From NCBI GenBank assembly GCA_017546665.1, contig JAFYSE010000017.1, positions 1 to 52,470 of the forward strand: a stretch of 52,470 bases of DNA, written 5' to 3'. Made by a program: the position numbers and the translations under genes. This DNA comes from Clostridia bacterium. Lineage in GTDB: Bacteria; Bacillota; Clostridia; Oscillospirales; Acutalibacteraceae. The notes beneath the pieces are model-generated. The model did no database searches. It was not told the origin of the DNA and saw only the letters and a program-made list of their open reading frames with translations. Shown here in pieces: positions 1 to 52,470 of this stretch. How positions within the stretch are numbered: the stretch's first letter is position 1; each line of letters opens with the position of its first letter.

Positions 1-1
1 A

Positions 2-2200
2 CAGGATTTCTCAATGAGATATATTCTTGTTGACGGTCACGGTAACTTCGGTTCAGTTGACGGTGACCCACCTGCTGCATACCGTTATACAGAGTCAAGA
101 ATGAGTAAAATCGCTCTTGAAATGCTCACAAATATTGATAAGGACACAGTTGATTTTACAACAAACTATGATGACCGTCTTAAAGAGCCTACTGTTTTGC
201 CATCAAGATATCCTAATCTTTTGGCTAATGGTTCAACAGGTATTGCTGTTGGTATGGCTACAAATATTCCACCTCACAACCTTGGTGAATTGATTGACGG
301 TATCTGCTGTGTAATTGACAATCCTGAAGCAGAACTTGACGATATTATGGAGCATATTAAAGGACCTGACTTCCCGACAAGTGGTATTATTATGGGAAGA
401 AGCGGTATCCGTGCGGCTTATGCTACTGGTCGTGGTAAGATTACACTTCGTGGCCGTGCAGAAATCGTTGAAAATGAGAAAAATGGTAGATTCCAGATTA
501 TTATTACTGAGCTTCCTTATCAGGTAAACAAGGCAAGACTTATTGAGTCTATTGCAGATTTACACAAGGATAAGAGAATTGAAGGACTTTCCGATATCAA
601 TGACTATTCATCAAAACGTGGTGGCGGTATGAGAATAGTTATTGACCTTAAACGAGACGCTAACCCACAGGTTGTGCTTAATCAGTTGTATCAGATGACA
701 CAGCTTCAGATTTCCTATGGTATTATTCAGTTGGCACTTGTTAATGGTGAGCCAAAAATTCTTACATTAAAGCAAATCATTGAAGAATATATCAAGTTCC
801 AGTGTGAAATTATTACAAGAAGAACACAGTATGACCTTAAAAAGGCTCAGGCAAGAGAACATATTCTTGAAGGTCTTGCTCGTGCGATTGATATCGTTGA
901 CGAAATTATTGCAACAATCCGTGGTTGTAAGGGTGGACAAGCAGAAGCAAAAATTGCAATTATGGAAAAATTTGACTTTGATGACCCACAGGCATCAGCA
1001 ATCGTTGCTTTCCGTCTTGGTCAACTTGCAGGACTTGAAATTCAGAAGATTATTGCAGAACGTGATGAGTTAAGAGTAAAAATTGCAGAATATCTTGAAA
1101 TTCTCGGTTCAGAAACAAAGGTTAAAGAAATTCTTAAGGACGAGCTTCAGGTTATCGGCAAGAAATTCAGTGACGAAAGAAGAACAGAAATTTCAAATGT
1201 TCTTGGTGAAGTTGATATTGAAGACCTTATTGCAGAAGAAGACTGTGTATTTACTCTTACAAAGATGGGTTACATCAAACGCCAGCCTGTTGAAACATAT
1301 CAGGTACAGCGTCGTGGTGGTAAGGGTATCAAGGGTATGAGCCGTCGAGAAGAGGACTACGCAGAAAGTATGTTTATCTGCTCATCTCACGATTACATTC
1401 TTTTCTTTACTTCAGAAGGAAAAATGTACAGACTTAAAGGTTATGAAATTCCTGAAGGAAGCAGAACTGGTAAGGGTATGAATATTGTTAATATTCTTCC
1501 AATTACTGCAGAAGAAAAAGTTACTGCTATGCTTCGTGTTCCGGATTTTGGTGAGGATAAATATTTCCTTTGTATGGCAACAAAGAATGGTGTCATTAAA
1601 AGAACTGAACTTGATGCATACAAGAATATCCGTAAGAGTGGTATTATTGCAATCAACCTTGACGAGGGTGACGAGCTTCGTTGGGTAAAACTTACTGATG
1701 GTGAACAGAAACTTATGGTTGCTACTCGCAAGGGTATGAGCATTTGTTTTGATGAAAATGATGCTCGTGCTATTGGTAGAACTGCTCGTGGCGTTCGTGC
1801 AATCACTCTTGGTGAGGGTGATGAAGTTGTAGGAATGGTTATTTTTGAAAATGAAGGTAAAGTTCTTACAATAAGTGAAAAAGGCTATGGCAGAAGAAGT
1901 GATGTATCTAACTATCGTGTTCAGAATCGTGGCGGTAAGGGTCTTACAAACTACCATACAGAACAATATGGTGAAGTTTGTGCAGTTGAAATGGTTGATG
2001 AGACTCAGGATATCATTATGATTTCTTCCGACGGTATTATTATTCGTCTCCCAGCAGAGCAGGTTAGAGAGTGTAATCGTCCTTCAAAGGGTGTAATTCT
2101 TATGAAGACCAAGGAAGGCGAAAGAGTTGTCACAATTTCTCTTGCAGAACATGAAGAAGAAAGCGTAGAAGAAACAGCCGAAGAGGGTAACGAGGAATAA
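2..2200 (+). CDS. gyrA: DNA gyrase subunit A (5' end outside window)
   Basis: Catalytic breakage-reunion subunit of DNA gyrase, which introduces negative supercoils. The reading frame is already open at base 2 (QDFSMRY) and matches the region just before the active-site tyrosine, so about 110 N-terminal residues, including the quinolone-resistance region, lie upstream. The active-site Tyr is the second Tyr of AYRYTE (codon 86-88). The C-terminal pinwheel domain carries the GyrA box QRRGGKG at about 1306-1326, which separates GyrA from ParC. The protein ends in a short acidic tail. An LCP-family gene follows 30 bases downstream on the same strand. The call is very secure; the gene is incomplete only because of the window edge. 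Confidence 0.97.
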
Positions 2201-2230
2201 TTCACAATCCTTTTGAAAGGAAGAGTCTTT

Positions 2231-3469
2231 ATGGACGATAAGATGAATAAAAACCAAGAGAATATGGATGAGAGTGTTGTGGAGTTCAAGGAAACAGAAA
2301 AAACACTTACTCCCGAAGAACTGAAAAAAGAAAAAAGAAGAAAAAGAAGAAAAGGAATTTTCATTTTCTTTGTTGTGTTTATGTCTGTTATCCTTATTTC
2401 ACTAGGAACCGTTGCGGCATTTGTTTTTAGTAAACTTGGAAAAATCAACTATGAAACTCCTGAACAAACAACTGTCGATACAAAACAGGAATTTGTCGAA
2501 AAAGAAGAAGATATCGTTGAGTTTGAAGGAATAGATGATGCTACCGGCAGCAGTTTTAGAGAAATCCTTAAAAACTGGGCAACAAATGGTGGAAAGAAAA
2601 TGTCTGGAAAGACAGTCATAAATATTCTTTTAGTTGGTAGTGATGCATCTGCAAAGGACCCAACTCGTGCAAATTCTGCTGATAGTGGTAATACGGATGT
2701 AATGATGTTAGCTTCTGTTGATATTAAGAATGAAACAATTAAGTTGGTTTCCTTTATGCGTGATAGCTATACCTATATGGACCAATTTGACAGATATGCA
2801 AAGCTTAATGCCGCATGTGCAAATGGTGGGCCATCGTATCTTGTTGAGACAATAGAGAATGACTATAAAATTGAAATCGACGGATATGTAATGGTTGATT
2901 TGGATTCTTTTGTTCAAGTAATTGACCTTCTTGGTGGAGTTAATGTTAATGTTCCTCAATATATTGCTAATTACCTCACAAATGGTAATGGTGTTTTCCC
3001 GGGTGGAAATGTTGTTCTTTCGGGAGAACAGGCATTAAGATTTTGTCGTGTAAGATATTCCGATGCAGACGGAGATGTTAGCCGAACTGCACGTCAAAGA
3101 CAGGTTATAAATGCAATCATTCAAAAGTGCAAAGGTGCTTCCCTTGGTGAAATCAATGCAATCGCAGACGTTGTTCTTGCAAATGTAAGAACTAACATCA
3201 GTCAAAAAACAATTTTAAGCTATGCTGCAAAGGCAGTTTCAGATAATTGGGCAAGTTTTACTATTTTGGAAATGACAATGCCGGACAAATATACACGTGC
3301 TACGTATACGTCGGCATCAACTGCATGGATTTGGATTGTGGACTATCCATTGGCAGCTCAGACAACTCAGCTTTTCCTCTATGGAGAAACAAATATTACT
3401 TTGCCGGAAGAACGACAGACGGCAATCAGTATAATGGGTAAATCTGTGCCCAAAAAGCCCACTAATTAA
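2231..3469 (+). CDS. LCP (LytR-CpsA-Psr) family cell-wall polymer ligase
   Basis: Membrane-anchored phosphotransferase of the family that attaches teichoic acids or capsule polymers to peptidoglycan. ATG 2231 is chosen because AAAGGAAGAG lies 6-8 bases upstream; a TTG at 2213 overlaps that site. The N-terminus is charged and cytoplasmic, with a Lys/Arg-rich stretch before one membrane helix at about residues 43-66. The external LCP domain shows NILLVGSD near 131, NTDVMMLASVD near 154 and the Arg-rich active-site segment CRVRYSDADGD with RTARQRQ near 280-295, the usual signatures of the family. Length (412 aa) is normal. It lies between gyrA and a CPBP protease. The exact polymer cannot be told. 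Confidence 0.9.
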   Translation: MDDKMNKNQENMDESVVEFKETEKTLTPEELKKEKRRKRRKGIFIFFVVFMSVILISLGTVAAFVFSKLGKINYETPEQTTVDTKQEFVEKEEDIVEFEGIDDATGSSFREILKNWATNGGKKMSGKTVINILLVGSDASAKDPTRANSADSGNTDVMMLASVDIKNETIKLVSFMRDSYTYMDQFDRYAKLNAACANGGPSYLVETIENDYKIEIDGYVMVDLDSFVQVIDLLGGVNVNVPQYIANYLTNGNGVFPGGNVVLSGEQALRFCRVRYSDADGDVSRTARQRQVINAIIQKCKGASLGEINAIADVVLANVRTNISQKTILSYAAKAVSDNWASFTILEMTMPDKYTRATYTSASTAWIWIVDYPLAAQTTQLFLYGETNITLPEERQTAISIMGKSVPKKPTN

Positions 3470-3481
3470 AGGTGTGAATTA

Positions 3482-4558
3482 ATGGATAATAATTTTAATA
3501 CAAATGGTCAACAAAATAGTTGGCAGGTTCCACCAAGTTATAATTCCAATGGATATTATAATTACGGTGCGTATGTAAATAGCGAATATTATCAAAAGTT
3601 AGAACAAAAGAAGAAGGAAAAAAAGGATATAAAAACAATAGGAAAAAATTGCGGTATCGGTGCTTTGCTTTATCTTGCGATTGCTTATGGTGTAGCTTTT
3701 GTAGCAACTATATTGGCAACTATTTTTCCTTCGTTTAACGTGGTTTTCTCGGATAAAACTGCAATCTTTGCTTTTGATTCTGTTTCATCAATATTGGCAT
3801 TAGGTATTCCTTTTGCTTTAGTCTTTGTTATTTTAAAAAATAAAAAGTTAATGAAAGCATTACCTTATGAGAAACCAGAAAATCCAAAGGCAGCAGGATA
3901 TCTTACTCTTTTATCCATTCCGGTTATGGTTTTTTCGTCAATAATAATCAATTATATATCCGCAATTATTCAAGCGATTCTTGGAGTGGAATTTAATAGT
4001 AATATTGAAAACACAAAAATTTCAGGTGTAATAGGAGTTTTGGCAGTATGTATAAGTATTGCTATTGTTCCTGCAATATTGGAAGAGTTTGTTGTAAGGG
4101 GTGTTGCGTTGCAGTCCTTACGGAAATATGGAGACAAATTTGCGATTTTAGTTTCGGCACTTTTCTTCTCAATTCTCCATGGCAATATGCTTCAAATACC
4201 ATATACCTTTGTTGGTGGATTAATCCTTGGTTATCTCGCTGTAAAAACCAAGAGTTTGTGGCCACCAATGATTCTACATTTTGTAAACAATTTCTATTCT
4301 GCTATTGTTTTAATTGTGACGGACAATTTTAGCGAAAAAGCAGGAACTTATGTTACTTATGTGATATGGATATTATTCATATTGTTTGGTGTTTTTGGTG
4401 CTATCGGATATATGGGTAATAGGGAAAAAGCTCCATTGTCCGAAGGAGAAAGCGTACTTACAACTAAAGAAAAGATAGTCGCTTTTATTAAAAATGGTCC
4501 AATGATAACAATGATTATTCTATTTGGAATAATGGCAATAAACAGTATTGCTTTTTAA
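3482..4558 (+). CDS. CPBP-family intramembrane metalloprotease
   Basis: Polytopic membrane protein of the CAAX-protease/bacteriocin-processing (CPBP, Abi) family. The N-terminal 50 residues are Asn/Tyr/Gln-rich and cytoplasmic, followed by about eight hydrophobic segments. The three catalytic motifs are all present: EExxxR at residues 201-206 (EEFVVR), FxxxH ending at His233 (FSILH) and HxxxN at His266-Asn270 (HFVNN). It should therefore be active. It starts 12 bases after the LCP gene with GGTGTG upstream of ATG 3482, and its stop lies 2 bases before tadA, so it belongs to the same operon. Its substrate is unknown; members of this family take part in prenyl-protein processing, bacteriocin immunity and envelope signalling. 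Confidence 0.9.
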   Translation: MDNNFNTNGQQNSWQVPPSYNSNGYYNYGAYVNSEYYQKLEQKKKEKKDIKTIGKNCGIGALLYLAIAYGVAFVATILATIFPSFNVVFSDKTAIFAFDSVSSILALGIPFALVFVILKNKKLMKALPYEKPENPKAAGYLTLLSIPVMVFSSIIINYISAIIQAILGVEFNSNIENTKISGVIGVLAVCISIAIVPAILEEFVVRGVALQSLRKYGDKFAILVSALFFSILHGNMLQIPYTFVGGLILGYLAVKTKSLWPPMILHFVNNFYSAIVLIVTDNFSEKAGTYVTYVIWILFILFGVFGAIGYMGNREKAPLSEGESVLTTKEKIVAFIKNGPMITMIILFGIMAINSIAF

Positions 4559-4560
4559 TT

Positions 4561-5028
4561 ATGGATAAGTTAGATTATATGAAATATGCTCTTTCTCTTG
4601 CCAAGAAATCAGCAGAGGAAGGCGAAGTGCCTGTGGGTGCAATCGTTGTTTGCGACGGTAAAATTGTGGGCGAGGGCAGAAATCGTAGAGAAATTGTGAA
4701 AAATGCTCTGCACCATGCAGAAATTGAAGCAATCAATGAATCTTGTAAAAATCTTGGTGGCTGGCGACTTTGGAAATGTGATTTGTATGTCACATTGGAG
4801 CCTTGCCCCATGTGTGCAGGTGCAATTATAAATTCAAGAATTAAAAATGTGTATTTTGGTGCAAGTGACCAAAAAAACGGTGCTGTCGTTTCGGCGGCAC
4901 GTCTTTTTGATATGAACTTTACTCATAAGCCTTTATATGAGGGTGGAATTATGGGCGAAGAATGTGCCGATATTCTTTCAACATTCTTTAAAGATTTAAG
5001 AAAACAGAAAGCGGGTGAAGAAAAATGA
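4561..5028 (+). CDS. tadA: tRNA-specific adenosine deaminase TadA
   Basis: Zinc deaminase that converts the wobble adenosine (A34) of tRNA-Arg(ACG) to inosine. The cytidine-deaminase signature is complete: HAE at residues 52-54 (zinc His and proton-shuttle Glu) and PCxxC at 81-85 (PCPMC). The length of 155 aa is normal. The ATG lies 2 bases after the previous stop and has no clear Shine-Dalgarno sequence (upstream bases are TGCTTTTTAATT), so translation is probably coupled to the CPBP gene. Its TGA overlaps the ATG of mnmE as ATGA, which places two tRNA wobble-modification genes next to each other. Confidence 0.95.
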   Translation: MDKLDYMKYALSLAKKSAEEGEVPVGAIVVCDGKIVGEGRNRREIVKNALHHAEIEAINESCKNLGGWRLWKCDLYVTLEPCPMCAGAIINSRIKNVYFGASDQKNGAVVSAARLFDMNFTHKPLYEGGIMGEECADILSTFFKDLRKQKAGEEK

Positions 5029-6386
5029 GTACTGTAGCGGCTATTTCAACAGGACGTGCCCCAGGTGGTATCGGTGTTATAAGAATTTCCGGCGAAAATG
5101 CCATAGGTGTTGCAGATAAAGTTTTTTCTTCATTCAATGGAAAGAAATTAAGTGAAATTTCTGGCTATTCTGCACTTTATGGCAAGGCTTTTGATAGTAA
5201 TGGTAACATTGATAATGTTGTTGCCTTGCTTTTTAGGGCACCCAAAAGCTATACGGGTGAGGATGTTGTTGAAATATCTTGCCACGGTGGACTTTTTGTC
5301 ACTGACAAAGTGCTTAAAGCAGTTTATGATGCAGGAGCAATACCTGCCGAAGCAGGAGAATTCACTAAAAGAGCCTTTTTAAACGGAAAAATGGACCTAA
5401 CAAGTGCAGAATCTGTTATGAATATTATTTCTGCACAGGGTGAACAGGCAGAGAAAATTGCCCTTGGTGTTTTAGAGGGCAGACTTTTTAAAGAAATCAA
5501 AAAAATTAATGATAAATTAGTATATGATATGGCTTTGCTTTCGGCTTGGGTTGATTATCCTTATGAAGAAATTGAAGATTTGTCGGATAATAATCTTAAA
5601 GAGCATATTGAGGAAAGCATAAATAGTCTGGAAAAGTTAATAAACGACTTCTCAAAAGGACAAATTATAATGGAGGGTGTTGATACTGCCATTGTGGGTT
5701 GTCCCAATGTTGGCAAATCAACACTTATGAATTTGCTTTCAGGTACAGAAAAATCTATTGTTACTGAAATTGCAGGAACAACAAGGGATATTGTTGAAGA
5801 TACTGTAAATGTGGGCGGAATAACACTTCGTCTTGCTGATACTGCAGGCGTTCGTGAAACTGAAGATGTTGTTGAGAGCATTGGTGTTGACCGAGCAGTA
5901 AAAAGACTTGAAACAGCAGAGTTGGTTCTTGCAGTTTTTGATGCAAGTCGTGAGCTTAATGAGCAGGATAAGAAACTTATTGAGCTTTGCAAGGGCAAAA
6001 AAACAATAGGAATTGTCAATAAAACTGATTTAGACAAAAACTATCTAAACGGTGAGATTGAGAAAAATTTCTCGCAGACAGTTTTTATCTCAGCCAAAAC
6101 AGGAAACGGAAAAGAGGAGCTTACAAGAGCGATTGAACAGACTCTTGGTACTGCAGATTTTGATACATCTGCTACTGCTATTGTCAACGACCGTCAATGT
6201 GATTGCTGTAAAAAAGCTCTTGATGCATTGAAGGATGCAGAAAATGCACTTTTGTTTGGAATGACAATGGATGCAGTTACAGTTTGTCTTGATTCAGCCA
6301 TTGAAAATCTTATGATTTTAACAGGGGAAAAGGCAACAGAGCTTGTTGTTAATGAAATTTTTGCACAATTCTGTGTGGGCAAATAA
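5025..6386 (+). CDS. mnmE: tRNA modification GTPase MnmE (TrmE)
   Basis: GTPase that works with MnmG to add carboxymethylaminomethyl groups to U34 of tRNAs. The N-terminal tetrahydrofolate-binding domain starts TVAAISTGRAPGGIGVIRISG. The G domain has the P-loop GCPNVGKS (about 224-231), the switch segment AGTTRD, DTAG and NKTD. The protein ends in FCVGK, matching the conserved C-terminal C-x-GK motif whose Cys is needed for modification. At 453 aa it is full length. The ATG overlaps the tadA stop by 4 bases. An Mrp-type ATPase follows after 43 bases. No MnmG is present in this window. Confidence 0.97.
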   Translation: MSTVAAISTGRAPGGIGVIRISGENAIGVADKVFSSFNGKKLSEISGYSALYGKAFDSNGNIDNVVALLFRAPKSYTGEDVVEISCHGGLFVTDKVLKAVYDAGAIPAEAGEFTKRAFLNGKMDLTSAESVMNIISAQGEQAEKIALGVLEGRLFKEIKKINDKLVYDMALLSAWVDYPYEEIEDLSDNNLKEHIEESINSLEKLINDFSKGQIIMEGVDTAIVGCPNVGKSTLMNLLSGTEKSIVTEIAGTTRDIVEDTVNVGGITLRLADTAGVRETEDVVESIGVDRAVKRLETAELVLAVFDASRELNEQDKKLIELCKGKKTIGIVNKTDLDKNYLNGEIEKNFSQTVFISAKTGNGKEELTRAIEQTLGTADFDTSATAIVNDRQCDCCKKALDALKDAENALLFGMTMDAVTVCLDSAIENLMILTGEKATELVVNEIFAQFCVGK

Positions 6387-6429
6387 AGAATAGTTAGAAA
6401 ATATCTATCTTGAAAAGAGGTTATATAAA

Positions 6430-7245
6430 ATGAGTGGATGTAGTGGAAATTGCAGCAGTTGTTCATCAAACTGCGATAGCAAAAAGCAGGATTTACGTAT
6501 TCCCGGAAATCCAATGAGTGATGTTAAAAAGGTAATTGGTGTTGTAAGTGGTAAAGGTGGCGTTGGAAAAAGCTTCGTAACATCATCACTTGCAGTAACA
6601 GCACAGACAATGGGTTATCAGACAGCAATTCTTGATGCTGATATTACTGGTCCATCAATCCCAAAGGCTTTTGGTGTTCACGGCAACCCTGAAGGCACAG
6701 CAGACGGTATGTATCCATTGGAGTCTAAATTAGGCACAAGAATTATGAGTGTTAATCTCCTTCTTCAAAGAGAAGACCAACCGGTTATTTGGCGTGGTCC
6801 CGTAATTTCAGGAGTCATTCACCAATTCTGGCAAGAGACTGTATGGGGCGATGTTGATTTTATGTTTGTTGATATGCCTCCCGGAACAGGCGATGTTCCA
6901 CTCACAGTTTTTCAGTCACTTCCACTTGACGGAATTGTTATTGTAACAACCCCTCAGGATTTAGTTACATTGATTGTTAAAAAAGCAGTTAATATGGCAA
7001 AAATGATGAATGTTCCGATTATTGGTATAGTTGAGAATATGAGTTATTTTGAATGTCCTGACTGCAATAAAAAGCACTATATTTATGGTGAAGGCAAGAT
7101 TGACGAAATTGCAAAGGAACTCGATATTCCTGTTCTTGCAAAATTACCTATCAACCCTGCAAATGCTGCACTTGTTGATAAGGGATGCATCGAACTTAGC
7201 GAAGAAAAACAATTTATTGATGTAATTAAAAAGATTGCTGAATAA
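6430..7245 (+). CDS. Mrp/NBP35-type P-loop ATPase (Fe-S cluster carrier)
   Basis: Cytosolic ParA/MinD-like ATPase of the Mrp/ApbC/NBP35 group, which carries Fe-S clusters to apoproteins. The deviant Walker A GKGGVGKS is at residues 41-48 and the Walker B segment is DFMFVDMPPGTGD. A conserved CxxC pair (FECPDC, about 209-212), the cluster-binding site at the dimer interface, is present. The N-terminus lacks the DUF59/MIP18 domain seen in many bacterial Mrp proteins. It has instead four closely spaced Cys (residues 4, 8, 11, 15), as in NBP35-like forms. GAGG lies upstream of ATG 6430. A bidirectional terminator follows the stop codon. Confidence 0.93.
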   Translation: MSGCSGNCSSCSSNCDSKKQDLRIPGNPMSDVKKVIGVVSGKGGVGKSFVTSSLAVTAQTMGYQTAILDADITGPSIPKAFGVHGNPEGTADGMYPLESKLGTRIMSVNLLLQREDQPVIWRGPVISGVIHQFWQETVWGDVDFMFVDMPPGTGDVPLTVFQSLPLDGIVIVTTPQDLVTLIVKKAVNMAKMMNVPIIGIVENMSYFECPDCNKKHYIYGEGKIDEIAKELDIPVLAKLPINPANAALVDKGCIELSEEKQFIDVIKKIAE

Positions 7246-7252
7246 AAATTAA

Positions 7253-7277
7253 GGACTACCGATTGGTAGTCCTTTTT
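7253..7277. terminator. bidirectional Rho-independent terminator
   Basis: Eight-bp perfect stem GGACTACC / GGTAGTCC with a 4-base loop. On the plus strand it is followed by TTTTTAT (end of the mrp operon). On the minus strand the flank AATTTTT serves the convergent membrane-protein gene. The same stem recurs at 8675-8695. Confidence 0.9.
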
Positions 7278-7291
7278 ATATGTATTTTATA

Positions 7292-7702
7292 TCAATATAA
7301 TATTTTTGAGAGAATGAAACAAGTCCAGAGAGCAACTACAAATAACCCCTCTGCAGGAATCGCAAGTTTTGTATATGGACATTTCCAACCCTTGTCAACA
7401 CAAAGGAAAATTGTTCTTGTTACAAAAACAGTTGTTGCAAAGAAAAGTCCACCAATCATTGAATAGTATGGTGTTTTAAGGGCTAACATAAGGAAAAGCA
7501 AAAACCCACCCAAAGCACCTGAAATACCACCGTAATAAACACGAATTTCTGTAATACCTGCGTTATCAACGGGCTTTACTGAAAAACTTTCAGCATTTTT
7601 TAATGGACTTATAATAAACACAATCGCCATACCAAAAAAGTAAAGCACAAGTCCAATAGTGGCAACCGCCGCAGGAATATTTGACATTATAATTTCTTTC
7701 AT
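7292..7702 (-). CDS. small membrane protein, DUF4345-like
   Basis: A 136-aa protein with about four hydrophobic segments. The segment TEIRVYYGGISGALGGFLL resembles the Glu/Arg-YGG signature of DUF4345 membrane proteins, whose function is unknown. The family assignment is from memory and moderate. ATG 7702 is preceded by AAGGAG at a good distance; an internal ATG at 7687 is less likely. It lies 12 bases after an eight-helix membrane protein on the same strand, so the two probably form a bicistron. That bicistron is isolated on both sides by terminators that share the same stem. No enzymatic motif is visible. Confidence 0.72.
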   Translation of the reverse strand: MKEIIMSNIPAAVATIGLVLYFFGMAIVFIISPLKNAESFSVKPVDNAGITEIRVYYGGISGALGGFLLFLMLALKTPYYSMIGGLFFATTVFVTRTIFLCVDKGWKCPYTKLAIPAEGLFVVALWTCFILSKILY

Positions 7703-7714
7703 AGTAATTCTCCT

Positions 7715-8617
7715 TTATACATTTACGGTTTCTGTGATTTTCTTTTTATCAAAGAAAGAAGTAAAGTTAATCATAAACAAAAGTGCATAAGCAACCCACA
7801 TAGGAAGGTTTTCAATAAACGCACTCTTGCCAACAGTTACAAGTAAAACAAGCATAAGTGCAAGAATAATAACAAAAATAATTGTTGCGATTATGTACTT
7901 TTTATCTTTCTGCTTACATTTGTGGAAAAGGAAGATTACCATACCTGCTGCACCGAAGAATGCAAAAATCAAGGCAGATGCCCAGTGACCTAAACATCTT
8001 GCAGTCATAATAAGCTCAAGACCGGCAGAAGGCACATTTATTGTAACGAAAAGTGCAGCACAACCAAGACTTGTTATAATAATTCCTGCTTTTCCATAGT
8101 AATTATTTTTCCTATACATATAAAGCACATTAGTGAAAATGGAAAGGGAAGAAAGCACACCCCAAATTTTGTATTCCAACGGATATTTAAGACCTAACAT
8201 ACTTGCAGTAACATCAGTTAAAATGTTACCAAATTGCTCTGGAAAACTTAAAAATCCATACCAGGTGATAAAGGCAAAGCCTGCGATAAGGTTTGCAACA
8301 CAGAAAACCGTTGTTGCCTTGCCCAACTTTTCAGCAAATAAAATCTTCTTAATAAAGAAAGCATAGAAGAAAAGCAAAACTGTTGAACCGATTACCCAAA
8401 GCCAATAAATCGTTTGATTAGCATACATTGGCTCATAAAGCATACCGTCAAATTTTGCAATAAATTGGTCAGTAGGTAAAGCTAAATCTGCGTCTGTGGG
8501 AATAATATATGGATACTGGTCCCAACTCATAACAAAGGACATCCATAAACCATAAACAACAGCAACAATGCCCCACATAACAGTATAAATTTTCATCATT
8601 TTTTTGTTATCTGTCAT
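7715..8617 (-). CDS. polytopic membrane protein of unknown function
   Basis: A 300-aa protein with about eight predicted membrane helices, a short charged N-terminus (MTDNKKMMK) and a Lys-rich C-terminus. I do not recognise a family. ATG 8617 is chosen because GGAGGGG lies 6 bases upstream; an ATG at 8632 sits inside that ribosome site. The loop between helices 1 and 2 is long and acidic/aromatic (about residues 33-62), probably extracytoplasmic. It is followed after 12 bases by the DUF4345-like gene. Together they could form a small transporter or sensor complex, but nothing in the sequence shows which. Confidence 0.8.
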   Translation of the reverse strand: MTDNKKMMKIYTVMWGIVAVVYGLWMSFVMSWDQYPYIIPTDADLALPTDQFIAKFDGMLYEPMYANQTIYWLWVIGSTVLLFFYAFFIKKILFAEKLGKATTVFCVANLIAGFAFITWYGFLSFPEQFGNILTDVTASMLGLKYPLEYKIWGVLSSLSIFTNVLYMYRKNNYYGKAGIIITSLGCAALFVTINVPSAGLELIMTARCLGHWASALIFAFFGAAGMVIFLFHKCKQKDKKYIIATIIFVIILALMLVLLVTVGKSAFIENLPMWVAYALLFMINFTSFFDKKKITETVNV

Positions 8618-8668
8618 ATCAATCCCCTCCATAAAAATATTTTAGCACTAAACCAACTTAAAAGCAAC

Positions 8669-8695
8669 AAAAAAGGACTACCGATTTGGTAGTCC
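8669..8695 (-). terminator. Rho-independent terminator of efp operon
   Basis: Perfect stem GGACTACC / GGTAGTCC (8675-8695) with a 5-base loop. On the minus strand it is followed by TTTTTTG, downstream of the CD1247-like gene. It differs from the terminator at 7253 by one loop base. Confidence 0.9.
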
Positions 8696-8710
8696 TTTAA
8701 TCTTTTTTAA

Positions 8711-9127
8711 TTATTCTTCGTCTTCGCAGCAGTCACAATCACATTCGAATTCGAGAACTTCGCCACAGTTTGGACAATCTGCTTCACCGTCGAGAATGAT
8801 TTCTTCGTCGAAGTAAATTACTTCACCACAGTTTGGGCATTCAACTTCGTACATATCTTCGTCACAATCGCAGCAATCGTCACAATCACAGTCACAATCG
8901 TCACATTCGTCATAGAAGATATCTTCGAGTTCTGCAAGGTCTTCGTCAACTTCGTCAAGCTGCTGTGTAACAAGACCCATTTCATCATCAAGGTCGCTTA
9001 CTGTAAGTGCGATGTCTTCAAGAACATCGAGAACAGCGTTAATAACTTTTGTTTCTTTATCGTCCTTGTCAAAATCAAGACCTTCAACAAGACCCTTGAG
9101 ATAAGCTACTTTTTCAGTAATTGTCAT
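8711..9127 (-). CDS. CD1247-like acidic protein with Cys-rich C-terminus
   Basis: A 138-aa protein. Residues 1-70 (KVAYLKGLVEGL ... EDLAELED) match the helical N-terminal domain described in Clostridia as CD1247-like. The C-terminal half is extreme: an Asp/Cys run CDDCDCDCDDCCDCDED at about 75-91, then two CPNCG knuckles (about 97-101 and 118-122), suggesting a zinc ribbon, then another Cys/Asp tail. ATG 9127 has GGAGGA 8 bases upstream; a TTG at 9142 falls in front of that site and is rejected. It is the second gene after efp, 15 bases away. Function is unknown; metal binding is inferred from the Cys pattern. Confidence 0.85.
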   Translation of the reverse strand: MTITEKVAYLKGLVEGLDFDKDDKETKVINAVLDVLEDIALTVSDLDDEMGLVTQQLDEVDEDLAELEDIFYDECDDCDCDCDDCCDCDEDMYEVECPNCGEVIYFDEEIILDGEADCPNCGEVLEFECDCDCCEDEE

Positions 9128-9142
9128 TTTAGTTTCCTCCAA

Positions 9143-9700
9143 TTATGCTCTTGACATATACTCGCCTGTACGAGTGTCAACGTTAATCATTTCGCCTTCT
9201 TCAATGAAGAGAGGAACTTTGATTTCTGCTCCAGTTTCAAGAGTAGCAGGTTTTGTAGCGTTAGTTGCTGTGTTACCTGCAAAGCCAGGGTCAGTCTGTG
9301 TAACTTGAAGAGTTACGAATGTTGGTGGTTCAACACCGAAAACACTACCCTTGTATGAAAGAATTTTACAAACCATGTTTTCCTTAACAAATTTAAAGTT
9401 GTCGCCAAGGTCTGAAGCATTTACAGGAACCATATCGTATGTTTCCTGGTCCATGAAGTAGTAAAGTCCACCATCACTGTAAGAATATTCCATATCTTTT
9501 CTTTCAATGACAGCTGTTGGATACTTTTCAGTTGGGTTGAAAGTTCTTTCAACAACACCACCTGAAATAACGTTCTTAATTTTTGCTCTTACGAAAGCAG
9601 CGCCCTTACCAGGTTTAACATGCTGGAATTCAACGATTTGATAAACGTTGCCATCCATTTCAAATGTTACGCCGTTTCTGAAATCACCTGCTGATACCAT
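9143..9700 (-). CDS. efp: translation elongation factor P
   Basis: EF-P binds stalled ribosomes and helps form Pro-Pro bonds. The three-barrel protein is full length (185 aa). The tip loop reads [13 protein letters not shown], with Lys32 at the position modified in E. coli (Lys34). The C-terminal OB domain has the conserved stretch GDMI-like [19 protein letters not shown] precedes ATG 9700, and a strong promoter lies at 9740-9768. The gene is followed by the CD1247-like gene in the same transcript. Which Lys-modification pathway acts here cannot be told, as no modification gene is in the window. Confidence 0.97.
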
Positions 9701-9739
9701 AGGTAGTATACCTCCGTTTTTGTTTTTAATACATTATAA

Positions 9740-9768
9740 ATAATACAATAAATTTTATTGTATTTCAA
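9740..9768 (-). promoter_or_regulatory. sigma-A promoter of efp
   Basis: On the minus strand: TTGAAA, 17-base spacer, TATTAT. It lies 40 bases upstream of the efp ATG and is independent of the DUF4015 gene upstream. Confidence 0.8.
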
Positions 9769-9782
9769 GTCTTTTTGTAAAA

Positions 9783-10913
9783 TCAAGGGATAATTATATA
9801 GCTTTCTGCCTTACTTGAAGACAAGTTGTTATAAAATTGGTCGTTTAAAACCGTATTTTTAACTGTTGGAATGATTTTTACGGTGGAAAAGTTATTCTTT
9901 GCCTTATCATTCATAACAATATAATTATTCTCTATATATGTGATATAATCGCCATTTTCGGGTGGAAGAATGATGGGGGAACACATTTGTGCAGCAGTGT
10001 CAAAAAGAGTACCGCCCCATTTTTCTGCATCTCCATTGTTGACTGCTTCCAAGGGTAATCCTAAAATCACAGGGCGACCATTTGCAGAAGAAACAGCTTT
10101 TTCTAAAAATTCCATAAGAACAAGGTTACGATTAAGAGTTTTATCGTCTTTTGTAAAAACAGGCACTGAGCCTTCCCTTGAAGCAGGGAATTGTACGGAT
10201 TCTAAATAAATACAGTCTGCACCTGCTTTCACCACCTCACCCACAACCTTTGTGAGATAGGAAACAGCGTTTGAGTTAGTTGGGTCAAGCCACACTTTTC
10301 CGTTGTTAATTGCAGAATCGTCAAACCATATTTTTGTGTTTTCTGCATCTTCATGCACATAAGCATTAAGTCTTTGAGGTGCAATACTGTCCTCAAAGCA
10401 GAAAATTCTTGCAACTACTAAAAAACCTCGGTCCTTGATTCTTTTTATAATTGACTGACTTATGGTGTTGTATTCTGTTTTTTCTGAATAGGTAATCAAA
10501 TCTGATTCGTAGGTTAAAATGCCTTCCTGAGTTTTGAAATCAAGAACAACTGCATTAAACCCGTTTTTTGAAGCAGATTCCAAAGCCTGGTCAATTTCTG
10601 TTGAGTTATCCAAAAATGAATTATCAATATAAACAGCTCTTAATTTATCAAGGGAATCCATTGTAACTGCTGAGGAGTCACCATGTGTTTCAGGTAGAGG
10701 GCGACGAGAAAGGTTGTAGCAAAATTTAATTGTGACGAAGGATGCTACAAAAAGGCAACACAAAAACACGCAGAACAAAATAATTTTGATGCGTTCTCTC
10801 TTTTTTGCTCGTCGGCTTTCATGAATTGGTCTTTCACCACGACGAGACGGATATTTTTTTGAAAACTCGTAATATCCCTTTAATCTTCGGGAACTGTTTG
10901 TGTTTTTTGCCAT
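9783..10913 (-). CDS. DUF4015 putative glycoside-hydrolase-like membrane protein
   Basis: A 376-aa protein with a basic cytoplasmic N-terminus, one membrane helix at about residues 44-64 and an external domain. The external domain resembles the DUF4015 (putative glycosyl hydrolase, TIM-barrel-like) family: RAVYIDN, FNAVVLDFKTQEG, LVVARIFCFED, VWLDPTN and GADCIYLESVQFP follow each other in the expected order. The enzymatic activity of the family is unproven. Here the usual acidic residues DFK and YLE can be seen, but I cannot assign a catalytic pair. It is the last gene of the Rnf-like operon, 14 bases after the RnfA-like gene, and has only a weak ribosome site (GGCGA). Its location suggests a wall-facing partner of that membrane complex. 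Confidence 0.78.
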   Translation of the reverse strand: MAKNTNSSRRLKGYYEFSKKYPSRRGERPIHESRRAKKRERIKIILFCVFLCCLFVASFVTIKFCYNLSRRPLPETHGDSSAVTMDSLDKLRAVYIDNSFLDNSTEIDQALESASKNGFNAVVLDFKTQEGILTYESDLITYSEKTEYNTISQSIIKRIKDRGFLVVARIFCFEDSIAPQRLNAYVHEDAENTKIWFDDSAINNGKVWLDPTNSNAVSYLTKVVGEVVKAGADCIYLESVQFPASREGSVPVFTKDDKTLNRNLVLMEFLEKAVSSANGRPVILGLPLEAVNNGDAEKWGGTLFDTAAQMCSPIILPPENGDYITYIENNYIVMNDKAKNNFSTVKIIPTVKNTVLNDQFYNNLSSSKAESYIIIP

Positions 10914-10927
10914 ATAGATTCGCCAAC

Positions 10928-11521
10928 TTAAATAAAGATTGATGTACCTGAAATTCCGGTAAATGCTAAGGATAGAAGTGCAGTATAAATGAAAATTGCA
11001 GGAGTACCTTTAAAACATTTTGGAATTGATTTGTTAGTGTCAAGTCGTTTAAGACCCAAATTAATAAGCAAAACAGCAATTACATAGGCAAGACCTGCAC
11101 CTAACCCTGCACCTATTGCTTCGATTGGTGTGAAAGCAGAACGATAGTTGATTAAAGGCATTGCAAGAACAAGTGTATTAAATGCTGCAATACCAATTCT
11201 GCGAATAGTTTTCGGTGAAACTTGTCCATAGATAATCACAATTAACATTGTTAGAAGATACAATCCGAGAAGCACACTAACATAAATAAGAGCGTGGAAA
11301 ACTTCGTTCAGGTTTTTCACATAAGGTATTGTGTCAATAAATACACAAATTGTTGATAAAACTGTTGAAAAAACAGTTATGAAGATTGCCATGGGGAACA
11401 ACTGACGAGGCTTTGCACTCATTCGTATTGCTTCGCTTAAACTGTAACCACCATTAAAAATGAGGTTTTGGAAAACCATAACATAAAGTGCAGCGGAGAG
11501 AATTGTAAGGAAGTATGTCAC
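10928..11521 (-). CDS. RnfA-like membrane subunit lacking Fe-S cysteines
   Basis: A 197-aa, six-helix protein of the RnfA/RsxA/NqrE type. Homology is clearest at the C-terminus, where IPKCFKGTPAIFIYTALLS and LAFTGISG match the RnfA ending. In canonical RnfA two membrane Cys, in GxCPFLG and VNCAVLG, help hold a [2Fe-2S] cluster with RnfE. Here the first site reads NLIFNGGYSL (about 19-28) and the second FNTLVLA (Asn115-Thr116), so both cysteines are gone. The start is GTG 11521, overlapping the RnfE-like stop as GTGA, with GGAGGTG 7 bases upstream. This is probably not a standard electron-transfer subunit. Confidence 0.8.
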   Translation of the reverse strand: MTYFLTILSAALYVMVFQNLIFNGGYSLSEAIRMSAKPRQLFPMAIFITVFSTVLSTICVFIDTIPYVKNLNEVFHALIYVSVLLGLYLLTMLIVIIYGQVSPKTIRRIGIAAFNTLVLAMPLINYRSAFTPIEAIGAGLGAGLAYVIAVLLINLGLKRLDTNKSIPKCFKGTPAIFIYTALLSLAFTGISGTSIFI

Positions 11522-12435
11522 TGCTTATCACCTCCGTCGTTTTCGGAAGAATTTTGATTTTCAAGGTCGGAAAGAATCTCTGAAAAGTCATCGAGATAGG
11601 TTCTTTCTTTTTCTTCCACAAATAATGGGGTCTCATTACTCTCATTTTCATTGTTTGTTTCTTCAGGGAGTTTTATTTTTGATTTTCTAACTTTTTTCTT
11701 ATATTCACGAACAGAGAAAACATCGTCTTCCCCTTCACCATAAGGGTTAAATTCTTCCTTCATAAGGTCCTGAATAGAACCACGATGTGAACGTCTGATT
11801 TCAGATAAATCGAAAGCCTTTTCAGGAGATGCATCGGGGTATTTCGCATTAACAAAGGCTTTAAGGGCTGCTGCTAAAAAGCCTATAATCAAAAGACCAC
11901 CAAAGGGAGTAGTAATAACCGGAATATTAACAGGGAGATTAAGCTTAATGTCCCAAATGCTACCATTTGCAAGAATTTCTCTTATAAATCCTAAAATGAT
12001 TGTTACAACACCATAACTTAAAGAAGCAGAAACGGCGTCAATAAAACTTTTCTTTACGTCACTTTTAACTGCAACTCGTTCACAATGGAGAGCGATAAGT
12101 GAATTGACTGCCATTAAAGGCAGGAAAATGCCAAAATTAACTGCGATATTCGGGAAGAAACGCAAGGTGAGATACATTATAGGGAAAACCACCATAACGC
12201 TGAAAATAACATAAAGAGCAACACGCCAATAACGTTTTACGTTTTTTAAGAGTAGTGATGATAAAACCTCGCAGATTATCATCTGCACAAATGTAACACA
12301 TGCTAAAAACAACGCAAGTTTCAAGGAACGAGCCAAGGCAACAACAGAACACAATCCTATTGCTTCAAAAAGAAGTGGGTTTTTAATAATTGCACTGTTA
12401 CGGATAGTTTTTAGAACTTTTGATTGATTACTCAT
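11518..12435 (-). CDS. RnfE-like membrane subunit with acidic C-terminal tail
   Basis: A 305-aa protein. Residues 1-205 are an RnfE/RsxE-type membrane core: NPLLFEAIGLC (Cys29, matching the first cluster ligand), FGIFLPLMAVNS (canonical VNC, here Ser112) and GFIREILANGSIW (canonical GAIREILG). So one of its two expected cluster cysteines is lost. Residues about 206-305 are an added charged, cytoplasmic-looking tail rich in Glu, Asn and Lys, absent from ordinary RnfE. ATG 12435 is chosen (GGGGGTG 6 bases upstream) over GTG 12444. It overlaps the RnfD-like stop by 8 bases and the RnfA-like start by 4, showing translational coupling. Confidence 0.8.
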   Translation of the reverse strand: MSNQSKVLKTIRNSAIIKNPLLFEAIGLCSVVALARSLKLALFLACVTFVQMIICEVLSSLLLKNVKRYWRVALYVIFSVMVVFPIMYLTLRFFPNIAVNFGIFLPLMAVNSLIALHCERVAVKSDVKKSFIDAVSASLSYGVVTIILGFIREILANGSIWDIKLNLPVNIPVITTPFGGLLIIGFLAAALKAFVNAKYPDASPEKAFDLSEIRRSHRGSIQDLMKEEFNPYGEGEDDVFSVREYKKKVRKSKIKLPEETNNENESNETPLFVEEKERTYLDDFSEILSDLENQNSSENDGGDKQ

Positions 12436-13609
12436 CACCGTCACCCCCTATAATAAAAGGAGCTTCTTGTTCCATAAGAGTATTTTCTTCAGAAACAACA
12501 GTATCAAGACTTTCGCTGTCACCAAGTATAATTTCATTAAGATTGTTTTCATCTGTTTCTGTTGTGTCTATTGATATATCAGGGATTTCATTGAGAATTT
12601 CTTCGGGAACAACAGTAGAAATTTCAATTTCAGTATATGGTTCACTTGCCTTAATACGCAACTTTTCTTTTCGGGTATAAGGCAATTTATCAAAATAATC
12701 GGAAATGCCACAAGAAATCAAAATACCGAAGCCAATACTTTCTTCAAATGCTCCGACATAACGGATTAACATACAGATAATTCCACTTGTAAAGCCCCAA
12801 GCAAGTTTTCCCAATAGTTTTTCTGGCATATAGTTTGGAGAAGACATAAAGAAAATTGCACAGAAAAGTAACATTCCTGAACAAAGCTCCATTACAACGG
12901 AAAGCGCTCTGCCCGATGAAATTCTTGGGAATGCAAATGCCATAATGCAAGCGGCAAGGATAAACGAGAATACAGGAATAGTATCCTTTGTTCTGCGAAT
13001 TAAAAGAAATGCAAGAGAGCCGATTAAGGCGATAATACAACCTGTACCCATGGCAGAGGGGACGTTTCCAATAAAAATCTCCAAAATTGCAACGTGATTA
13101 CCATCTATTGCATTACCGTAGGTAAGCATTTTTGCAAGTGACATACCATGGTCGGAATAGTTAAAAACAAATTCAGGCCAACAAAGAGTTGCAAAAGAAA
13201 TTGCTGCAACTGCAGGGATAAAAGGTGTTTTTTCAAAACTACCGAAAGGTAAAACACAAACTGCAACAGCAAAAATACTGGATAAAACTACAATCCACCA
13301 AGGAATATTTACGGGTAAAAGTAACGCTACCATAACACCAATAATAATGTTGGATATATCTTTGATTGAAGTTTCACTTTTGATTAACTTTTTGCCTAAA
13401 AATGAAGTAAGGGCACAAGTCAATACGGAGATAGCAACTGGTTTTACAGCCGAAACTCCGTGGATGAAAAAAGCAACAAAAAGTGGTGCAATCAGCATAA
13501 GGGCATAATCAACCGTAGCGGAATGCTTTTTGTTTTCTATTGAATTTTGAGGGATATTTGTGTTTGTCAAAACATATTCCTCGCTTTTACCAATAATTTT
13601 TAATTGCAT
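12428..13609 (-). CDS. RnfD-like membrane subunit lacking FMN-Thr motif
   Basis: A 393-aa protein of the RnfD/NqrB family. Landmarks in order: an NPFNPA-like segment (TPFIPAV, about 128-134), FIGNVPSAMG (about 179-188; canonical LGNVPGSLGE) and VFSFILA further on. In canonical RnfD an (S/T)GATPL motif carries the covalently bound FMN on its Thr. The equivalent stretch here, between FIPAV and GNVPS, reads DHGMSLAKML and has no such Thr. Residues after about 315 form a long acidic tail ending GGDGDE. ATG 13609 with AGGA upstream is preferred to the upstream start at 13645. It is the first gene of a four-gene operon without RnfB, RnfC or RnfG. Confidence 0.8.
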   Translation of the reverse strand: MQLKIIGKSEEYVLTNTNIPQNSIENKKHSATVDYALMLIAPLFVAFFIHGVSAVKPVAISVLTCALTSFLGKKLIKSETSIKDISNIIIGVMVALLLPVNIPWWIVVLSSIFAVAVCVLPFGSFEKTPFIPAVAAISFATLCWPEFVFNYSDHGMSLAKMLTYGNAIDGNHVAILEIFIGNVPSAMGTGCIIALIGSLAFLLIRRTKDTIPVFSFILAACIMAFAFPRISSGRALSVVMELCSGMLLFCAIFFMSSPNYMPEKLLGKLAWGFTSGIICMLIRYVGAFEESIGFGILISCGISDYFDKLPYTRKEKLRIKASEPYTEIEISTVVPEEILNEIPDISIDTTETDENNLNEIILGDSESLDTVVSEENTLMEQEAPFIIGGDGDE

Positions 13610-13632
13610 ACTGCCAGTCCTTGTAATATGAT
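13604..13632 (+). promoter_or_regulatory. sigma-A promoter of mecA-like gene
   Basis: TTGCAT, 17-base spacer, TATGAT. The -35 box covers the start codon of the divergent RnfD-like gene, so initiation of the two transcripts may interfere. Confidence 0.6.
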
Positions 13633-13662
13633 GAAATAGAAACATATTTTCAGGAGGCAGAT

Positions 13663-14184
13663 ATGATTGTTGAAAATCTTAATAATAATGTAATGCTTGT
13701 AGAATTATCTGTTGATGAGATGAAAAAGTACGACATTACATATGAAAATCTGAATAATCAGGACCGAAAAAATCAGGTGGCTATAAAAAATCTGTTAAAA
13801 CAGATTGACCAACAAAACCTTCACGGAAACAGTGGGAAAGTAATCGTTGAGGCTATGCCCATTGACGGGGGAGGATGCTTTTTCATTTTCACATTTCCAC
13901 AACCACAAAAGAGATATAAACTGAAAAAGACGGACTCCGTATGTTTTTATCATTTGGAAAAGCTTGACGATTTGCTTGATTTTTTGAATGTTACGAAGAA
14001 AACACCAAACTCGGATATTTTCATTAACGCATATAAGATGAATAAGAATTATTATGTTTCTGTTTCAAACGAAAACAGTAAAATAAAAACTATCTTAAAT
14101 GAATTTGGAAATGAAACAGACAAAACCACAGGATTCAGAATTTTAGAGTATGGAAAAAATATCGGGAAGTTTTATTTACAATAA
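13663..14184 (+). CDS. MecA-like adaptor protein (ClpC adaptor family)
   Basis: A 173-aa protein whose N-terminal 70 residues look like the substrate-binding part of MecA: VELSVDEMKKYDITYENLNN, followed by LLKQIDQQ and the Gly-rich MPIDGGGCFFIFTF (compare the GGC segment of clostridial MecA). The C-terminal half (about 90-173) has the expected alternating beta/alpha pattern of the ClpC-binding domain but is short. MecA proteins deliver clients to ClpCP. AGGAGG precedes ATG 13663. It is divergent to the Rnf-like operon and convergent with rpe, overlapping rpe's 3' end by 13 bases. The family call is moderate. Confidence 0.7.
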   Translation: MIVENLNNNVMLVELSVDEMKKYDITYENLNNQDRKNQVAIKNLLKQIDQQNLHGNSGKVIVEAMPIDGGGCFFIFTFPQPQKRYKLKKTDSVCFYHLEKLDDLLDFLNVTKKTPNSDIFINAYKMNKNYYVSVSNENSKIKTILNEFGNETDKTTGFRILEYGKNIGKFYLQ

Positions 14185-14840
14185 TTCTCTTCTGCGATTT
14201 TCTTGAATTTCTCCATAGTAGCCTTTCTGTCTGCGCTTGAGAAGATTGCACTACCTGAAACGAAAACGTCGGCACCTGCTTTCGCAGCAATAGCGATAGT
14301 ATTTTCGTTAATGCCACCATCAACCTCAATTTCACAATCAAGTCCACGACGGTTAATTTCTTCACGGAGTTTTGCTACCTTTGGCATCATATCTTCCATA
14401 AAGCCCTGTCCACCAAAACCGGGCTCAACAGTCATAATAAGCACCATTGAGAGTTTGTCCAGATATGGAAGAATATCTTCAACAGGTGTTTTTGGCTTAA
14501 CTGTAAGAGATGCCTTAACTCCGTTTGCAAGAATTCTGTCGATTGTTTCTTGAATAGGTGAATCACATTCTGTGTGGAAGGTGATAATGTCAGCACCCGC
14601 CTTGCAGAAATCATCAATATATTTCAAAGGCTCACTAATCATAAGATGAACATCGAAAGGTACAGCAGTTGCTTTTTTGATACATTTAACAACGGGAGCA
14701 CCGAGAGTGATGTTTGGCACAAAGTGACCATCCATAACGTCAATATGCATATAGTCAGCACCACAGTTTTCCATATCCTTTAATTCCTCTGCCATTTTAC
14801 CATAGTCGCAAGAGAGAATAGATGGTGAAATTTTCATCAT
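14172..14840 (-). CDS. rpe: ribulose-phosphate 3-epimerase
   Basis: Interconverts ribulose 5-phosphate and xylulose 5-phosphate in the pentose phosphate pathway. TIM-barrel motifs are all present: KISPSILSCD at the N-terminus, MHIDVMDGHFVPN (metal and catalytic Asp), FDVHLMISEP, ITFHTE, TVEPGFGGQGF and EVDGGI with the phosphate-binding FVSGSAIF near the end. The length of 222 aa is normal. Tandem ATG codons at 14840/14837 follow GGAGG; the first has the better spacing. A good promoter lies at 14873-14901. The 3' end overlaps the convergent MecA-like gene by 13 bases. Confidence 0.97.
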   Translation of the reverse strand: MMKISPSILSCDYGKMAEELKDMENCGADYMHIDVMDGHFVPNITLGAPVVKCIKKATAVPFDVHLMISEPLKYIDDFCKAGADIITFHTECDSPIQETIDRILANGVKASLTVKPKTPVEDILPYLDKLSMVLIMTVEPGFGGQGFMEDMMPKVAKLREEINRRGLDCEIEVDGGINENTIAIAAKAGADVFVSGSAIFSSADRKATMEKFKKIAEENYCK

Positions 14841-14872
14841 AAAAACGCCTCCAAAAGATGTATTTTCAAGTT

Positions 14873-14901
14873 ATTCTACCACACTTTATATTAAATTACA
14901 A
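14873..14901 (-). promoter_or_regulatory. sigma-A promoter of rpe
   Basis: Minus strand TTGTAA, 17-base spacer, TAGAAT, about 33 bases upstream of the rpe start. Confidence 0.7.
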
Positions 14902-14920
14902 TATAATAGAAACTCAAAAG

Positions 14921-14947
14921 AAAAGAGCAGTCTATGACTGCTCTTTT
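14921..14947. terminator. Rho-independent terminator after VanY-like gene
   Basis: Perfect 12-bp stem AAAAGAGCAGTC / GACTGCTCTTTT with a TAT loop. A and T tracts on both sides would let it work in either direction. It ends the VanY-like gene on the minus strand. Confidence 0.9.
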
Positions 14948-14951
14948 CTTT

Positions 14952-15779
14952 TTATACTGCACCTAAATATTCTTCAAGGCAGAGATTGTTTTCTTTCATT
15001 TCTGTTGCGGCTGTTTCACCAACATAGCGCCAATGCCACGGTTGATAAATCATTCCTGTAATTTCTGTCTTATCTTCAGGATAACGAAGAACAAAGCCGA
15101 AACGATGAGCATTTCTTACAAGCCATTCGAATTCGGGAGTTGATGCAAAGCCTGTACTTGCACTTACAATGTCAACAGCAAGTCCTGCACCATTTTCGCT
15201 ACATCCTGCAGGTTCAATTCGCGTTTCTGTTTTTGCCTTTGCTTCTTCCTCGCTCATTCCTGCAAGAAATGATTGAAGCTTATTATTGTACATTGTTTTT
15301 TGTGTTTGGTAACTACAATATCCTGAATAAGGTGTAAGAATTACACCATCAGCCTTTGCTGCATCATACATTTTTCTGTAGCTTTCTGCAACACGCACGT
15401 CTGCTGTTACCTTACTTGATTCAATTACAGATGCAGTTGACGGAAGGTAGTTTCTGTCAAGGGGATATTTTTTATTAATTAAAGCCAATGCCCAATTCTC
15501 ACCCTTAAGCACGTCGTCTGGGTCATATTTTTCCCAGTTAGTAGTTGGCTTTTCTTCCGGTTCTTCAGGGACCTCGGATGAGTTTTCTTCAGGCTCAGTA
15601 ACAAGTTCGGAGGGTTCTTCCTGTGGTAAAGTGGTGTTTTCAGTCTGGTTTATGTTTATATCTACCTTGTTATAATCACCATCACGGCAAAAAGCTGCAT
15701 ATAAGATGATAAGCAGTCCTAAAATTGACACAAGGGTTGCTAAAAGAAATATTCTGATTTGAGCTTGTTTCTTTTTCAT
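14952..15779 (-). CDS. VanY-type M15B peptidase-like protein with altered active site
   Basis: A 275-aa membrane-anchored protein: one N-terminal helix (about 8-30), a Pro/Glu-rich linker (about 45-85) and a D-Ala-D-Ala carboxypeptidase (M15B) domain. In active family members SxHxxGxAxD gives the first zinc His and the Asp, and EPWH gives the catalytic Glu and the last zinc His. Here the first reads SENGAGLAVD (His replaced by Asn196; Asp203 kept) and the second QPWHWRYVG (Glu replaced by Gln246; His249 kept). Both codons, AAT at 15192-15194 and CAA at 15042-15044, are clear. The fold appears intact, so it may bind wall peptides without cutting them. It has its own promoter and terminator. 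Confidence 0.88.
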   Translation of the reverse strand: MKKKQAQIRIFLLATLVSILGLLIILYAAFCRDGDYNKVDININQTENTTLPQEEPSELVTEPEENSSEVPEEPEEKPTTNWEKYDPDDVLKGENWALALINKKYPLDRNYLPSTASVIESSKVTADVRVAESYRKMYDAAKADGVILTPYSGYCSYQTQKTMYNNKLQSFLAGMSEEEAKAKTETRIEPAGCSENGAGLAVDIVSASTGFASTPEFEWLVRNAHRFGFVLRYPEDKTEITGMIYQPWHWRYVGETAATEMKENNLCLEEYLGAV

Positions 15780-15812
15780 AATAAATAATCCTTAACATCA
15801 TGTAATTTTCGT

Positions 15813-15840
15813 ATTATAGTTTATTCTTTTTTTGTTGCAA
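15813..15840 (-). promoter_or_regulatory. sigma-A promoter of VanY-like gene
   Basis: Minus strand TTGCAA, 16-base spacer, TATAAT, 34 bases upstream of the ATG. Confidence 0.7.
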
Positions 15841-15872
15841 TGTCAATATTTCCAAATTTTTTAAAAATAATA

Positions 15873-15901
15873 GTGACGAAACAAAAAATATGTGATACAA
15901 T
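15873..15901 (+). promoter_or_regulatory. sigma-A promoter of M28 peptidase gene
   Basis: GTGACG, 17-base spacer, TACAAT, followed by a leader of about 30 bases to the TTG start. Confidence 0.65.
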
Positions 15902-15938
15902 TACACAGTATATATTTGTATAGTAGGAGGTTTATGTT

Positions 15939-17210
15939 TTGAAAGCATACGAAAGCAATGCTCACTACTCATCAAAGGTTCGTGAATGTTCGAATTTTGC
16001 AATCAGGGAGATAAAAAAGGTTTGTAAGGAAGTTGGTCCTCGTCCAGCCGGATATGAAGGCGAGAAAAAAGGTCAGGACTATGTTGAAAAGCTTATGGCT
16101 CCCATTGCTGATGAAGTAAAAAGAGAAAAGTTTACTTTAAGCCCAAAGGCTTTTATGAGTTGGGTTATGATTGACGGAATACTAGCTCTTGTGGCTGCGA
16201 TTTTCGGAATTATTTGTAGTATAGGTTTTTTACCTCCTGCAGTTGAAACAGTTTTAAGAGTAGTTTCAATCGTTCTTGTAGTTCTTGCAGTGTTTTTCTT
16301 GTTGGGTGAATTCCTTTTCTACAAGCCTGTTCTTGACCCATTCTTTAAAAAAGAAGAATCAAGTAACGTTATCTGCACAAGAAAAGCCGCTGGTGAAACA
16401 AAGAGAAGAATTATTATTGGCGGACATATGGATACTGCTTATGAGTGGAGATATACTTATCTTGGTGGTCCAAAATTAGTTACAACAGTTGTTGTTTCGG
16501 CAGTTCTTGGACTTTTGATTACCTTGGGTCTTTCAATAGCAGGATTCTTTGTTGAAAGTCGCACAGCAGAAATTGTGATGATTGTTCTTCATGCAATTAC
16601 AATTCCTGCCCTCGTTTCAGTAATGTTCTTTGTTAACTGGAAGCTTCCTGTTGACGGTGCAGCTGATGACCTTACAGGCGTATTCGCATCAATGGCAACT
16701 CTCCTTTATCTTAAAATGAATGATATCCGTTTTGAGAATACAGAGGTTGTTGCAGTTTCAATGGGTGCTGAAGAAGAAGGACTTCGTGGCTCAAAGGCTT
16801 TTGCACAGGCTCATGGTGAGGAATACAAAAACGATGGTGTTGAAACAGTTTTTGTAGCACTTGATACGCTTCGTGATTATGACTTCATGGGAATTGTTAC
16901 AAAGGATATGACCGCTACTGTAAATCTTGATAAACAAGCTTGTGCTCTTATGAAAAAGGCTGCTGAAAATGCAGATGTTCCTGTTAATTTCACAACAACT
17001 CCATTGGGTTCAACTGATGCTGCTGCAACACAGCAGGGTGGAATTAAGTCTGTTGCATTTACAAGTATGGACCCAGCTCCTGCAAGATATTATCACACAC
17101 GTGATGATAACGTTAAGGTTCTTGAAATGAAAACCCTTGAAGATTCACTCAAGATTGTTTTGGAAACAGTTTTCTTGTTCGACGAACAAGGACTTAAAGA
17201 TAATTATTAA
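15939..17210 (+). CDS. membrane-embedded M28-family aminopeptidase
   Basis: Zinc metallopeptidase of family M28 with membrane helices inserted into the sequence. The metal ligands are in order: GGHMD (His163, Asp165), GAADDLTG (Asp), AEEEGL (catalytic Glu plus ligand), LDTL (Asp) and YHTRDDN (His near the C-terminus). Two helices lie before the first motif (about 70-130) and two between the first and second (about 180-235). Four helices inside an M28 protein is less usual. The start is TTG 15939, 8 bases after AGGAGG. The only ATG there (15934) opens a two-codon frame, ATG-TTT-TGA, that overlaps the TTG start. A lipoprotein gene follows 24 bases downstream. Confidence 0.9.
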   Translation: MKAYESNAHYSSKVRECSNFAIREIKKVCKEVGPRPAGYEGEKKGQDYVEKLMAPIADEVKREKFTLSPKAFMSWVMIDGILALVAAIFGIICSIGFLPPAVETVLRVVSIVLVVLAVFFLLGEFLFYKPVLDPFFKKEESSNVICTRKAAGETKRRIIIGGHMDTAYEWRYTYLGGPKLVTTVVVSAVLGLLITLGLSIAGFFVESRTAEIVMIVLHAITIPALVSVMFFVNWKLPVDGAADDLTGVFASMATLLYLKMNDIRFENTEVVAVSMGAEEEGLRGSKAFAQAHGEEYKNDGVETVFVALDTLRDYDFMGIVTKDMTATVNLDKQACALMKKAAENADVPVNFTTTPLGSTDAAATQQGGIKSVAFTSMDPAPARYYHTRDDNVKVLEMKTLEDSLKIVLETVFLFDEQGLKDNY

Positions 17211-17234
17211 TTTCACCGAGAGGGGAAAGAAAAA

Positions 17235-18362
17235 ATGAAAAAAACATTTATTAAAATTATGGCTCTTGCATTGGTTGTTACAATGTTAGCAGTATCTTTT
17301 GCGGGTTGTACTACATCGGATGTTCAGAGACCTACTGCAGTACAGGTAAAAACAGACCTTAAGGATGTAGCATTTAAATTTACATACGGTGAACTTAAAA
17401 ACGTTCTTCCCGGTGATAAGCTTGCAACACTCTTTGAAAACTTCAATAAGAAAAGTGACGACAGAACAGTTGAACTTTCATATTATGAGCTTGTTTCAAA
17501 ATATGGTTCAGAAGAATATTTTGATAGTATCCTTGCGCTTATTTCAGATGAAGAATGGGCACAGTTTACAGGAAATCAGCAAGAAATCCTTGATTATTTC
17601 AATGGCTTAATTAATGACATCAAAACAAATGGCTCTGCAAGAGTTTCATATAATGAGTATTTCTGGATTAACCATGGTGACCAAGTTGTTTTCAAGGATG
17701 CAAACGGAAATGAACTCCCAAATCAGAAGGAATTCCGTGCAGCATTCCGTCTTTATGCAGATACAGCACTTAAAGATATCGGCTCATTCCTTATGAACCT
17801 TGAACAGGATAAGGCAACTGAATTCAAAGCAGATTTGACAAATGTTATCTACCCACTTGGTGAAAGGACTGCAAGTACATTGACACTTGCTGACCTTTAC
17901 ACAGATAAGGAAACAAAAACATATCCAATTTATACTTCTGTTATTCCTAATCTCGTTCACGACCTTGATGAAGAAGGTAACAACGCAGAAGATGAAGATG
18001 GCGAATATATCTTTGTTCCAAACGAACTTACAAGAACAATCAATATTATGGTAAAACCTGAAGAAACAAGTGTTAAAAAGGCATTTACTGTCCGTGAAAA
18101 AGATGGAATTATGGAACAGTTTAAGGTTGCTGAATCTTATCTTAAACTCAACTCATTTGAAATCGGCTTTACACCTTGCAAGATTATGACAGGTATCAAT
18201 GCTGTAACAGACGAAATGACATATGTAACTTATGAGAAGAATATGGTTATTACAGCAAATATCACATTTACAGGTGCTTTGGCACAGTATGGCACAGTGA
18301 TTGTTGAATTCCCTTGCACATCTTCACTTACATACAACTTTGGTTGGCCAACAGCTGAATAA
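17235..18362 (+). CDS. lipoprotein of unknown function
   Basis: A 375-aa secreted lipoprotein. The signal peptide ends in a lipobox (SFAGC, Cys25), followed by a mature domain without motifs I recognise. The mature part is acidic, alternates short helices and strands, and has a Tyr-rich middle (YNEYFWINHGDQ). GAGAGGGGAAAG lies upstream of ATG 17235. It follows the membrane M28 peptidase by 24 bases with no terminator between, so the two are cotranscribed and probably act at the same membrane face. A strong terminator follows. It may be a substrate-binding or structural partner of the peptidase, which is only inference. Confidence 0.85.
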   Translation: MKKTFIKIMALALVVTMLAVSFAGCTTSDVQRPTAVQVKTDLKDVAFKFTYGELKNVLPGDKLATLFENFNKKSDDRTVELSYYELVSKYGSEEYFDSILALISDEEWAQFTGNQQEILDYFNGLINDIKTNGSARVSYNEYFWINHGDQVVFKDANGNELPNQKEFRAAFRLYADTALKDIGSFLMNLEQDKATEFKADLTNVIYPLGERTASTLTLADLYTDKETKTYPIYTSVIPNLVHDLDEEGNNAEDEDGEYIFVPNELTRTINIMVKPEETSVKKAFTVREKDGIMEQFKVAESYLKLNSFEIGFTPCKIMTGINAVTDEMTYVTYEKNMVITANITFTGALAQYGTVIVEFPCTSSLTYNFGWPTAE

Positions 18363-18375
18363 AAAACACAAAATC

Positions 18376-18410
18376 AGCGGTATTCTGAAAAGGATACCGC
18401 TTTTCTTTTT
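18376..18410 (+). terminator. Rho-independent terminator
   Basis: Stem AGCGGTAT / ATACCGCT with a 10-base loop, followed by TTTCTTTTTTG. It ends the M28-lipoprotein operon. Confidence 0.85.
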
Positions 18411-18412
18411 TG

Positions 18413-18441
18413 TTGACAATGGGAAATTTAGAGAATAAAAT
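18413..18441 (+). promoter_or_regulatory. strong sigma-A promoter of LCAT-like gene
   Basis: Consensus TTGACA, 17-base spacer, TAAAAT, overlapping the end of the T-tract of the upstream terminator. Confidence 0.85.
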
Positions 18442-18481
18442 AAAAGTGTAAAAAATTTCATTTGGAGTGGGGATTGAAAAA

Positions 18482-20539
18482 ATGAAAAAGATTTTATCAG
18501 TATTTATTGCAGTTGTAATGATTATTTCAACACTTTCTCTTTTTGCTTTTGCTAGAGAAGAAAAGCCTGTGCCTGTTGTTGTTCTTCAGGGGTATTCAGG
18601 ACCAACTCTTGTTTATACAGATGAAAACGGCGAACCAATTATAGATGCTGAAACAGGTGATGTTGTTAAAGCGTGGCCAGTTGATTTCGAAAAAATCGGA
18701 GAAAAGGTTGTAGCTGCATTACCTGAAATGATAACAGGGAAACTTGTAGGTGAAGATGCAATTGTTGAAGCACTTGTACCTATTGTTAAAGAAACACTTA
18801 TGCCACTTGTAATTCTTGAGGACGGTACATCGTGGCAAAACATTACATATTATCCAAAAGGTGCTGCGGCAACTCAGGTTTCAACACTCATTGAAAAAGA
18901 TATGGAACAATATATTCCTGAAAGTATATTTGTTGAAGAGGCAATCCAAAGAGTCGGTGCAGAAAACGTTTTTGGTTTTACTTTTGACTGGAGAAAAAGT
19001 CAACTTGATTACGCGAAAGCTCTTGACGAATATATTGAGGAAGTGAAAGAAATCACGGGTAGTGACAAGGTTGACATTATGGGTCTTAGTCACGGTGGAC
19101 AATACGGAACAACATATCTTTATTATTACGGCTATAAAGGTGATGTGAGAAATGCCATTCTAGCAAATCCTGCAACAGGTGGAACAACTTTTGTCAGCAC
19201 TCTTTTCATGAACGAATATGTTGACCTTGATTTAAAAAATGTAATGAAGTTTGTCCAACACATATTCGATATAGAAGAGGATTTTGAATGGATATTTGAC
19301 CTTCTTTCTCTTGATAACATTGTGGGTGGGATAAATCGAGTTTTACAGGAAGAAAGAATTATGTACAGACTTTCTAATATACCATCATTACTTGATTTTG
19401 TTCCGATGGACAGATTTAACGAGGTTGTAGAGAATATTGACCTTAATCCGGAGAAAAATGGAAAACTCTATTATGATACAGTCAAGTATCATACAGATGT
19501 TCACACAGGGACAAATCTCGCAGATAGATTTGCAGAGTTAGAGAAACAAGGAACAAAAATTGGATATATTGTTGGTAGCGGATATACTGCATTGAGCAGT
19601 GTTGGAACAAATTCAGATTTTCTCATTGATACATATCTTAGTTCAGGTGGTGCTTATTGTGCTCCATACGATGAAAAGTTTGAGGCCGATTATGTGCAAC
19701 AGGGAACAATCTGTAATGATAAAACCCATTATCATATTTCTCCGGAATTAAATATCGATGCATCAACGGGAACTTTGCCAGACTCAACATGGTATGCTAT
19801 CGGTCAGGGACACGGACAGTATTTCAATGACCCATATACGAGACAAATTGTCTGCAATTTCCTTTGGGGCGATTTGAAAGATGTGTTCAGTGACGACAGA
19901 TTTCCACAGTTTAACTATTCTCAAAAACATGCAGATAATATATATGCATATTTCAACAACACGGATGCAGGATATCATTCTTCTTATGATACAGAATTAA
20001 TTATTAAAAATCTTTCTAATACATCTTCAATCAGAATATGGTGTATAGATGTAGAAGGTGCAGAAATAGAACTTATTTATAATAGAAATCTTGTGTTGAA
20101 TGTTGGTGAATCTGTTACAATAGGGGTCAATTCAGTATCTTCCGAAAATGCAGAAAAGCCATTTAAAGTGATAGTGAAATATACAATAGATAATGATATG
20201 CATACAACGGCTTTTAAGGCTTTCAGCTTTATTAGTTTAAGTGACGAGGATATAAAACAATATACTCACCTTGCAAAAAATAAGGCTGACGACCCAATAC
20301 CGGAAGAACCTATGCCACCTCAAAAAGATGAGCCTACAATAGAAACTCCACAAGAGCCTGAAACAGAAATAACTACCCAACCCGAAACATCAACCAAACC
20401 GGAAACAAACTCACCAACAACCGATGTTGAAGTACCTAATACAGATTCAAATGTTATGATTTGGAGTTTACCTTTCGTGGCAATATGTTTCATCTCCCTG
20501 ATGTGTATTATCAGGCTTCGAAAAAAAGAAACTGAATAA
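18482..20539 (+). CDS. secreted LCAT-like alpha/beta hydrolase with C-terminal anchor
   Basis: A 685-aa exported protein. It has a signal peptide (about 1-24, ending LFAFA), then an alpha/beta-hydrolase domain of the lecithin:cholesterol acyltransferase-like lipase group. Supporting motifs are VVVLQGYSGP (oxyanion strand), FGFTFDWRKS (compare the DWR of LCAT), the nucleophile elbow MGLSHGGQYG with Ser203, and GQGHGQYF as the likely His site. After about residue 590 come a Pro/Glu/Thr-rich linker and one membrane helix followed by RLRKKETE, a C-terminal membrane anchor. ATG 18482 is preferred to GTG 18467, which sits in the ribosome site. The substrate is unknown; a lipid or polymer ester is likely. 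Own promoter and terminator. Confidence 0.85.
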   Translation: MKKILSVFIAVVMIISTLSLFAFAREEKPVPVVVLQGYSGPTLVYTDENGEPIIDAETGDVVKAWPVDFEKIGEKVVAALPEMITGKLVGEDAIVEALVPIVKETLMPLVILEDGTSWQNITYYPKGAAATQVSTLIEKDMEQYIPESIFVEEAIQRVGAENVFGFTFDWRKSQLDYAKALDEYIEEVKEITGSDKVDIMGLSHGGQYGTTYLYYYGYKGDVRNAILANPATGGTTFVSTLFMNEYVDLDLKNVMKFVQHIFDIEEDFEWIFDLLSLDNIVGGINRVLQEERIMYRLSNIPSLLDFVPMDRFNEVVENIDLNPEKNGKLYYDTVKYHTDVHTGTNLADRFAELEKQGTKIGYIVGSGYTALSSVGTNSDFLIDTYLSSGGAYCAPYDEKFEADYVQQGTICNDKTHYHISPELNIDASTGTLPDSTWYAIGQGHGQYFNDPYTRQIVCNFLWGDLKDVFSDDRFPQFNYSQKHADNIYAYFNNTDAGYHSSYDTELIIKNLSNTSSIRIWCIDVEGAEIELIYNRNLVLNVGESVTIGVNSVSSENAEKPFKVIVKYTIDNDMHTTAFKAFSFISLSDEDIKQYTHLAKNKADDPIPEEPMPPQKDEPTIETPQEPETEITTQPETSTKPETNSPTTDVEVPNTDSNVMIWSLPFVAICFISLMCIIRLRKKETE

Positions 20540-20548
20540 TATATAAAA

Positions 20549-20580
20549 AAATCTCTCAGGATATTACCTGAGAGATTTTA
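20549..20580. terminator. bidirectional terminator between hydrolase and AbrB genes
   Basis: Twelve-bp stem AAATCTCTCAGG / CCTGAGAGATTT with a 6-base loop. T-rich flanks on both strands serve the two convergent genes. Confidence 0.9.
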
Positions 20581-20583
20581 ATT

Positions 20584-20814
20584 TTAAAGTGCTTTGATTT
20601 TTTCAATACAGTCCTTGCAAACTTCCATTTCCTGATTGATGTTTTCTGTTGCTCCACATATTTTGCATAAAGGAGCAAGTTTTTCAATGATTATTTTACC
20701 GTTACTTTCGGTAATTCTCACTTCAGTCATTTCGTGAATTCCTGTGTTTTTTCTGTACTCTGCAGGAATAACAATACGACTCATTTTATCCACTCTTCTT
20801 ACAAATTGTGTCAT
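20584..20814 (-). CDS. AbrB-family regulator with zinc finger
   Basis: A 76-aa protein. The first 45 residues are an AbrB/SpoVT swapped-hairpin DNA-binding domain (VRRVDKMSRIVIPAEYRKN, then VRITESNGKIIIEKL). The C-terminus adds a CxxC-x12-CxxC knuckle (CKIC ... CKDC) in place of the longer GAF-like domain of SpoVT. Such short AbrB proteins are common in Clostridia as transition-state or sporulation regulators; the target here is unknown. GGAGA lies 7 bases before ATG 20814. The gene is divergent to the FHA-FtsW-PBP operon, whose promoter lies within 150 bases, so it could regulate that operon. Confidence 0.92.
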   Translation of the reverse strand: MTQFVRRVDKMSRIVIPAEYRKNTGIHEMTEVRITESNGKIIIEKLAPLCKICGATENINQEMEVCKDCIEKIKAL

Positions 20815-20858
20815 AATATTCTCTCCTTATGTTTTGTTTGACATATTTTACCATATTT

Positions 20859-20888
20859 ATTATAGCACATCTTGTCGAAAAATGTAAA
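20859..20888 (-). promoter_or_regulatory. sigma-A promoter of AbrB gene
   Basis: Minus strand TTTACA, 18-base spacer, TATAAT. Confidence 0.65.
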
Positions 20889-20939
20889 AATATTTACAAA
20901 AAATTTAAAAAATTTAGAGCAACAGTATTCCTTATTTCA

Positions 20940-20968
20940 TTGACATTGAGGTTTTTTGAGGGTATCCT
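20940..20968 (+). promoter_or_regulatory. promoter of FHA-ftsW-pbpA operon
   Basis: TTGACA, 17-base spacer, TATCCT (weak -10). It lies about 30 bases before the FHA start codon and just downstream of an A/T-rich stretch that could be bound by the adjacent AbrB protein. Confidence 0.55.
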
Positions 20969-20998
20969 AATATTAACATAACTTAAGGAGGGATAAAA

Positions 20999-21718
20999 AT
21001 GGAAAATTTAGAATTTATTTTGCGATATGTTCTGTGCTTTCTTGCCATTGCAGTTATATTTAACTGTGTTTTATCCCTTATTCGTTTGCGACCCGAAAAG
21101 AAAACCTATGCCTTGTTGGTGGATGTGACTAATGATGAGCAGTTTCCTATAACCTGTTATGAAACATCCATCGGAAGAAGTAAATCCTGCGATATTGTGT
21201 TTTCAAATATGACGGTTTCTCGCTCACATGCTGTAATTGCCCTAAGAAAAGACGGATTTTATGTTTTTGATACGGATTCTAAAACAGGTATCCATGTGAA
21301 TGGAGAAAAAATTGAGAAACCCAAAAAAATCTTTAACGGTGATGTTATTGCTTTTGGTACTGCAGTATTGAATTTTTATATTGGTAGTGAAGCTGATGAC
21401 GATATGAGCCATAAAAAGGATGCTCCTATTGCACGTGCAACACTCACTAATCTTGCAGACGATAATGTGTTCAGGCTTGAGGGGGACTTTGTTACAATCG
21501 GCAGAAGAAAGGGAAGTAATATTGAAATTTCTGCTCCATACGTTTCAAGGGAACATGCGGAATTGACATTACAGAAAAACCGATGGATAATCGAAAATTT
21601 CAGTAGCGTTACAGCAACAACCTTGAATGGTGAGGTTATATATTCTCCAACTGCTCTTGAAAACGGAGATATTATTGAAATTGGAGATTTTGCATTTAGA
21701 TATAACGAGAACAGATAG
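20999..21718 (+). CDS. membrane-anchored protein with two FHA domains
   Basis: A 239-aa protein with one N-terminal membrane helix (about 5-30) and two cytoplasmic FHA domains, which bind phosphothreonine. Domain 1 has ETSIGRSKSCDIVF, VSRSH and KTGIHVNG. Domain 2 has VTIGRRKGSNIEI, VSREH and TTLNG. The phosphopeptide-contacting Gly-Arg, Ser-x-x-His and Asn are present in both. AAGGAGGG lies ahead of ATG 20999. It is first in an operon with an FtsW/RodA polymerase and a class B PBP, as in the Actinobacteria fha-rodA-pbpA clusters. This suggests control of wall synthesis by Ser/Thr phosphorylation. No kinase is in this window. Confidence 0.93.
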   Translation: MENLEFILRYVLCFLAIAVIFNCVLSLIRLRPEKKTYALLVDVTNDEQFPITCYETSIGRSKSCDIVFSNMTVSRSHAVIALRKDGFYVFDTDSKTGIHVNGEKIEKPKKIFNGDVIAFGTAVLNFYIGSEADDDMSHKKDAPIARATLTNLADDNVFRLEGDFVTIGRRKGSNIEISAPYVSREHAELTLQKNRWIIENFSSVTATTLNGEVIYSPTALENGDIIEIGDFAFRYNENR

Positions 21719-21748
21719 TTTCAAAATGTAGAAAGGCGGGTGACGAAT

Positions 21749-22984
21749 ATGCTTAAAAAGACAAGAAATGTAAATCTTTATATAATGCTTTTTATTATCA
21801 CATTGTTTCAGTTAGTATGTCTTTTTACCTTGTTGTTTAAGGCAGAGGATGAGCATAGATTAAATATATTTGTCTCCTTTGCCCTATATATACTTGTAGA
21901 ATATTTGTATTTTATCGGCACAAGACTTATACTCAAACGAAATGGCTTTGAGGTGGAATTAATTGCATTTTTGCTAACTTCCGTTGGATTAACCATTACT
22001 GCAAGTGTTTATCCCGAGGCAACAATGAAACAATTTATTGCAGTTGTAATCGGTATTATGGGATTTGTTGCATTACAATGGTTTATGAGAGAATTAAAAC
22101 CTTGTATTGCACTTCGCATTCCTGTTGCTGTTATCGCAGTGGGTTTGATGGCTTTTGCAGTTGTTTTTGCAGAATACACAAATGGTGCAAGAAACTGGAT
22201 ATATATCGGAGGGATTTCTGTCCAACCATCGGAGCTTGTTAAGGTTGCCTTTGTTTTTGTTGGTGCAGCAAGCCTTGAAAAATTACAATCCAATAAAAGT
22301 CTTACGAAATTCATTGTTTTTGCATTTGCTTGTGTTGGCGCCCTTTTCCTTATGCACGATTTTGGTACTGCTCTTATATTCTTTTTCACCTTTGTAGTAA
22401 TTTCGTTTATGCGTTCAGGTGACGTTAGAACAATTTTAATTGTATGTACAGTTGCTCTTATGGGTGGTTTGTTGATTTTGTTATTCAGACCTTATGTTGC
22501 AAATCGTTTTGCAGCCTACGGACATGTGTGGGAATATTTTGATACCTCGGGCTATCAACAGACAAGGACAATGATTTACTCTGCGAGTGGTGGACTTTTC
22601 GGAGTAGGAATCGGAAATGGACATTTAAGGGAGGTTTTTGCTTCAACAGAGGATTTGGTTTTTGGTGTTGTGTGTGAAGAATTTGGCATGATAATGGCTG
22701 GGGCAATTCTGCTTTCGTATGTAGCATTGTTGGTTTATTCAATACGTCACGCAAAATATGCCCGTTCAACATTTTATGCAATCTCTGCTTGTGGTGCGTC
22801 TGCATTGATGTTATTTCAAGCAGCACTCAATGTATTCGGTGTAAATGATTTATTGCCTTTGACAGGTGTTACACTTCCCTTTGTCAGCAGGGGTGGTTCA
22901 AGTATTATTTGTTGTTGGATGTTACTTGCATTTATAAAAGCAGTTGACAGGAGCACTTACAGATATGGGGGTGTTCGTCAATGA
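21749..22984 (+). CDS. FtsW/RodA/SpoVE-family SEDS peptidoglycan polymerase
   Basis: A 411-aa, ten-helix SEDS glycosyltransferase that polymerises lipid II. Typical signatures are WIYIGGISVQPSELVKVAFV (with the QPSE Glu) and a central hydrophobic region. The C-terminal GVNDLLPLTGVTLPFVSRGG corresponds to the GMLPvTGipLPFiSyGG motif. ATG 21749 is chosen (AAAGGCGGG 8 bases upstream) over GTG 21740. Its TGA overlaps the PBP ATG as ATGA, so the polymerase and transpeptidase are made together, as in RodA-PBP2 or FtsW-FtsI pairs. Which cell-cycle stage it serves cannot be told from sequence alone. Confidence 0.94.
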   Translation: MLKKTRNVNLYIMLFIITLFQLVCLFTLLFKAEDEHRLNIFVSFALYILVEYLYFIGTRLILKRNGFEVELIAFLLTSVGLTITASVYPEATMKQFIAVVIGIMGFVALQWFMRELKPCIALRIPVAVIAVGLMAFAVVFAEYTNGARNWIYIGGISVQPSELVKVAFVFVGAASLEKLQSNKSLTKFIVFAFACVGALFLMHDFGTALIFFFTFVVISFMRSGDVRTILIVCTVALMGGLLILLFRPYVANRFAAYGHVWEYFDTSGYQQTRTMIYSASGGLFGVGIGNGHLREVFASTEDLVFGVVCEEFGMIMAGAILLSYVALLVYSIRHAKYARSTFYAISACGASALMLFQAALNVFGVNDLLPLTGVTLPFVSRGGSSIICCWMLLAFIKAVDRSTYRYGGVRQ

Positions 22985-24381
22985 AATCAATTTCAAGGAG
23001 AGCATTAGTCCTTTATTCGATTATTCTTCTGTTTCTTGCAGGTTGCGGATTGTTGTTTTTTAATCTTATATCACATTCCGAAGAATGGGCAATGAATAAG
23101 GCAAATAAACACCTTTATAATTCAGGTTCACTTGCAACAGCAGGTGATATTCTTGATGTTAACGGTGAAATTCTTGTAACAACAAAGAATGGTAGCCGTT
23201 CATATAATGATGATAAATCAATACGTATTGCAACGCTTCATACGGTGGGAGACAGCTCTGGATATATTGCAAGTGGCGTGCAAAGTGCTTTCAAAAATGA
23301 AATCACGGGATATTCATTAAAAGATGGTGTTTACAATCTCCAACGCTACGGAAAAGGGAATGACATTACACTTACATTAAATGCAGAAATCTGCAAGGTG
23401 GCTTATAATGCTCTTGGCAATTATAAGGGTACTGTTGGTGTTATGAACTATAAAACAGGGGAACTGATTTGTATTGTTTCAACACCGAGTTTTGATGTTT
23501 ATAATAAGCCTAAGGATATCCACACGGATACAAGCGGGAAATACGAAGGTATCTATATGAATAGATTTTTCTCAGGGCTTTACACTCCCGGCTCTACCTT
23601 TAAGATTGTTACTGCTGCTTGTGCAGTTGAAAATATTCCTGATATTTATGAAAAAGAGTTTGTTTGCAACGGAAAAATTCAGGTGGGTGAAGGGTATGTT
23701 ATTTGTAGTGCTACCCACGGAAAAATAAACTTTGAAGAGGCGTTAAATAAATCCTGCAACTGTGCTTTTGCCAAAATCGCAGAAGAAGTGGGAAATGAAG
23801 CTCTTACCCGGACTGCTGAAAGAATAGGGTTTAACGGTTTAGGTTTTGTAATTAATGATAAAATAAATTGCTCTAATAGTAAGCTGGATTTGTCAAATGC
23901 CAAACTTTTGGACCTTGGTTGGGCAGGAATTGGACAATATACAACTCTCATCAATCCTTGTCAGATGCTAACTGCTATTTCTTCTATTGCAAACAAGGGA
24001 TTTGCAGTTTCACCTTATCTTGTGTCACAGATTCAAACTCCTAATGGAAGGGAGATTTTAAAAGGGGAAACCATAGAATTAGGACAATATTTTACGGAAA
24101 TGGTAGCAGACGAATTAAATGTTCTTCTTCGGTCAAACGTAAAAAACAGATATGGAGATAATCTTTTTCCGGGAATTGAGATGTGTGGAAAAACAGGTAC
24201 TGCAGAAATTAGTGATAACAGTGAAGCGAAGCCAAACGGTCTGTTTGTAGGGTACTCACAGAGAGAAGATATGCCATTTGCAATAATTGTAATTGTTGAA
24301 AACACAAATTCCTCAATGAGTAGTGCAGTTCCTATTGCATCAAAGGTTATGAAAGCAATAAAAAACGAATATACACAATAA
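22981..24381 (+). CDS. class B penicillin-binding protein, PbpA type
   Basis: A 466-aa transpeptidase with one N-terminal helix (about 8-30). Catalytic motifs are SxxK (STFK, Ser205), SxN (SCN, 258-260) and KTG (404-406, CGKTGTAEI). The N-terminal part is short and lacks the large pedestal domain of PBP2, matching the compact PbpA class of Actinobacteria and clostridial relatives. ATG 22981 overlaps the SEDS stop codon by 4 bases. A bidirectional terminator follows at 24382. It would cross-link glycan made by its SEDS partner. The sequence just after the helix begins with GDILDVNGEIL, as in class B PBPs. Confidence 0.95.
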   Translation: MKSISRRALVLYSIILLFLAGCGLLFFNLISHSEEWAMNKANKHLYNSGSLATAGDILDVNGEILVTTKNGSRSYNDDKSIRIATLHTVGDSSGYIASGVQSAFKNEITGYSLKDGVYNLQRYGKGNDITLTLNAEICKVAYNALGNYKGTVGVMNYKTGELICIVSTPSFDVYNKPKDIHTDTSGKYEGIYMNRFFSGLYTPGSTFKIVTAACAVENIPDIYEKEFVCNGKIQVGEGYVICSATHGKINFEEALNKSCNCAFAKIAEEVGNEALTRTAERIGFNGLGFVINDKINCSNSKLDLSNAKLLDLGWAGIGQYTTLINPCQMLTAISSIANKGFAVSPYLVSQIQTPNGREILKGETIELGQYFTEMVADELNVLLRSNVKNRYGDNLFPGIEMCGKTGTAEISDNSEAKPNGLFVGYSQREDMPFAIIVIVENTNSSMSSAVPIASKVMKAIKNEYTQ

Positions 24382-24408
24382 AAAAGACGGGTTAAATACC
24401 CGTCTTTT
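24382..24408. terminator. bidirectional terminator
   Basis: Eleven-bp stem AAAAGACGGGT / ACCCGTCTTTT with loop TAAAT. It ends pbpA on the plus strand and the cohesin-like gene on the minus strand (TTTTTTA tail). Confidence 0.92.
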
Positions 24409-24425
24409 AGCTTTATGTTTTCATT

Positions 24426-25295
24426 TTATAAAGGAAGAATAACCTGGTCCTGTCCGTAAATAAGGAATTCAAAGAACCAAACAATCATATCAAAGAAACC
24501 TGCTTTAGATGTCATTGTGATAGTCTCTGAATCAATAACCTCACCAAAGGCGTTAACAAGCTCAACAGTTATTACTGTATCACCATTTCTTACGGAAACA
24601 ATTTCACAAGATGTTCCAAGCTCGGAAGGTGTTAACTTAAAGTTGTCATTATTTGCAGACCATCTATAATAATATGCACCAAAAGGTGGGATTTTCTTAG
24701 CAACAACATGAAGAATAATACCATCATTATAGTCAATAGTTGTTGTTGATGGAGTTTGAATATCAAAGTAGTTTTTTGATGCTTCAGATGCTGCTCTGAA
24801 GGTAATAAGCATTGTAGATGCAAGAATAGAGGTTGCAGTTACATTCACAACTCTGTTTCCTGAAAGCACACGAGCTTCTTTGATTCCAAAAGTGATTCTT
24901 CCACCTGTTTGTAAAATTACGAACTGAATGGTGAATAATGTTCCAGCTTCAGTAACAGGTGTACCTGTTGTACCGCTGTATTTAAACTCACCCTCAATTT
25001 GGTCATTTGACATTTCTGTAGAGAAAACGCCATTTAAACTTGCAGAGTCTTCAATCATTCTGAAATATGCTGTGTCATAATTGAGAACATAGGTCAAATC
25101 AACAAGATTAGAATCAACAGGAACTTCAACTGTGACTGTAACTATGTCACCAACATCAACACTTGTTCTGTCCGCAGATGCGATAATTGCCGGAGCAGGT
25201 ATCTCAACATCCAAGATAGAACCTGCAAATGCTGTTGTAGGGATTACAGCGAAAAGCATAATTGTTGCTAATAAAACGGATAAAACTTTTTTCAT
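24426..25295 (-). CDS. secreted cohesin-like protein, copy 1
   Basis: A 289-aa exported protein with a signal peptide (about 1-24, ending AFA). A first beta-rich domain (about 36-160) has the cohesin pattern: VDVGDIVTVTVEVP, LTYVLNYDTAYFRMIED, GTLFTIQFVIL. A second Ig-like beta domain (about 185-265) has YRWSANNDNF and DTVITVELVN. A conserved hydrophobic tail ends it (ETITMTSKAGFFDMIVWFF). A paralogue with the same layout lies directly upstream. AAGGAG precedes ATG 25295, and a strong promoter lies at 25329-25357. No dockerin, sortase motif or catalytic residues are visible. A role in cell-surface adhesion or scaffolding is inference. Confidence 0.82.
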   Translation of the reverse strand: MKKVLSVLLATIMLFAVIPTTAFAGSILDVEIPAPAIIASADRTSVDVGDIVTVTVEVPVDSNLVDLTYVLNYDTAYFRMIEDSASLNGVFSTEMSNDQIEGEFKYSGTTGTPVTEAGTLFTIQFVILQTGGRITFGIKEARVLSGNRVVNVTATSILASTMLITFRAASEASKNYFDIQTPSTTTIDYNDGIILHVVAKKIPPFGAYYYRWSANNDNFKLTPSELGTSCEIVSVRNGDTVITVELVNAFGEVIDSETITMTSKAGFFDMIVWFFEFLIYGQDQVILPL

Positions 25296-25328
25296 TTTTT
25301 ACTTCTCCTTCGTTTTAACATCAATAAA

Positions 25329-25357
25329 ATTATAAAATAAATATAATTTAAAGTCAA
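25329..25357 (-). promoter_or_regulatory. sigma-A promoter of cohesin-like copy 1
   Basis: Minus strand TTGACT, 17-base spacer, TATAAT. Confidence 0.82.
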
Positions 25358-25372
25358 TGTTTAGAGTAATAA

Positions 25373-25402
25373 AAAAGACGAGTAAATAAACTCGCCTTTT
25401 TA
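25373..25402 (-). terminator. terminator of cohesin-like copy 2
   Basis: Stem AAAAAGRCGAGT / ACTCGYCTTTTT (one mismatch) with a short A/T loop and a TTTTTT tail on the minus strand. Confidence 0.82.
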
Positions 25403-25412
25403 TGTTAATTAA

Positions 25413-26252
25413 TTATTCTGGGAGAACTTCAATTCCACCGAAGATTGAACGGAAGAAAGCAACGATTTTATCAAAGAAGCCTGCTTTAGATGTCATTGTA
25501 ATTGTTTCTGTATCAAGAACTGTATTTCCGTTTACGAGTTTAACTGTAATTGTTGTATCACCGTTTGCTGCTGATGTAATTGTACAACTCTTGCCGTCTG
25601 CAGAAACTTCCATCTTGAAGTTGTCATTATCTGCAGACCATTGATATTTTGCAGTTGAAGGAGGAGTCTTAGTTTGATTTACGTGAAGGGTAATACCATT
25701 CTTGTAACTGATTTTGTTTGTTGATGGTGTTTTAATTGTGAAATAATCAGTAGTTGTAGTAGTACCAGTTGTAAAAGAAAGAGTCTTTGTAGAAGCAGAT
25801 GCACAAGCAGATGTTACGTTAACATCCTTACCGCCTGAAAGCACATAAGCTTCGCCTACACTACAAGTGATTTTTCCACCAGTTTTCAAAACCTTGAACT
25901 GAACAGTAAACAAAGTTTTTGCAGCACCGGTAATACTATCGCTAGTTGCACCAATGTATTTTACTTCACCAGATTTATTAGTGTTCATAGCTTCGTAACC
26001 AAAAGCACCTGTTGAAGCAGCAGAGTTGCTAACCACCTGGAAATATGCTGTGTCATATTTGAGACTGTACTCTAAAGAAACAAGGTTTGAATTTGCAGGA
26101 AGCTTTACTGTAACTGTTACAACATCACCAACTTTTACAGTTGTCTTGTTTGCTGTTGCAGTAATAGCTGGTGCAGATGCAGCAAAAGCTACTGTTGAAA
26201 TCATAGCAAAAATCATAAGTACTGCTAAGAAAACGGATAATACTTTTTTCAT
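25413..26252 (-). CDS. secreted cohesin-like protein, copy 2
   Basis: A 279-aa paralogue of the adjacent gene: signal peptide (MKKVLSVFLAVLMIFAM, cut near AFA), cohesin-like domain (about 28-150; VGDVVTVTVKLP, LEYSLKYDTAYFQVV, LFTVQFKVL), a Thr-rich linker (about 153-165) and an Ig-like domain (about 168-255; YQWSADNDNF, DTTITVKLVNG). The tail ETITMTSKAGFFDKIVAFF is shared with copy 1. It has its own promoter and terminator, so the pair is expressed separately despite being tandem. Divergence between copies is greatest in the middle of the cohesin-like domain, which could change the binding partner. Ligand unknown. Confidence 0.83.
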   Translation of the reverse strand: MKKVLSVFLAVLMIFAMISTVAFAASAPAITATANKTTVKVGDVVTVTVKLPANSNLVSLEYSLKYDTAYFQVVSNSAASTGAFGYEAMNTNKSGEVKYIGATSDSITGAAKTLFTVQFKVLKTGGKITCSVGEAYVLSGGKDVNVTSACASASTKTLSFTTGTTTTTDYFTIKTPSTNKISYKNGITLHVNQTKTPPSTAKYQWSADNDNFKMEVSADGKSCTITSAANGDTTITVKLVNGNTVLDTETITMTSKAGFFDKIVAFFRSIFGGIEVLPE

Positions 26253-26288
26253 TACGGATATCTCCTTTATTATTGAAATTACAAACAG

Positions 26289-26317
26289 ATTATAGAGTAA
26301 ATTATTAGCAAAGTCAA
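26289..26317 (-). promoter_or_regulatory. sigma-A promoter of cohesin-like copy 2
   Basis: Minus strand TTGACT, 17-base spacer, TATAAT; same hexamers and spacing as the copy 1 promoter. Confidence 0.85.
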
Positions 26318-26325
26318 GAAGAACA

Positions 26326-27675
26326 CTACTTTTTATTATTTAAATAAGATAAGATTTCATCATATTCGTTTTTAATCTTTTCGTTAATTACCAAATCAAG
26401 CAAAAAGGTCAATGTTTCGCCAATTTTTTTACCCTTAAAGCCTAAACCCATCAGGTCGTTGCCATTGATGGCAAGGTCTTTTATTGAGAAGCATTCTTTT
26501 TCTTTTAGAATATCGTTAATTATACTTTTTGTTTCCTTGTAAAAATCATCACCACGATAATATTCGGACTTTTGAGCAGAATTATCGCAAAATTTTATTT
26601 CAATTAAAGGGAAAATTAATTCCACACCAATCTGCGACATAATTTTTTTAAGCCTTTTCCTGTCGGGAGAGACGGAATCATTTACCATAATTGGTGAGTC
26701 GTGGAATGCTACAAGGGTTACAACTTTATTTTTTGTTTCATTATCGAAACGAAGCCTTGTGAGAATTTTTTCTGTGGTTTCTGCACTCTTTTTTGGGTGA
26801 CCATAATAATGTTGTTCACCCTTTTCATCAAAATATGCCACAAGTGGTTTTGCAATATCGTGGAAAAATAACGCAAGACGAATGGCTACATCAGAATTAC
26901 TATTTTCAAGTGCTTTTAAAGAGTGGGTGTAAACATCAAAACAATGATGACGATTTTCTTGCTTAAAGTTTATACAAGGCTTTATTTCGGGAATAAAAAC
27001 AGCAATAACATCGGAAAACTCTTGCAAAACAGAATAAGCATTTTTTCCACAGATGAGTTTTACAAATTCTTCACGAATTCTCTCTGCAGAAATGTTAAGG
27101 AGCAAATCCTTGCATTCGTGAATTGCATATTTTGTTTTTTCTTCAATAGAAAATCCTAAAACAGAAGAAAATCTCAAAGCACGAAGAATCCTGAGAGCAT
27201 CTTCACGAAAACGAGTTTGGGCGTCACCGATACACCGGATGGTTTGATTTTTAATATCGTCAATTCCATTTACAAGGTCACGAAAGCCATCATTAAAATC
27301 GTAAGCAATCGCATTCATTGTAAAATCACGACGCACAACATCATCCGAAAGTGATTTTGAAAAGGTTACACTATCGGGATGACGATTATCAGAATAGCTG
27401 CTTTCACTTCTGTATGTGGTTATTTCAAGGGGCTCGTTATCAATAAGTACAGTAACTGTACCATGCTTTATGCCCGTTTCAATAACACGAAAATCCTTAA
27501 AAACCTTTTTTACTTCGGCGGGCGTTGCGTTTGTTGTAATGTCAATATCACCAATGGGTAAACCCATAATGAAATCTCGCACACTTCCACCGATTAAAAA
27601 TGCCTCGAAACCGCTATTTTTGAGTAATAGGACAGCAGTTTTTGAGGCGGGTTTAAAACTATTTGTTTTGTTCAT
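26326..27675 (-). CDS. cca: CCA tRNA nucleotidyltransferase with HD domain
   Basis: Class II nucleotidyltransferase that adds or repairs the CCA end of tRNAs. The head domain has FLIGGSVRD and the metal-binding DIDI (DxD). RRDFTMNAIAYD and the nucleotide-selecting segment EDALRILRALRFSS follow. A C-terminal HD-type region (LFFHDIAKP) is also present, as in many bacterial enzymes. The length of 449 aa is normal. It could instead be a split-function A- or CC-adding enzyme, which motifs alone do not settle. Its ATG overlaps the end of the TSCPD gene by 17 bases (GAGG 6 bases upstream). No clear terminator lies before the cohesin-like promoter. Confidence 0.94.
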   Translation of the reverse strand: MNKTNSFKPASKTAVLLLKNSGFEAFLIGGSVRDFIMGLPIGDIDITTNATPAEVKKVFKDFRVIETGIKHGTVTVLIDNEPLEITTYRSESSYSDNRHPDSVTFSKSLSDDVVRRDFTMNAIAYDFNDGFRDLVNGIDDIKNQTIRCIGDAQTRFREDALRILRALRFSSVLGFSIEEKTKYAIHECKDLLLNISAERIREEFVKLICGKNAYSVLQEFSDVIAVFIPEIKPCINFKQENRHHCFDVYTHSLKALENSNSDVAIRLALFFHDIAKPLVAYFDEKGEQHYYGHPKKSAETTEKILTRLRFDNETKNKVVTLVAFHDSPIMVNDSVSPDRKRLKKIMSQIGVELIFPLIEIKFCDNSAQKSEYYRGDDFYKETKSIINDILKEKECFSIKDLAINGNDLMGLGFKGKKIGETLTFLLDLVINEKIKNEYDEILSYLNNKK

Positions 27676-27916
27676 TCAATGCCTCTGTGAGAGCAAGTGC
27701 TAATTGGTCAGGGCATGATGTAGGCTTGAAACCACATTTAATACCCTTAATGAGAGGAATAATCTCTTCTGCCTTTTTGCCTTCTACAAGGGCTGCAATA
27801 CCTTTAAGGTTACCATTACAACCACCGAAGAAAGAAACATTTTTTACAATTCCGTCTTCAAGCTCAAACTTAATTTCACGAGCACAAGTGCCACGTGTTT
27901 TGTATTTAAAATCCAT
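27659..27916 (-). CDS. TSCPD-domain protein (TIGR03905-like)
   Basis: An 85-aa protein. The motif TSCPDQLA near the C-terminus, GGCNGNLKG in the middle and YKTRGTCAREI at the N-terminus match the small stand-alone TSCPD family found in Clostridia. The TSCPD segment also occurs at the C-terminus of some class II ribonucleotide reductases, where its Cys residues bind metal. The stand-alone protein has no known role. The gene directly abuts rsmA (the ATG follows the previous stop without a gap) and overlaps cca by 17 bases, so the three are translated as a unit. Confidence 0.9.
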   Translation of the reverse strand: MDFKYKTRGTCAREIKFELEDGIVKNVSFFGGCNGNLKGIAALVEGKKAEEIIPLIKGIKCGFKPTSCPDQLALALTEALNEQNK

Positions 27917-28795
27917 TTATTTTACCTCGCTGATTTTATTTGAAAGTGTCACTAATTCTTCCATTGTGAGTGCTTCTGCACGTGCTGTGAGAGAAAGCCC
28001 TGCATTTTCTACTGCAAGAGTGATTTTATCTTTCTCGATTCCCATACCACTTGAAAGTGAGTTGAGAATTGTTTTTCTTCTCTGTGCAAAGGCAGATTTA
28101 ACCATCTTGAAGAAAAGTGCTTCGTCAGTTACCTGATAATCACCCTTTTTGGTAAGGTCAAGCTCGATTACACAACTGTCAACCTTCGGACTTGGCATAA
28201 ATGAGCCACGGGAAACATCAAAAAGTTTTCTTGCCTGTGCATAATAATTTACTGCAACAGTAACTGCACCACTTTCTCTTGTGCCGACTTTTGCACAAAG
28301 ACGGTCAGCGGCTTCTTTTTGCACCATAACGATTATCTTGTTAAATGGTAGTTTCTCCTCTAAAAGTCGCATTATAACAGGGGAAGTAATATAGTATGGC
28401 AAGTTGGCACATACGAATATTTCCATTCCCTCAAAATGTTCTTTGATTATGGAGTTAAGGTCAGCTTTTAAAATATCCTCGTTAATAAGTGTGAGATTAT
28501 CATATCCTGCAAGTGTGTCGTTAAGCACAGGGAAAAGTCTTGTGTCAAGTTCAACACAAACAACCTTGTCGGCTCTTTCAAGAAGTTCTTTTGTTAAAAC
28601 TCCCACACCGGCACCGATTTCAAGCACGCCAATTTTACCCTTTGCCCCGTCCTTAACAGCTTCCGCCATTCGTGGGCAAACAGTTGGATTAACAAGGAAA
28701 TTCTGTCCTAAACCTTTTGAAAATGTAACATTATGCTCACTCATAACTCTCTTTATAACGGAGATGTCGGTGAGAGTGTAATTTTTCTTATCCAA
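27917..28795 (-). CDS. rsmA: 16S rRNA dimethyladenosine transferase RsmA/KsgA
   Basis: SAM-dependent enzyme that dimethylates A1518 and A1519 in helix 45 of 16S rRNA late in 30S assembly. Motifs are FSKGLGQNFLV at the N-terminus, VLEIGAGVGVLTKELL (SAM-binding motif I), CVELD (motif II) and NLPYYITSPVIM (motif IV, target-base binding). The start appears to be TTG 28795, giving a typical N-terminal length before GQNFL. It overlaps the upstream aminotransferase stop by 8 bases, with AAGGA upstream. At 292 aa it is full length. It sits between an aminotransferase and the TSCPD gene in one operon with cca. Confidence 0.96.
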   Translation of the reverse strand: MDKKNYTLTDISVIKRVMSEHNVTFSKGLGQNFLVNPTVCPRMAEAVKDGAKGKIGVLEIGAGVGVLTKELLERADKVVCVELDTRLFPVLNDTLAGYDNLTLINEDILKADLNSIIKEHFEGMEIFVCANLPYYITSPVIMRLLEEKLPFNKIIVMVQKEAADRLCAKVGTRESGAVTVAVNYYAQARKLFDVSRGSFMPSPKVDSCVIELDLTKKGDYQVTDEALFFKMVKSAFAQRRKTILNSLSSGMGIEKDKITLAVENAGLSLTARAEALTMEELVTLSNKISEVK

Positions 28796-29975
28796 TGTAT
28801 TTTTCCTTTACTTTTCCTAAAAGTTTCATACCTTCAACGATTTTTTCGTCAGAAGGAGTTGAGAAATTCATTCTGAAACAGTTTGTTTCTTCGTCGTTAA
28901 TCATAAATGCTGAACCCGGAACAACTGCAACCTTATTTGCGATACAATCCTTTACAAATTCAAGCATATTTACATTTTCAGGCAATTCACACCAAACGAA
29001 AAGTCCACCCTCTGGACGAACATATTTAACAAAATCACCAAGTTCACTATCAATAAGGTCACACATAAGGTTGAGTTTTCTGCGATAGATTTCACGAATT
29101 TTCTCAATGTGTGCGTTAACGTCGTTCTGTTCCATCCATTTGTCAACAAGCATCTGTGAGAATACGGGAGTATGAACGTCGGAAGCTTGTTTACCGACTG
29201 TCATTTTTGCAATAATTTGTGATGGTGCAACAATATAACCAACACGGATACCTGGTGCTAAAAGTTTTGAGAATGAGCCCGCATAAATAACAATACCATC
29301 TTCATCAAAACTCTTAATTGATGGAACTTCTTCGCCTGAAACTCTTAAATCGCCATAAGGGTTATCTTCAAGGATAAGAAGTCCATACTTTTTAGCAAGT
29401 TCGTAAACTGCCTTTCTCTTTTCAAGGCTCATTGTAGCACCCGATGGGTTTTGGAAGTTAGGAATTGTATAAATGAATCTTGGGTTAGTAGCATTTTTAA
29501 TTGCTTCTTCCAATTTTTCAATATTCATTCCGTCTGCCTCAACAGAAACACCTGCAAGTTTACAACCATAAGAACGGAAACAGTTAAGAGAACCGATGAA
29601 TGAGGGACATTCGCAGATAACGGTGTCGCCCAAATCACAAAGTGCTTTTGTTGCAAGGTCCATAACCTGCTGTGCACCTGAAGTGACAATAAGTGAATCA
29701 AATTCTTTACCGATATTGTATCTGTCTTTAACGAATTTTGTAAGTCTTTCGATTAACGGTCTGTAACCCTCAGTAACTCCATACTGCAATGCAGTTACAG
29801 GAGCAGTTTCAAAGATTTCTGCAGAAATTCTTTTAACCTCTTCGATAGGGAATGATGATGCGTCAGGATTTCCCGCTGCAAAAGGAATAATGCTTGGGTC
29901 CTGAGTTGCTTTTAAGATTTCGCGAATTGCAGATGGTTGAAGTCCTGAAATACGCTTTGAAAAATAATAGTCCAT
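28788..29975 (-). CDS. PLP-dependent class I/II aminotransferase
   Basis: A 395-aa fold-type I aminotransferase of the group close to 2-aminoadipate/aromatic or branched-chain aminotransferases and the MocR catalytic domain, without any DNA-binding part. Motifs are PFAAGNPDASSFP at the N-terminus, TSGAQQVMDL, IPNFQNPSG (substrate/PLP contact), EDNPYGDLR and SFSKLLAPGIRVGY with the Schiff-base Lys in SFSK. Near the C-terminus, RMNFSTP has the carboxylate-binding Arg. ATG 29975 is preferred to GTG 29984, which lies within the ribosome site. It has its own promoter at 30010-30038 and leads the rsmA-TSCPD-cca operon. Substrate unknown. Confidence 0.93.
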   Translation of the reverse strand: MDYYFSKRISGLQPSAIREILKATQDPSIIPFAAGNPDASSFPIEEVKRISAEIFETAPVTALQYGVTEGYRPLIERLTKFVKDRYNIGKEFDSLIVTSGAQQVMDLATKALCDLGDTVICECPSFIGSLNCFRSYGCKLAGVSVEADGMNIEKLEEAIKNATNPRFIYTIPNFQNPSGATMSLEKRKAVYELAKKYGLLILEDNPYGDLRVSGEEVPSIKSFDEDGIVIYAGSFSKLLAPGIRVGYIVAPSQIIAKMTVGKQASDVHTPVFSQMLVDKWMEQNDVNAHIEKIREIYRRKLNLMCDLIDSELGDFVKYVRPEGGLFVWCELPENVNMLEFVKDCIANKVAVVPGSAFMINDEETNCFRMNFSTPSDEKIVEGMKLLGKVKEKYIG

Positions 29976-30009
29976 TTGTTTCACCTAATTTTTAAAGAAA
30001 TATGAAAAT

Positions 30010-30038
30010 ATTTTATCACAATATATATTTGTTTGCAA
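30010..30038 (-). promoter_or_regulatory. sigma-A promoter of aminotransferase-rsmA-cca operon
   Basis: Minus strand TTGCAA, 17-base spacer, TAAAAT. Confidence 0.75.
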
Positions 30039-30051
30039 GTTGCAGTAAAAA

Positions 30052-30077
30052 AATAAAACTGCCCCGAAGGACAGTTT
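30052..30077 (-). terminator. terminator of zip-fprA operon
   Basis: Minus strand stem AAACTGTCC / GGGCAGTTT closed by a TTCG tetraloop and followed by TATTTTTTT. Confidence 0.92.
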
Positions 30078-30081
30078 GTAT

Positions 30082-31227
30082 TTATGCCATTTCTTTTGCA
30101 AGAGCCTTGATTTGTTCAATATTTTCAGACTTTACTGCAGAATGAATTGTTACAATGCTTTCTGCAAAAGTGATTTCTTTGCTATTTTCAAACATTTTCT
30201 TGATTTTGTTCTTAACAATAGGACCCCAAGAGCCATTTTCAACGATACCAATTTTACGGTTTCTGTATCCACGTTCAGTAAGCTCGTTTATGAATTCTCT
30301 CATAAATGGGAACAAGTCACCGTTGTAGGTTGTAGTTGCAAGAATGATTTTTCCGTAACGGAAAGCATCTTCAACTGCTTCTGCCATATCGCAACGAGCA
30401 AGGTCATTTACTACAACCTTAGGACAACCTTCATTCTTAAGTTCTTCTGCTAAAATTTCAACAGCATTTTTTGTGTTACCATAAACGGATGTGTAGCAGA
30501 TGAGTGTGCCTTCACTCTCAACACCATAGGAAGACCAAATGTCATAGAGATTGAGGTAATATCCGAGATTTTCGGTAAGAACAGGACCGTGTAATGGGCA
30601 GATTGTCTGAATATCGAGTCCAGCTGCTTTTTTAAGGACTGCTTGTACCTGCGCACCATATTTACCTACAATGCCGAAATAGTAACGACGAGCTTCACAA
30701 GCCCAATCTTCCTCAACATCCAAAGCACCGAATTTTCCGAATCCATCAGCAGAGAAAAGTACTTTTTCTGTGTTGTCATAGGTCATCATAACTTCAGGCC
30801 AATGCACCATCGGTGCCAAAACAAATGTAAGTGTATGTTCACCTAGGGACAATGTATCGCCTTCACCAACAATAAGTCTTCTGTCAGCATAATCTGTGCC
30901 GAAAAACTTGTTCATCATAACGAATGCACGGTCAGTAGCAACAATAATTGCATTTGGATATGTTTCAGCAAATTTGTTTATGTTTGCGGAGTGGTCAGGC
31001 TCCATGTGTTGCACAATAAGGTAGTCGGGAGCAACATCGTTCAATTCGTTTTTGATGTTCTGCATCCATTCATCAAAAAAGTTCTTATCAACAGTATCCA
31101 TAATTGCAATTTTTTTATCACGAATTATGTATGAGTTGTATGCCATACCGTTTGGCACAATGTACTGACCTTCAAAAAGGTCGATTTGGTGGTCGTTTAC
31201 ACCAATGTATTTTACATCCTTTAACAT
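30082..31227 (-). CDS. FprA-type flavodiiron protein
   Basis: A 381-aa A-type flavoprotein that reduces O2 to water (or NO to N2O) and protects anaerobes. The N-terminal beta-lactamase-like domain has the diiron ligands in order: HMEPDH (HxExDH), a His in APMVHWPEVM, Asp in FSADGFG and His in CPLHGP. The flavodoxin domain (about 240-381) starts LICYTSVYGNTKNAV, with the FMN phosphate loop SVYGNT. AAGGAG precedes ATG 31227. It is 12 bases downstream of a ZIP metal transporter, which might supply iron. No rubredoxin partner is nearby. Confidence 0.95.
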   Translation of the reverse strand: MLKDVKYIGVNDHQIDLFEGQYIVPNGMAYNSYIIRDKKIAIMDTVDKNFFDEWMQNIKNELNDVAPDYLIVQHMEPDHSANINKFAETYPNAIIVATDRAFVMMNKFFGTDYADRRLIVGEGDTLSLGEHTLTFVLAPMVHWPEVMMTYDNTEKVLFSADGFGKFGALDVEEDWACEARRYYFGIVGKYGAQVQAVLKKAAGLDIQTICPLHGPVLTENLGYYLNLYDIWSSYGVESEGTLICYTSVYGNTKNAVEILAEELKNEGCPKVVVNDLARCDMAEAVEDAFRYGKIILATTTYNGDLFPFMREFINELTERGYRNRKIGIVENGSWGPIVKNKIKKMFENSKEITFAESIVTIHSAVKSENIEQIKALAKEMA

Positions 31228-31239
31228 CTTTATTTCTCC

Positions 31240-31998
31240 TTATCCAATTAAAATATCAAAAGCAAGCATTAGGCAGAATCCTGCCAAAAGTGAATATGTT
31301 GCTCCTCTTTCGCTACCGTGAGCGTGAGTTTCAGGTATCATTTCGTCGCTTATTACATAGAGCATGGTACCACCTGCAAAGGCTAATGCAAACGGAAGAA
31401 TTGCAGTAGAAATGGTAACCGCAAAATAGCCTAAAAGGGTACCGATAACTTCGATTGCACCTGTGGCAACTGCGATTAAAAATGTTCGTCTGTGGCTCAT
31501 TCCTGCCGAAAGCATCGGTGCAATTATAACCATACCTTCTGGAATATTCTGTAAGGCAATACCACCTGCAATAGTTATGGCGTCTGCTATGTTTCCTGTA
31601 CCGAAGCCAACACCCGCAGCAATACCTTCGGGTAGATTATGAATAGCAATAGCAATTACAAAAAGTAAAATTTTGTTAAGCTGTGCAGTATTGTTAGGGT
31701 GGCTTTCCTGGTCAACACCTGTCAGTCTGTGTAAATGAGGTACAATTTTGTCGATAAGGTTGACACACAAAGCACCACAGAAAACACCGGCGACTGTAAC
31801 CAATAATGAAAATTTACCACCATATTCCAAGGATGGAAGAATAAGTCCGATTACTGATGCCGCAAGCATAACACCCGATGCAAATGCTAAAACAATATCA
31901 CTGAATTTGTGACTGATTTTCTTGAATAAAAATCCGAAAATCGCACCGATAACGGAAGCTCCGCCAACACCAAGTGCGGTTAACAATACAAGCTTCAT
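31240..31998 (-). CDS. ZIP-family divalent metal transporter
   Basis: A 252-aa, eight-helix importer of zinc, iron or related metals. The two ZIP signature helices are clear: HNLPEGIAAGVGFG (helix 4 motif HNxPEG) and ALQNIPEGMVI (helix 5 motif; the first position is Gln instead of His, as in the GufA-like group). A His-containing loop (VPHLHRLTGVDQESHP) lies between helices 3 and 4. ATG 31998 is chosen (AGAGGA upstream) over GTG 32007. It is followed by the FprA flavodiiron protein, suggesting an iron or oxidative-stress operon. I did not find a convincing promoter. Confidence 0.92.
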   Translation of the reverse strand: MKLVLLTALGVGGASVIGAIFGFLFKKISHKFSDIVLAFASGVMLAASVIGLILPSLEYGGKFSLLVTVAGVFCGALCVNLIDKIVPHLHRLTGVDQESHPNNTAQLNKILLFVIAIAIHNLPEGIAAGVGFGTGNIADAITIAGGIALQNIPEGMVIIAPMLSAGMSHRRTFLIAVATGAIEVIGTLLGYFAVTISTAILPFALAFAGGTMLYVISDEMIPETHAHGSERGATYSLLAGFCLMLAFDILIG

Positions 31999-32160
31999 AT
32001 ACTTCACATCCTCTCACCCGAATTATATTTTTACATTTTTAATTAATTTTACCATAAACAATTGAAAAGTGAAAGAGGATATTTATGTATTTTTCTATTC
32101 CTTTCTCGTTTTAATTCTTTGTGATTTTTCCGTGTTTTAATAACTGTAAAAATTATATGA

Positions 32161-32195
32161 AAAACCACAAGTTACAAAAGTAGCTTGTGGTTTTT
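32161..32195 (-). terminator. terminator of the split tRNA-Arg
   Basis: Stem AAAACCACAAG / CTTGTGGTTTT with inner TAC/GTA pairing. It lies directly after the CCA end of the tRNA 3' half on the minus strand and is followed by TTTTTCATA. It shows the normal end of the original tRNA transcript. Confidence 0.85.
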
Positions 32196-32239
32196 TGGCA
32201 CCCCCTGCGGGAATCGAACCCACAACTAACCCTTAGGAG
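32196..32239 (-). pseudogene. 3' half of disrupted tRNA-Arg(CCT)
   Basis: On the minus strand this 44-base piece starts in the anticodon loop (CTCCTAAG) and runs through the variable loop, T-arm (GTGGG TTCGATT CCCGC) and acceptor strand AGGGGGT to G and CCA. It has no 5' half here; the bases before CTCCTAAG are unrelated. Its acceptor strand pairs with GCCTCCT of the 5' half at 34206-34244. Joining the halves through the shared 8 bases gives a 75-nt cloverleaf. It also acts as one end of the inserted island. Confidence 0.88.
32232..32239. repeat. left att core copy (CTTAGGAG)
   Basis: Eight-bp direct repeat at the left junction of the tRNA-Arg island; identical to 34206-34213 and to the anticodon loop of the intact tRNA. 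Confidence 0.8.
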
Positions 32240-32278
32240 ATACCGAGGGAAACGGCTTTCGCATCCCTTATAATGCCT

Positions 32279-32306
32279 AAAAATCCCCTGCTATCAGGGG
32301 ATTTTT
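32279..32306. terminator. bidirectional terminator-like hairpin in island
   Basis: Stem AAAAATCCCCTG / CAGGGGATTTTT with loop CTAT, A and T flanks on both sides. No gene ends nearby, so it may insulate the left end of the island. From it to the next gene (32307-32542) I see only the two repeats at 32371-32389 and the promoter at 32483. Confidence 0.75.
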
Positions 32307-32370
32307 ACGGTTAATGTGTTATATTGTATTATGCCGTTACCGCTGATTTTATGCTGTTTTACCGCGTTTG

Positions 32371-32389
32371 ATTAGCAAGCAATTAGCAG
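32371..32389 (+). repeat. left-end ATTAGCA repeats
   Basis: ATTAGCAA (32371-32378) and ATTAGCAG (32382-32389), spaced 11 bases start to start. They match the octamers clustered at the other end of the island (33810-33972), as expected for arm-type integrase binding sites. Confidence 0.65.
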
Positions 32390-32482
32390 TGGTATCGATT
32401 TTAGGGTAGTGATAATTGTCTTACTGGGTACCATCGTATTATTTATAGTATCATGGTGTTTAAAATAATCACTTACAAATTA

Positions 32483-32511
32483 TTGCAAAATTCCAATATT
32501 TCTGCTATAAT
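32483..32511 (+). promoter_or_regulatory. sigma-A promoter of island gene
   Basis: TTGCAA, 17-base spacer, TATAAT, 31 bases before the ATG of the 310-aa gene. Confidence 0.82.
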
Positions 32512-32542
32512 AATCTTAACGAAACAGGAACGGAGAATAATT

Positions 32543-33475
32543 ATGGCTGAGATTGATTTAAAAGCTTATACTACACGTGCCAAAGAACTTGAATCTGCTA
32601 TATTTACACAAAAAAGATTAATGGATAGTCATAAATCTCTTTTTGATAGTGAGCGTCCAGTCGAACCTCAAAAGCAACAAATACCTGAGCCTACAAAGCC
32701 TTTTCATCCAGGGGAACCTGATTTTTCCGTTGACCACTTTCTTATTATCGTTTTTGGCATAGCTCTTGTTATAGGAGTCATTATGTGTGCAGTTAATGAA
32801 GGATTGGGTGTTCTTCTTGGTCCGCTTTTAGTTGCTGGTGGCGGTATAATGTTCATTAGTGGAATTATAGTGAGATTTCAACATCAATCAGAACACGAAA
32901 AAGCACTTGAAAACTATGAGAGACAAATGAAAGAATATAATTCTAAAATGTCTACATACAAAATCCAACTTTCTAATATTAACTCTACATATCCTATCGA
33001 ATTAGAAGACTATAGAGAAAAGGTTACTGTTCACGATTCAAAAGTTTCGGGAATAATGTCACAACACAAAAAGGCACTTGCTTCTTTGGAAGAATCAATA
33101 AATGCCGTTTACGATGAAAATATAATTTTCCCTAAATACAGAAATCTTGTTGCGATTACTGCAATCAATGAGTATCTATTAAGTGGCAGATGCGATAAAC
33201 TCGAAGGTCCAGATGGAGCCTATAATCTTTACGAGATGGAACTTAGGCAAAATATCATTATTGCCCAATTGTCAAGCATTATAGATAATTTAGAGCAAAT
33301 TAGAAATAATCAATATTCGCTTTATGAAGAACTGCAAAAATCTAATTGCATTATTGATGAAATTCTTTCCGAAACTCATAAAATGAATGAATCGGCTAAA
33401 CTAACTGCTTATTTCGCAGGGATTACCGCTTTGGCAGAAACTTCTCCAAAATATTATCATGGTATTGTAATGTAA
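32543..33475 (+). CDS. island-borne coiled-coil membrane protein of unknown function
   Basis: A 310-aa protein with an N-terminal helical stretch (about 1-30), a Pro-rich spacer (about 40-62), two adjacent membrane helices (about 66-112, joined by a short NEGLG turn) and long coiled-coil helices (about 115-185 and 245-290). Between the coils is the segment FPKYRNLVAITAINEYLLSG followed by RCDKLEGPDGAYNLYE. From memory this resembles hypothetical proteins carried by clostridial mobile elements; I cannot name a family. ATG 32543 follows CGGAG; the frame stays open upstream to 32453 but without a ribosome site. It has its own strong promoter. A role in phage or plasmid exclusion is speculation. 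Confidence 0.8.
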   Translation: MAEIDLKAYTTRAKELESAIFTQKRLMDSHKSLFDSERPVEPQKQQIPEPTKPFHPGEPDFSVDHFLIIVFGIALVIGVIMCAVNEGLGVLLGPLLVAGGGIMFISGIIVRFQHQSEHEKALENYERQMKEYNSKMSTYKIQLSNINSTYPIELEDYREKVTVHDSKVSGIMSQHKKALASLEESINAVYDENIIFPKYRNLVAITAINEYLLSGRCDKLEGPDGAYNLYEMELRQNIIIAQLSSIIDNLEQIRNNQYSLYEELQKSNCIIDEILSETHKMNESAKLTAYFAGITALAETSPKYYHGIVM

Positions 33476-33499
33476 AATAAAACATGGAGGTAATCATAT

Positions 33500-33730
33500 A
33501 TGATAAACAAAGAAAAATATTTATCGGAATTCAAAAAAGTTTTAGTGGAAATATACCCTATGGGTAATTATACAAAAGCTTAGCTAACAGGAAATGATAG
33601 TTTAGTGCGAAATAAAATGGATAATTTTGTTATGCGTAACTATGGCGAGTATTATAAAAATGAACTAAAACAATTAATCGCGTATAAAAATAGCCTTTAC
33701 GACGAATGTGTTGAAGAACTCGTATTGTAA
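33500..33730 (+). pseudogene. small island ORF interrupted by in-frame amber codon
   Basis: A 77-codon reading frame with a good ribosome site (GGAGG 9 bases upstream of ATG 33500), directly after the 310-aa gene. Codon 28 is TAG (33581-33583), after which the frame stays open for 48 more codons to TAA, ending KNSLYDECVEELVL. The coding character looks the same on both sides of the TAG. It is either a recently inactivated gene, one substitution away from Lys, Gln, Glu or Trp, or it relies on readthrough. The predicted product is small, charged and helical, and not recognised. Confidence 0.65.
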
Positions 33731-33739
33731 TAACATAAT

Positions 33740-33774
33740 AATCTGCTCTCGACATCGAGAGCAGATTTTATTTT
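33740..33774 (+). terminator. terminator of island genes
   Basis: Twelve-bp stem AATCTGCTCTCG / CGAGAGCAGATT with loop ACAT, followed by TTATTTTT. Confidence 0.9.
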
Positions 33775-33809
33775 TAAATGACAATATCAACATAATAACT
33801 ATCGCCCTC

Positions 33810-33972
33810 ATTAGCAAACAAATATTCGAAAAATCAAATTAGCAGAAGGCACTTTTTCATTAGCAGAAAATCAAAAAATCTGCTAATTTTTATTAGCAGG
33901 ATAATTTGGCAAAGTTTTAAGTTGAAATTTACAATAAATGAATTCTATTAGCAGAATGACCTTTCTGCTAAT
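33810..33972. repeat. cluster of ATTAGCAG octamers (arm sites or iterons)
   Basis: Direct copies of ATTAGCAG at 33838, 33859, 33892 and 33947, inverted copies (CTGCTAAT) at 33880 and 33965, and a near copy ATTAGCAA at 33810. Spacing is irregular and the intervening DNA is A/T-rich with no ORF. The same octamer occurs at the left end of the island. The pattern fits arm-type binding sites for a tyrosine integrase or excisionase; initiator-protein iterons are the alternative. This accounts for most of the gene-free stretch 33731-34067. Confidence 0.75.
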
Positions 33973-34011
33973 GGAAAAGTATGCGTTTGGGGCATTTTTT
34001 AGTTTGTTTCA

Positions 34012-34061
34012 AAAAACAGAAAAAGCCGAAAAACCTAGTAAAATCAAGGCTTCTCGGCTTT
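34012..34061 (-). terminator. terminator of intact tRNA-Arg(CCT)
   Basis: On the minus strand, stem AAAGCCGAGAAGCC / GGTTTTTCGGCTTT (14 bp including two G-T wobbles) with a 12-base loop, then TTCTGTTTTTTG. It begins 6 bases after the tRNA CCA. Confidence 0.88.
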
Positions 34062-34067
34062 CGAGAT

Positions 34068-34142
34068 TGGCACCCCCAGCGAGAATCGAACTCACAACTA
34101 ACCCTTAGGAGGGGTTTATTATATCCATTTAACTATGGAGGC
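34068..34142 (-). tRNA. tRNA-Arg(CCT), intact copy inside island
   Basis: A 75-nt gene with complete cloverleaf on the minus strand. The acceptor is GCCTCCA / TGGGGGT (two wobble pairs), D-stem GTTA/TAAT, anticodon stem AACCC/GGGTT with loop CTCCTAA (anticodon CCT at 34107-34109), and T-arm GTGAG TTCGATT CTCGC. The discriminator is G and the CCA is encoded. It reads AGG codons. It differs from the split copy in pair 7-66 (A-T instead of T-A) and in the T-stem, so it is a separate lineage and not a simple duplicate. It probably replaces the disrupted host gene. Confidence 0.95.
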
Positions 34143-34205
34143 ATAGTGACAATATTAACTTTGTGTCAATCGCTTTTTAAGGAAAGGTGATTGTTATAAC
34201 TAATT

Positions 34206-34213
34206 CTTAGGAG
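34206..34213. repeat. right att core copy (CTTAGGAG)
   Basis: Direct repeat of the left core at 32232-32239. Beyond it, on the island side, minus-strand AATTAGTTATAA still resembles tRNA GGTTAGTTGTGA, suggesting the attP arm shares partial identity with the tRNA. Confidence 0.78.
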
Positions 34214-34244
34214 GGGTTTATTATATCCATTTAACTAAGGAGGC
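34206..34244 (-). pseudogene. 5' half of disrupted tRNA-Arg(CCT)
   Basis: Thirty-nine bases on the minus strand: acceptor GCCTCCT, D-arm, 5' anticodon stem AACCC and loop CTCCTAAG, after which tRNA sequence is lost. It is 37/39 identical to the corresponding part of the intact copy 100 bases away, making a close direct repeat. The 3' half lies at 32196-32239. Confidence 0.88.
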
Positions 34245-34248
34245 GTAT

Positions 34249-34271
34249 AAAGACGGAAACAATCCGTCTTT
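34249..34271 (-). terminator. weak hairpin after lipoprotein gene
   Basis: Stem AAAGACGG / CCGTCTTT with a 7-base loop starting at the stop codon. On the minus strand only TTT-ATAC follows, so termination is probably leaky and transcripts may run into the tRNA region, which has no clear promoter of its own. Confidence 0.55.
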
Positions 34272-35128
34272 TAATTAACTTTATAGTTTTGTGACCATTG
34301 GTCAACCAATGCGTTGAAATCATTACCCTTCATAGCTCTTAAACACTCTGTGCGATGGGCTCCATAGTAATTGTATGTTTCATCAAAAACATCAATTCTT
34401 TGAACAAGGAAAATATAATCACCAATAATGATAGTTGTAGCACCGTTCACTTCAAGCTTCTCTACTTCTTTGTAAAATCCTGTTGGAAAGCTTCCATCAC
34501 TTGAAGAATTTATAATTGTGTTGTGAATCTCTCGGTCCGTTGTTGTTTCAATAAGTGAGCCGGTATTAACAAGGTCGGCAGAACGACTGAGATTGTTTAT
34601 TATTGATGCTTTTTCCGAATCGGACATTGAAACCATAGCACCTGTTTCGTTGATGTTGAAAAGATAATCTGTTGCAAAGTTTATTGCGATATAGTTTTCT
34701 TTAAAATACTTCTTTATAGATTCTTCGTCAACGGGAGACTGACCCTCGGGACCATAGTAATAATCAAGAAGTGTGTCCTCATAAAACTTGGAAGTTTCGA
34801 TTTTATATATAGTTTGTTTTGATATGCCAATGTTGGAATAATAAACACTATAAATATGCCACAAGTCATTTACTTTTTTTGAAAGTTCAGATTTCTGTGT
34901 AGAGGAAAGGGTGAGGGAATGAGCAGAAAATTCGGAGTTTATTGCCACATAGCGAGAAATTGCCTGTTTAATTTGAACTTTATCTTTTTTATATAAATCC
35001 TCAAAGTAATAGTAAACCTCGTTATCTATTTTTGTTCCGTTAACCCTTACCTTTGCAATTTGTGAACAAGAGGAAAATGAGAGTGCAAAAATCACAGTAG
35101 CAATAAGGAGAGATAAAAACTTTTTCAT
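34271..35128 (-). CDS. lipoprotein with SurA/PrsA-like N-terminal region
   Basis: A 285-aa lipoprotein with signal peptide and lipobox SFSSC (Cys21). The mature N-terminus, KVRVNGTKIDNEVYYYFED, resembles the first strand and helix of SurA/PrsA-type chaperone domains, followed by helical segments. No parvulin isomerase signature is seen, although a beta-rich part near 225-265 (GATTIIIGDYIFLVQRID) sits where one would end. An extracytoplasmic folding or holdase role is possible but unproven. The ATG overlaps the stop of the upstream YjdF-like gene by 4 bases (ATGA), so the two are coupled. Confidence 0.75.
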   Translation of the reverse strand: MKKFLSLLIATVIFALSFSSCSQIAKVRVNGTKIDNEVYYYFEDLYKKDKVQIKQAISRYVAINSEFSAHSLTLSSTQKSELSKKVNDLWHIYSVYYSNIGISKQTIYKIETSKFYEDTLLDYYYGPEGQSPVDEESIKKYFKENYIAINFATDYLFNINETGAMVSMSDSEKASIINNLSRSADLVNTGSLIETTTDREIHNTIINSSSDGSFPTGFYKEVEKLEVNGATTIIIGDYIFLVQRIDVFDETYNYYGAHRTECLRAMKGNDFNALVDQWSQNYKVN

Positions 35129-35823
35129 TGTTTTTCCCCCTTTGACTGAAGATATTCACGATATAATTTTTCCTTTAAAAGGCGTTCTTCATTGATTTTA
35201 CGGCGTTCTTCTTTAACTGCTTCCTTGTTTTTTCCAATAAGTCCGTTGCGATAAAATGCCACTAAAAGCATAGTAATAACTGCACCGACAGCACAAGCGA
35301 CAAAGTCCATCATTGTATCTGCATTACCCTTTTGCAAGGTCATACCATAAAGGCTATCCATTGTAAATTCATAGACTTCCCAACCAACTGCGATGCCAAG
35401 TGCAAAGGTGATTGAAAACAAAGATGACATAGCGGGGCCTAAATCGCCACGTTTACGATAAATAATATTTGCAAAATCATAACCAAACCAAGCAGAAATC
35501 ACACCTGACGCACAATGAGTAACCAAATCAAAATGTTCAAAGGTTGTTCTGTTGTTAATTGTTGAGCCTATACAAACACCTATAAAAATGAAAAGGGAAA
35601 GCATTGTCTGTGTTGATGCTTCTACTTCAATAATAAAAGATTTCTTTCCAAAAATCTGGAAGAAGTCCCAAAGGTGAGTAAAAATGATAGCGAAAATTGC
35701 TTCCAAAAATTCTACAACAGACCCGTGAAACAAGCCGAAAAGTCCCCAACATAAAATAACTACGCGGAGACAAATCCAGAGAATTCTTTGGTTTTTAGGT
35801 AACAAGCCATAAACTTTAGTCAT
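35125..35823 (-). CDS. YjdF/DUF2238-like membrane protein
   Basis: A 232-aa protein with about six membrane helices and a strongly charged Lys/Glu/Arg C-terminal tail (about 195-232). The spaced motifs FDLVTHCASG, GIAVGWEVYEF and GNADTMMDFVACAVGA match the Asp-His, Glu and DTxxD pattern of the YjdF/DUF2238 family, whose function is unknown. It has its own promoter overlapping the stop of the GH13 gene and shares a 4-base overlap with the lipoprotein gene downstream. Confidence 0.78.
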   Translation of the reverse strand: MTKVYGLLPKNQRILWICLRVVILCWGLFGLFHGSVVEFLEAIFAIIFTHLWDFFQIFGKKSFIIEVEASTQTMLSLFIFIGVCIGSTINNRTTFEHFDLVTHCASGVISAWFGYDFANIIYRKRGDLGPAMSSLFSITFALGIAVGWEVYEFTMDSLYGMTLQKGNADTMMDFVACAVGAVITMLLVAFYRNGLIGKNKEAVKEERRKINEERLLKEKLYREYLQSKGEKQ

Positions 35824-35856
35824 TTTTTAACCACCAAATAGATTTTGTTCAAAAAG

Positions 35857-35885
35857 ATAATAACATATTCAAAAGGATATTACAA
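35857..35885 (-). promoter_or_regulatory. promoter of YjdF-like/lipoprotein operon
   Basis: Minus strand TTGTAA, 17-base spacer, TATTAT; the -35 box overlaps the stop codon of the GH13 gene. Confidence 0.65.
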
Positions 35886-37742
35886 GGAAAGGATAACGAA
35901 AGAGCATCCGTCAATGAAAACCTCACCATTTTGTGGGTTGCAACCATAAAGAGCGTGGGAGCTCTCAAAATCGTATGGAAGGCGATAGGAAATTGAATGT
36001 TCATTTCGGTTTACAATTACCATAATGTTGCCGTTTTCATCGTGACGACGGTATGCAACACAACCAAGCATTGAAGAAACGGGGGAGAAATAACCTTTGT
36101 TGAAAACAGCATTTTCTGTTCGGATTTTACCCATTGTCTTATAGAAATCGAGCAATTCCTTATTTTCATTTCCCCAAGGATAGCAGCCACGATTAAATGG
36201 GTCTTTATAGCCCTCCAATCCAGCTTCGTCGCCATAGTAAACTGATGGCACACCGGGTAGGGTGTATTGCAAAGCAACAGCACATTTTAAAAGTTCAATA
36301 CCTTTTTCGTATTTATTGCCCAATGAATGGCAAGACTGCCAATTTCGGTCACGATATTCGCAGGATTCACCGGCAATTTTTGTAATAGCCCTTTCGGTGT
36401 CGTGAGTGCCGATATGATTCATCATAACATCAAGACATTGTTTAGGATAGTTTTCAACAATTTGCATAACAGTAGACATAAAAACTTCAGCCTTACCGTT
36501 ACGACAAAAGTCGAGAATTGCGTTGGCAAAAGGATAATTCATCACGGAGTCAAACTGACTACCAAGAAGATAGCGACGACGAGAGCCGTAACTGTGTTTT
36601 GTTGTGGCATCTTCCCACACTTCGCCCATTAAAAGAGCGTCAGGTTTAGTTTCTTTAAGTCTTGCTCTTAATTCGTCAATGAAAATATCGGGCAATTCAT
36701 CTGCAACGTCAAGACGGAAACCATCAGCACCTGCCTTCAACCATTTTTCAATGATTCCACCCTTGCCATTGATAAATTCTCTATATTCTTCGCCTTCTTC
36801 AATGACCTCGGGGAGAGTTACGAAGCCCCACCAACTTTGGTATTTGTTAGGGTAGTTAGTAAATTTATACCATTTATAATACGGGCTTTCGGGTGAATTG
36901 TATGCACCGAGAGTGTTGTATCTGCCCTTGCGATTGAAATAGACACTATCATCACCTGTATGTGAAAATACACCGTCAAGAATAATGTGAATTCCTTGAT
37001 TTTTTGCTTCACTACAAAGATTTTTAAAGTCTTCTTCCGTGCCTAAAAGAGGGTCGATTTTACCGTAATCAGCAGTATCATAACGGTGGTTGGAATGGGA
37101 CTCGAAAATAGGGTTGAGATAGATGCAGGTTACACCCAATTCTCTGAGATAAGGTAGTTTTTCGCTTATTCCCTTTAAGTCACCACCAAAAAAGTCATTG
37201 TTTAAAACTTTTCCGTCGGGAGTTGGTCTCCACTCAGGCTCGTTTCCCCAATCTTTACGAAGAATTCTGTCATCAGGTACATTCTCTTTCGTTACTCCTG
37301 AATTGTAAAAACGGTCAGGAAAAATCTGATAGATAATCCCACCTTTAAGCCAGTCGGGAGTAGTAAAATCTTTTTCTGTAACAGTTAACTGCCAGTCCTT
37401 TCGGGCGAACTGATTTCCGGAAAAATCACCAATTCCGTCCTCTGTTTGGAGAATTGAGCTTCTGCCATAGGAAGAAATATGGTCAAAGTGATACCAATAA
37501 AGACCTTCTGTTTCCACTGTGGTGTGAATGTCCCAGATTTCGGTGTTTTCGTCTGCCATTCCTGCCCAAATCATGGGTATTTCTTCATAATTGCAATCAT
37601 CACGACGGAGCATAAAGAGAGCTTTACTACAATTAAAAGAGCGTGGCAAACAAAGGCGAAGATGGATTTCTTCACCTACAGAAATACTACCAAACTTGTC
37701 TTTAAAAAATAAATCTCTTGAATTATAGGGGATGAAACCCAT
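35880..37742 (-). CDS. GH13 alpha-glycosidase (neopullulanase/cyclomaltodextrinase-like)
   Basis: A 620-aa cytosolic alpha-amylase-family enzyme without signal peptide. An N-terminal beta-sandwich (about 1-120) of the type found in GH13_20 enzymes precedes the barrel. Barrel motifs are IIYQIFPDRFYNSG, ILDGVFSHTGDD (region I), GFRLDVADEL (region II, nucleophile Asp), LMGEVWED (region III, acid/base Glu) and IGTHDTERA (region IV, His-Asp). This layout fits neopullulanases and cyclomaltodextrinases acting on imported maltodextrins. The start ATG 37742 has GGCGGTG upstream. It has its own promoter. The GH43 gene lies upstream on the same strand behind a terminator. Confidence 0.92.
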   Translation of the reverse strand: MGFIPYNSRDLFFKDKFGSISVGEEIHLRLCLPRSFNCSKALFMLRRDDCNYEEIPMIWAGMADENTEIWDIHTTVETEGLYWYHFDHISSYGRSSILQTEDGIGDFSGNQFARKDWQLTVTEKDFTTPDWLKGGIIYQIFPDRFYNSGVTKENVPDDRILRKDWGNEPEWRPTPDGKVLNNDFFGGDLKGISEKLPYLRELGVTCIYLNPIFESHSNHRYDTADYGKIDPLLGTEEDFKNLCSEAKNQGIHIILDGVFSHTGDDSVYFNRKGRYNTLGAYNSPESPYYKWYKFTNYPNKYQSWWGFVTLPEVIEEGEEYREFINGKGGIIEKWLKAGADGFRLDVADELPDIFIDELRARLKETKPDALLMGEVWEDATTKHSYGSRRRYLLGSQFDSVMNYPFANAILDFCRNGKAEVFMSTVMQIVENYPKQCLDVMMNHIGTHDTERAITKIAGESCEYRDRNWQSCHSLGNKYEKGIELLKCAVALQYTLPGVPSVYYGDEAGLEGYKDPFNRGCYPWGNENKELLDFYKTMGKIRTENAVFNKGYFSPVSSMLGCVAYRRHDENGNIMVIVNRNEHSISYRLPYDFESSHALYGCNPQNGEVFIDGCSFVILSL

Positions 37743-37771
37743 ATTTTCACCGCCGAAAATAGTAATAATTC

Positions 37772-37800
37772 ATTTTATCAAAATAACCAATATATTGCAA
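37772..37800 (-). promoter_or_regulatory. sigma-A promoter of GH13 gene
   Basis: Minus strand TTGCAA, 17-base spacer, TAAAAT. Confidence 0.8.
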
Positions 37801-37804
37801 TAGA

Positions 37805-37829
37805 AAAATGACGGGAGAAAATCCCGTCA
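37805..37829 (-). terminator. terminator of GH43 gene
   Basis: Stem TGACGGGA / TCCCGTCA with loop TTTTC on the minus strand, then TTTTTCTA. Confidence 0.88.
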
Positions 37830-37834
37830 AATAG

Positions 37835-38746
37835 TTATTTATTGTACTTTTCAATTAATCTTGCATAGTCTTCGTCGGAAATGGCAACAACTGAGCCGTG
37901 GCGTGGATTGAATGACATACTGTAATCATCAGGATTGACGGGCAAGAAGTTTTCAAAGTCTGTTGTCTGTTGCATAAAAAATCTGTCCGTACCGTATTCA
38001 TCCATAATCATAACCCACTCATTGGTGCCTGTTATATTGTAGATTTCGCTACCCTCCACACCTGTTTTTGCAAGGGACACAACAAATGCATCATCACAAT
38101 AAGGACCGTTTAATTTGTCAGCAGTCACATAAGCTATAGTCTGGTCTTCATCGTGCTTGAAATAGAGATAGTATTTGTGGTTTATCTCGCTATATGCAAT
38201 ATCACCGTCAATAGTCTGAATTCCCGGTCTTTCAAACAAAAGCTTTGGCTCGGTAATCGTCTTGAAATCAGTTGTGTATGCATAATACATCTGTGCAACA
38301 TCATTTTTTTCGTCGGAATGTGCCCAATATATCATATATGCATTTTCAGTTTTATCCCAATACGCTTGTGGGGCCCATGCTCTTGTTGTAGTAGCAAAAT
38401 CACCACCAAATTGACGCATATCAATAATTGTTTCATCCGTCCAAGTAATTAAATCTCTCGATTTCCAAGTAACAAGTGAAAAGTTTGATGTCCACCCTTC
38501 AATGCATTTCATATCCGTACCGATTATGTAATAAAAACCATCCTGCCCTTTGAGTATGTATGGGTCACGGACACATTTTTTACCCTTTGTCTGAATAATT
38601 ACAGGCTCGTTGTTATTAAGAGAAACAAAATTATACCCATCTTCACTTACTGCAAAGTGAATTCTTTCTTCTTCAGGCTCATTTCCAACAAAATAAACAA
38701 AAAGATATTTTCCACTTTTACTTTTGGCAGGTGTTGCAAAATTCAT
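37835..38746 (-). CDS. GH43-like five-bladed propeller glycosidase
   Basis: A 303-aa cytosolic protein with the GH43/GH32 clan beta-propeller pattern: SEDGYNF repeats, KCVRDPYILKG (the RDP Asp, modulating residue), RAWAPQAYWD (blade motif) and GVEGSEIYNI (candidate general-acid Glu). GH43 enzymes release arabinose or xylose from hemicellulose. Absence of a signal peptide means it would act on imported oligosaccharides. The N-terminal catalytic-base Asp is not obvious, so activity is uncertain. ATG 38746 follows AAAGGGTG; GTG 38755 overlaps that site. It is divergent to the GH36 gene. Confidence 0.82.
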   Translation of the reverse strand: MNFATPAKSKSGKYLFVYFVGNEPEEERIHFAVSEDGYNFVSLNNNEPVIIQTKGKKCVRDPYILKGQDGFYYIIGTDMKCIEGWTSNFSLVTWKSRDLITWTDETIIDMRQFGGDFATTTRAWAPQAYWDKTENAYMIYWAHSDEKNDVAQMYYAYTTDFKTITEPKLLFERPGIQTIDGDIAYSEINHKYYLYFKHDEDQTIAYVTADKLNGPYCDDAFVVSLAKTGVEGSEIYNITGTNEWVMIMDEYGTDRFFMQQTTDFENFLPVNPDDYSMSFNPRHGSVVAISDEDYARLIEKYNK

Positions 38747-38775
38747 AGGTATCACCCTTTCGAAAAACTGTATTA

Positions 38776-38804
38776 AGTATATATTAAAACTTTCGAGATG
38801 TCAC
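38776..38804 (-). promoter_or_regulatory. promoter of GH43 gene
   Basis: Minus strand GTGACA, 17-base spacer, TATACT. Confidence 0.65.
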
Positions 38805-38875
38805 TTGACGGGATGAATAAATAAATATAAAAGTTTTTGTGCAGAATTATAATTCGCGTAATACCATATAATATG

Positions 38876-38904
38876 TTGATTTTAATGTTTCTATATGATA
38901 AAAT
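38876..38904 (+). promoter_or_regulatory. promoter of GH36-GH4-pfkB operon
   Basis: TTGATT, 17-base spacer, TAAAAT, 30 bases before the GH36 start. The 190-bp divergent gap to GH43 would be where a sugar regulator binds, but I found no clear palindrome. Confidence 0.72.
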
Positions 38905-38934
38905 ATTTTAAATAACTTTTTAAGGGGAATTTTT

Positions 38935-40641
38935 ATGTGTAAATTTTATGCAGAATTAATTGAAAAAGATGCTGTTGTTGGATGTAAAGAATTTAACAAC
39001 GAGTATTTCTCATTTGATTATGAAAAGAAGGATGGGTTCATCAAAGGTGTTTTCACAGCAAAGAAAGACATTGAAATGAAGAGCCTTGCAGTAACATATG
39101 ATAAGGACTTTGATGATGACGATTTGTTCTATGCAAATGGTTATCAGGCATGGACAACTTCTCGTGAGTTTTCAAAGGAAGATAAATTTGACGGACTTTT
39201 TGAACCTGCAAAAATCACAAAGTTTACAGCACACTTTGCTGGTCTTTCAGGCGACTACCATTTCTCAGATTGGTATGGTGAAAAAGGTAAGTTCCATGGT
39301 TATACATACTGCTACTTCCGTGAAAAGGGAGAAAATGAAATCAAACTTTACGGTTCAAAGAGTGAACGTCAGGGCTTTACAGTATTTCAGGTTGATATGA
39401 ACGGTGGGAAATTCAACATCGCAAAGGATGTTGAGGGTCTCCGTCTTAAAGCAGGTCAGGAATATGTAATGTTCGACCTTGCTATCATTGAAGGCGATAT
39501 GGACGAAGTTATGGATAAATATTTCTTTGACTTTGTTGGATGCAAGAAACCTGCAATCAAACATCTTTCAGGCTACACATCCTGGTACAACTATTTCCAG
39601 AATATCAACGAAAACATTATCATCCGTGACCTTAATGGTCTTGACAGAGCAAGTGAAGAGGTTAACATTTTCCAGGTTGACGATGGTTATCAGCACGCAG
39701 TTGGTGACTGGCTTGTTACTGACCATAAAAAATTCCCTAAGGGTATGAAATATATCGCAGACGAGATTCATAAGAAGGGTTACAAAGCAGGTATCTGGGT
39801 TGCTCCTTTCTCTGCACAACGTTCATCTATGATTGCTAAAAAGCATCCTGATTGGCTTATCAGATGGAATGAAACAGGCAAAAAGATGCTCGGTTGTCAA
39901 GGCTGGGGTGGTGCATATACTCTTGATATTTATAACCCTGAAGTTCGTGCATACATTAAGAAATTCTTTGATACAATCCTCAATGTATGGGGATATGATA
40001 TGGTTAAGCTCGACTTCCTTTACAGCCAATGTATCGAGCCAAGAAATGGTAAAACTCGTGGCGAAATTATGTGCGACGGCGTAGATTTGCTTCGTGAGGC
40101 TTGTGGTGACAAGTGGATTCTCGGTTGTGGTGTGCCACTTGGTGCATGTATGGGTATTTTTGATGCTTGTCGTATTTCTTGTGATGTAAACAAGAACTGG
40201 AGATTTGAACTTAAAAAGAGCCTTAACATCAACTCAATCGTTACAGGTATTAGATTTAATGCTGAAATTCCATCATCACAGAATGCTATTACAAACACAA
40301 TCTTCCGTAATCACCTTGATGGTAGAGCATTCTGTAATGACCCTGATGTATTCTTCCTTCGTGATATCAATATTGGTTACAACTGGGAGCAGAAGCTTCT
40401 TCATGGTAAGGTAAATTCAGTATGTGGTAATGTTCTCTTTGTTTCTGATAACGCAGGTGACTTTGATGATAACAGAATTGATGTTCTTAAGGATTTCTTC
40501 AAAGATAAGGCATATAAAGTGAATTTTGCTGAATTTGTTGACGAGGATGTTATCCGTCTTGATTTTACAGAAGATGGCGTTGAAAAGAGCCTTACAATGA
40601 ATCTTATCACAGGTGAAAGCAACGTATTTGATGTTATTTAA
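38935..40641 (+). CDS. GH36-type alpha-galactosidase
   Basis: A 568-aa cytosolic retaining alpha-galactosidase of the short GH36 type (similar in size to the Thermotoga enzyme). The N-terminal beta-domain includes YANGYQAWTT. Barrel motifs are GYTSWYNYFQNI, FQVDDGYQ (substrate-binding acidic residues), GIWVAPF, DMVKLDFLYSQ (nucleophile Asp in KLDF) and ACRISCDVNKNW (acid/base Asp in SCDV). AAGGGG precedes ATG 38935. A GH4 and a PfkB kinase gene follow closely, suggesting a pathway for alpha-galactosides. Codon use is rich in highly expressed-type codons such as AAC, ATC and CTC compared with neighbours. Confidence 0.92.
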   Translation: MCKFYAELIEKDAVVGCKEFNNEYFSFDYEKKDGFIKGVFTAKKDIEMKSLAVTYDKDFDDDDLFYANGYQAWTTSREFSKEDKFDGLFEPAKITKFTAHFAGLSGDYHFSDWYGEKGKFHGYTYCYFREKGENEIKLYGSKSERQGFTVFQVDMNGGKFNIAKDVEGLRLKAGQEYVMFDLAIIEGDMDEVMDKYFFDFVGCKKPAIKHLSGYTSWYNYFQNINENIIIRDLNGLDRASEEVNIFQVDDGYQHAVGDWLVTDHKKFPKGMKYIADEIHKKGYKAGIWVAPFSAQRSSMIAKKHPDWLIRWNETGKKMLGCQGWGGAYTLDIYNPEVRAYIKKFFDTILNVWGYDMVKLDFLYSQCIEPRNGKTRGEIMCDGVDLLREACGDKWILGCGVPLGACMGIFDACRISCDVNKNWRFELKKSLNINSIVTGIRFNAEIPSSQNAITNTIFRNHLDGRAFCNDPDVFFLRDINIGYNWEQKLLHGKVNSVCGNVLFVSDNAGDFDDNRIDVLKDFFKDKAYKVNFAEFVDEDVIRLDFTEDGVEKSLTMNLITGESNVFDVI

Positions 40642-40654
40642 TTAGGTGAATATT

Positions 40655-42022
40655 ATGAAACTTGCAGTTATCGGTGGTGGCGGAGTCCGTTCAATGTTTT
40701 TGGCAAAAAGCATTGCGGGAAGAGCCGAAAAGATGGGGATTACTGACCTTGTCTTTATGGATAACAATGAAAAGAAATTAAATATTTACGGCAAGATGGC
40801 GAGAGAAGTCTCTCGCCGTCTTTGTCCTGCCTTGAATTTTGAGTTAACAACGGATGCAAAAACTGCCATTACTGAAGCTGACTATGTAATTACAACTATT
40901 CGTGCAGGTGGGGACAGAATGCGTTGCCGTGACGAGAGAATCGCATTGGGTATGGGTATTCTCGGTCAGGAAACAACGGGTGCAGCAGGGTTTTCATTTG
41001 CTATGAGAAGTATTCCTGCACTTAAAGAGTATTGCGAATTGGTAAGGCAATATGCAAAACCAAATGCTATGGTTTTTAATTTTACAAACCCGGCAGGTGT
41101 TGTATCCCAGACACTTCGTGATATGGGATATGATTTCACTTATGGCATCTGTGATGCTCCAAGTGGAATGTTAAGAAGATTTGAAGAATTATACGGATAT
41201 TCTGAAAATGAGCTTGATGCACTCTGTTATGGGCTTAATCACTTATCCTTTTTTAAATATATCAAGGCAGATGGTGTTGATATCACAAGAAAAATTGTAA
41301 GTGACGACGAGGCATATAAAAATACTGATTTAAGATATTTCAGTAAGGATTTTCTTATGAGAAAACAATATGTGCCAAATGAATATATGTATTATTTCTA
41401 TAATCGTGAAAAGGCAGTTGAGAATATTCTTAACGCACCTATGACACGTGGTGAGCAGATTGCAGATATCAATGAGAAGATGACGGAAGAATTATCAAAC
41501 ATTGATATTGAAAAAGATTTTGAGAAGGCACTTGCAGTTTTTGATTATTACTATGGGCTTCGTGAAGGCTCATATATGGCGAGTGAAACGGGCGAAAAAA
41601 GAAATTCTACATGGCATTTTGATATGTATGCACCTGATGACGGTGGTTATGCCGGTGTGGCACTTGGTATTATTGACGCGAAAAATCAAGTAAGTGACAA
41701 AAGAGTTATTGCTTGTGTGCCAAACGATAACAAGGCTTTAGATTTTCTTTCTGAAAACGATACCGTTGAGATTTCTTGCGAAATTAAAGATGGAAAGGTT
41801 ACACCAATTGAAATTGGTGATGTGCCTTTTGAAAATAAAGAGATTATAACAAGAGTTAAGGCTTATGAGCGACTCGCTTCAAAGGCAATTATAAATTGTG
41901 ACAGGGAAAGTGCAGTTGATTGCTTGTATTTGCATCCTTTGGTTGGCTCATATTCACTTGCAGAAAAATTAGTTGACGAATATATTGAACTTAACAAAGA
42001 TTTTACGGGAGAATGGAAATGA
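40655..42022 (+). CDS. GH4-family NAD-dependent glycosidase
   Basis: A 455-aa member of glycoside hydrolase family 4, which uses NAD+ and Mn2+ with an oxidation-elimination mechanism. It has the N-terminal Rossmann GGGGVRS motif, DYVITTIRAGG, LGQETTGAAGFSFAMRSIP (conserved GQET), FTNPAGVVS, GICDAPSG (the metal-binding Cys site) and YGLNHLSFF (metal His). Members include alpha-galactosidases and 6-phospho-glucosidases; the partner GH36 enzyme makes an alpha-galactosidase or glucuronidase-type role plausible. ATG 40655 is preferred to GTG 40646, which lies in the ribosome site. The stop overlaps the next ATG. Confidence 0.93.
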   Translation: MKLAVIGGGGVRSMFLAKSIAGRAEKMGITDLVFMDNNEKKLNIYGKMAREVSRRLCPALNFELTTDAKTAITEADYVITTIRAGGDRMRCRDERIALGMGILGQETTGAAGFSFAMRSIPALKEYCELVRQYAKPNAMVFNFTNPAGVVSQTLRDMGYDFTYGICDAPSGMLRRFEELYGYSENELDALCYGLNHLSFFKYIKADGVDITRKIVSDDEAYKNTDLRYFSKDFLMRKQYVPNEYMYYFYNREKAVENILNAPMTRGEQIADINEKMTEELSNIDIEKDFEKALAVFDYYYGLREGSYMASETGEKRNSTWHFDMYAPDDGGYAGVALGIIDAKNQVSDKRVIACVPNDNKALDFLSENDTVEISCEIKDGKVTPIEIGDVPFENKEIITRVKAYERLASKAIINCDRESAVDCLYLHPLVGSYSLAEKLVDEYIELNKDFTGEWK

Positions 42023-42924
42023 GTTTTGTTGCAGCTTTCGGAAAATTGAATGTGGATTTACTCTATTCAGGTATGCCAAGAATTCCAAATGAGGGTGAAG
42101 AAATTTACTCAAAGGATTTCAAGGTTTGCCTTGGTGGGGGCTTACCTGCAACAATGATAAACTGTTCTCGTTTAGGGGTTACTGCGAAAATCGGCACATT
42201 TTTAGGTGGCGATATGTTCTCACAATTTGCAAAGGCTGAATTGGATAAAAGCAACACAAAATATGAAATTTTTGAGAGCAAAAACTTTCCGTTGAATGTT
42301 ACATCTGCAATTATCACAGAAAAAGACAGAACTTTTGTGTCCTATGGTGGCACGGAAACATATTCCGACGTGATGCTTGAAAAAATCTATAAAGCACTTA
42401 AAGGAGCAAAGGTTGTTGCAATGCAGGAAAAAATCATACCTGTTTATAAACAACTCAAAAAGGAAGGCACAATTTTAGTCCTTGATACAGGTTATAGTGA
42501 TGATATGTCCTTTGAAAAACATAAGGAATTAATAGAAATTGCAGATTATTACACACCTAATATTGATGAAACTGAAAAGTTGACAGGAACAAGAGATTAT
42601 AAAGAAGCACTTAAAATTTTAGGTGAATATTTTGAAAAGCCCGTTGTAAAGCTTGGTAAATATGGTTGTGCAGGTTTTGATGGTGACTACTTTGTGATAG
42701 ATAACATTGATGAGTTTAAATGTGTTGATGCAACAGGTGCAGGTGATGCATTTCTCTCAGGCTTTATTTATGGACTTTACAATGACTTCAATTTTAGAAA
42801 ATGTATTTTAGCAGGTAATATCACTGGTGGTAAGTGTGTTACAGGTGTAGGTTGTCTGACAGAATATATAAATGAAAAGGAAATTGAGAAATATCTTAAA
42901 AGATATGAGAAGCTTATCCCATAA
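42019..42924 (+). CDS. PfkB/ribokinase-family sugar kinase
   Basis: A 301-aa ribokinase-like kinase. FGKLNVDLL and CLGGGLPATMINCSRLG (N-terminal GG substrate motif) and the C-terminal VDATGAGDAFLSGFIYG (anion hole and catalytic Asp) are complete; TPNIDETEKLTG is the usual middle signature. ATG 42019 overlaps the GH4 TGA as ATGA with GGGAG upstream; an ATG at 42013 is the alternative. The substrate is unknown; a keto- or deoxy-sugar released by the GH36/GH4 enzymes is likely. It ends the three-gene operon; I see no strong terminator. Confidence 0.93.
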   Translation: MSFVAAFGKLNVDLLYSGMPRIPNEGEEIYSKDFKVCLGGGLPATMINCSRLGVTAKIGTFLGGDMFSQFAKAELDKSNTKYEIFESKNFPLNVTSAIITEKDRTFVSYGGTETYSDVMLEKIYKALKGAKVVAMQEKIIPVYKQLKKEGTILVLDTGYSDDMSFEKHKELIEIADYYTPNIDETEKLTGTRDYKEALKILGEYFEKPVVKLGKYGCAGFDGDYFVIDNIDEFKCVDATGAGDAFLSGFIYGLYNDFNFRKCILAGNITGGKCVTGVGCLTEYINEKEIEKYLKRYEKLIP

Positions 42925-42947
42925 AAATACTGTACAAAAATATTTAG

Positions 42948-42975
42948 TTGTGATAAACTAACTACATATTATAAA
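42948..42975 (+). promoter_or_regulatory. possible promoter of FGGY kinase gene
   Basis: TTGTGA, 16-base spacer, TATAAA; a modest match, and the gene could also be read from the GH36 promoter. Confidence 0.45.
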
Positions 42976-43005
42976 TATTGAGAAATATTTAAGGAGAAAG
43001 AGAAA

Positions 43006-44619
43006 ATGGAAAAAGAAATTTATGCTCTTGCCTTTGACATTGGTACAACCGGTGTTAAGACTTGTTTGTTCAAAATAGGAAAGACAATCGAGCTTATTTC
43101 AGCAGCAAGCGAGGGTTATAAACTTTATATTATGCCTAATGGTGGCGCTGAGCAGGACCCTGACGAATGGTGGGCAGCCATGTGCTCAACATCAAAAAAG
43201 GTAATTGCAGAATCAGGGGTTGACCCTAAAAATATTTATGGTATTTCATTCTGTTCACAGATGCAGGGTTTGGTGCTTGTTGATAAGGATGGCAATCAGG
43301 TTCGTCGTGCGTTCAGCTATATGGACCAGAGAGCAACCGAAGAACTTAAAAAGGGTATTGCTTATGGCCCACAGATTGCAGGTGCTAATATTTTCAAGCT
43401 TCTTCCATCTCTTGCAATCACAGGTGCAGTTGCAGCAAGTGTTAAGGACCCCGTATGGAAATACAAATGGACAGAGGCAAACGAACCTGAAAACTTTAAG
43501 AGAGTACATAAATGGCTTGATGTTAAAGAATATCTTATTTGCCGTATGACAGGCGAGTTTGTTATGACAAAGGATTCTGCTTTTGGTGCGTTGATTTATG
43601 ATATTAATAAGAAATGCTGGAGTTCAACAATCTGTAAGTTGTTAGGTGTAAATATGGACCATCTTGCAAAAATTGTTGACTGTACAGACAAAATCGGTGT
43701 TCTTCGTGAGAAACAGGCTGAAGAGCTTGGTCTTGTTCCTGGAATCGCTGTTTTTGGTGGTGGCGGTGACGCTACACTTATTGGTGTTGGTGCAGGTGCA
43801 ACTGAATTTGGCGACACTCATGTTTATCAGGGTACATCTGGTTGGGTTTCAACTGTTGTTGACAAGAGTATTGTTGATGCAAGTGCTATGATTGCTGCAG
43901 TTGTTGGTGCATCTGATGGTATTTATAACTACTTTGCAGAGCTTGAAACAGCGGGTAAGTGTGTTGAGTGGGTTAAGGACCACCTTGCACTTGATGAAAT
44001 CGACCTTTATCTTAATAAAGAGCATAACTTTAAACTTGAAGGTGCCGATAGAGAGATTGTTTACACAAACCTTTATGATTATATGATGGCTGTTGTGGAT
44101 TCAATTCCTGCAGGTAGTGGAGGGGTTATTTTCACTCCTTGGCTTCACGGAAATCGTTGCCCATTTGAAGACCCAAATTCAAGAGGAATGTTCTTTAACA
44201 TCAGTCTTGACACAGGCAAAACTGAACTAATCAGAGCCGTTGTTGAAGGTGTTTGTTTCCATCTTCGTTGGTTTATCGAAACTCAGGACAAAAAAGTTAA
44301 AACATCAAATACAATTCGTTTTGTAGGTGGTGGTGCTCTTTCGAAGGTTACAAGTCAGATTCTTGCTGACTGTACAGGCAGAGTAATCGAAACTGTTGCA
44401 AGTCCACAAAATGTTGGTGCTGTTGGTGCTGCCGTGCTTATTGCGGTTAATGCAGGTATCATCTCAAGCGTTCAGGATGCAAAGAAACTTATCCCTGCTG
44501 TAAATACATATATTCCTAACAAGGAAAACAAGGCAGTTTATGATAAGAATTTTGAAGTGTTCAAGAAACTTTATAAGTCAAATAAAGATAATTTTGCAGC
44601 ACTTAACGAGGTAAAATAG
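43006..44619 (+). CDS. FGGY-family carbohydrate kinase (xylulokinase-like)
   Basis: A 537-aa sugar kinase. The N-terminal ATPase motif FDIGTTGVKTCLF, EQDPDEWWAA (conserved in xylulose/gluconate-type kinases), QMQGLVLVDKDG, YMDQRA and the second-domain GGGGDA and VGGGALS motifs show the FGGY fold. Xylulokinase-type members phosphorylate ketopentoses, which would fit arabinose or xylose supply from the GH43 enzyme, with Rpe downstream in the pathway. Exact substrate is not determined. AAGGAG precedes ATG 43006, and a terminator follows. Confidence 0.92.
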   Translation: MEKEIYALAFDIGTTGVKTCLFKIGKTIELISAASEGYKLYIMPNGGAEQDPDEWWAAMCSTSKKVIAESGVDPKNIYGISFCSQMQGLVLVDKDGNQVRRAFSYMDQRATEELKKGIAYGPQIAGANIFKLLPSLAITGAVAASVKDPVWKYKWTEANEPENFKRVHKWLDVKEYLICRMTGEFVMTKDSAFGALIYDINKKCWSSTICKLLGVNMDHLAKIVDCTDKIGVLREKQAEELGLVPGIAVFGGGGDATLIGVGAGATEFGDTHVYQGTSGWVSTVVDKSIVDASAMIAAVVGASDGIYNYFAELETAGKCVEWVKDHLALDEIDLYLNKEHNFKLEGADREIVYTNLYDYMMAVVDSIPAGSGGVIFTPWLHGNRCPFEDPNSRGMFFNISLDTGKTELIRAVVEGVCFHLRWFIETQDKKVKTSNTIRFVGGGALSKVTSQILADCTGRVIETVASPQNVGAVGAAVLIAVNAGIISSVQDAKKLIPAVNTYIPNKENKAVYDKNFEVFKKLYKSNKDNFAALNEVK

Positions 44620-44620
44620 G

Positions 44621-44657
44621 AAAATATGGGGGTGGAAGAATCTGCCCCTATTTTTTT
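44621..44657 (+). terminator. terminator after FGGY kinase
   Basis: Stem AAAATA(T)GGGG / CCCCTATTTT with a one-base bulge and a loop of about 13 bases, then TTTTTTG. Confidence 0.75.
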
Positions 44658-44658
44658 G

Positions 44659-44687
44659 TTGCAATAAAATAATAAAGAATGTATAAT
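44659..44687 (+). promoter_or_regulatory. sigma-A promoter of 550-aa membrane protein gene
   Basis: TTGCAA, 17-base spacer, TATAAT, starting in the T-tract of the previous terminator. Confidence 0.85.
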
Positions 44688-44716
44688 AAGTGTACACATT
44701 CCGTGGAGGTGCTATT

Positions 44717-46369
44717 TTGGAAGACAAAAAATCACTTTTTGAAAAATATAAGGTAGTAAGTGAAGATGAAGGCGTAATTGAAGAAAGCAAGGAGCCTGAA
44801 ACAACTGAAATAAAAGAAGAACCGGTTGAAGATTTGGTTGCTCCGTCAACAAACGATACCGAAGGAGTATTTGAATACAACTTTAAGGATGATGAAGAAA
44901 TTAACGAGATTGTGGACTCTGTACTTGGTAAGGAAGAACCAATTTCTATGACAGTTACTCCTTTGGTTGTAAACAAAGAAAGTCAGGAACAGGAACCGGT
45001 TAAAGAAAAAAAGGCTAAAGAGAAAAAAGTAAAAGAGCCGAAGCCACCAAAAGAGAAGAAAGAAAAGGGCGAATTGGCAGAGCCGGTAACAAAAAAAGAT
45101 TATATTACAATTGCTCTTGCGTTGGTTGCTGTTATTCTTGCGATGTCCTTTGTTGTGGTTAAATATTTGCCTATGGATGGCAGTCCTACAACGGATAATG
45201 AACAAACAACTGTTGCGGAACAGGACCTTGCAAACATTCAGATTTCTCGTGAAGGTTCATTGAGAAACTATGTGCAGAGCGATATTGCCAATGTTTTCTA
45301 TAAATTCTCATCGGATTACAGTCTCCAATACTATCAATACAGAGATAATCAGATGGTACCCGTTAAATCAACAGGAACTTTTAGTGCATCCGTTGACTTT
45401 GGCCCTGCAAAATTACCTGTAACTATTGATTATGTTAAGGTTGGAGATGAGATTTTTGGTGTAGGTTTGTTCCGACCTGACCAGCATCCGGATGTTAACC
45501 TTTTCAATGTTCAACTCATTATGTTCAAGCTTACAAATATGCCAAAGGGTTATGGTACAGGTGAGGAGGCTCTCCTTGTTGCGAAAATCACATCAGCGGC
45601 AGACCTTGAAAAAGAATATGACAGATGGACAGAAAGCTTTAAGGTTAATCTTACTTCAGGCAAATGTTCAAGATTCTTAAGCGTTGCAAGTAGAGAAATT
45701 GACTCCACAACAGGAACATACGTTGAAGACTTCTGCGTTTTGACAACAGAGGGCTACAATGCAGCAAATGGTAAAGTTCCATTCCTTTCAGGTAGAAATT
45801 ATGATATGGCTACAGGTAAGGATGATATCTTTATTAAAAGTGGAACAAGCGAAAGTGTAGTTATAAGAAATGTTGCCAATAAAATGTTGCTTGTAGATGG
45901 TGACGCAGTAGTCTTTATGAGATATACTGAAACAGGTTTTAATATTTATCGATATGCCGACAAAAAAGAGTCTGTAGTGTTTGAGTTTACAGGCTCAACA
46001 AACAGATGTATTTTTGCAGATGAATATATTCTCGATAAGGAAAAAGGAACATTGTATAACCTTAAAACAGGTAAAGAAACCTTGCTTGTGGGATACAAAA
46101 TGACATCTCCTGAGATTATGAAGGTTAGTCCTGATGGTAAATATCTTGTTGTTATGGGTATAATGGATAATGTTATGGACTACCAGGTGCATGTATATAA
46201 TATTGAGACCGGTGAATACGCAAAATATCAAGAAGATAATTATTCCAATGTCAACAATTTGTCAAAAAATCTTTCCTTTATAGACAATAATACAGTTATG
46301 TATATGTTGGCAGACCCGAATCGTGGTAGAGAATGTGTAATTCTCGATGTGTCAAAGGCATTTGAATAA
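44717..46369 (+). CDS. single-pass membrane protein with acidic/Lys-rich tail and propeller-like domain
   Basis: A 550-aa protein starting at TTG 44717, 7 bases after GGAGGTG; no nearby in-frame ATG fits. The cytoplasmic N-terminus (about 1-125) is acidic, then becomes a Lys/Glu/Pro-rich stretch (KEKKAKEKKVKEPKPPKEKK), followed by one membrane helix (about 134-156). The external part is beta-rich; its end looks like WD40/TolB-type blades (KVSPDGKYLVVMG, then YQVHVYNIETGEYAKY). I do not recognise a named family. An envelope-stability or signal-sensing role is possible. A terminator follows, then the 5S rRNA gene. Confidence 0.82.
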   Translation: MEDKKSLFEKYKVVSEDEGVIEESKEPETTEIKEEPVEDLVAPSTNDTEGVFEYNFKDDEEINEIVDSVLGKEEPISMTVTPLVVNKESQEQEPVKEKKAKEKKVKEPKPPKEKKEKGELAEPVTKKDYITIALALVAVILAMSFVVVKYLPMDGSPTTDNEQTTVAEQDLANIQISREGSLRNYVQSDIANVFYKFSSDYSLQYYQYRDNQMVPVKSTGTFSASVDFGPAKLPVTIDYVKVGDEIFGVGLFRPDQHPDVNLFNVQLIMFKLTNMPKGYGTGEEALLVAKITSAADLEKEYDRWTESFKVNLTSGKCSRFLSVASREIDSTTGTYVEDFCVLTTEGYNAANGKVPFLSGRNYDMATGKDDIFIKSGTSESVVIRNVANKMLLVDGDAVVFMRYTETGFNIYRYADKKESVVFEFTGSTNRCIFADEYILDKEKGTLYNLKTGKETLLVGYKMTSPEIMKVSPDGKYLVVMGIMDNVMDYQVHVYNIETGEYAKYQEDNYSNVNNLSKNLSFIDNNTVMYMLADPNRGRECVILDVSKAFE

Positions 46370-46378
46370 GATAAATGA

Positions 46379-46420
46379 GCAGGGTTAGGTGCAAATCTTA
46401 ACTCTGCTTGATTTTTGTTG
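46379..46420 (+). terminator. terminator of 550-aa gene
   Basis: Eleven-bp stem GCAGGGTTAGG / CTTAACTCTGC (two G-T pairs), 7-base loop, then TTGATTTTTG. Confidence 0.8.
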
Positions 46421-46500
46421 TGTATTTTCACTTATAATCTTTATAAATTTGTCGAGCATTTGTGTAAAACGTAAAAAGTGAAAAAAATTAAAAAAAATAC

Positions 46501-46529
46501 TTGCATTTTGTATATTGTTCTGTTAGAAT
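46501..46529 (+). promoter_or_regulatory. promoter of 5S rRNA
   Basis: TTGCAT, 17-base spacer, TAGAAT, preceded by an A/T-rich stretch resembling an UP element (46476-46499). Transcription would begin about 28 bases before the mature 5S. Confidence 0.75.
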
Positions 46530-46563
46530 ATCTCTTGCGTTCACGAGATAAAGTGTTTCGTGA

Positions 46564-46678
<115 letters not shown>

Positions 46679-46684
46679 ATAAAC

Positions 46685-46721
46685 AAAAGCGTCTGTCCAT
46701 TAGGATGGGCGTTTTATTTTT
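46685..46721 (+). terminator. terminator of 5S rRNA
   Basis: Thirteen-bp stem with several G-T pairs (AAAGCGTCTGTCC / GGATGGGCGTTTT), loop ATTA, then TATTTTTTG. Confidence 0.82.
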
Positions 46722-46741
46722 TGAAAAAATAATGAATTTTC

Positions 46742-46771
46742 AACTGCGGGTATTGTATAATATCCGCAGTT
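46742..46771. repeat. 13-bp inverted repeat at mreB promoter
   Basis: AACTGCGGGTATT - GTAT - AATATCCGCAGTT (one G-T) followed by TTTG. The -35 box of the mreB promoter lies in its loop and arm. It could be an operator or an attenuating/terminating hairpin; the 5S gene already has a separate terminator 25 bases upstream. Confidence 0.7.
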
Positions 46772-46781
46772 TTGTTATAAT
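46753..46781 (+). promoter_or_regulatory. sigma-A promoter of mreBCD-pbp2
   Basis: TTGTAT, 17-base spacer, TATAAT, 51 bases before the mreB start; the -35 is inside the inverted repeat 46742-46771. Confidence 0.72.
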
Positions 46782-46832
46782 AAAATAGATTAACTATGTT
46801 TTATTTGTTCATATAGATTAGGAGTTGTTGAA

Positions 46833-47822
46833 ATGTTATTTGCTCAGGATATCGGTATCGATTTAGGCACGGCCAATACAATCGTATATCTCAAGGGAAA
46901 AGGAATTGTGCTTCGTGAGCCTTCAGTTGTGGCAGTTAACGAAAAGCTCGACCCACCAACAGTTGTTGCAGTAGGAAATGAAGCAAAAGATATGATAGGA
47001 AGAACACCGGGTTCAATTACAGCAGTAAAGCCATTGAAGGATGGTGTTATTATCAATTCAGAAATAACATCCGATATGCTTAAAACTTTCATTAAAAAGG
47101 TAATAAATCGTTCACCTTTTGCTAGAGCAAGAGTTCTTATCTGTGTTCCGTCAGGTATCACAGAGGTTGAAAGAAAGGCTGTTCACGACGCTGCAAGAGA
47201 TGCAGGAGCAAAATATGCATCACTTATTCATAAGCCTTTGGCAGCAGCAATCGGTGTAGGTTTACCTGTTACCGAGGCTGTGGGCAGTATGATTATTGAT
47301 ATCGGTGGTGGTACAACGGAGGTTGCAGTTGTATCTTACAGAGATATTGTTACAGCAAAGTCCTGTCGTATTGCAGGTGATGATTTTGATGAGGCAATTA
47401 TTGAATACATACGCAAGAAACACAATGTGCTTATTGGTGAAAGAACCGCTGAAGAAATTAAGATTAAAATCGGTTCAGCAATGAGTTACGACGGTGAGGG
47501 TGCTATGGATGTTCGTGGTAGAGACCTTTTAAACGGATTGCCAAAGAATGTTGAAATCACATCGGAGGACGTGAGAGAGGCTTTAAATGAGCCACTTGCA
47601 CAAATCCTTGCAGCAATTCGTGCAACTCTTGAAAAAACTCCACCTGAGTTACTTGCAGATATTGTTGATAATGGTATTATGCTCACCGGTGGTGGTGCGT
47701 TGCTTCGTGAGATAGATAAGCTTATCTCAAAAGAAACAAAAATTCCTGTTCATGTGGCTGTTGACCCAATGGATTGCGTTGCAGCAGGTATGGGTGTTTG
47801 CCTTGAAAAAGGAAATATTTAA
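46833..47822 (+). CDS. mreB: rod shape-determining actin homologue MreB
   Basis: Actin-like ATPase that guides side-wall synthesis. The phosphate-1 motif [14 protein letters not shown], connect segment [16 protein letters not shown], phosphate-2 [12 protein letters not shown] and adenosine motif [12 protein letters not shown] are intact. The N-terminus [12 protein letters not shown] matches the membrane-targeting start of MreB. At 329 aa it is slightly shorter than average at the C-terminus. AGGAG lies upstream of ATG 46833. It is first in a classic mreB-mreC-mreD-pbp2 operon, with mreC 24 bases downstream. Confidence 0.97.
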
Positions 47823-47846
47823 GTTGAAAAGATTTGAGAGATTTAA

Positions 47847-48683
47847 ATGAGCAATTTCTTTAAAAGTACAACCTTTAAGGTTTTAATAACTGTTGCAATA
47901 GTTCTTCTTTCTGCATCAATTCTTGCAACACTTACTTCAACATCAACTTCACCGTTGACAAATGTTGTAAGCGTGATAACATCACCTTTGCAGAATGTTG
48001 CATCGTATTTTTCTGCAAAGTTTGATACATTTACAGGTGGGTTTGTCTCATCAAAGTCATATCAGGACAGGGTGGCAGAGCTTGAGGAGCAGGTAGCAGA
48101 ATATCAAAAACAGTTGGTTGATTATGAAAAAACAAAAAAACAACTTGCAACATACGAGGAGTTTCTTGATGTCCGTGAGAAAAATCCTGATTATAAATGG
48201 GTTCATGCAACTGTAATTGGCAGAGACTCTGCAGAAATTTTTGGCTCATTTACTATTGACCAAGGCTCTAAGCACGGTGTTAAGGTTAATGATGCAGTTA
48301 TTTCCGGTGAATATCTTATCGGTGTTGTAACGGAGGTAAGCCCAACATCATCCGTTGTGCGTTCAGTTTTTGACCCATCTGTTAATATTGCGGCTTATGA
48401 AATTCGAACAGGTGAATTGGGTTATGTTTGTGCTGATTACAAATTATCCGTTGACGGTAAGTGCAAACTTGCAGGATTAAAGACGGATACTGCTATTTCT
48501 CAGGGTGGTATTGTATGTTCATCCGGAACGGGCGGTATTTTCCCAAAGGAATTGATAATCGGTGTTGTAAAAGAAGTTCAAAAAAGTGAAACTGACCTTT
48601 CAGCATATGCAATAATTGAACCGACAGTTAATTCAAAAGAAATTCACGACTGTTTTGTTATTACATCTTTCGAGGAAGAATAA
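47847..48683 (+). CDS. mreC: rod shape-determining protein MreC
   Basis: Bitopic elongasome protein that bridges MreB and PBP2. It has one N-terminal helix (about 10-30), a coiled coil (about 70-110; VAELEEQVAEYQKQL) and the two-lobed MreC beta domain, with VIGRDSAEIFGSFTIDQGS and ISGEYLIGVVTEVSPTSSVV and the typical GIFPKELIIGVV near the C-terminus. The length of 278 aa is normal. It lies between mreB and mreD with 6 bases to the latter. Confidence 0.96.
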   Translation: MSNFFKSTTFKVLITVAIVLLSASILATLTSTSTSPLTNVVSVITSPLQNVASYFSAKFDTFTGGFVSSKSYQDRVAELEEQVAEYQKQLVDYEKTKKQLATYEEFLDVREKNPDYKWVHATVIGRDSAEIFGSFTIDQGSKHGVKVNDAVISGEYLIGVVTEVSPTSSVVRSVFDPSVNIAAYEIRTGELGYVCADYKLSVDGKCKLAGLKTDTAISQGGIVCSSGTGGIFPKELIIGVVKEVQKSETDLSAYAIIEPTVNSKEIHDCFVITSFEEE

Positions 48684-48689
48684 AAGACT

Positions 48690-49217
48690 ATGACTGTTCA
48701 GACAAAAATAAAAACAAAGCGATACTTGACCTATGCTTTAATAATTTTCCTTGCTCATATAGTTCAGAATGTCCTTTGTGTCTTCCCTGAAATAGCATCA
48801 GTAAGACCAATTTTGCTTATTTCTGTTGCAGTTTGCATTTCCATGTTTGAGGGTGAGCTTGTGGGAGCTGCAGCAGGACTTTTGGCAGGTGCTTTGTGGG
48901 ATACCGTTACAGTTGCTGCAGATGGATATAATGCGTTTTATCTTATGGTGGCCTGTGCTGTTTGTGGTGTGATGTTAAGAATTTTTATGAGAAACAATAT
49001 TGTTACCTATGTTATTATGAATTCGGGGATAACTCTTATATATGTAATAACTTATGTGTTGTTCTTTATTTCGGCAAGGGGCATTGACGATGCGGGAGCA
49101 ATATTCTTCCGTTACTATATACCTATGGGTATTTATTCCCTAATATTTACACCATTATGGTACATTCTTATAAGAAGCATTTATAGAAAATTCTCTTTTG
49201 ATTACACAGAATATTAA
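48690..49217 (+). CDS. mreD: rod shape-determining protein MreD
   Basis: A 175-aa polytopic membrane protein with five or six helices. Sequence identity in this family is low. Position after mreC, size, the motif LLISVAVCISMFEGELVGAA and the helix GLLAGALWDTVT are the basis of the call. MreD completes the elongasome with MreC and the SEDS/PBP2 pair. The ATG at 48690 follows the mreC stop by 6 bases. Confidence 0.92.
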   Translation: MTVQTKIKTKRYLTYALIIFLAHIVQNVLCVFPEIASVRPILLISVAVCISMFEGELVGAAAGLLAGALWDTVTVAADGYNAFYLMVACAVCGVMLRIFMRNNIVTYVIMNSGITLIYVITYVLFFISARGIDDAGAIFFRYYIPMGIYSLIFTPLWYILIRSIYRKFSFDYTEY

Positions 49218-49248
49218 TTAACTACCAAGAAGAAGGGACGGTGAAAAA

Positions 49249-51354
49249 ATGAAGAAAGCATATAGTTTCAAGGTGAGAACAACAGCCTTTGTTTCTGTTA
49301 TTCTTTTTATCTTTTCATTTTTTGCCGCTGACCTTTTTAGAATACAGGTTTTAATGAGGGATGAATATTCCTCCAAAAATTTTTTCCTTTCTTCTGCGAG
49401 CACTAAAATACAAGCCTTGCGTGGAGAAATACTTGACAGTAACGGAAAAGCATTGGTTTATAACACAAGCTCGAATTCCGTTTTTATAGATGCGTCATAT
49501 TTCCCTAAGGCATCAAAGAAAAAAGAAAGAAATGAAATAATACTTGAATTGTTGAAAACCTTTGATAAGCACGGAGTTGAATTTAATGCTCTTACTCCAT
49601 TGGAAATTGTTAACGGAGTAATTGTATATAAGGAAAACAGCGAAAATCTAAAAACATTTCTTTTTAAGAAGGATTATTTGAATCTTAACAACTATTCAAC
49701 AGCACAAAACTGTTTTGATGCTTTGTGTGAGTATTATGAATTGCAGGAAATGTCAACAGAAGACGCAATTCGTGTTTCTTCCGTTTATATTGATATGGTA
49801 AAGGCAGATTTTTCCGTTAACAACCCATATACAATAGCAGAAGATGTTTCTACAGAATTGGTTTCATATCTAAAAGAGCAAAGTCGATTCTTTTTAGGCG
49901 TTGATATCCGTGTTGATACGGGACGAGCATATTATGACGGGGAAATCGCACCTCATATTATCGGTTATTATGATTCAATCAGTGCAGAAGAATATGCGAA
50001 TGTTAATGCTGAATATCAGGAAGCCATTAAAGCAGAAGGATTAACAGAAGAAGAACTCAAAACATTGAAGCTTCGTTCCTATGGAATGACCGACAAAATT
50101 GGAAAGTTCGGTATTGAGAGTGCTATGGAATCAGAATTACGTGGCACAAATGGTGTCCTCACAACATCTACAAACTCTGACGGAAGTAAAACGGATACTA
50201 TTACAACACAACCTGTTAACGGTAACAATGTTATCCTGACAATAGACGGAGATTTTCAGAAAAAGGTTCAGGATATTCTGTCCTCAAAAATTCACAGCAC
50301 GGTAGAGTCTGATAAGATTGCAACAGCAGGTAGTGTTGTTGTTATGGATGTTAATGATTTTTCAATTCTTGCTTGTGCTTCATATCCGTCATATAATTTG
50401 GAAACATATAAGGAAGATATTGTTGAGCTTAATCAGGATAAAACTGCACCTTTGTGGAACAGAGCGTTAAGAAGTACCTATGCTCCCGGTTCAACTGTAA
50501 AACCCATTGTTGGTATTGCAGGTCTTGAAGAAGATATCATTACAACGGATGCCGGAATTAAATGTAATCTTACTTACACATATTTTAAGGATTTGCCACT
50601 TAATTGTGTAGGTTTGCATAATCACGGTGGAAAATATATAAATCTTACACAGGCCATTACCTATTCTTGTAACACATACTTTTATGATGTTGGCAGATTG
50701 TTAGGTATTTCAAAGCTTAACCAATATTTCACAATGTTTGGTTTGGGACAGAAAACAGGTGTTGAGCTTACTGAGGCAAAGGGTGTTGTAGCAAGTAAGG
50801 AAAATCGTGAAGCAGCGGGTGGAATCTGGTATCCGGGTAATACGGTTCAGGCTGCTATCGGTCAGTCGGACAACCTTTTCACACCTATTCAGCTTTGTGC
50901 CTATGTGGCAACATTGGCAAATGGTGGAACAAAATATAAAGCACATTTTGTCAAGAGTATAAAGTCCTTTGATTATTCAGAAACTTATTATGAGGCAGAG
51001 CCTGTTGTGTTAAGTCAGGTAACTGCATCGCAGGAATCAATTATGGCAGTAAAAAGAGGTATGGTCTCCATGGCGAATACTCTTGATGCATTTAAGGCAC
51101 TCGATTATAGTGTTGCTGCAAAAACAGGTACTGCTCAGGCAAAGAAAAAGGTCGGCGACGTGTATGTTTCTTACACAAACGGTTTTATGATTTCTTTTGC
51201 TCCTGCTAACGACCCACAGATTGCAGTTGTTATTGCCATTGAAAATGTTACATCAGGTGGTTTGGGAAATTATGTTGCTGAAATTTATAAGGCATATTTC
51301 AATGAAAATTCAGATGTGACCAACTCGCAACAGAGTGGAGTAATTCTTAATTAA
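49249..51354 (+). CDS. mrdA: class B penicillin-binding protein 2 (elongasome transpeptidase)
   Basis: A 701-aa membrane-anchored transpeptidase: one N-terminal helix (about 12-30), a pedestal/dimerisation domain beginning RGEILDSNGKALVYN, and a transpeptidase domain with SxxK (STVK, Ser415), SxN (SCN, 473-475) and KTG (Lys625, AAKTGTAQAK). Larger than usual because of an insert of charged helical sequence near 85-210. Its place after mreD supports PBP2, not FtsI. A matching RodA is not in this operon; the SEDS gene at 21749 has its own PBP partner. AGAAGGGACGG lies upstream of ATG 49249. Confidence 0.94.
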   Translation: MKKAYSFKVRTTAFVSVILFIFSFFAADLFRIQVLMRDEYSSKNFFLSSASTKIQALRGEILDSNGKALVYNTSSNSVFIDASYFPKASKKKERNEIILELLKTFDKHGVEFNALTPLEIVNGVIVYKENSENLKTFLFKKDYLNLNNYSTAQNCFDALCEYYELQEMSTEDAIRVSSVYIDMVKADFSVNNPYTIAEDVSTELVSYLKEQSRFFLGVDIRVDTGRAYYDGEIAPHIIGYYDSISAEEYANVNAEYQEAIKAEGLTEEELKTLKLRSYGMTDKIGKFGIESAMESELRGTNGVLTTSTNSDGSKTDTITTQPVNGNNVILTIDGDFQKKVQDILSSKIHSTVESDKIATAGSVVVMDVNDFSILACASYPSYNLETYKEDIVELNQDKTAPLWNRALRSTYAPGSTVKPIVGIAGLEEDIITTDAGIKCNLTYTYFKDLPLNCVGLHNHGGKYINLTQAITYSCNTYFYDVGRLLGISKLNQYFTMFGLGQKTGVELTEAKGVVASKENREAAGGIWYPGNTVQAAIGQSDNLFTPIQLCAYVATLANGGTKYKAHFVKSIKSFDYSETYYEAEPVVLSQVTASQESIMAVKRGMVSMANTLDAFKALDYSVAAKTGTAQAKKKVGDVYVSYTNGFMISFAPANDPQIAVVIAIENVTSGGLGNYVAEIYKAYFNENSDVTNSQQSGVILN

Positions 51355-51362
51355 AAAAATAC

Positions 51363-51391
51363 TTGATTTTTGAAAAATCTTGTGTTATACT
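51363..51391 (+). promoter_or_regulatory. sigma-A promoter of rpsO
   Basis: TTGATT, 17-base spacer, TATACT; the transcript would have a leader of about 100 bases. Confidence 0.75.
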
Positions 51392-51404
51392 ATCAAGGCT
51401 ATCT

Positions 51405-51450
51405 CTGTGCACTCGGGTGATTGAGTAAACTCGTAGAGTGTTTCACCTAC
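51405..51450 (+). promoter_or_regulatory. structured rpsO leader, possible S15 operator
   Basis: CACTC (51410-51414) pairs with GAGTG (51436-51440), enclosing a GAG/CTC mini-hairpin. GGTGA (51416-51420) can pair with TCACC (51443-51447) outside the loop, making an H-type pseudoknot. rpsO leaders in other bacteria bind S15 for autoregulation through varied structures, so this is a candidate operator. Confidence 0.5.
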
Positions 51451-51500
51451 TTTCATCTGGGGCATTTGAGCATAAATATTTTAAATGAGGTGAAATGAAA

Positions 51501-51764
51501 ATGACACAGGCAGAAAAGCAGGCTATTATGGCTGAATACGCTGCTCACGAAGGCGACACAGGTTCTCCAGAAGTTCAAATCGCTGTTCTCACAAAGAGAA
51601 TTAACGACTTAACTGAGCACCTTAAGGCTAACAAGAAAGACCACCACTCACGTCGTGGCCTTCTTAAAATGGTTGGTCGCAGAAGAAATCTTCTCGCATA
51701 CCTTCAGAAGAAGGATATCGAAAGATACCGTGCAATCGTTGCAAAACTTGGTCTTCGTAAGTAA
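51501..51764 (+). CDS. rpsO: 30S ribosomal protein S15
   Basis: An 87-aa primary-binding protein of the 30S platform that organises the 16S central domain. Conserved blocks are [36 protein letters not shown] and [14 protein letters not shown] 51501 is chosen because GAGGTG is 8 bases upstream and the product has the normal length; ATG 51495 would leave only 2 bases. It is monocistronic with its own promoter, leader and terminator, and is followed by pnp, the usual bacterial order. Confidence 0.98.
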
Positions 51765-51776
51765 TCAAAACAAATT

Positions 51777-51818
51777 AAGGCAGACAGAGATTTTACTCGG
51801 TCTGCCTTGAATTGCTTT
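51777..51818 (+). terminator. terminator of rpsO
   Basis: Nine-bp stem AAGGCAGAC / GTCTGCCTT with a 14-base loop containing a small GAG/CTC pairing, then GAATTGCTTTT. Leaky read-through into pnp is possible. Confidence 0.75.
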
Positions 51819-51825
51819 TATAAGG

Positions 51826-52000
51826 TAACCACTTCTTAAATCTTGGTTACAATTATCAGCGCTTACAAAAAGTTTAAAACGGGGTAAAATCCTAGGCTTT
51901 AGTGATAAATAGAACTTTTAAATTTCATTAAAGGTTGTATTTATTGCTAAACAGATTTTTACCCCGATACAGAAAAAATAAAAAAGTAAAGGAAGGTAAA
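51826..52000 (+). promoter_or_regulatory. pnp leader with long-range pairing
   Basis: The 190-base leader contains a local hairpin GTAACCA / TGGTTAC (51826-51850). It also has a long-range stem CGGGGTAAAAT (51880-51890) with ATTTTTACCCCG (51955-51966) that ends 39 bases before the pnp start. pnp mRNA leaders in enterobacteria are cut and autoregulated through such stems. I found no convincing -35/-10 pair here. Confidence 0.5.
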
Positions 52001-52005
52001 AAATT

Positions 52006-52470
52006 ATGTTTTTCAAGAATTTTAAAGTATGGGAAACTGAACTCGCAGGTAGAAAATTGACTCTTGAAACAGGTAAAATGGCAGGTCTTGCTAACGCTGC
52101 AATTCTTGCTCGTTATGGTGAAACAGAAGTTCTTTGTACAGTAACTGCTTCTGCAAAACCAAGAGAAGGCGTTGACTTCTTCCCACTTTCAGTTGACTAT
52201 GAAGAAAAAATGTATTCAGTAGGTCGTATTCCTGGTTCTTTCCAAAGAAGAGAAGGCAGAGCAAGTGAAAAGGCAATCCTTACATCACGTTGCATCGACA
52301 GACCTATTCGTCCTCTTTTCCCAAAAGACCTTAGAAATGACTGTTCAGTTGTTGCAACTGTAATGTCAGTTGACCCTGACTGCTCACCTGAAATCACAGC
52401 TATGATTGGTGTTTCAGCAGCAATCGCTATTTCAGATATTCCATGGGATGGTCCTGTTTCAGGTGTAAAC
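52006..52470 (+). CDS. pnp: polynucleotide phosphorylase (3' end outside window)
   Basis: Phosphorolytic 3'-5' exoribonuclease of mRNA decay. The 155 visible codons show the first RNase PH domain: [69 protein letters not shown] and [13 protein letters not shown] 52006 has GGAAGG upstream. The frame is open to the window end. It follows rpsO in the usual order. Confidence 0.97.

Follow-up and report, generated by a model that had tools for sequence, protein, structure and literature searches.

Rnf and Nqr complexes are known as redox-driven pumps. According to Kumar et al. 2025 (PMC11889175), Na+ is carried by RnfA/E and not by RnfD, and the Na+ ion pair of A. woodii RnfE consists of R67 and E115. 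Na+-NQR is described as having arisen from an rnf operon via duplication and loss of rnfB (PMC4014512), and two studies of Nqr/Rnf-like flavinylation gene clusters report reduced systems with an NqrB/RnfD homologue lacking the flavinylation site (PMC8238504, PMC11334425). No prior description of a system like the one presented here was found in a literature search in which subscription journals and preprints were sparsely covered.

The window, i.e. the whole stretch of 52,470 nucleotides that was analysed, contains a tight minus-strand operon with the order RnfD-like, RnfE-like, RnfA-like, single-transmembrane (TM) DUF4015 protein. The features are:

12428..13609, minus strand: RnfD/NqrB-like membrane protein, 393 aa from ATG 13609 (PF03116, phmmer, alignment, ribosome-binding site)
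11518..12444, minus strand: RnfE/NqrD-like membrane protein (PF02508, phmmer alignment to 7zc6_E and 9eri_E)
10928..11521, minus strand: RnfA/NqrE-like membrane protein (PF02508, phmmer to 8ahx_A)
9783..10913, minus strand: fourth gene, single-TM protein with DUF4015 (PF13200, one hydropathy peak)
13663..14184, plus strand: divergent MecA-like gene, a conserved neighbour (PF05389)

The D-like reading frame is open from 13645; the ATG at 13609 was preferred as start, with AAGGA located eight bases 5' of it. The E-like gene starts at GTG 12444 or ATG 12435 and ends at 11518, and the A-like gene starts at GTG 11521 with a 4-base overlap with the E-like gene and GGAGGTGA upstream of the GTG. The C-terminal tail of the D-like protein is acidic by composition, and that of the E-like protein is long. 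Gene calls and Pfam assignments thus bear out the sequence-only reading of RnfD-, RnfE- and RnfA-like genes in one operon without RnfB, RnfC or RnfG.

Judged by profile and pairwise comparisons, the three proteins are true Rnf/Nqr homologues. The D-like protein matched PF03116 (E 2.7e-47), and the E-like and A-like proteins matched PF02508 (E 3e-27 and 9.3e-14, respectively), all above the Pfam cut-offs. In phmmer searches against solved Rnf chains, E values of 2.2e-25 (D-like to 7zc6_D), 1.1e-15 (E-like) and 3.4e-08 (A-like) were obtained. None of the three came close to the NCBIfam cut-offs for RnfD, RnfE and RnfA. Separately from the window operon, the assembly contains a complete canonical rnf operon (contig C41), and the only RnfB, RnfC and RnfG copies found elsewhere in this genome are the canonical ones. 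The earlier concern that RnfB, RnfC and RnfG encoded elsewhere complete a complex with these subunits did not materialise: the canonical operon encodes a D, E and A set of its own, and the idea that the trio supplies a half lacking from it was rejected.

The redox-less core is a conserved family; it occurs in three families of the order to which the window belongs and often stands beside a divergent MecA-like gene. Loci of the window's type, without RnfC, are referred to as DEA, and intermediates with an RnfC-like protein as CDEA. Many gut Clostridia carry such a second, redox-less Rnf membrane core, usually beside a normal Rnf; its electron-carrying parts are lost, whereas the ion-handling site is retained in part. 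D, E and A occurred together on one strand in 88/88 DEA loci of the window's family, and neighbour counts among DEA loci led to the rejection of chance neighbours. Neither RnfB nor RnfG was seen in the stretches around the paralogue loci. The CDEA RnfC-like proteins have lost the FMN/NADH loop and keep two CxxCxxCxxxC ([4Fe-4S]) motifs (19/19 rows). RnfC was lost at least three times, after RnfC-like intermediates. Relocation of RnfC within DEA genomes was rejected: 18/18 genomes searched yielded only the canonical RnfC, whose best piece scored 116-196 bits, together with its smaller pieces and ferredoxin-type matches below 37 bits, and none had a CDEA-like RnfC at another site.

Cofactor positions were read from the alignment with the canonical Rnf of the same genome, and with this yardstick a mere shift of the residues was rejected. 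Three of the four [2Fe-2S] cysteines are absent in the window. In the A-like protein the two cluster positions are occupied by S29 and T116; both membrane cysteines are lacking, as proposed from the sequence alone, but the segment aligned with GxCPFLG is YSLSEAIR rather than the NLIFNGG named there. The E-like protein retains only the first cysteine, C32 (Cys29 of the earlier numbering), and carries S115 at the second position, in agreement with the sequence-only reading. Across the window's clade neither cluster cysteine of A (0/92 each) nor the second one of E (0/92) was found, and C32 was missing in 22/91 rows. In the D-like protein, -HGMSL is aligned with SGATPL of canonical RnfD; a [ST][GT]A[ST] motif was present in 0/113 DEA and 0/19 CDEA rows versus 5/7 canonical rows. 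The proposed absence of the (S/T)GATPL motif is therefore correct, yet the flavin acceptor itself is still a Ser (S169) that has lost its [ST]GA context. Ser occupies this position in 82/90 rows of the window's clade, and Ser/Thr was found in 19/19 CDEA rows.

This remaining Ser leaves room for an uncommon flavin route via D. A redox system of another sort would use a non-covalent flavin in D or one attached to the Ser, or the thiols of C32 and C121 in E; in the intermediates, the electrons could be supplied by the RnfC-like protein through its two [4Fe-4S] clusters, whose motifs are invariably kept. Such a system would agree with the Ser/Thr at the acceptor position in 104/113 DEA rows (SGTS-like in some), with the joint presence of C32 and C121 in 72/101 E rows, and with the D homologues without flavinylation site known from Nqr/Rnf-like complexes (PMC11334425). 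CDEA D proteins also keep Asn (13/19 and 15/19) and Asp (15/19) in the riboflavin-contact region (N123/D249, numbering approximate). In the window's clade, however, both Asn of this region are gone (one found in 3/90 rows, the other not at all among the residues listed), and 52/90 rows retain the Asp, with Ser in the window; the [ST]GA motif is found in 0/132 rows, C32 is not universal, and the DEA type has no electron donor or acceptor subunit. ApbE, which was present in 30/30 genomes and would fit such a system, is accounted for by canonical Rnf or other substrates. We consider a redox function of this kind unlikely.

dN/dS values determined against locus L076 were 0.058 (A), 0.084 (fourth gene), 0.088 (E) and 0.128 (D). 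All four genes are under purifying selection, and pseudogenes were rejected on this basis. A decaying rnf duplicate without function would account for the joint loss of many cofactor residues, but it is hardly credible given that the reading frames are open, the four dN/dS values all lie well below 1, new residues have become fixed in the window's clade (E30 and Y179 of A, C121 of E) and D, E and A are strictly arranged on a single strand.

A canonical A/E pair accompanied the paralogue in 18/18 tested DEA genomes of the window's family and in 9/9 genomes of family f26, as expected for a regulator, inhibitor or alternative membrane module of canonical Rnf that shares its C, G and B subunits. 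Four genomes (G103, G051, G077 and G090, of which G077 is of the DEA type) contain the paralogue pair without a canonical pair; the RnfA face in contact with RnfB (K32) is altered, and the paralogue and canonical clades are deeply separate, so that this role appears quite improbable. In the near-complete genomes G103, G077 and G090 the paralogue is the only Rnf-type system and thus independent of canonical Rnf; a genome search gave no match to FMN_bind or RnfB in these three.

The fourth protein begins with a short N-terminal segment, followed by a single predicted TM helix (44-62) and an extracytoplasmic DUF4015 glycosidase-like domain (PF13200, E 1.1e-23, above the Pfam cut-off). The fourth gene was present in 75/86 DEA loci of the window's family, 9/9 of f26 and 5/16 CDEA loci. 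Among 101 rows, 61 were long, 39 lacked DUF4015, leaving a short single-TM protein, and one was cut by the contig end. The weight placed on DUF4015 in the sequence-only reading therefore needs revision. D-E-A might also act as a solute transporter or envelope scaffold that transports or anchors some cell-wall-related component, with DUF4015 or CAP-domain proteins working on the outside. The frequency of the fourth gene in DEA loci, a CAP-domain lipoprotein-like gene that separates D from E in L036 and L037, and DUF4015-YkyA fusions in proteins discussed with polysaccharide deacetylases (PMC12700454) point in this direction. It is rendered doubtful by the dispensability of DUF4015, by a strand Asp that varies (19/48 in the window's family, 0/9 in f26) and by the scarcity of the fourth gene in CDEA loci. 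The MecA-like gene (PF05389, E 2.1e-07, 31.3 bits versus a cut-off of 22.5) lies within 400 bp of 65/88 DEA loci of the window's family. Its family name is weak because a six-frame search of the genome with PF05389 at E 0.001 gave no match, the window's own MecA-like gene included.

In direct phmmer alignment, R67 and E115 of A. woodii RnfE correspond to R74 and E122 of the window's E-like protein. In the window's clade Arg was found in 91/91 rows at the first position, and the second was Glu in 90/92 and Asp in the remaining 2; of the 72 columns invariant in seven canonical rows, only five are kept at 97% or more, and these are two of them. New residues are E30, R33, C59 and Y179 in the A-like protein and C121 in the E-like protein. 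On the RnfA side, the Na+ residues E88, T110, T111 and L108 were each found in 0/101 rows and K32 in only 11/101, which weakens a cation-related reading. The same holds for E115, kept in only 3/19 CDEA and 6/9 f26 rows; the R67/E115 pair hence does not characterise the redox-less clade as a whole. Genome G008, which keeps D and a short TM protein without any PF02508 gene, and the Ser/Thr kept at the D flavin acceptor count against such a reading as well.

Clade-wide loss of ligands and motif, purifying selection and three near-complete genomes without RnfB and FMN_bind support the proposal of the sequence-only reading that the Rnf core has been put to a use different from electron transfer of the Rnf kind. 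The redox-free core probably does a different membrane job than Rnf. Tentatively, with a probability of roughly 0.4, we favour an Rnf-derived core without electron path in which A/E would be a cation carrier or gate, D its partner and the fourth protein a surface link. It would be a vertically inherited Rnf-core paralogue whose electron path was removed step by step: RnfB, RnfG, the membrane [2Fe-2S] site and the D flavinylation motif are gone, and RnfC lost first its FMN/NADH loop and was later dropped altogether in several lineages. In Rnf, A/E acts as an alternating-access carrier of Na+ under the control of its iron-sulfur cluster; the A/E-like pair may still carry or gate cations with redox switching gone, presumably using the R74/E122 pair kept on its inner side and possibly the new conserved E30/R33 on the helix formerly holding a cluster ligand. 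The D-like protein would serve as structural or gating partner; its retention is unexplained if RnfD serves only electron transfer. The single-TM fourth protein may join the complex to the cell surface. A bolder version, speculative and drawn by analogy to TonB- and Mot-like machines, is an ion-driven machine with A/E as rocker, in which a cation moving downhill would transmit force or state via D to the surface protein. If true, the intermediates with RnfC would trace the stepwise losses that turned a redox pump into another machine.

A clade of gut Clostridia thus retains the core of a redox-driven pump but not its electron path, and the order of the losses can be read from the intermediates. 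This is a natural experiment on which core parts are able to move or gate ions when the cluster is missing, and it bears on the debated question of whether RnfA/E or RnfD is the Na+ carrier. Annotation of such genes as Rnf subunits would credit G103, G077 and G090 with an energy-conserving complex apparently absent there.

Compared with Rnf (9eri from A. woodii, 7zc6, 8ahx), the window operon shares homologous D, E and A subunits and the gene order D..E-A, and the RnfE pair R67/E115 is also present in the window's clade; however, RnfB, RnfG, RnfC, the membrane [2Fe-2S] ligand set and the D flavinylation motif are missing, and the single-TM/DUF4015 protein is added. Na+-NQR has a related core (NqrB, D, E) but works as a redox pump and includes NqrC and NqrF, whereas the window operon lacks both and has lost the cluster cysteines. 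The Nqr/Rnf-like flavinylation clusters have in common with it a D homologue without flavinylation site; they are described with an NAD-binding domain on D and an FMN-binding partner, and without E/A. In the window, Pfam detected only PF03116 on the D-like protein, with no PF00175 NAD-binding domain and no FMN_bind gene in the operon; in place of these, the system has E and A.

The operon in the window comprises four close or overlapping genes on the minus strand, with the D (RnfD-like) and E (RnfE-like) frames overlapping, as do those of E and A (RnfA-like), and with a strong ribosome-binding site preceding the A gene:

13645..9783, minus strand: RnfD-like gene, RnfE-like gene, RnfA-like gene and gene for a DUF4015 protein with one predicted transmembrane (TM) helix, in this order (Pfam, hydropathy)
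13663-14184, plus strand: MecA-like gene (weak family match; transcribed away from the operon, as in most relatives)

Homology to Rnf is hardly in doubt, given the matches to Pfam families and to solved Rnf chains, but all three Rnf-like proteins fall far short of the NCBIfam cut-offs for RnfD, RnfE and RnfA. In E-like proteins of the window's cluster type (DEA, below), the C-terminal tail is long, charged and variable (308 aa in total in the window, 11518-12444, minus strand; 697 aa at locus L040). The MecA-like sequence is highly divergent (74% identity to that of L076, a related locus, and 36-43% to the next relatives), and a PF05389 search of the whole genome missed it. A ClpC-type adaptor may be connected with this operon. 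Also in the window, a CD1247_Nterm protein (8711-9142, minus strand) has a Cys/Asp run (CDDCDCDCDDCCDCD) ahead of a zinc-ribbon-like CPNC pair.

At 1.69 Mb in 65 contigs, the assembly is 75% complete and contains one other PF02508 pair, located on contig C41 within a full canonical operon (RnfC, D, G, E, A, B, with ApbE nearby), with SGATPL in D, GTCPT and VNC in E, and GICPF and TNC in A. Thus, a separate canonical rnf operon, which the sequence-only reading had proposed to look for in related genomes, exists in the window's own genome with its own D, E and A, and the trio in the window is a paralogue. The canonical RnfG on C41 (L035, 5867-7048) and that of genome G057 each have two FMN_bind matches in one protein (393-396 aa) instead of one.

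Among 30 genomes in which PF02508 was counted, 24 had four matches, representing a canonical and a paralogous pair; G072 had five including fragments, and G057 the canonical pair only. Four genomes contained the paralogous pair only: G103 (99% complete, 2 contigs), G051, G077 and G090. In the ten genomes tested for FMN_bind and RnfB-type proteins, no match to either was obtained in G103, G077 and G090; in G051, RnfB was likewise absent and a single small FMN_bind protein was present. The clusters of G103, G051 and G090 have an RnfC-like gene in front of D, E and A (CDEA type), and that of G077 (locus L167) is without RnfC. ApbE was found in 30/30 genomes; canonical Rnf was also present in all 18 tested genomes of the window's family that carry the window-like cluster (DEA type) and in 9/9 of f26, another family.

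All four cluster cysteines are present in 7/7 canonical rows. After removal of repeats, the A protein lacks both throughout the window's clade (0/92 and 0/92), and E has the first in 69/91 rows and the second in 0/92; the losses noted earlier for the window proteins therefore hold clade-wide. The second A position is Cys in 3/9 f26 rows. Among the 19 CDEA rows (18 with A), the first and second cysteines were found in 0/18 and 4/18 A proteins, and in 6/19 and 0/19 E proteins, respectively. The absence of a flavinylation motif in D was borne out only for the context [ST][GT]A[ST] (5/7 canonical, 0/19 CDEA, 0/113 DEA); the acceptor position itself is still Ser/Thr in 19/19 CDEA and 104/113 DEA rows. 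The CDEA RnfC-like proteins have two CxxCxxCxxxC motifs in 19/19 rows; the FMN- and NADH-binding loops of canonical RnfC, GxGGAGFP and PQG(G/A)E, which the seven canonical rows have, occur in none of the 19.

Using the window D protein as query, 125 of 150 genomes of the same family matched at E ≤ 0.001, a count that includes canonical RnfD. Nearly all wide stretches fetched around the best 40 D matches were of the DEA or CDEA type, the exceptions among fetched loci being L071 (D alone) and L061 and L063, which end where RnfC would stand. Neither RnfB nor RnfG was found beside DEA or CDEA clusters in these stretches. An HMM of the A-like proteins was run on 295 genomes from the window's order and 391 from its class. 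Among the matches listed, those of 183 bits and more all came from the window's family, f26 and one genome of a further family (f5) gave 125 to 146 bits, and everything else reached at most 112 bits; weaker members beyond the listed range may be missed. The same cluster was present on the f26 and f5 stretches. Scanning of named-species genomes with the A-like alignment gave 80 loci titled Clostridia, Ruminococcus, Oscillospiraceae and similar (two only Bacillota), many from gut metagenome assemblies.

With nine loci fetched twice left out, the window's family comprised 94 DEA rows, 88 of which had D, E and A all visible, on a single strand in 88/88. The fourth gene was seen in 75/86 family DEA loci with enough sequence, 9/9 f26 loci and 5/16 CDEA loci with enough sequence. 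A divergent MecA-like gene lies within 400 bp of D in 65/88 family DEA and 3/9 f26 loci, and before C in 11/18 CDEA loci. The dN/dS values for the window versus L076 (simple counting; dS > 1 for more distant pairs) were 0.128 for D, 0.088 for E, 0.058 for A and 0.084 for the fourth gene. The findings show an Rnf-derived membrane system that is conserved and under selection and lacks Rnf's electron path, and we put the probability that Rnf-type electron transfer has been lost at roughly 85%.

D, E and A were concatenated (54 rows, 738 columns) for a maximum-likelihood tree, whose bootstrap had not fully converged, in addition to quick trees. This tree split five canonical rows from all others (100/100). 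The window-family DEA rows (22 rows, 100/100) and those of f26 (7 rows, 95/74) formed separate clades, and L167 nested among CDEA rows. Rooted on canonical Rnf, this topology implies three or more losses of the RnfC gene.

The fourth protein is long (>300 aa) in 61 of 101 rows including the window, short (≤200 aa) in 39, and cut by a contig end in one. Three short forms (L047, L051, L036) gave no Pfam match above a cut-off, and two (L047, L051) none in NCBIfam. In 69/101 rows the N-terminal part contains F[ST]xx(x)[YF], a loosely defined motif, and in 62/101 [IL][ST]xxP comes after it. Among long forms, one DUF4015 strand carries its Asp in 4/4 CDEA, 19/48 window-family DEA and 0/9 f26 rows. 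The enzyme-like DUF4015 domain looks dispensable. Locus L175 of genome G008 (3605-5215 and 5650-6213) has only a D-like gene, a short TM fourth gene and a divergent MecA-like gene, and PF02508 had no match in this 95% complete genome; D and the TM protein can therefore persist together without E and A. At L036 (5418-6191) and L037 (5109-5891), a CAP-domain (PF00188) gene with a lipoprotein-like start lies between the D-like and E-like genes.

The window's clade has also gained residues. On the A segment that once held the first cluster Cys, E30 is present in 91/91 rows and position 33 is Arg in 87 and Lys in 4 of 91; further gains are A C59 (88/92) and Y179 (90/90), and E C121 (88/92), adjoining E122. 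Of the 17 CDEA rows without a gap at A position 179, 16 have Tyr; all 7 canonical rows have Ala. D R241 and E253 occur in 88/90 window-clade and all CDEA rows versus only 1/7 and 2/7 canonical rows, respectively. Such common new residues point to a job that DEA and CDEA have in common.

Rnf itself offers a comparison for the A/E pair. According to Kumar et al. (2025, PMC11889175), RnfA/E carries Na+ by alternating access under the control of the cluster, R67 and E115 of RnfE form an ion-pair network with E88 of RnfA, and no ion path was found in RnfD. Counting against a retained Na+ site, the Acetobacterium RnfA residues E88, T110, T111 and L108 were each found in 0/101 rows and K32 in 11/101, and RnfE E115 is kept in only 3/19 CDEA and 6/9 f26 rows. 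By direct alignment to that chain, RnfE R67 and E115 correspond to R74 and E122 of the window, with Arg in 91/91 and Glu in 90/92 (Asp in 2/92) window-clade rows. These two are among only five of the 72 columns invariant in seven canonical rows that are kept at ≥97% in the window's clade, a coincidence with a chance of about 0.004, calculated after the fact with the conserved columns known before the paper. The favoured reading, at somewhat less than even odds, is that the A/E pair still handles a cation, as RnfA/E does in Rnf.
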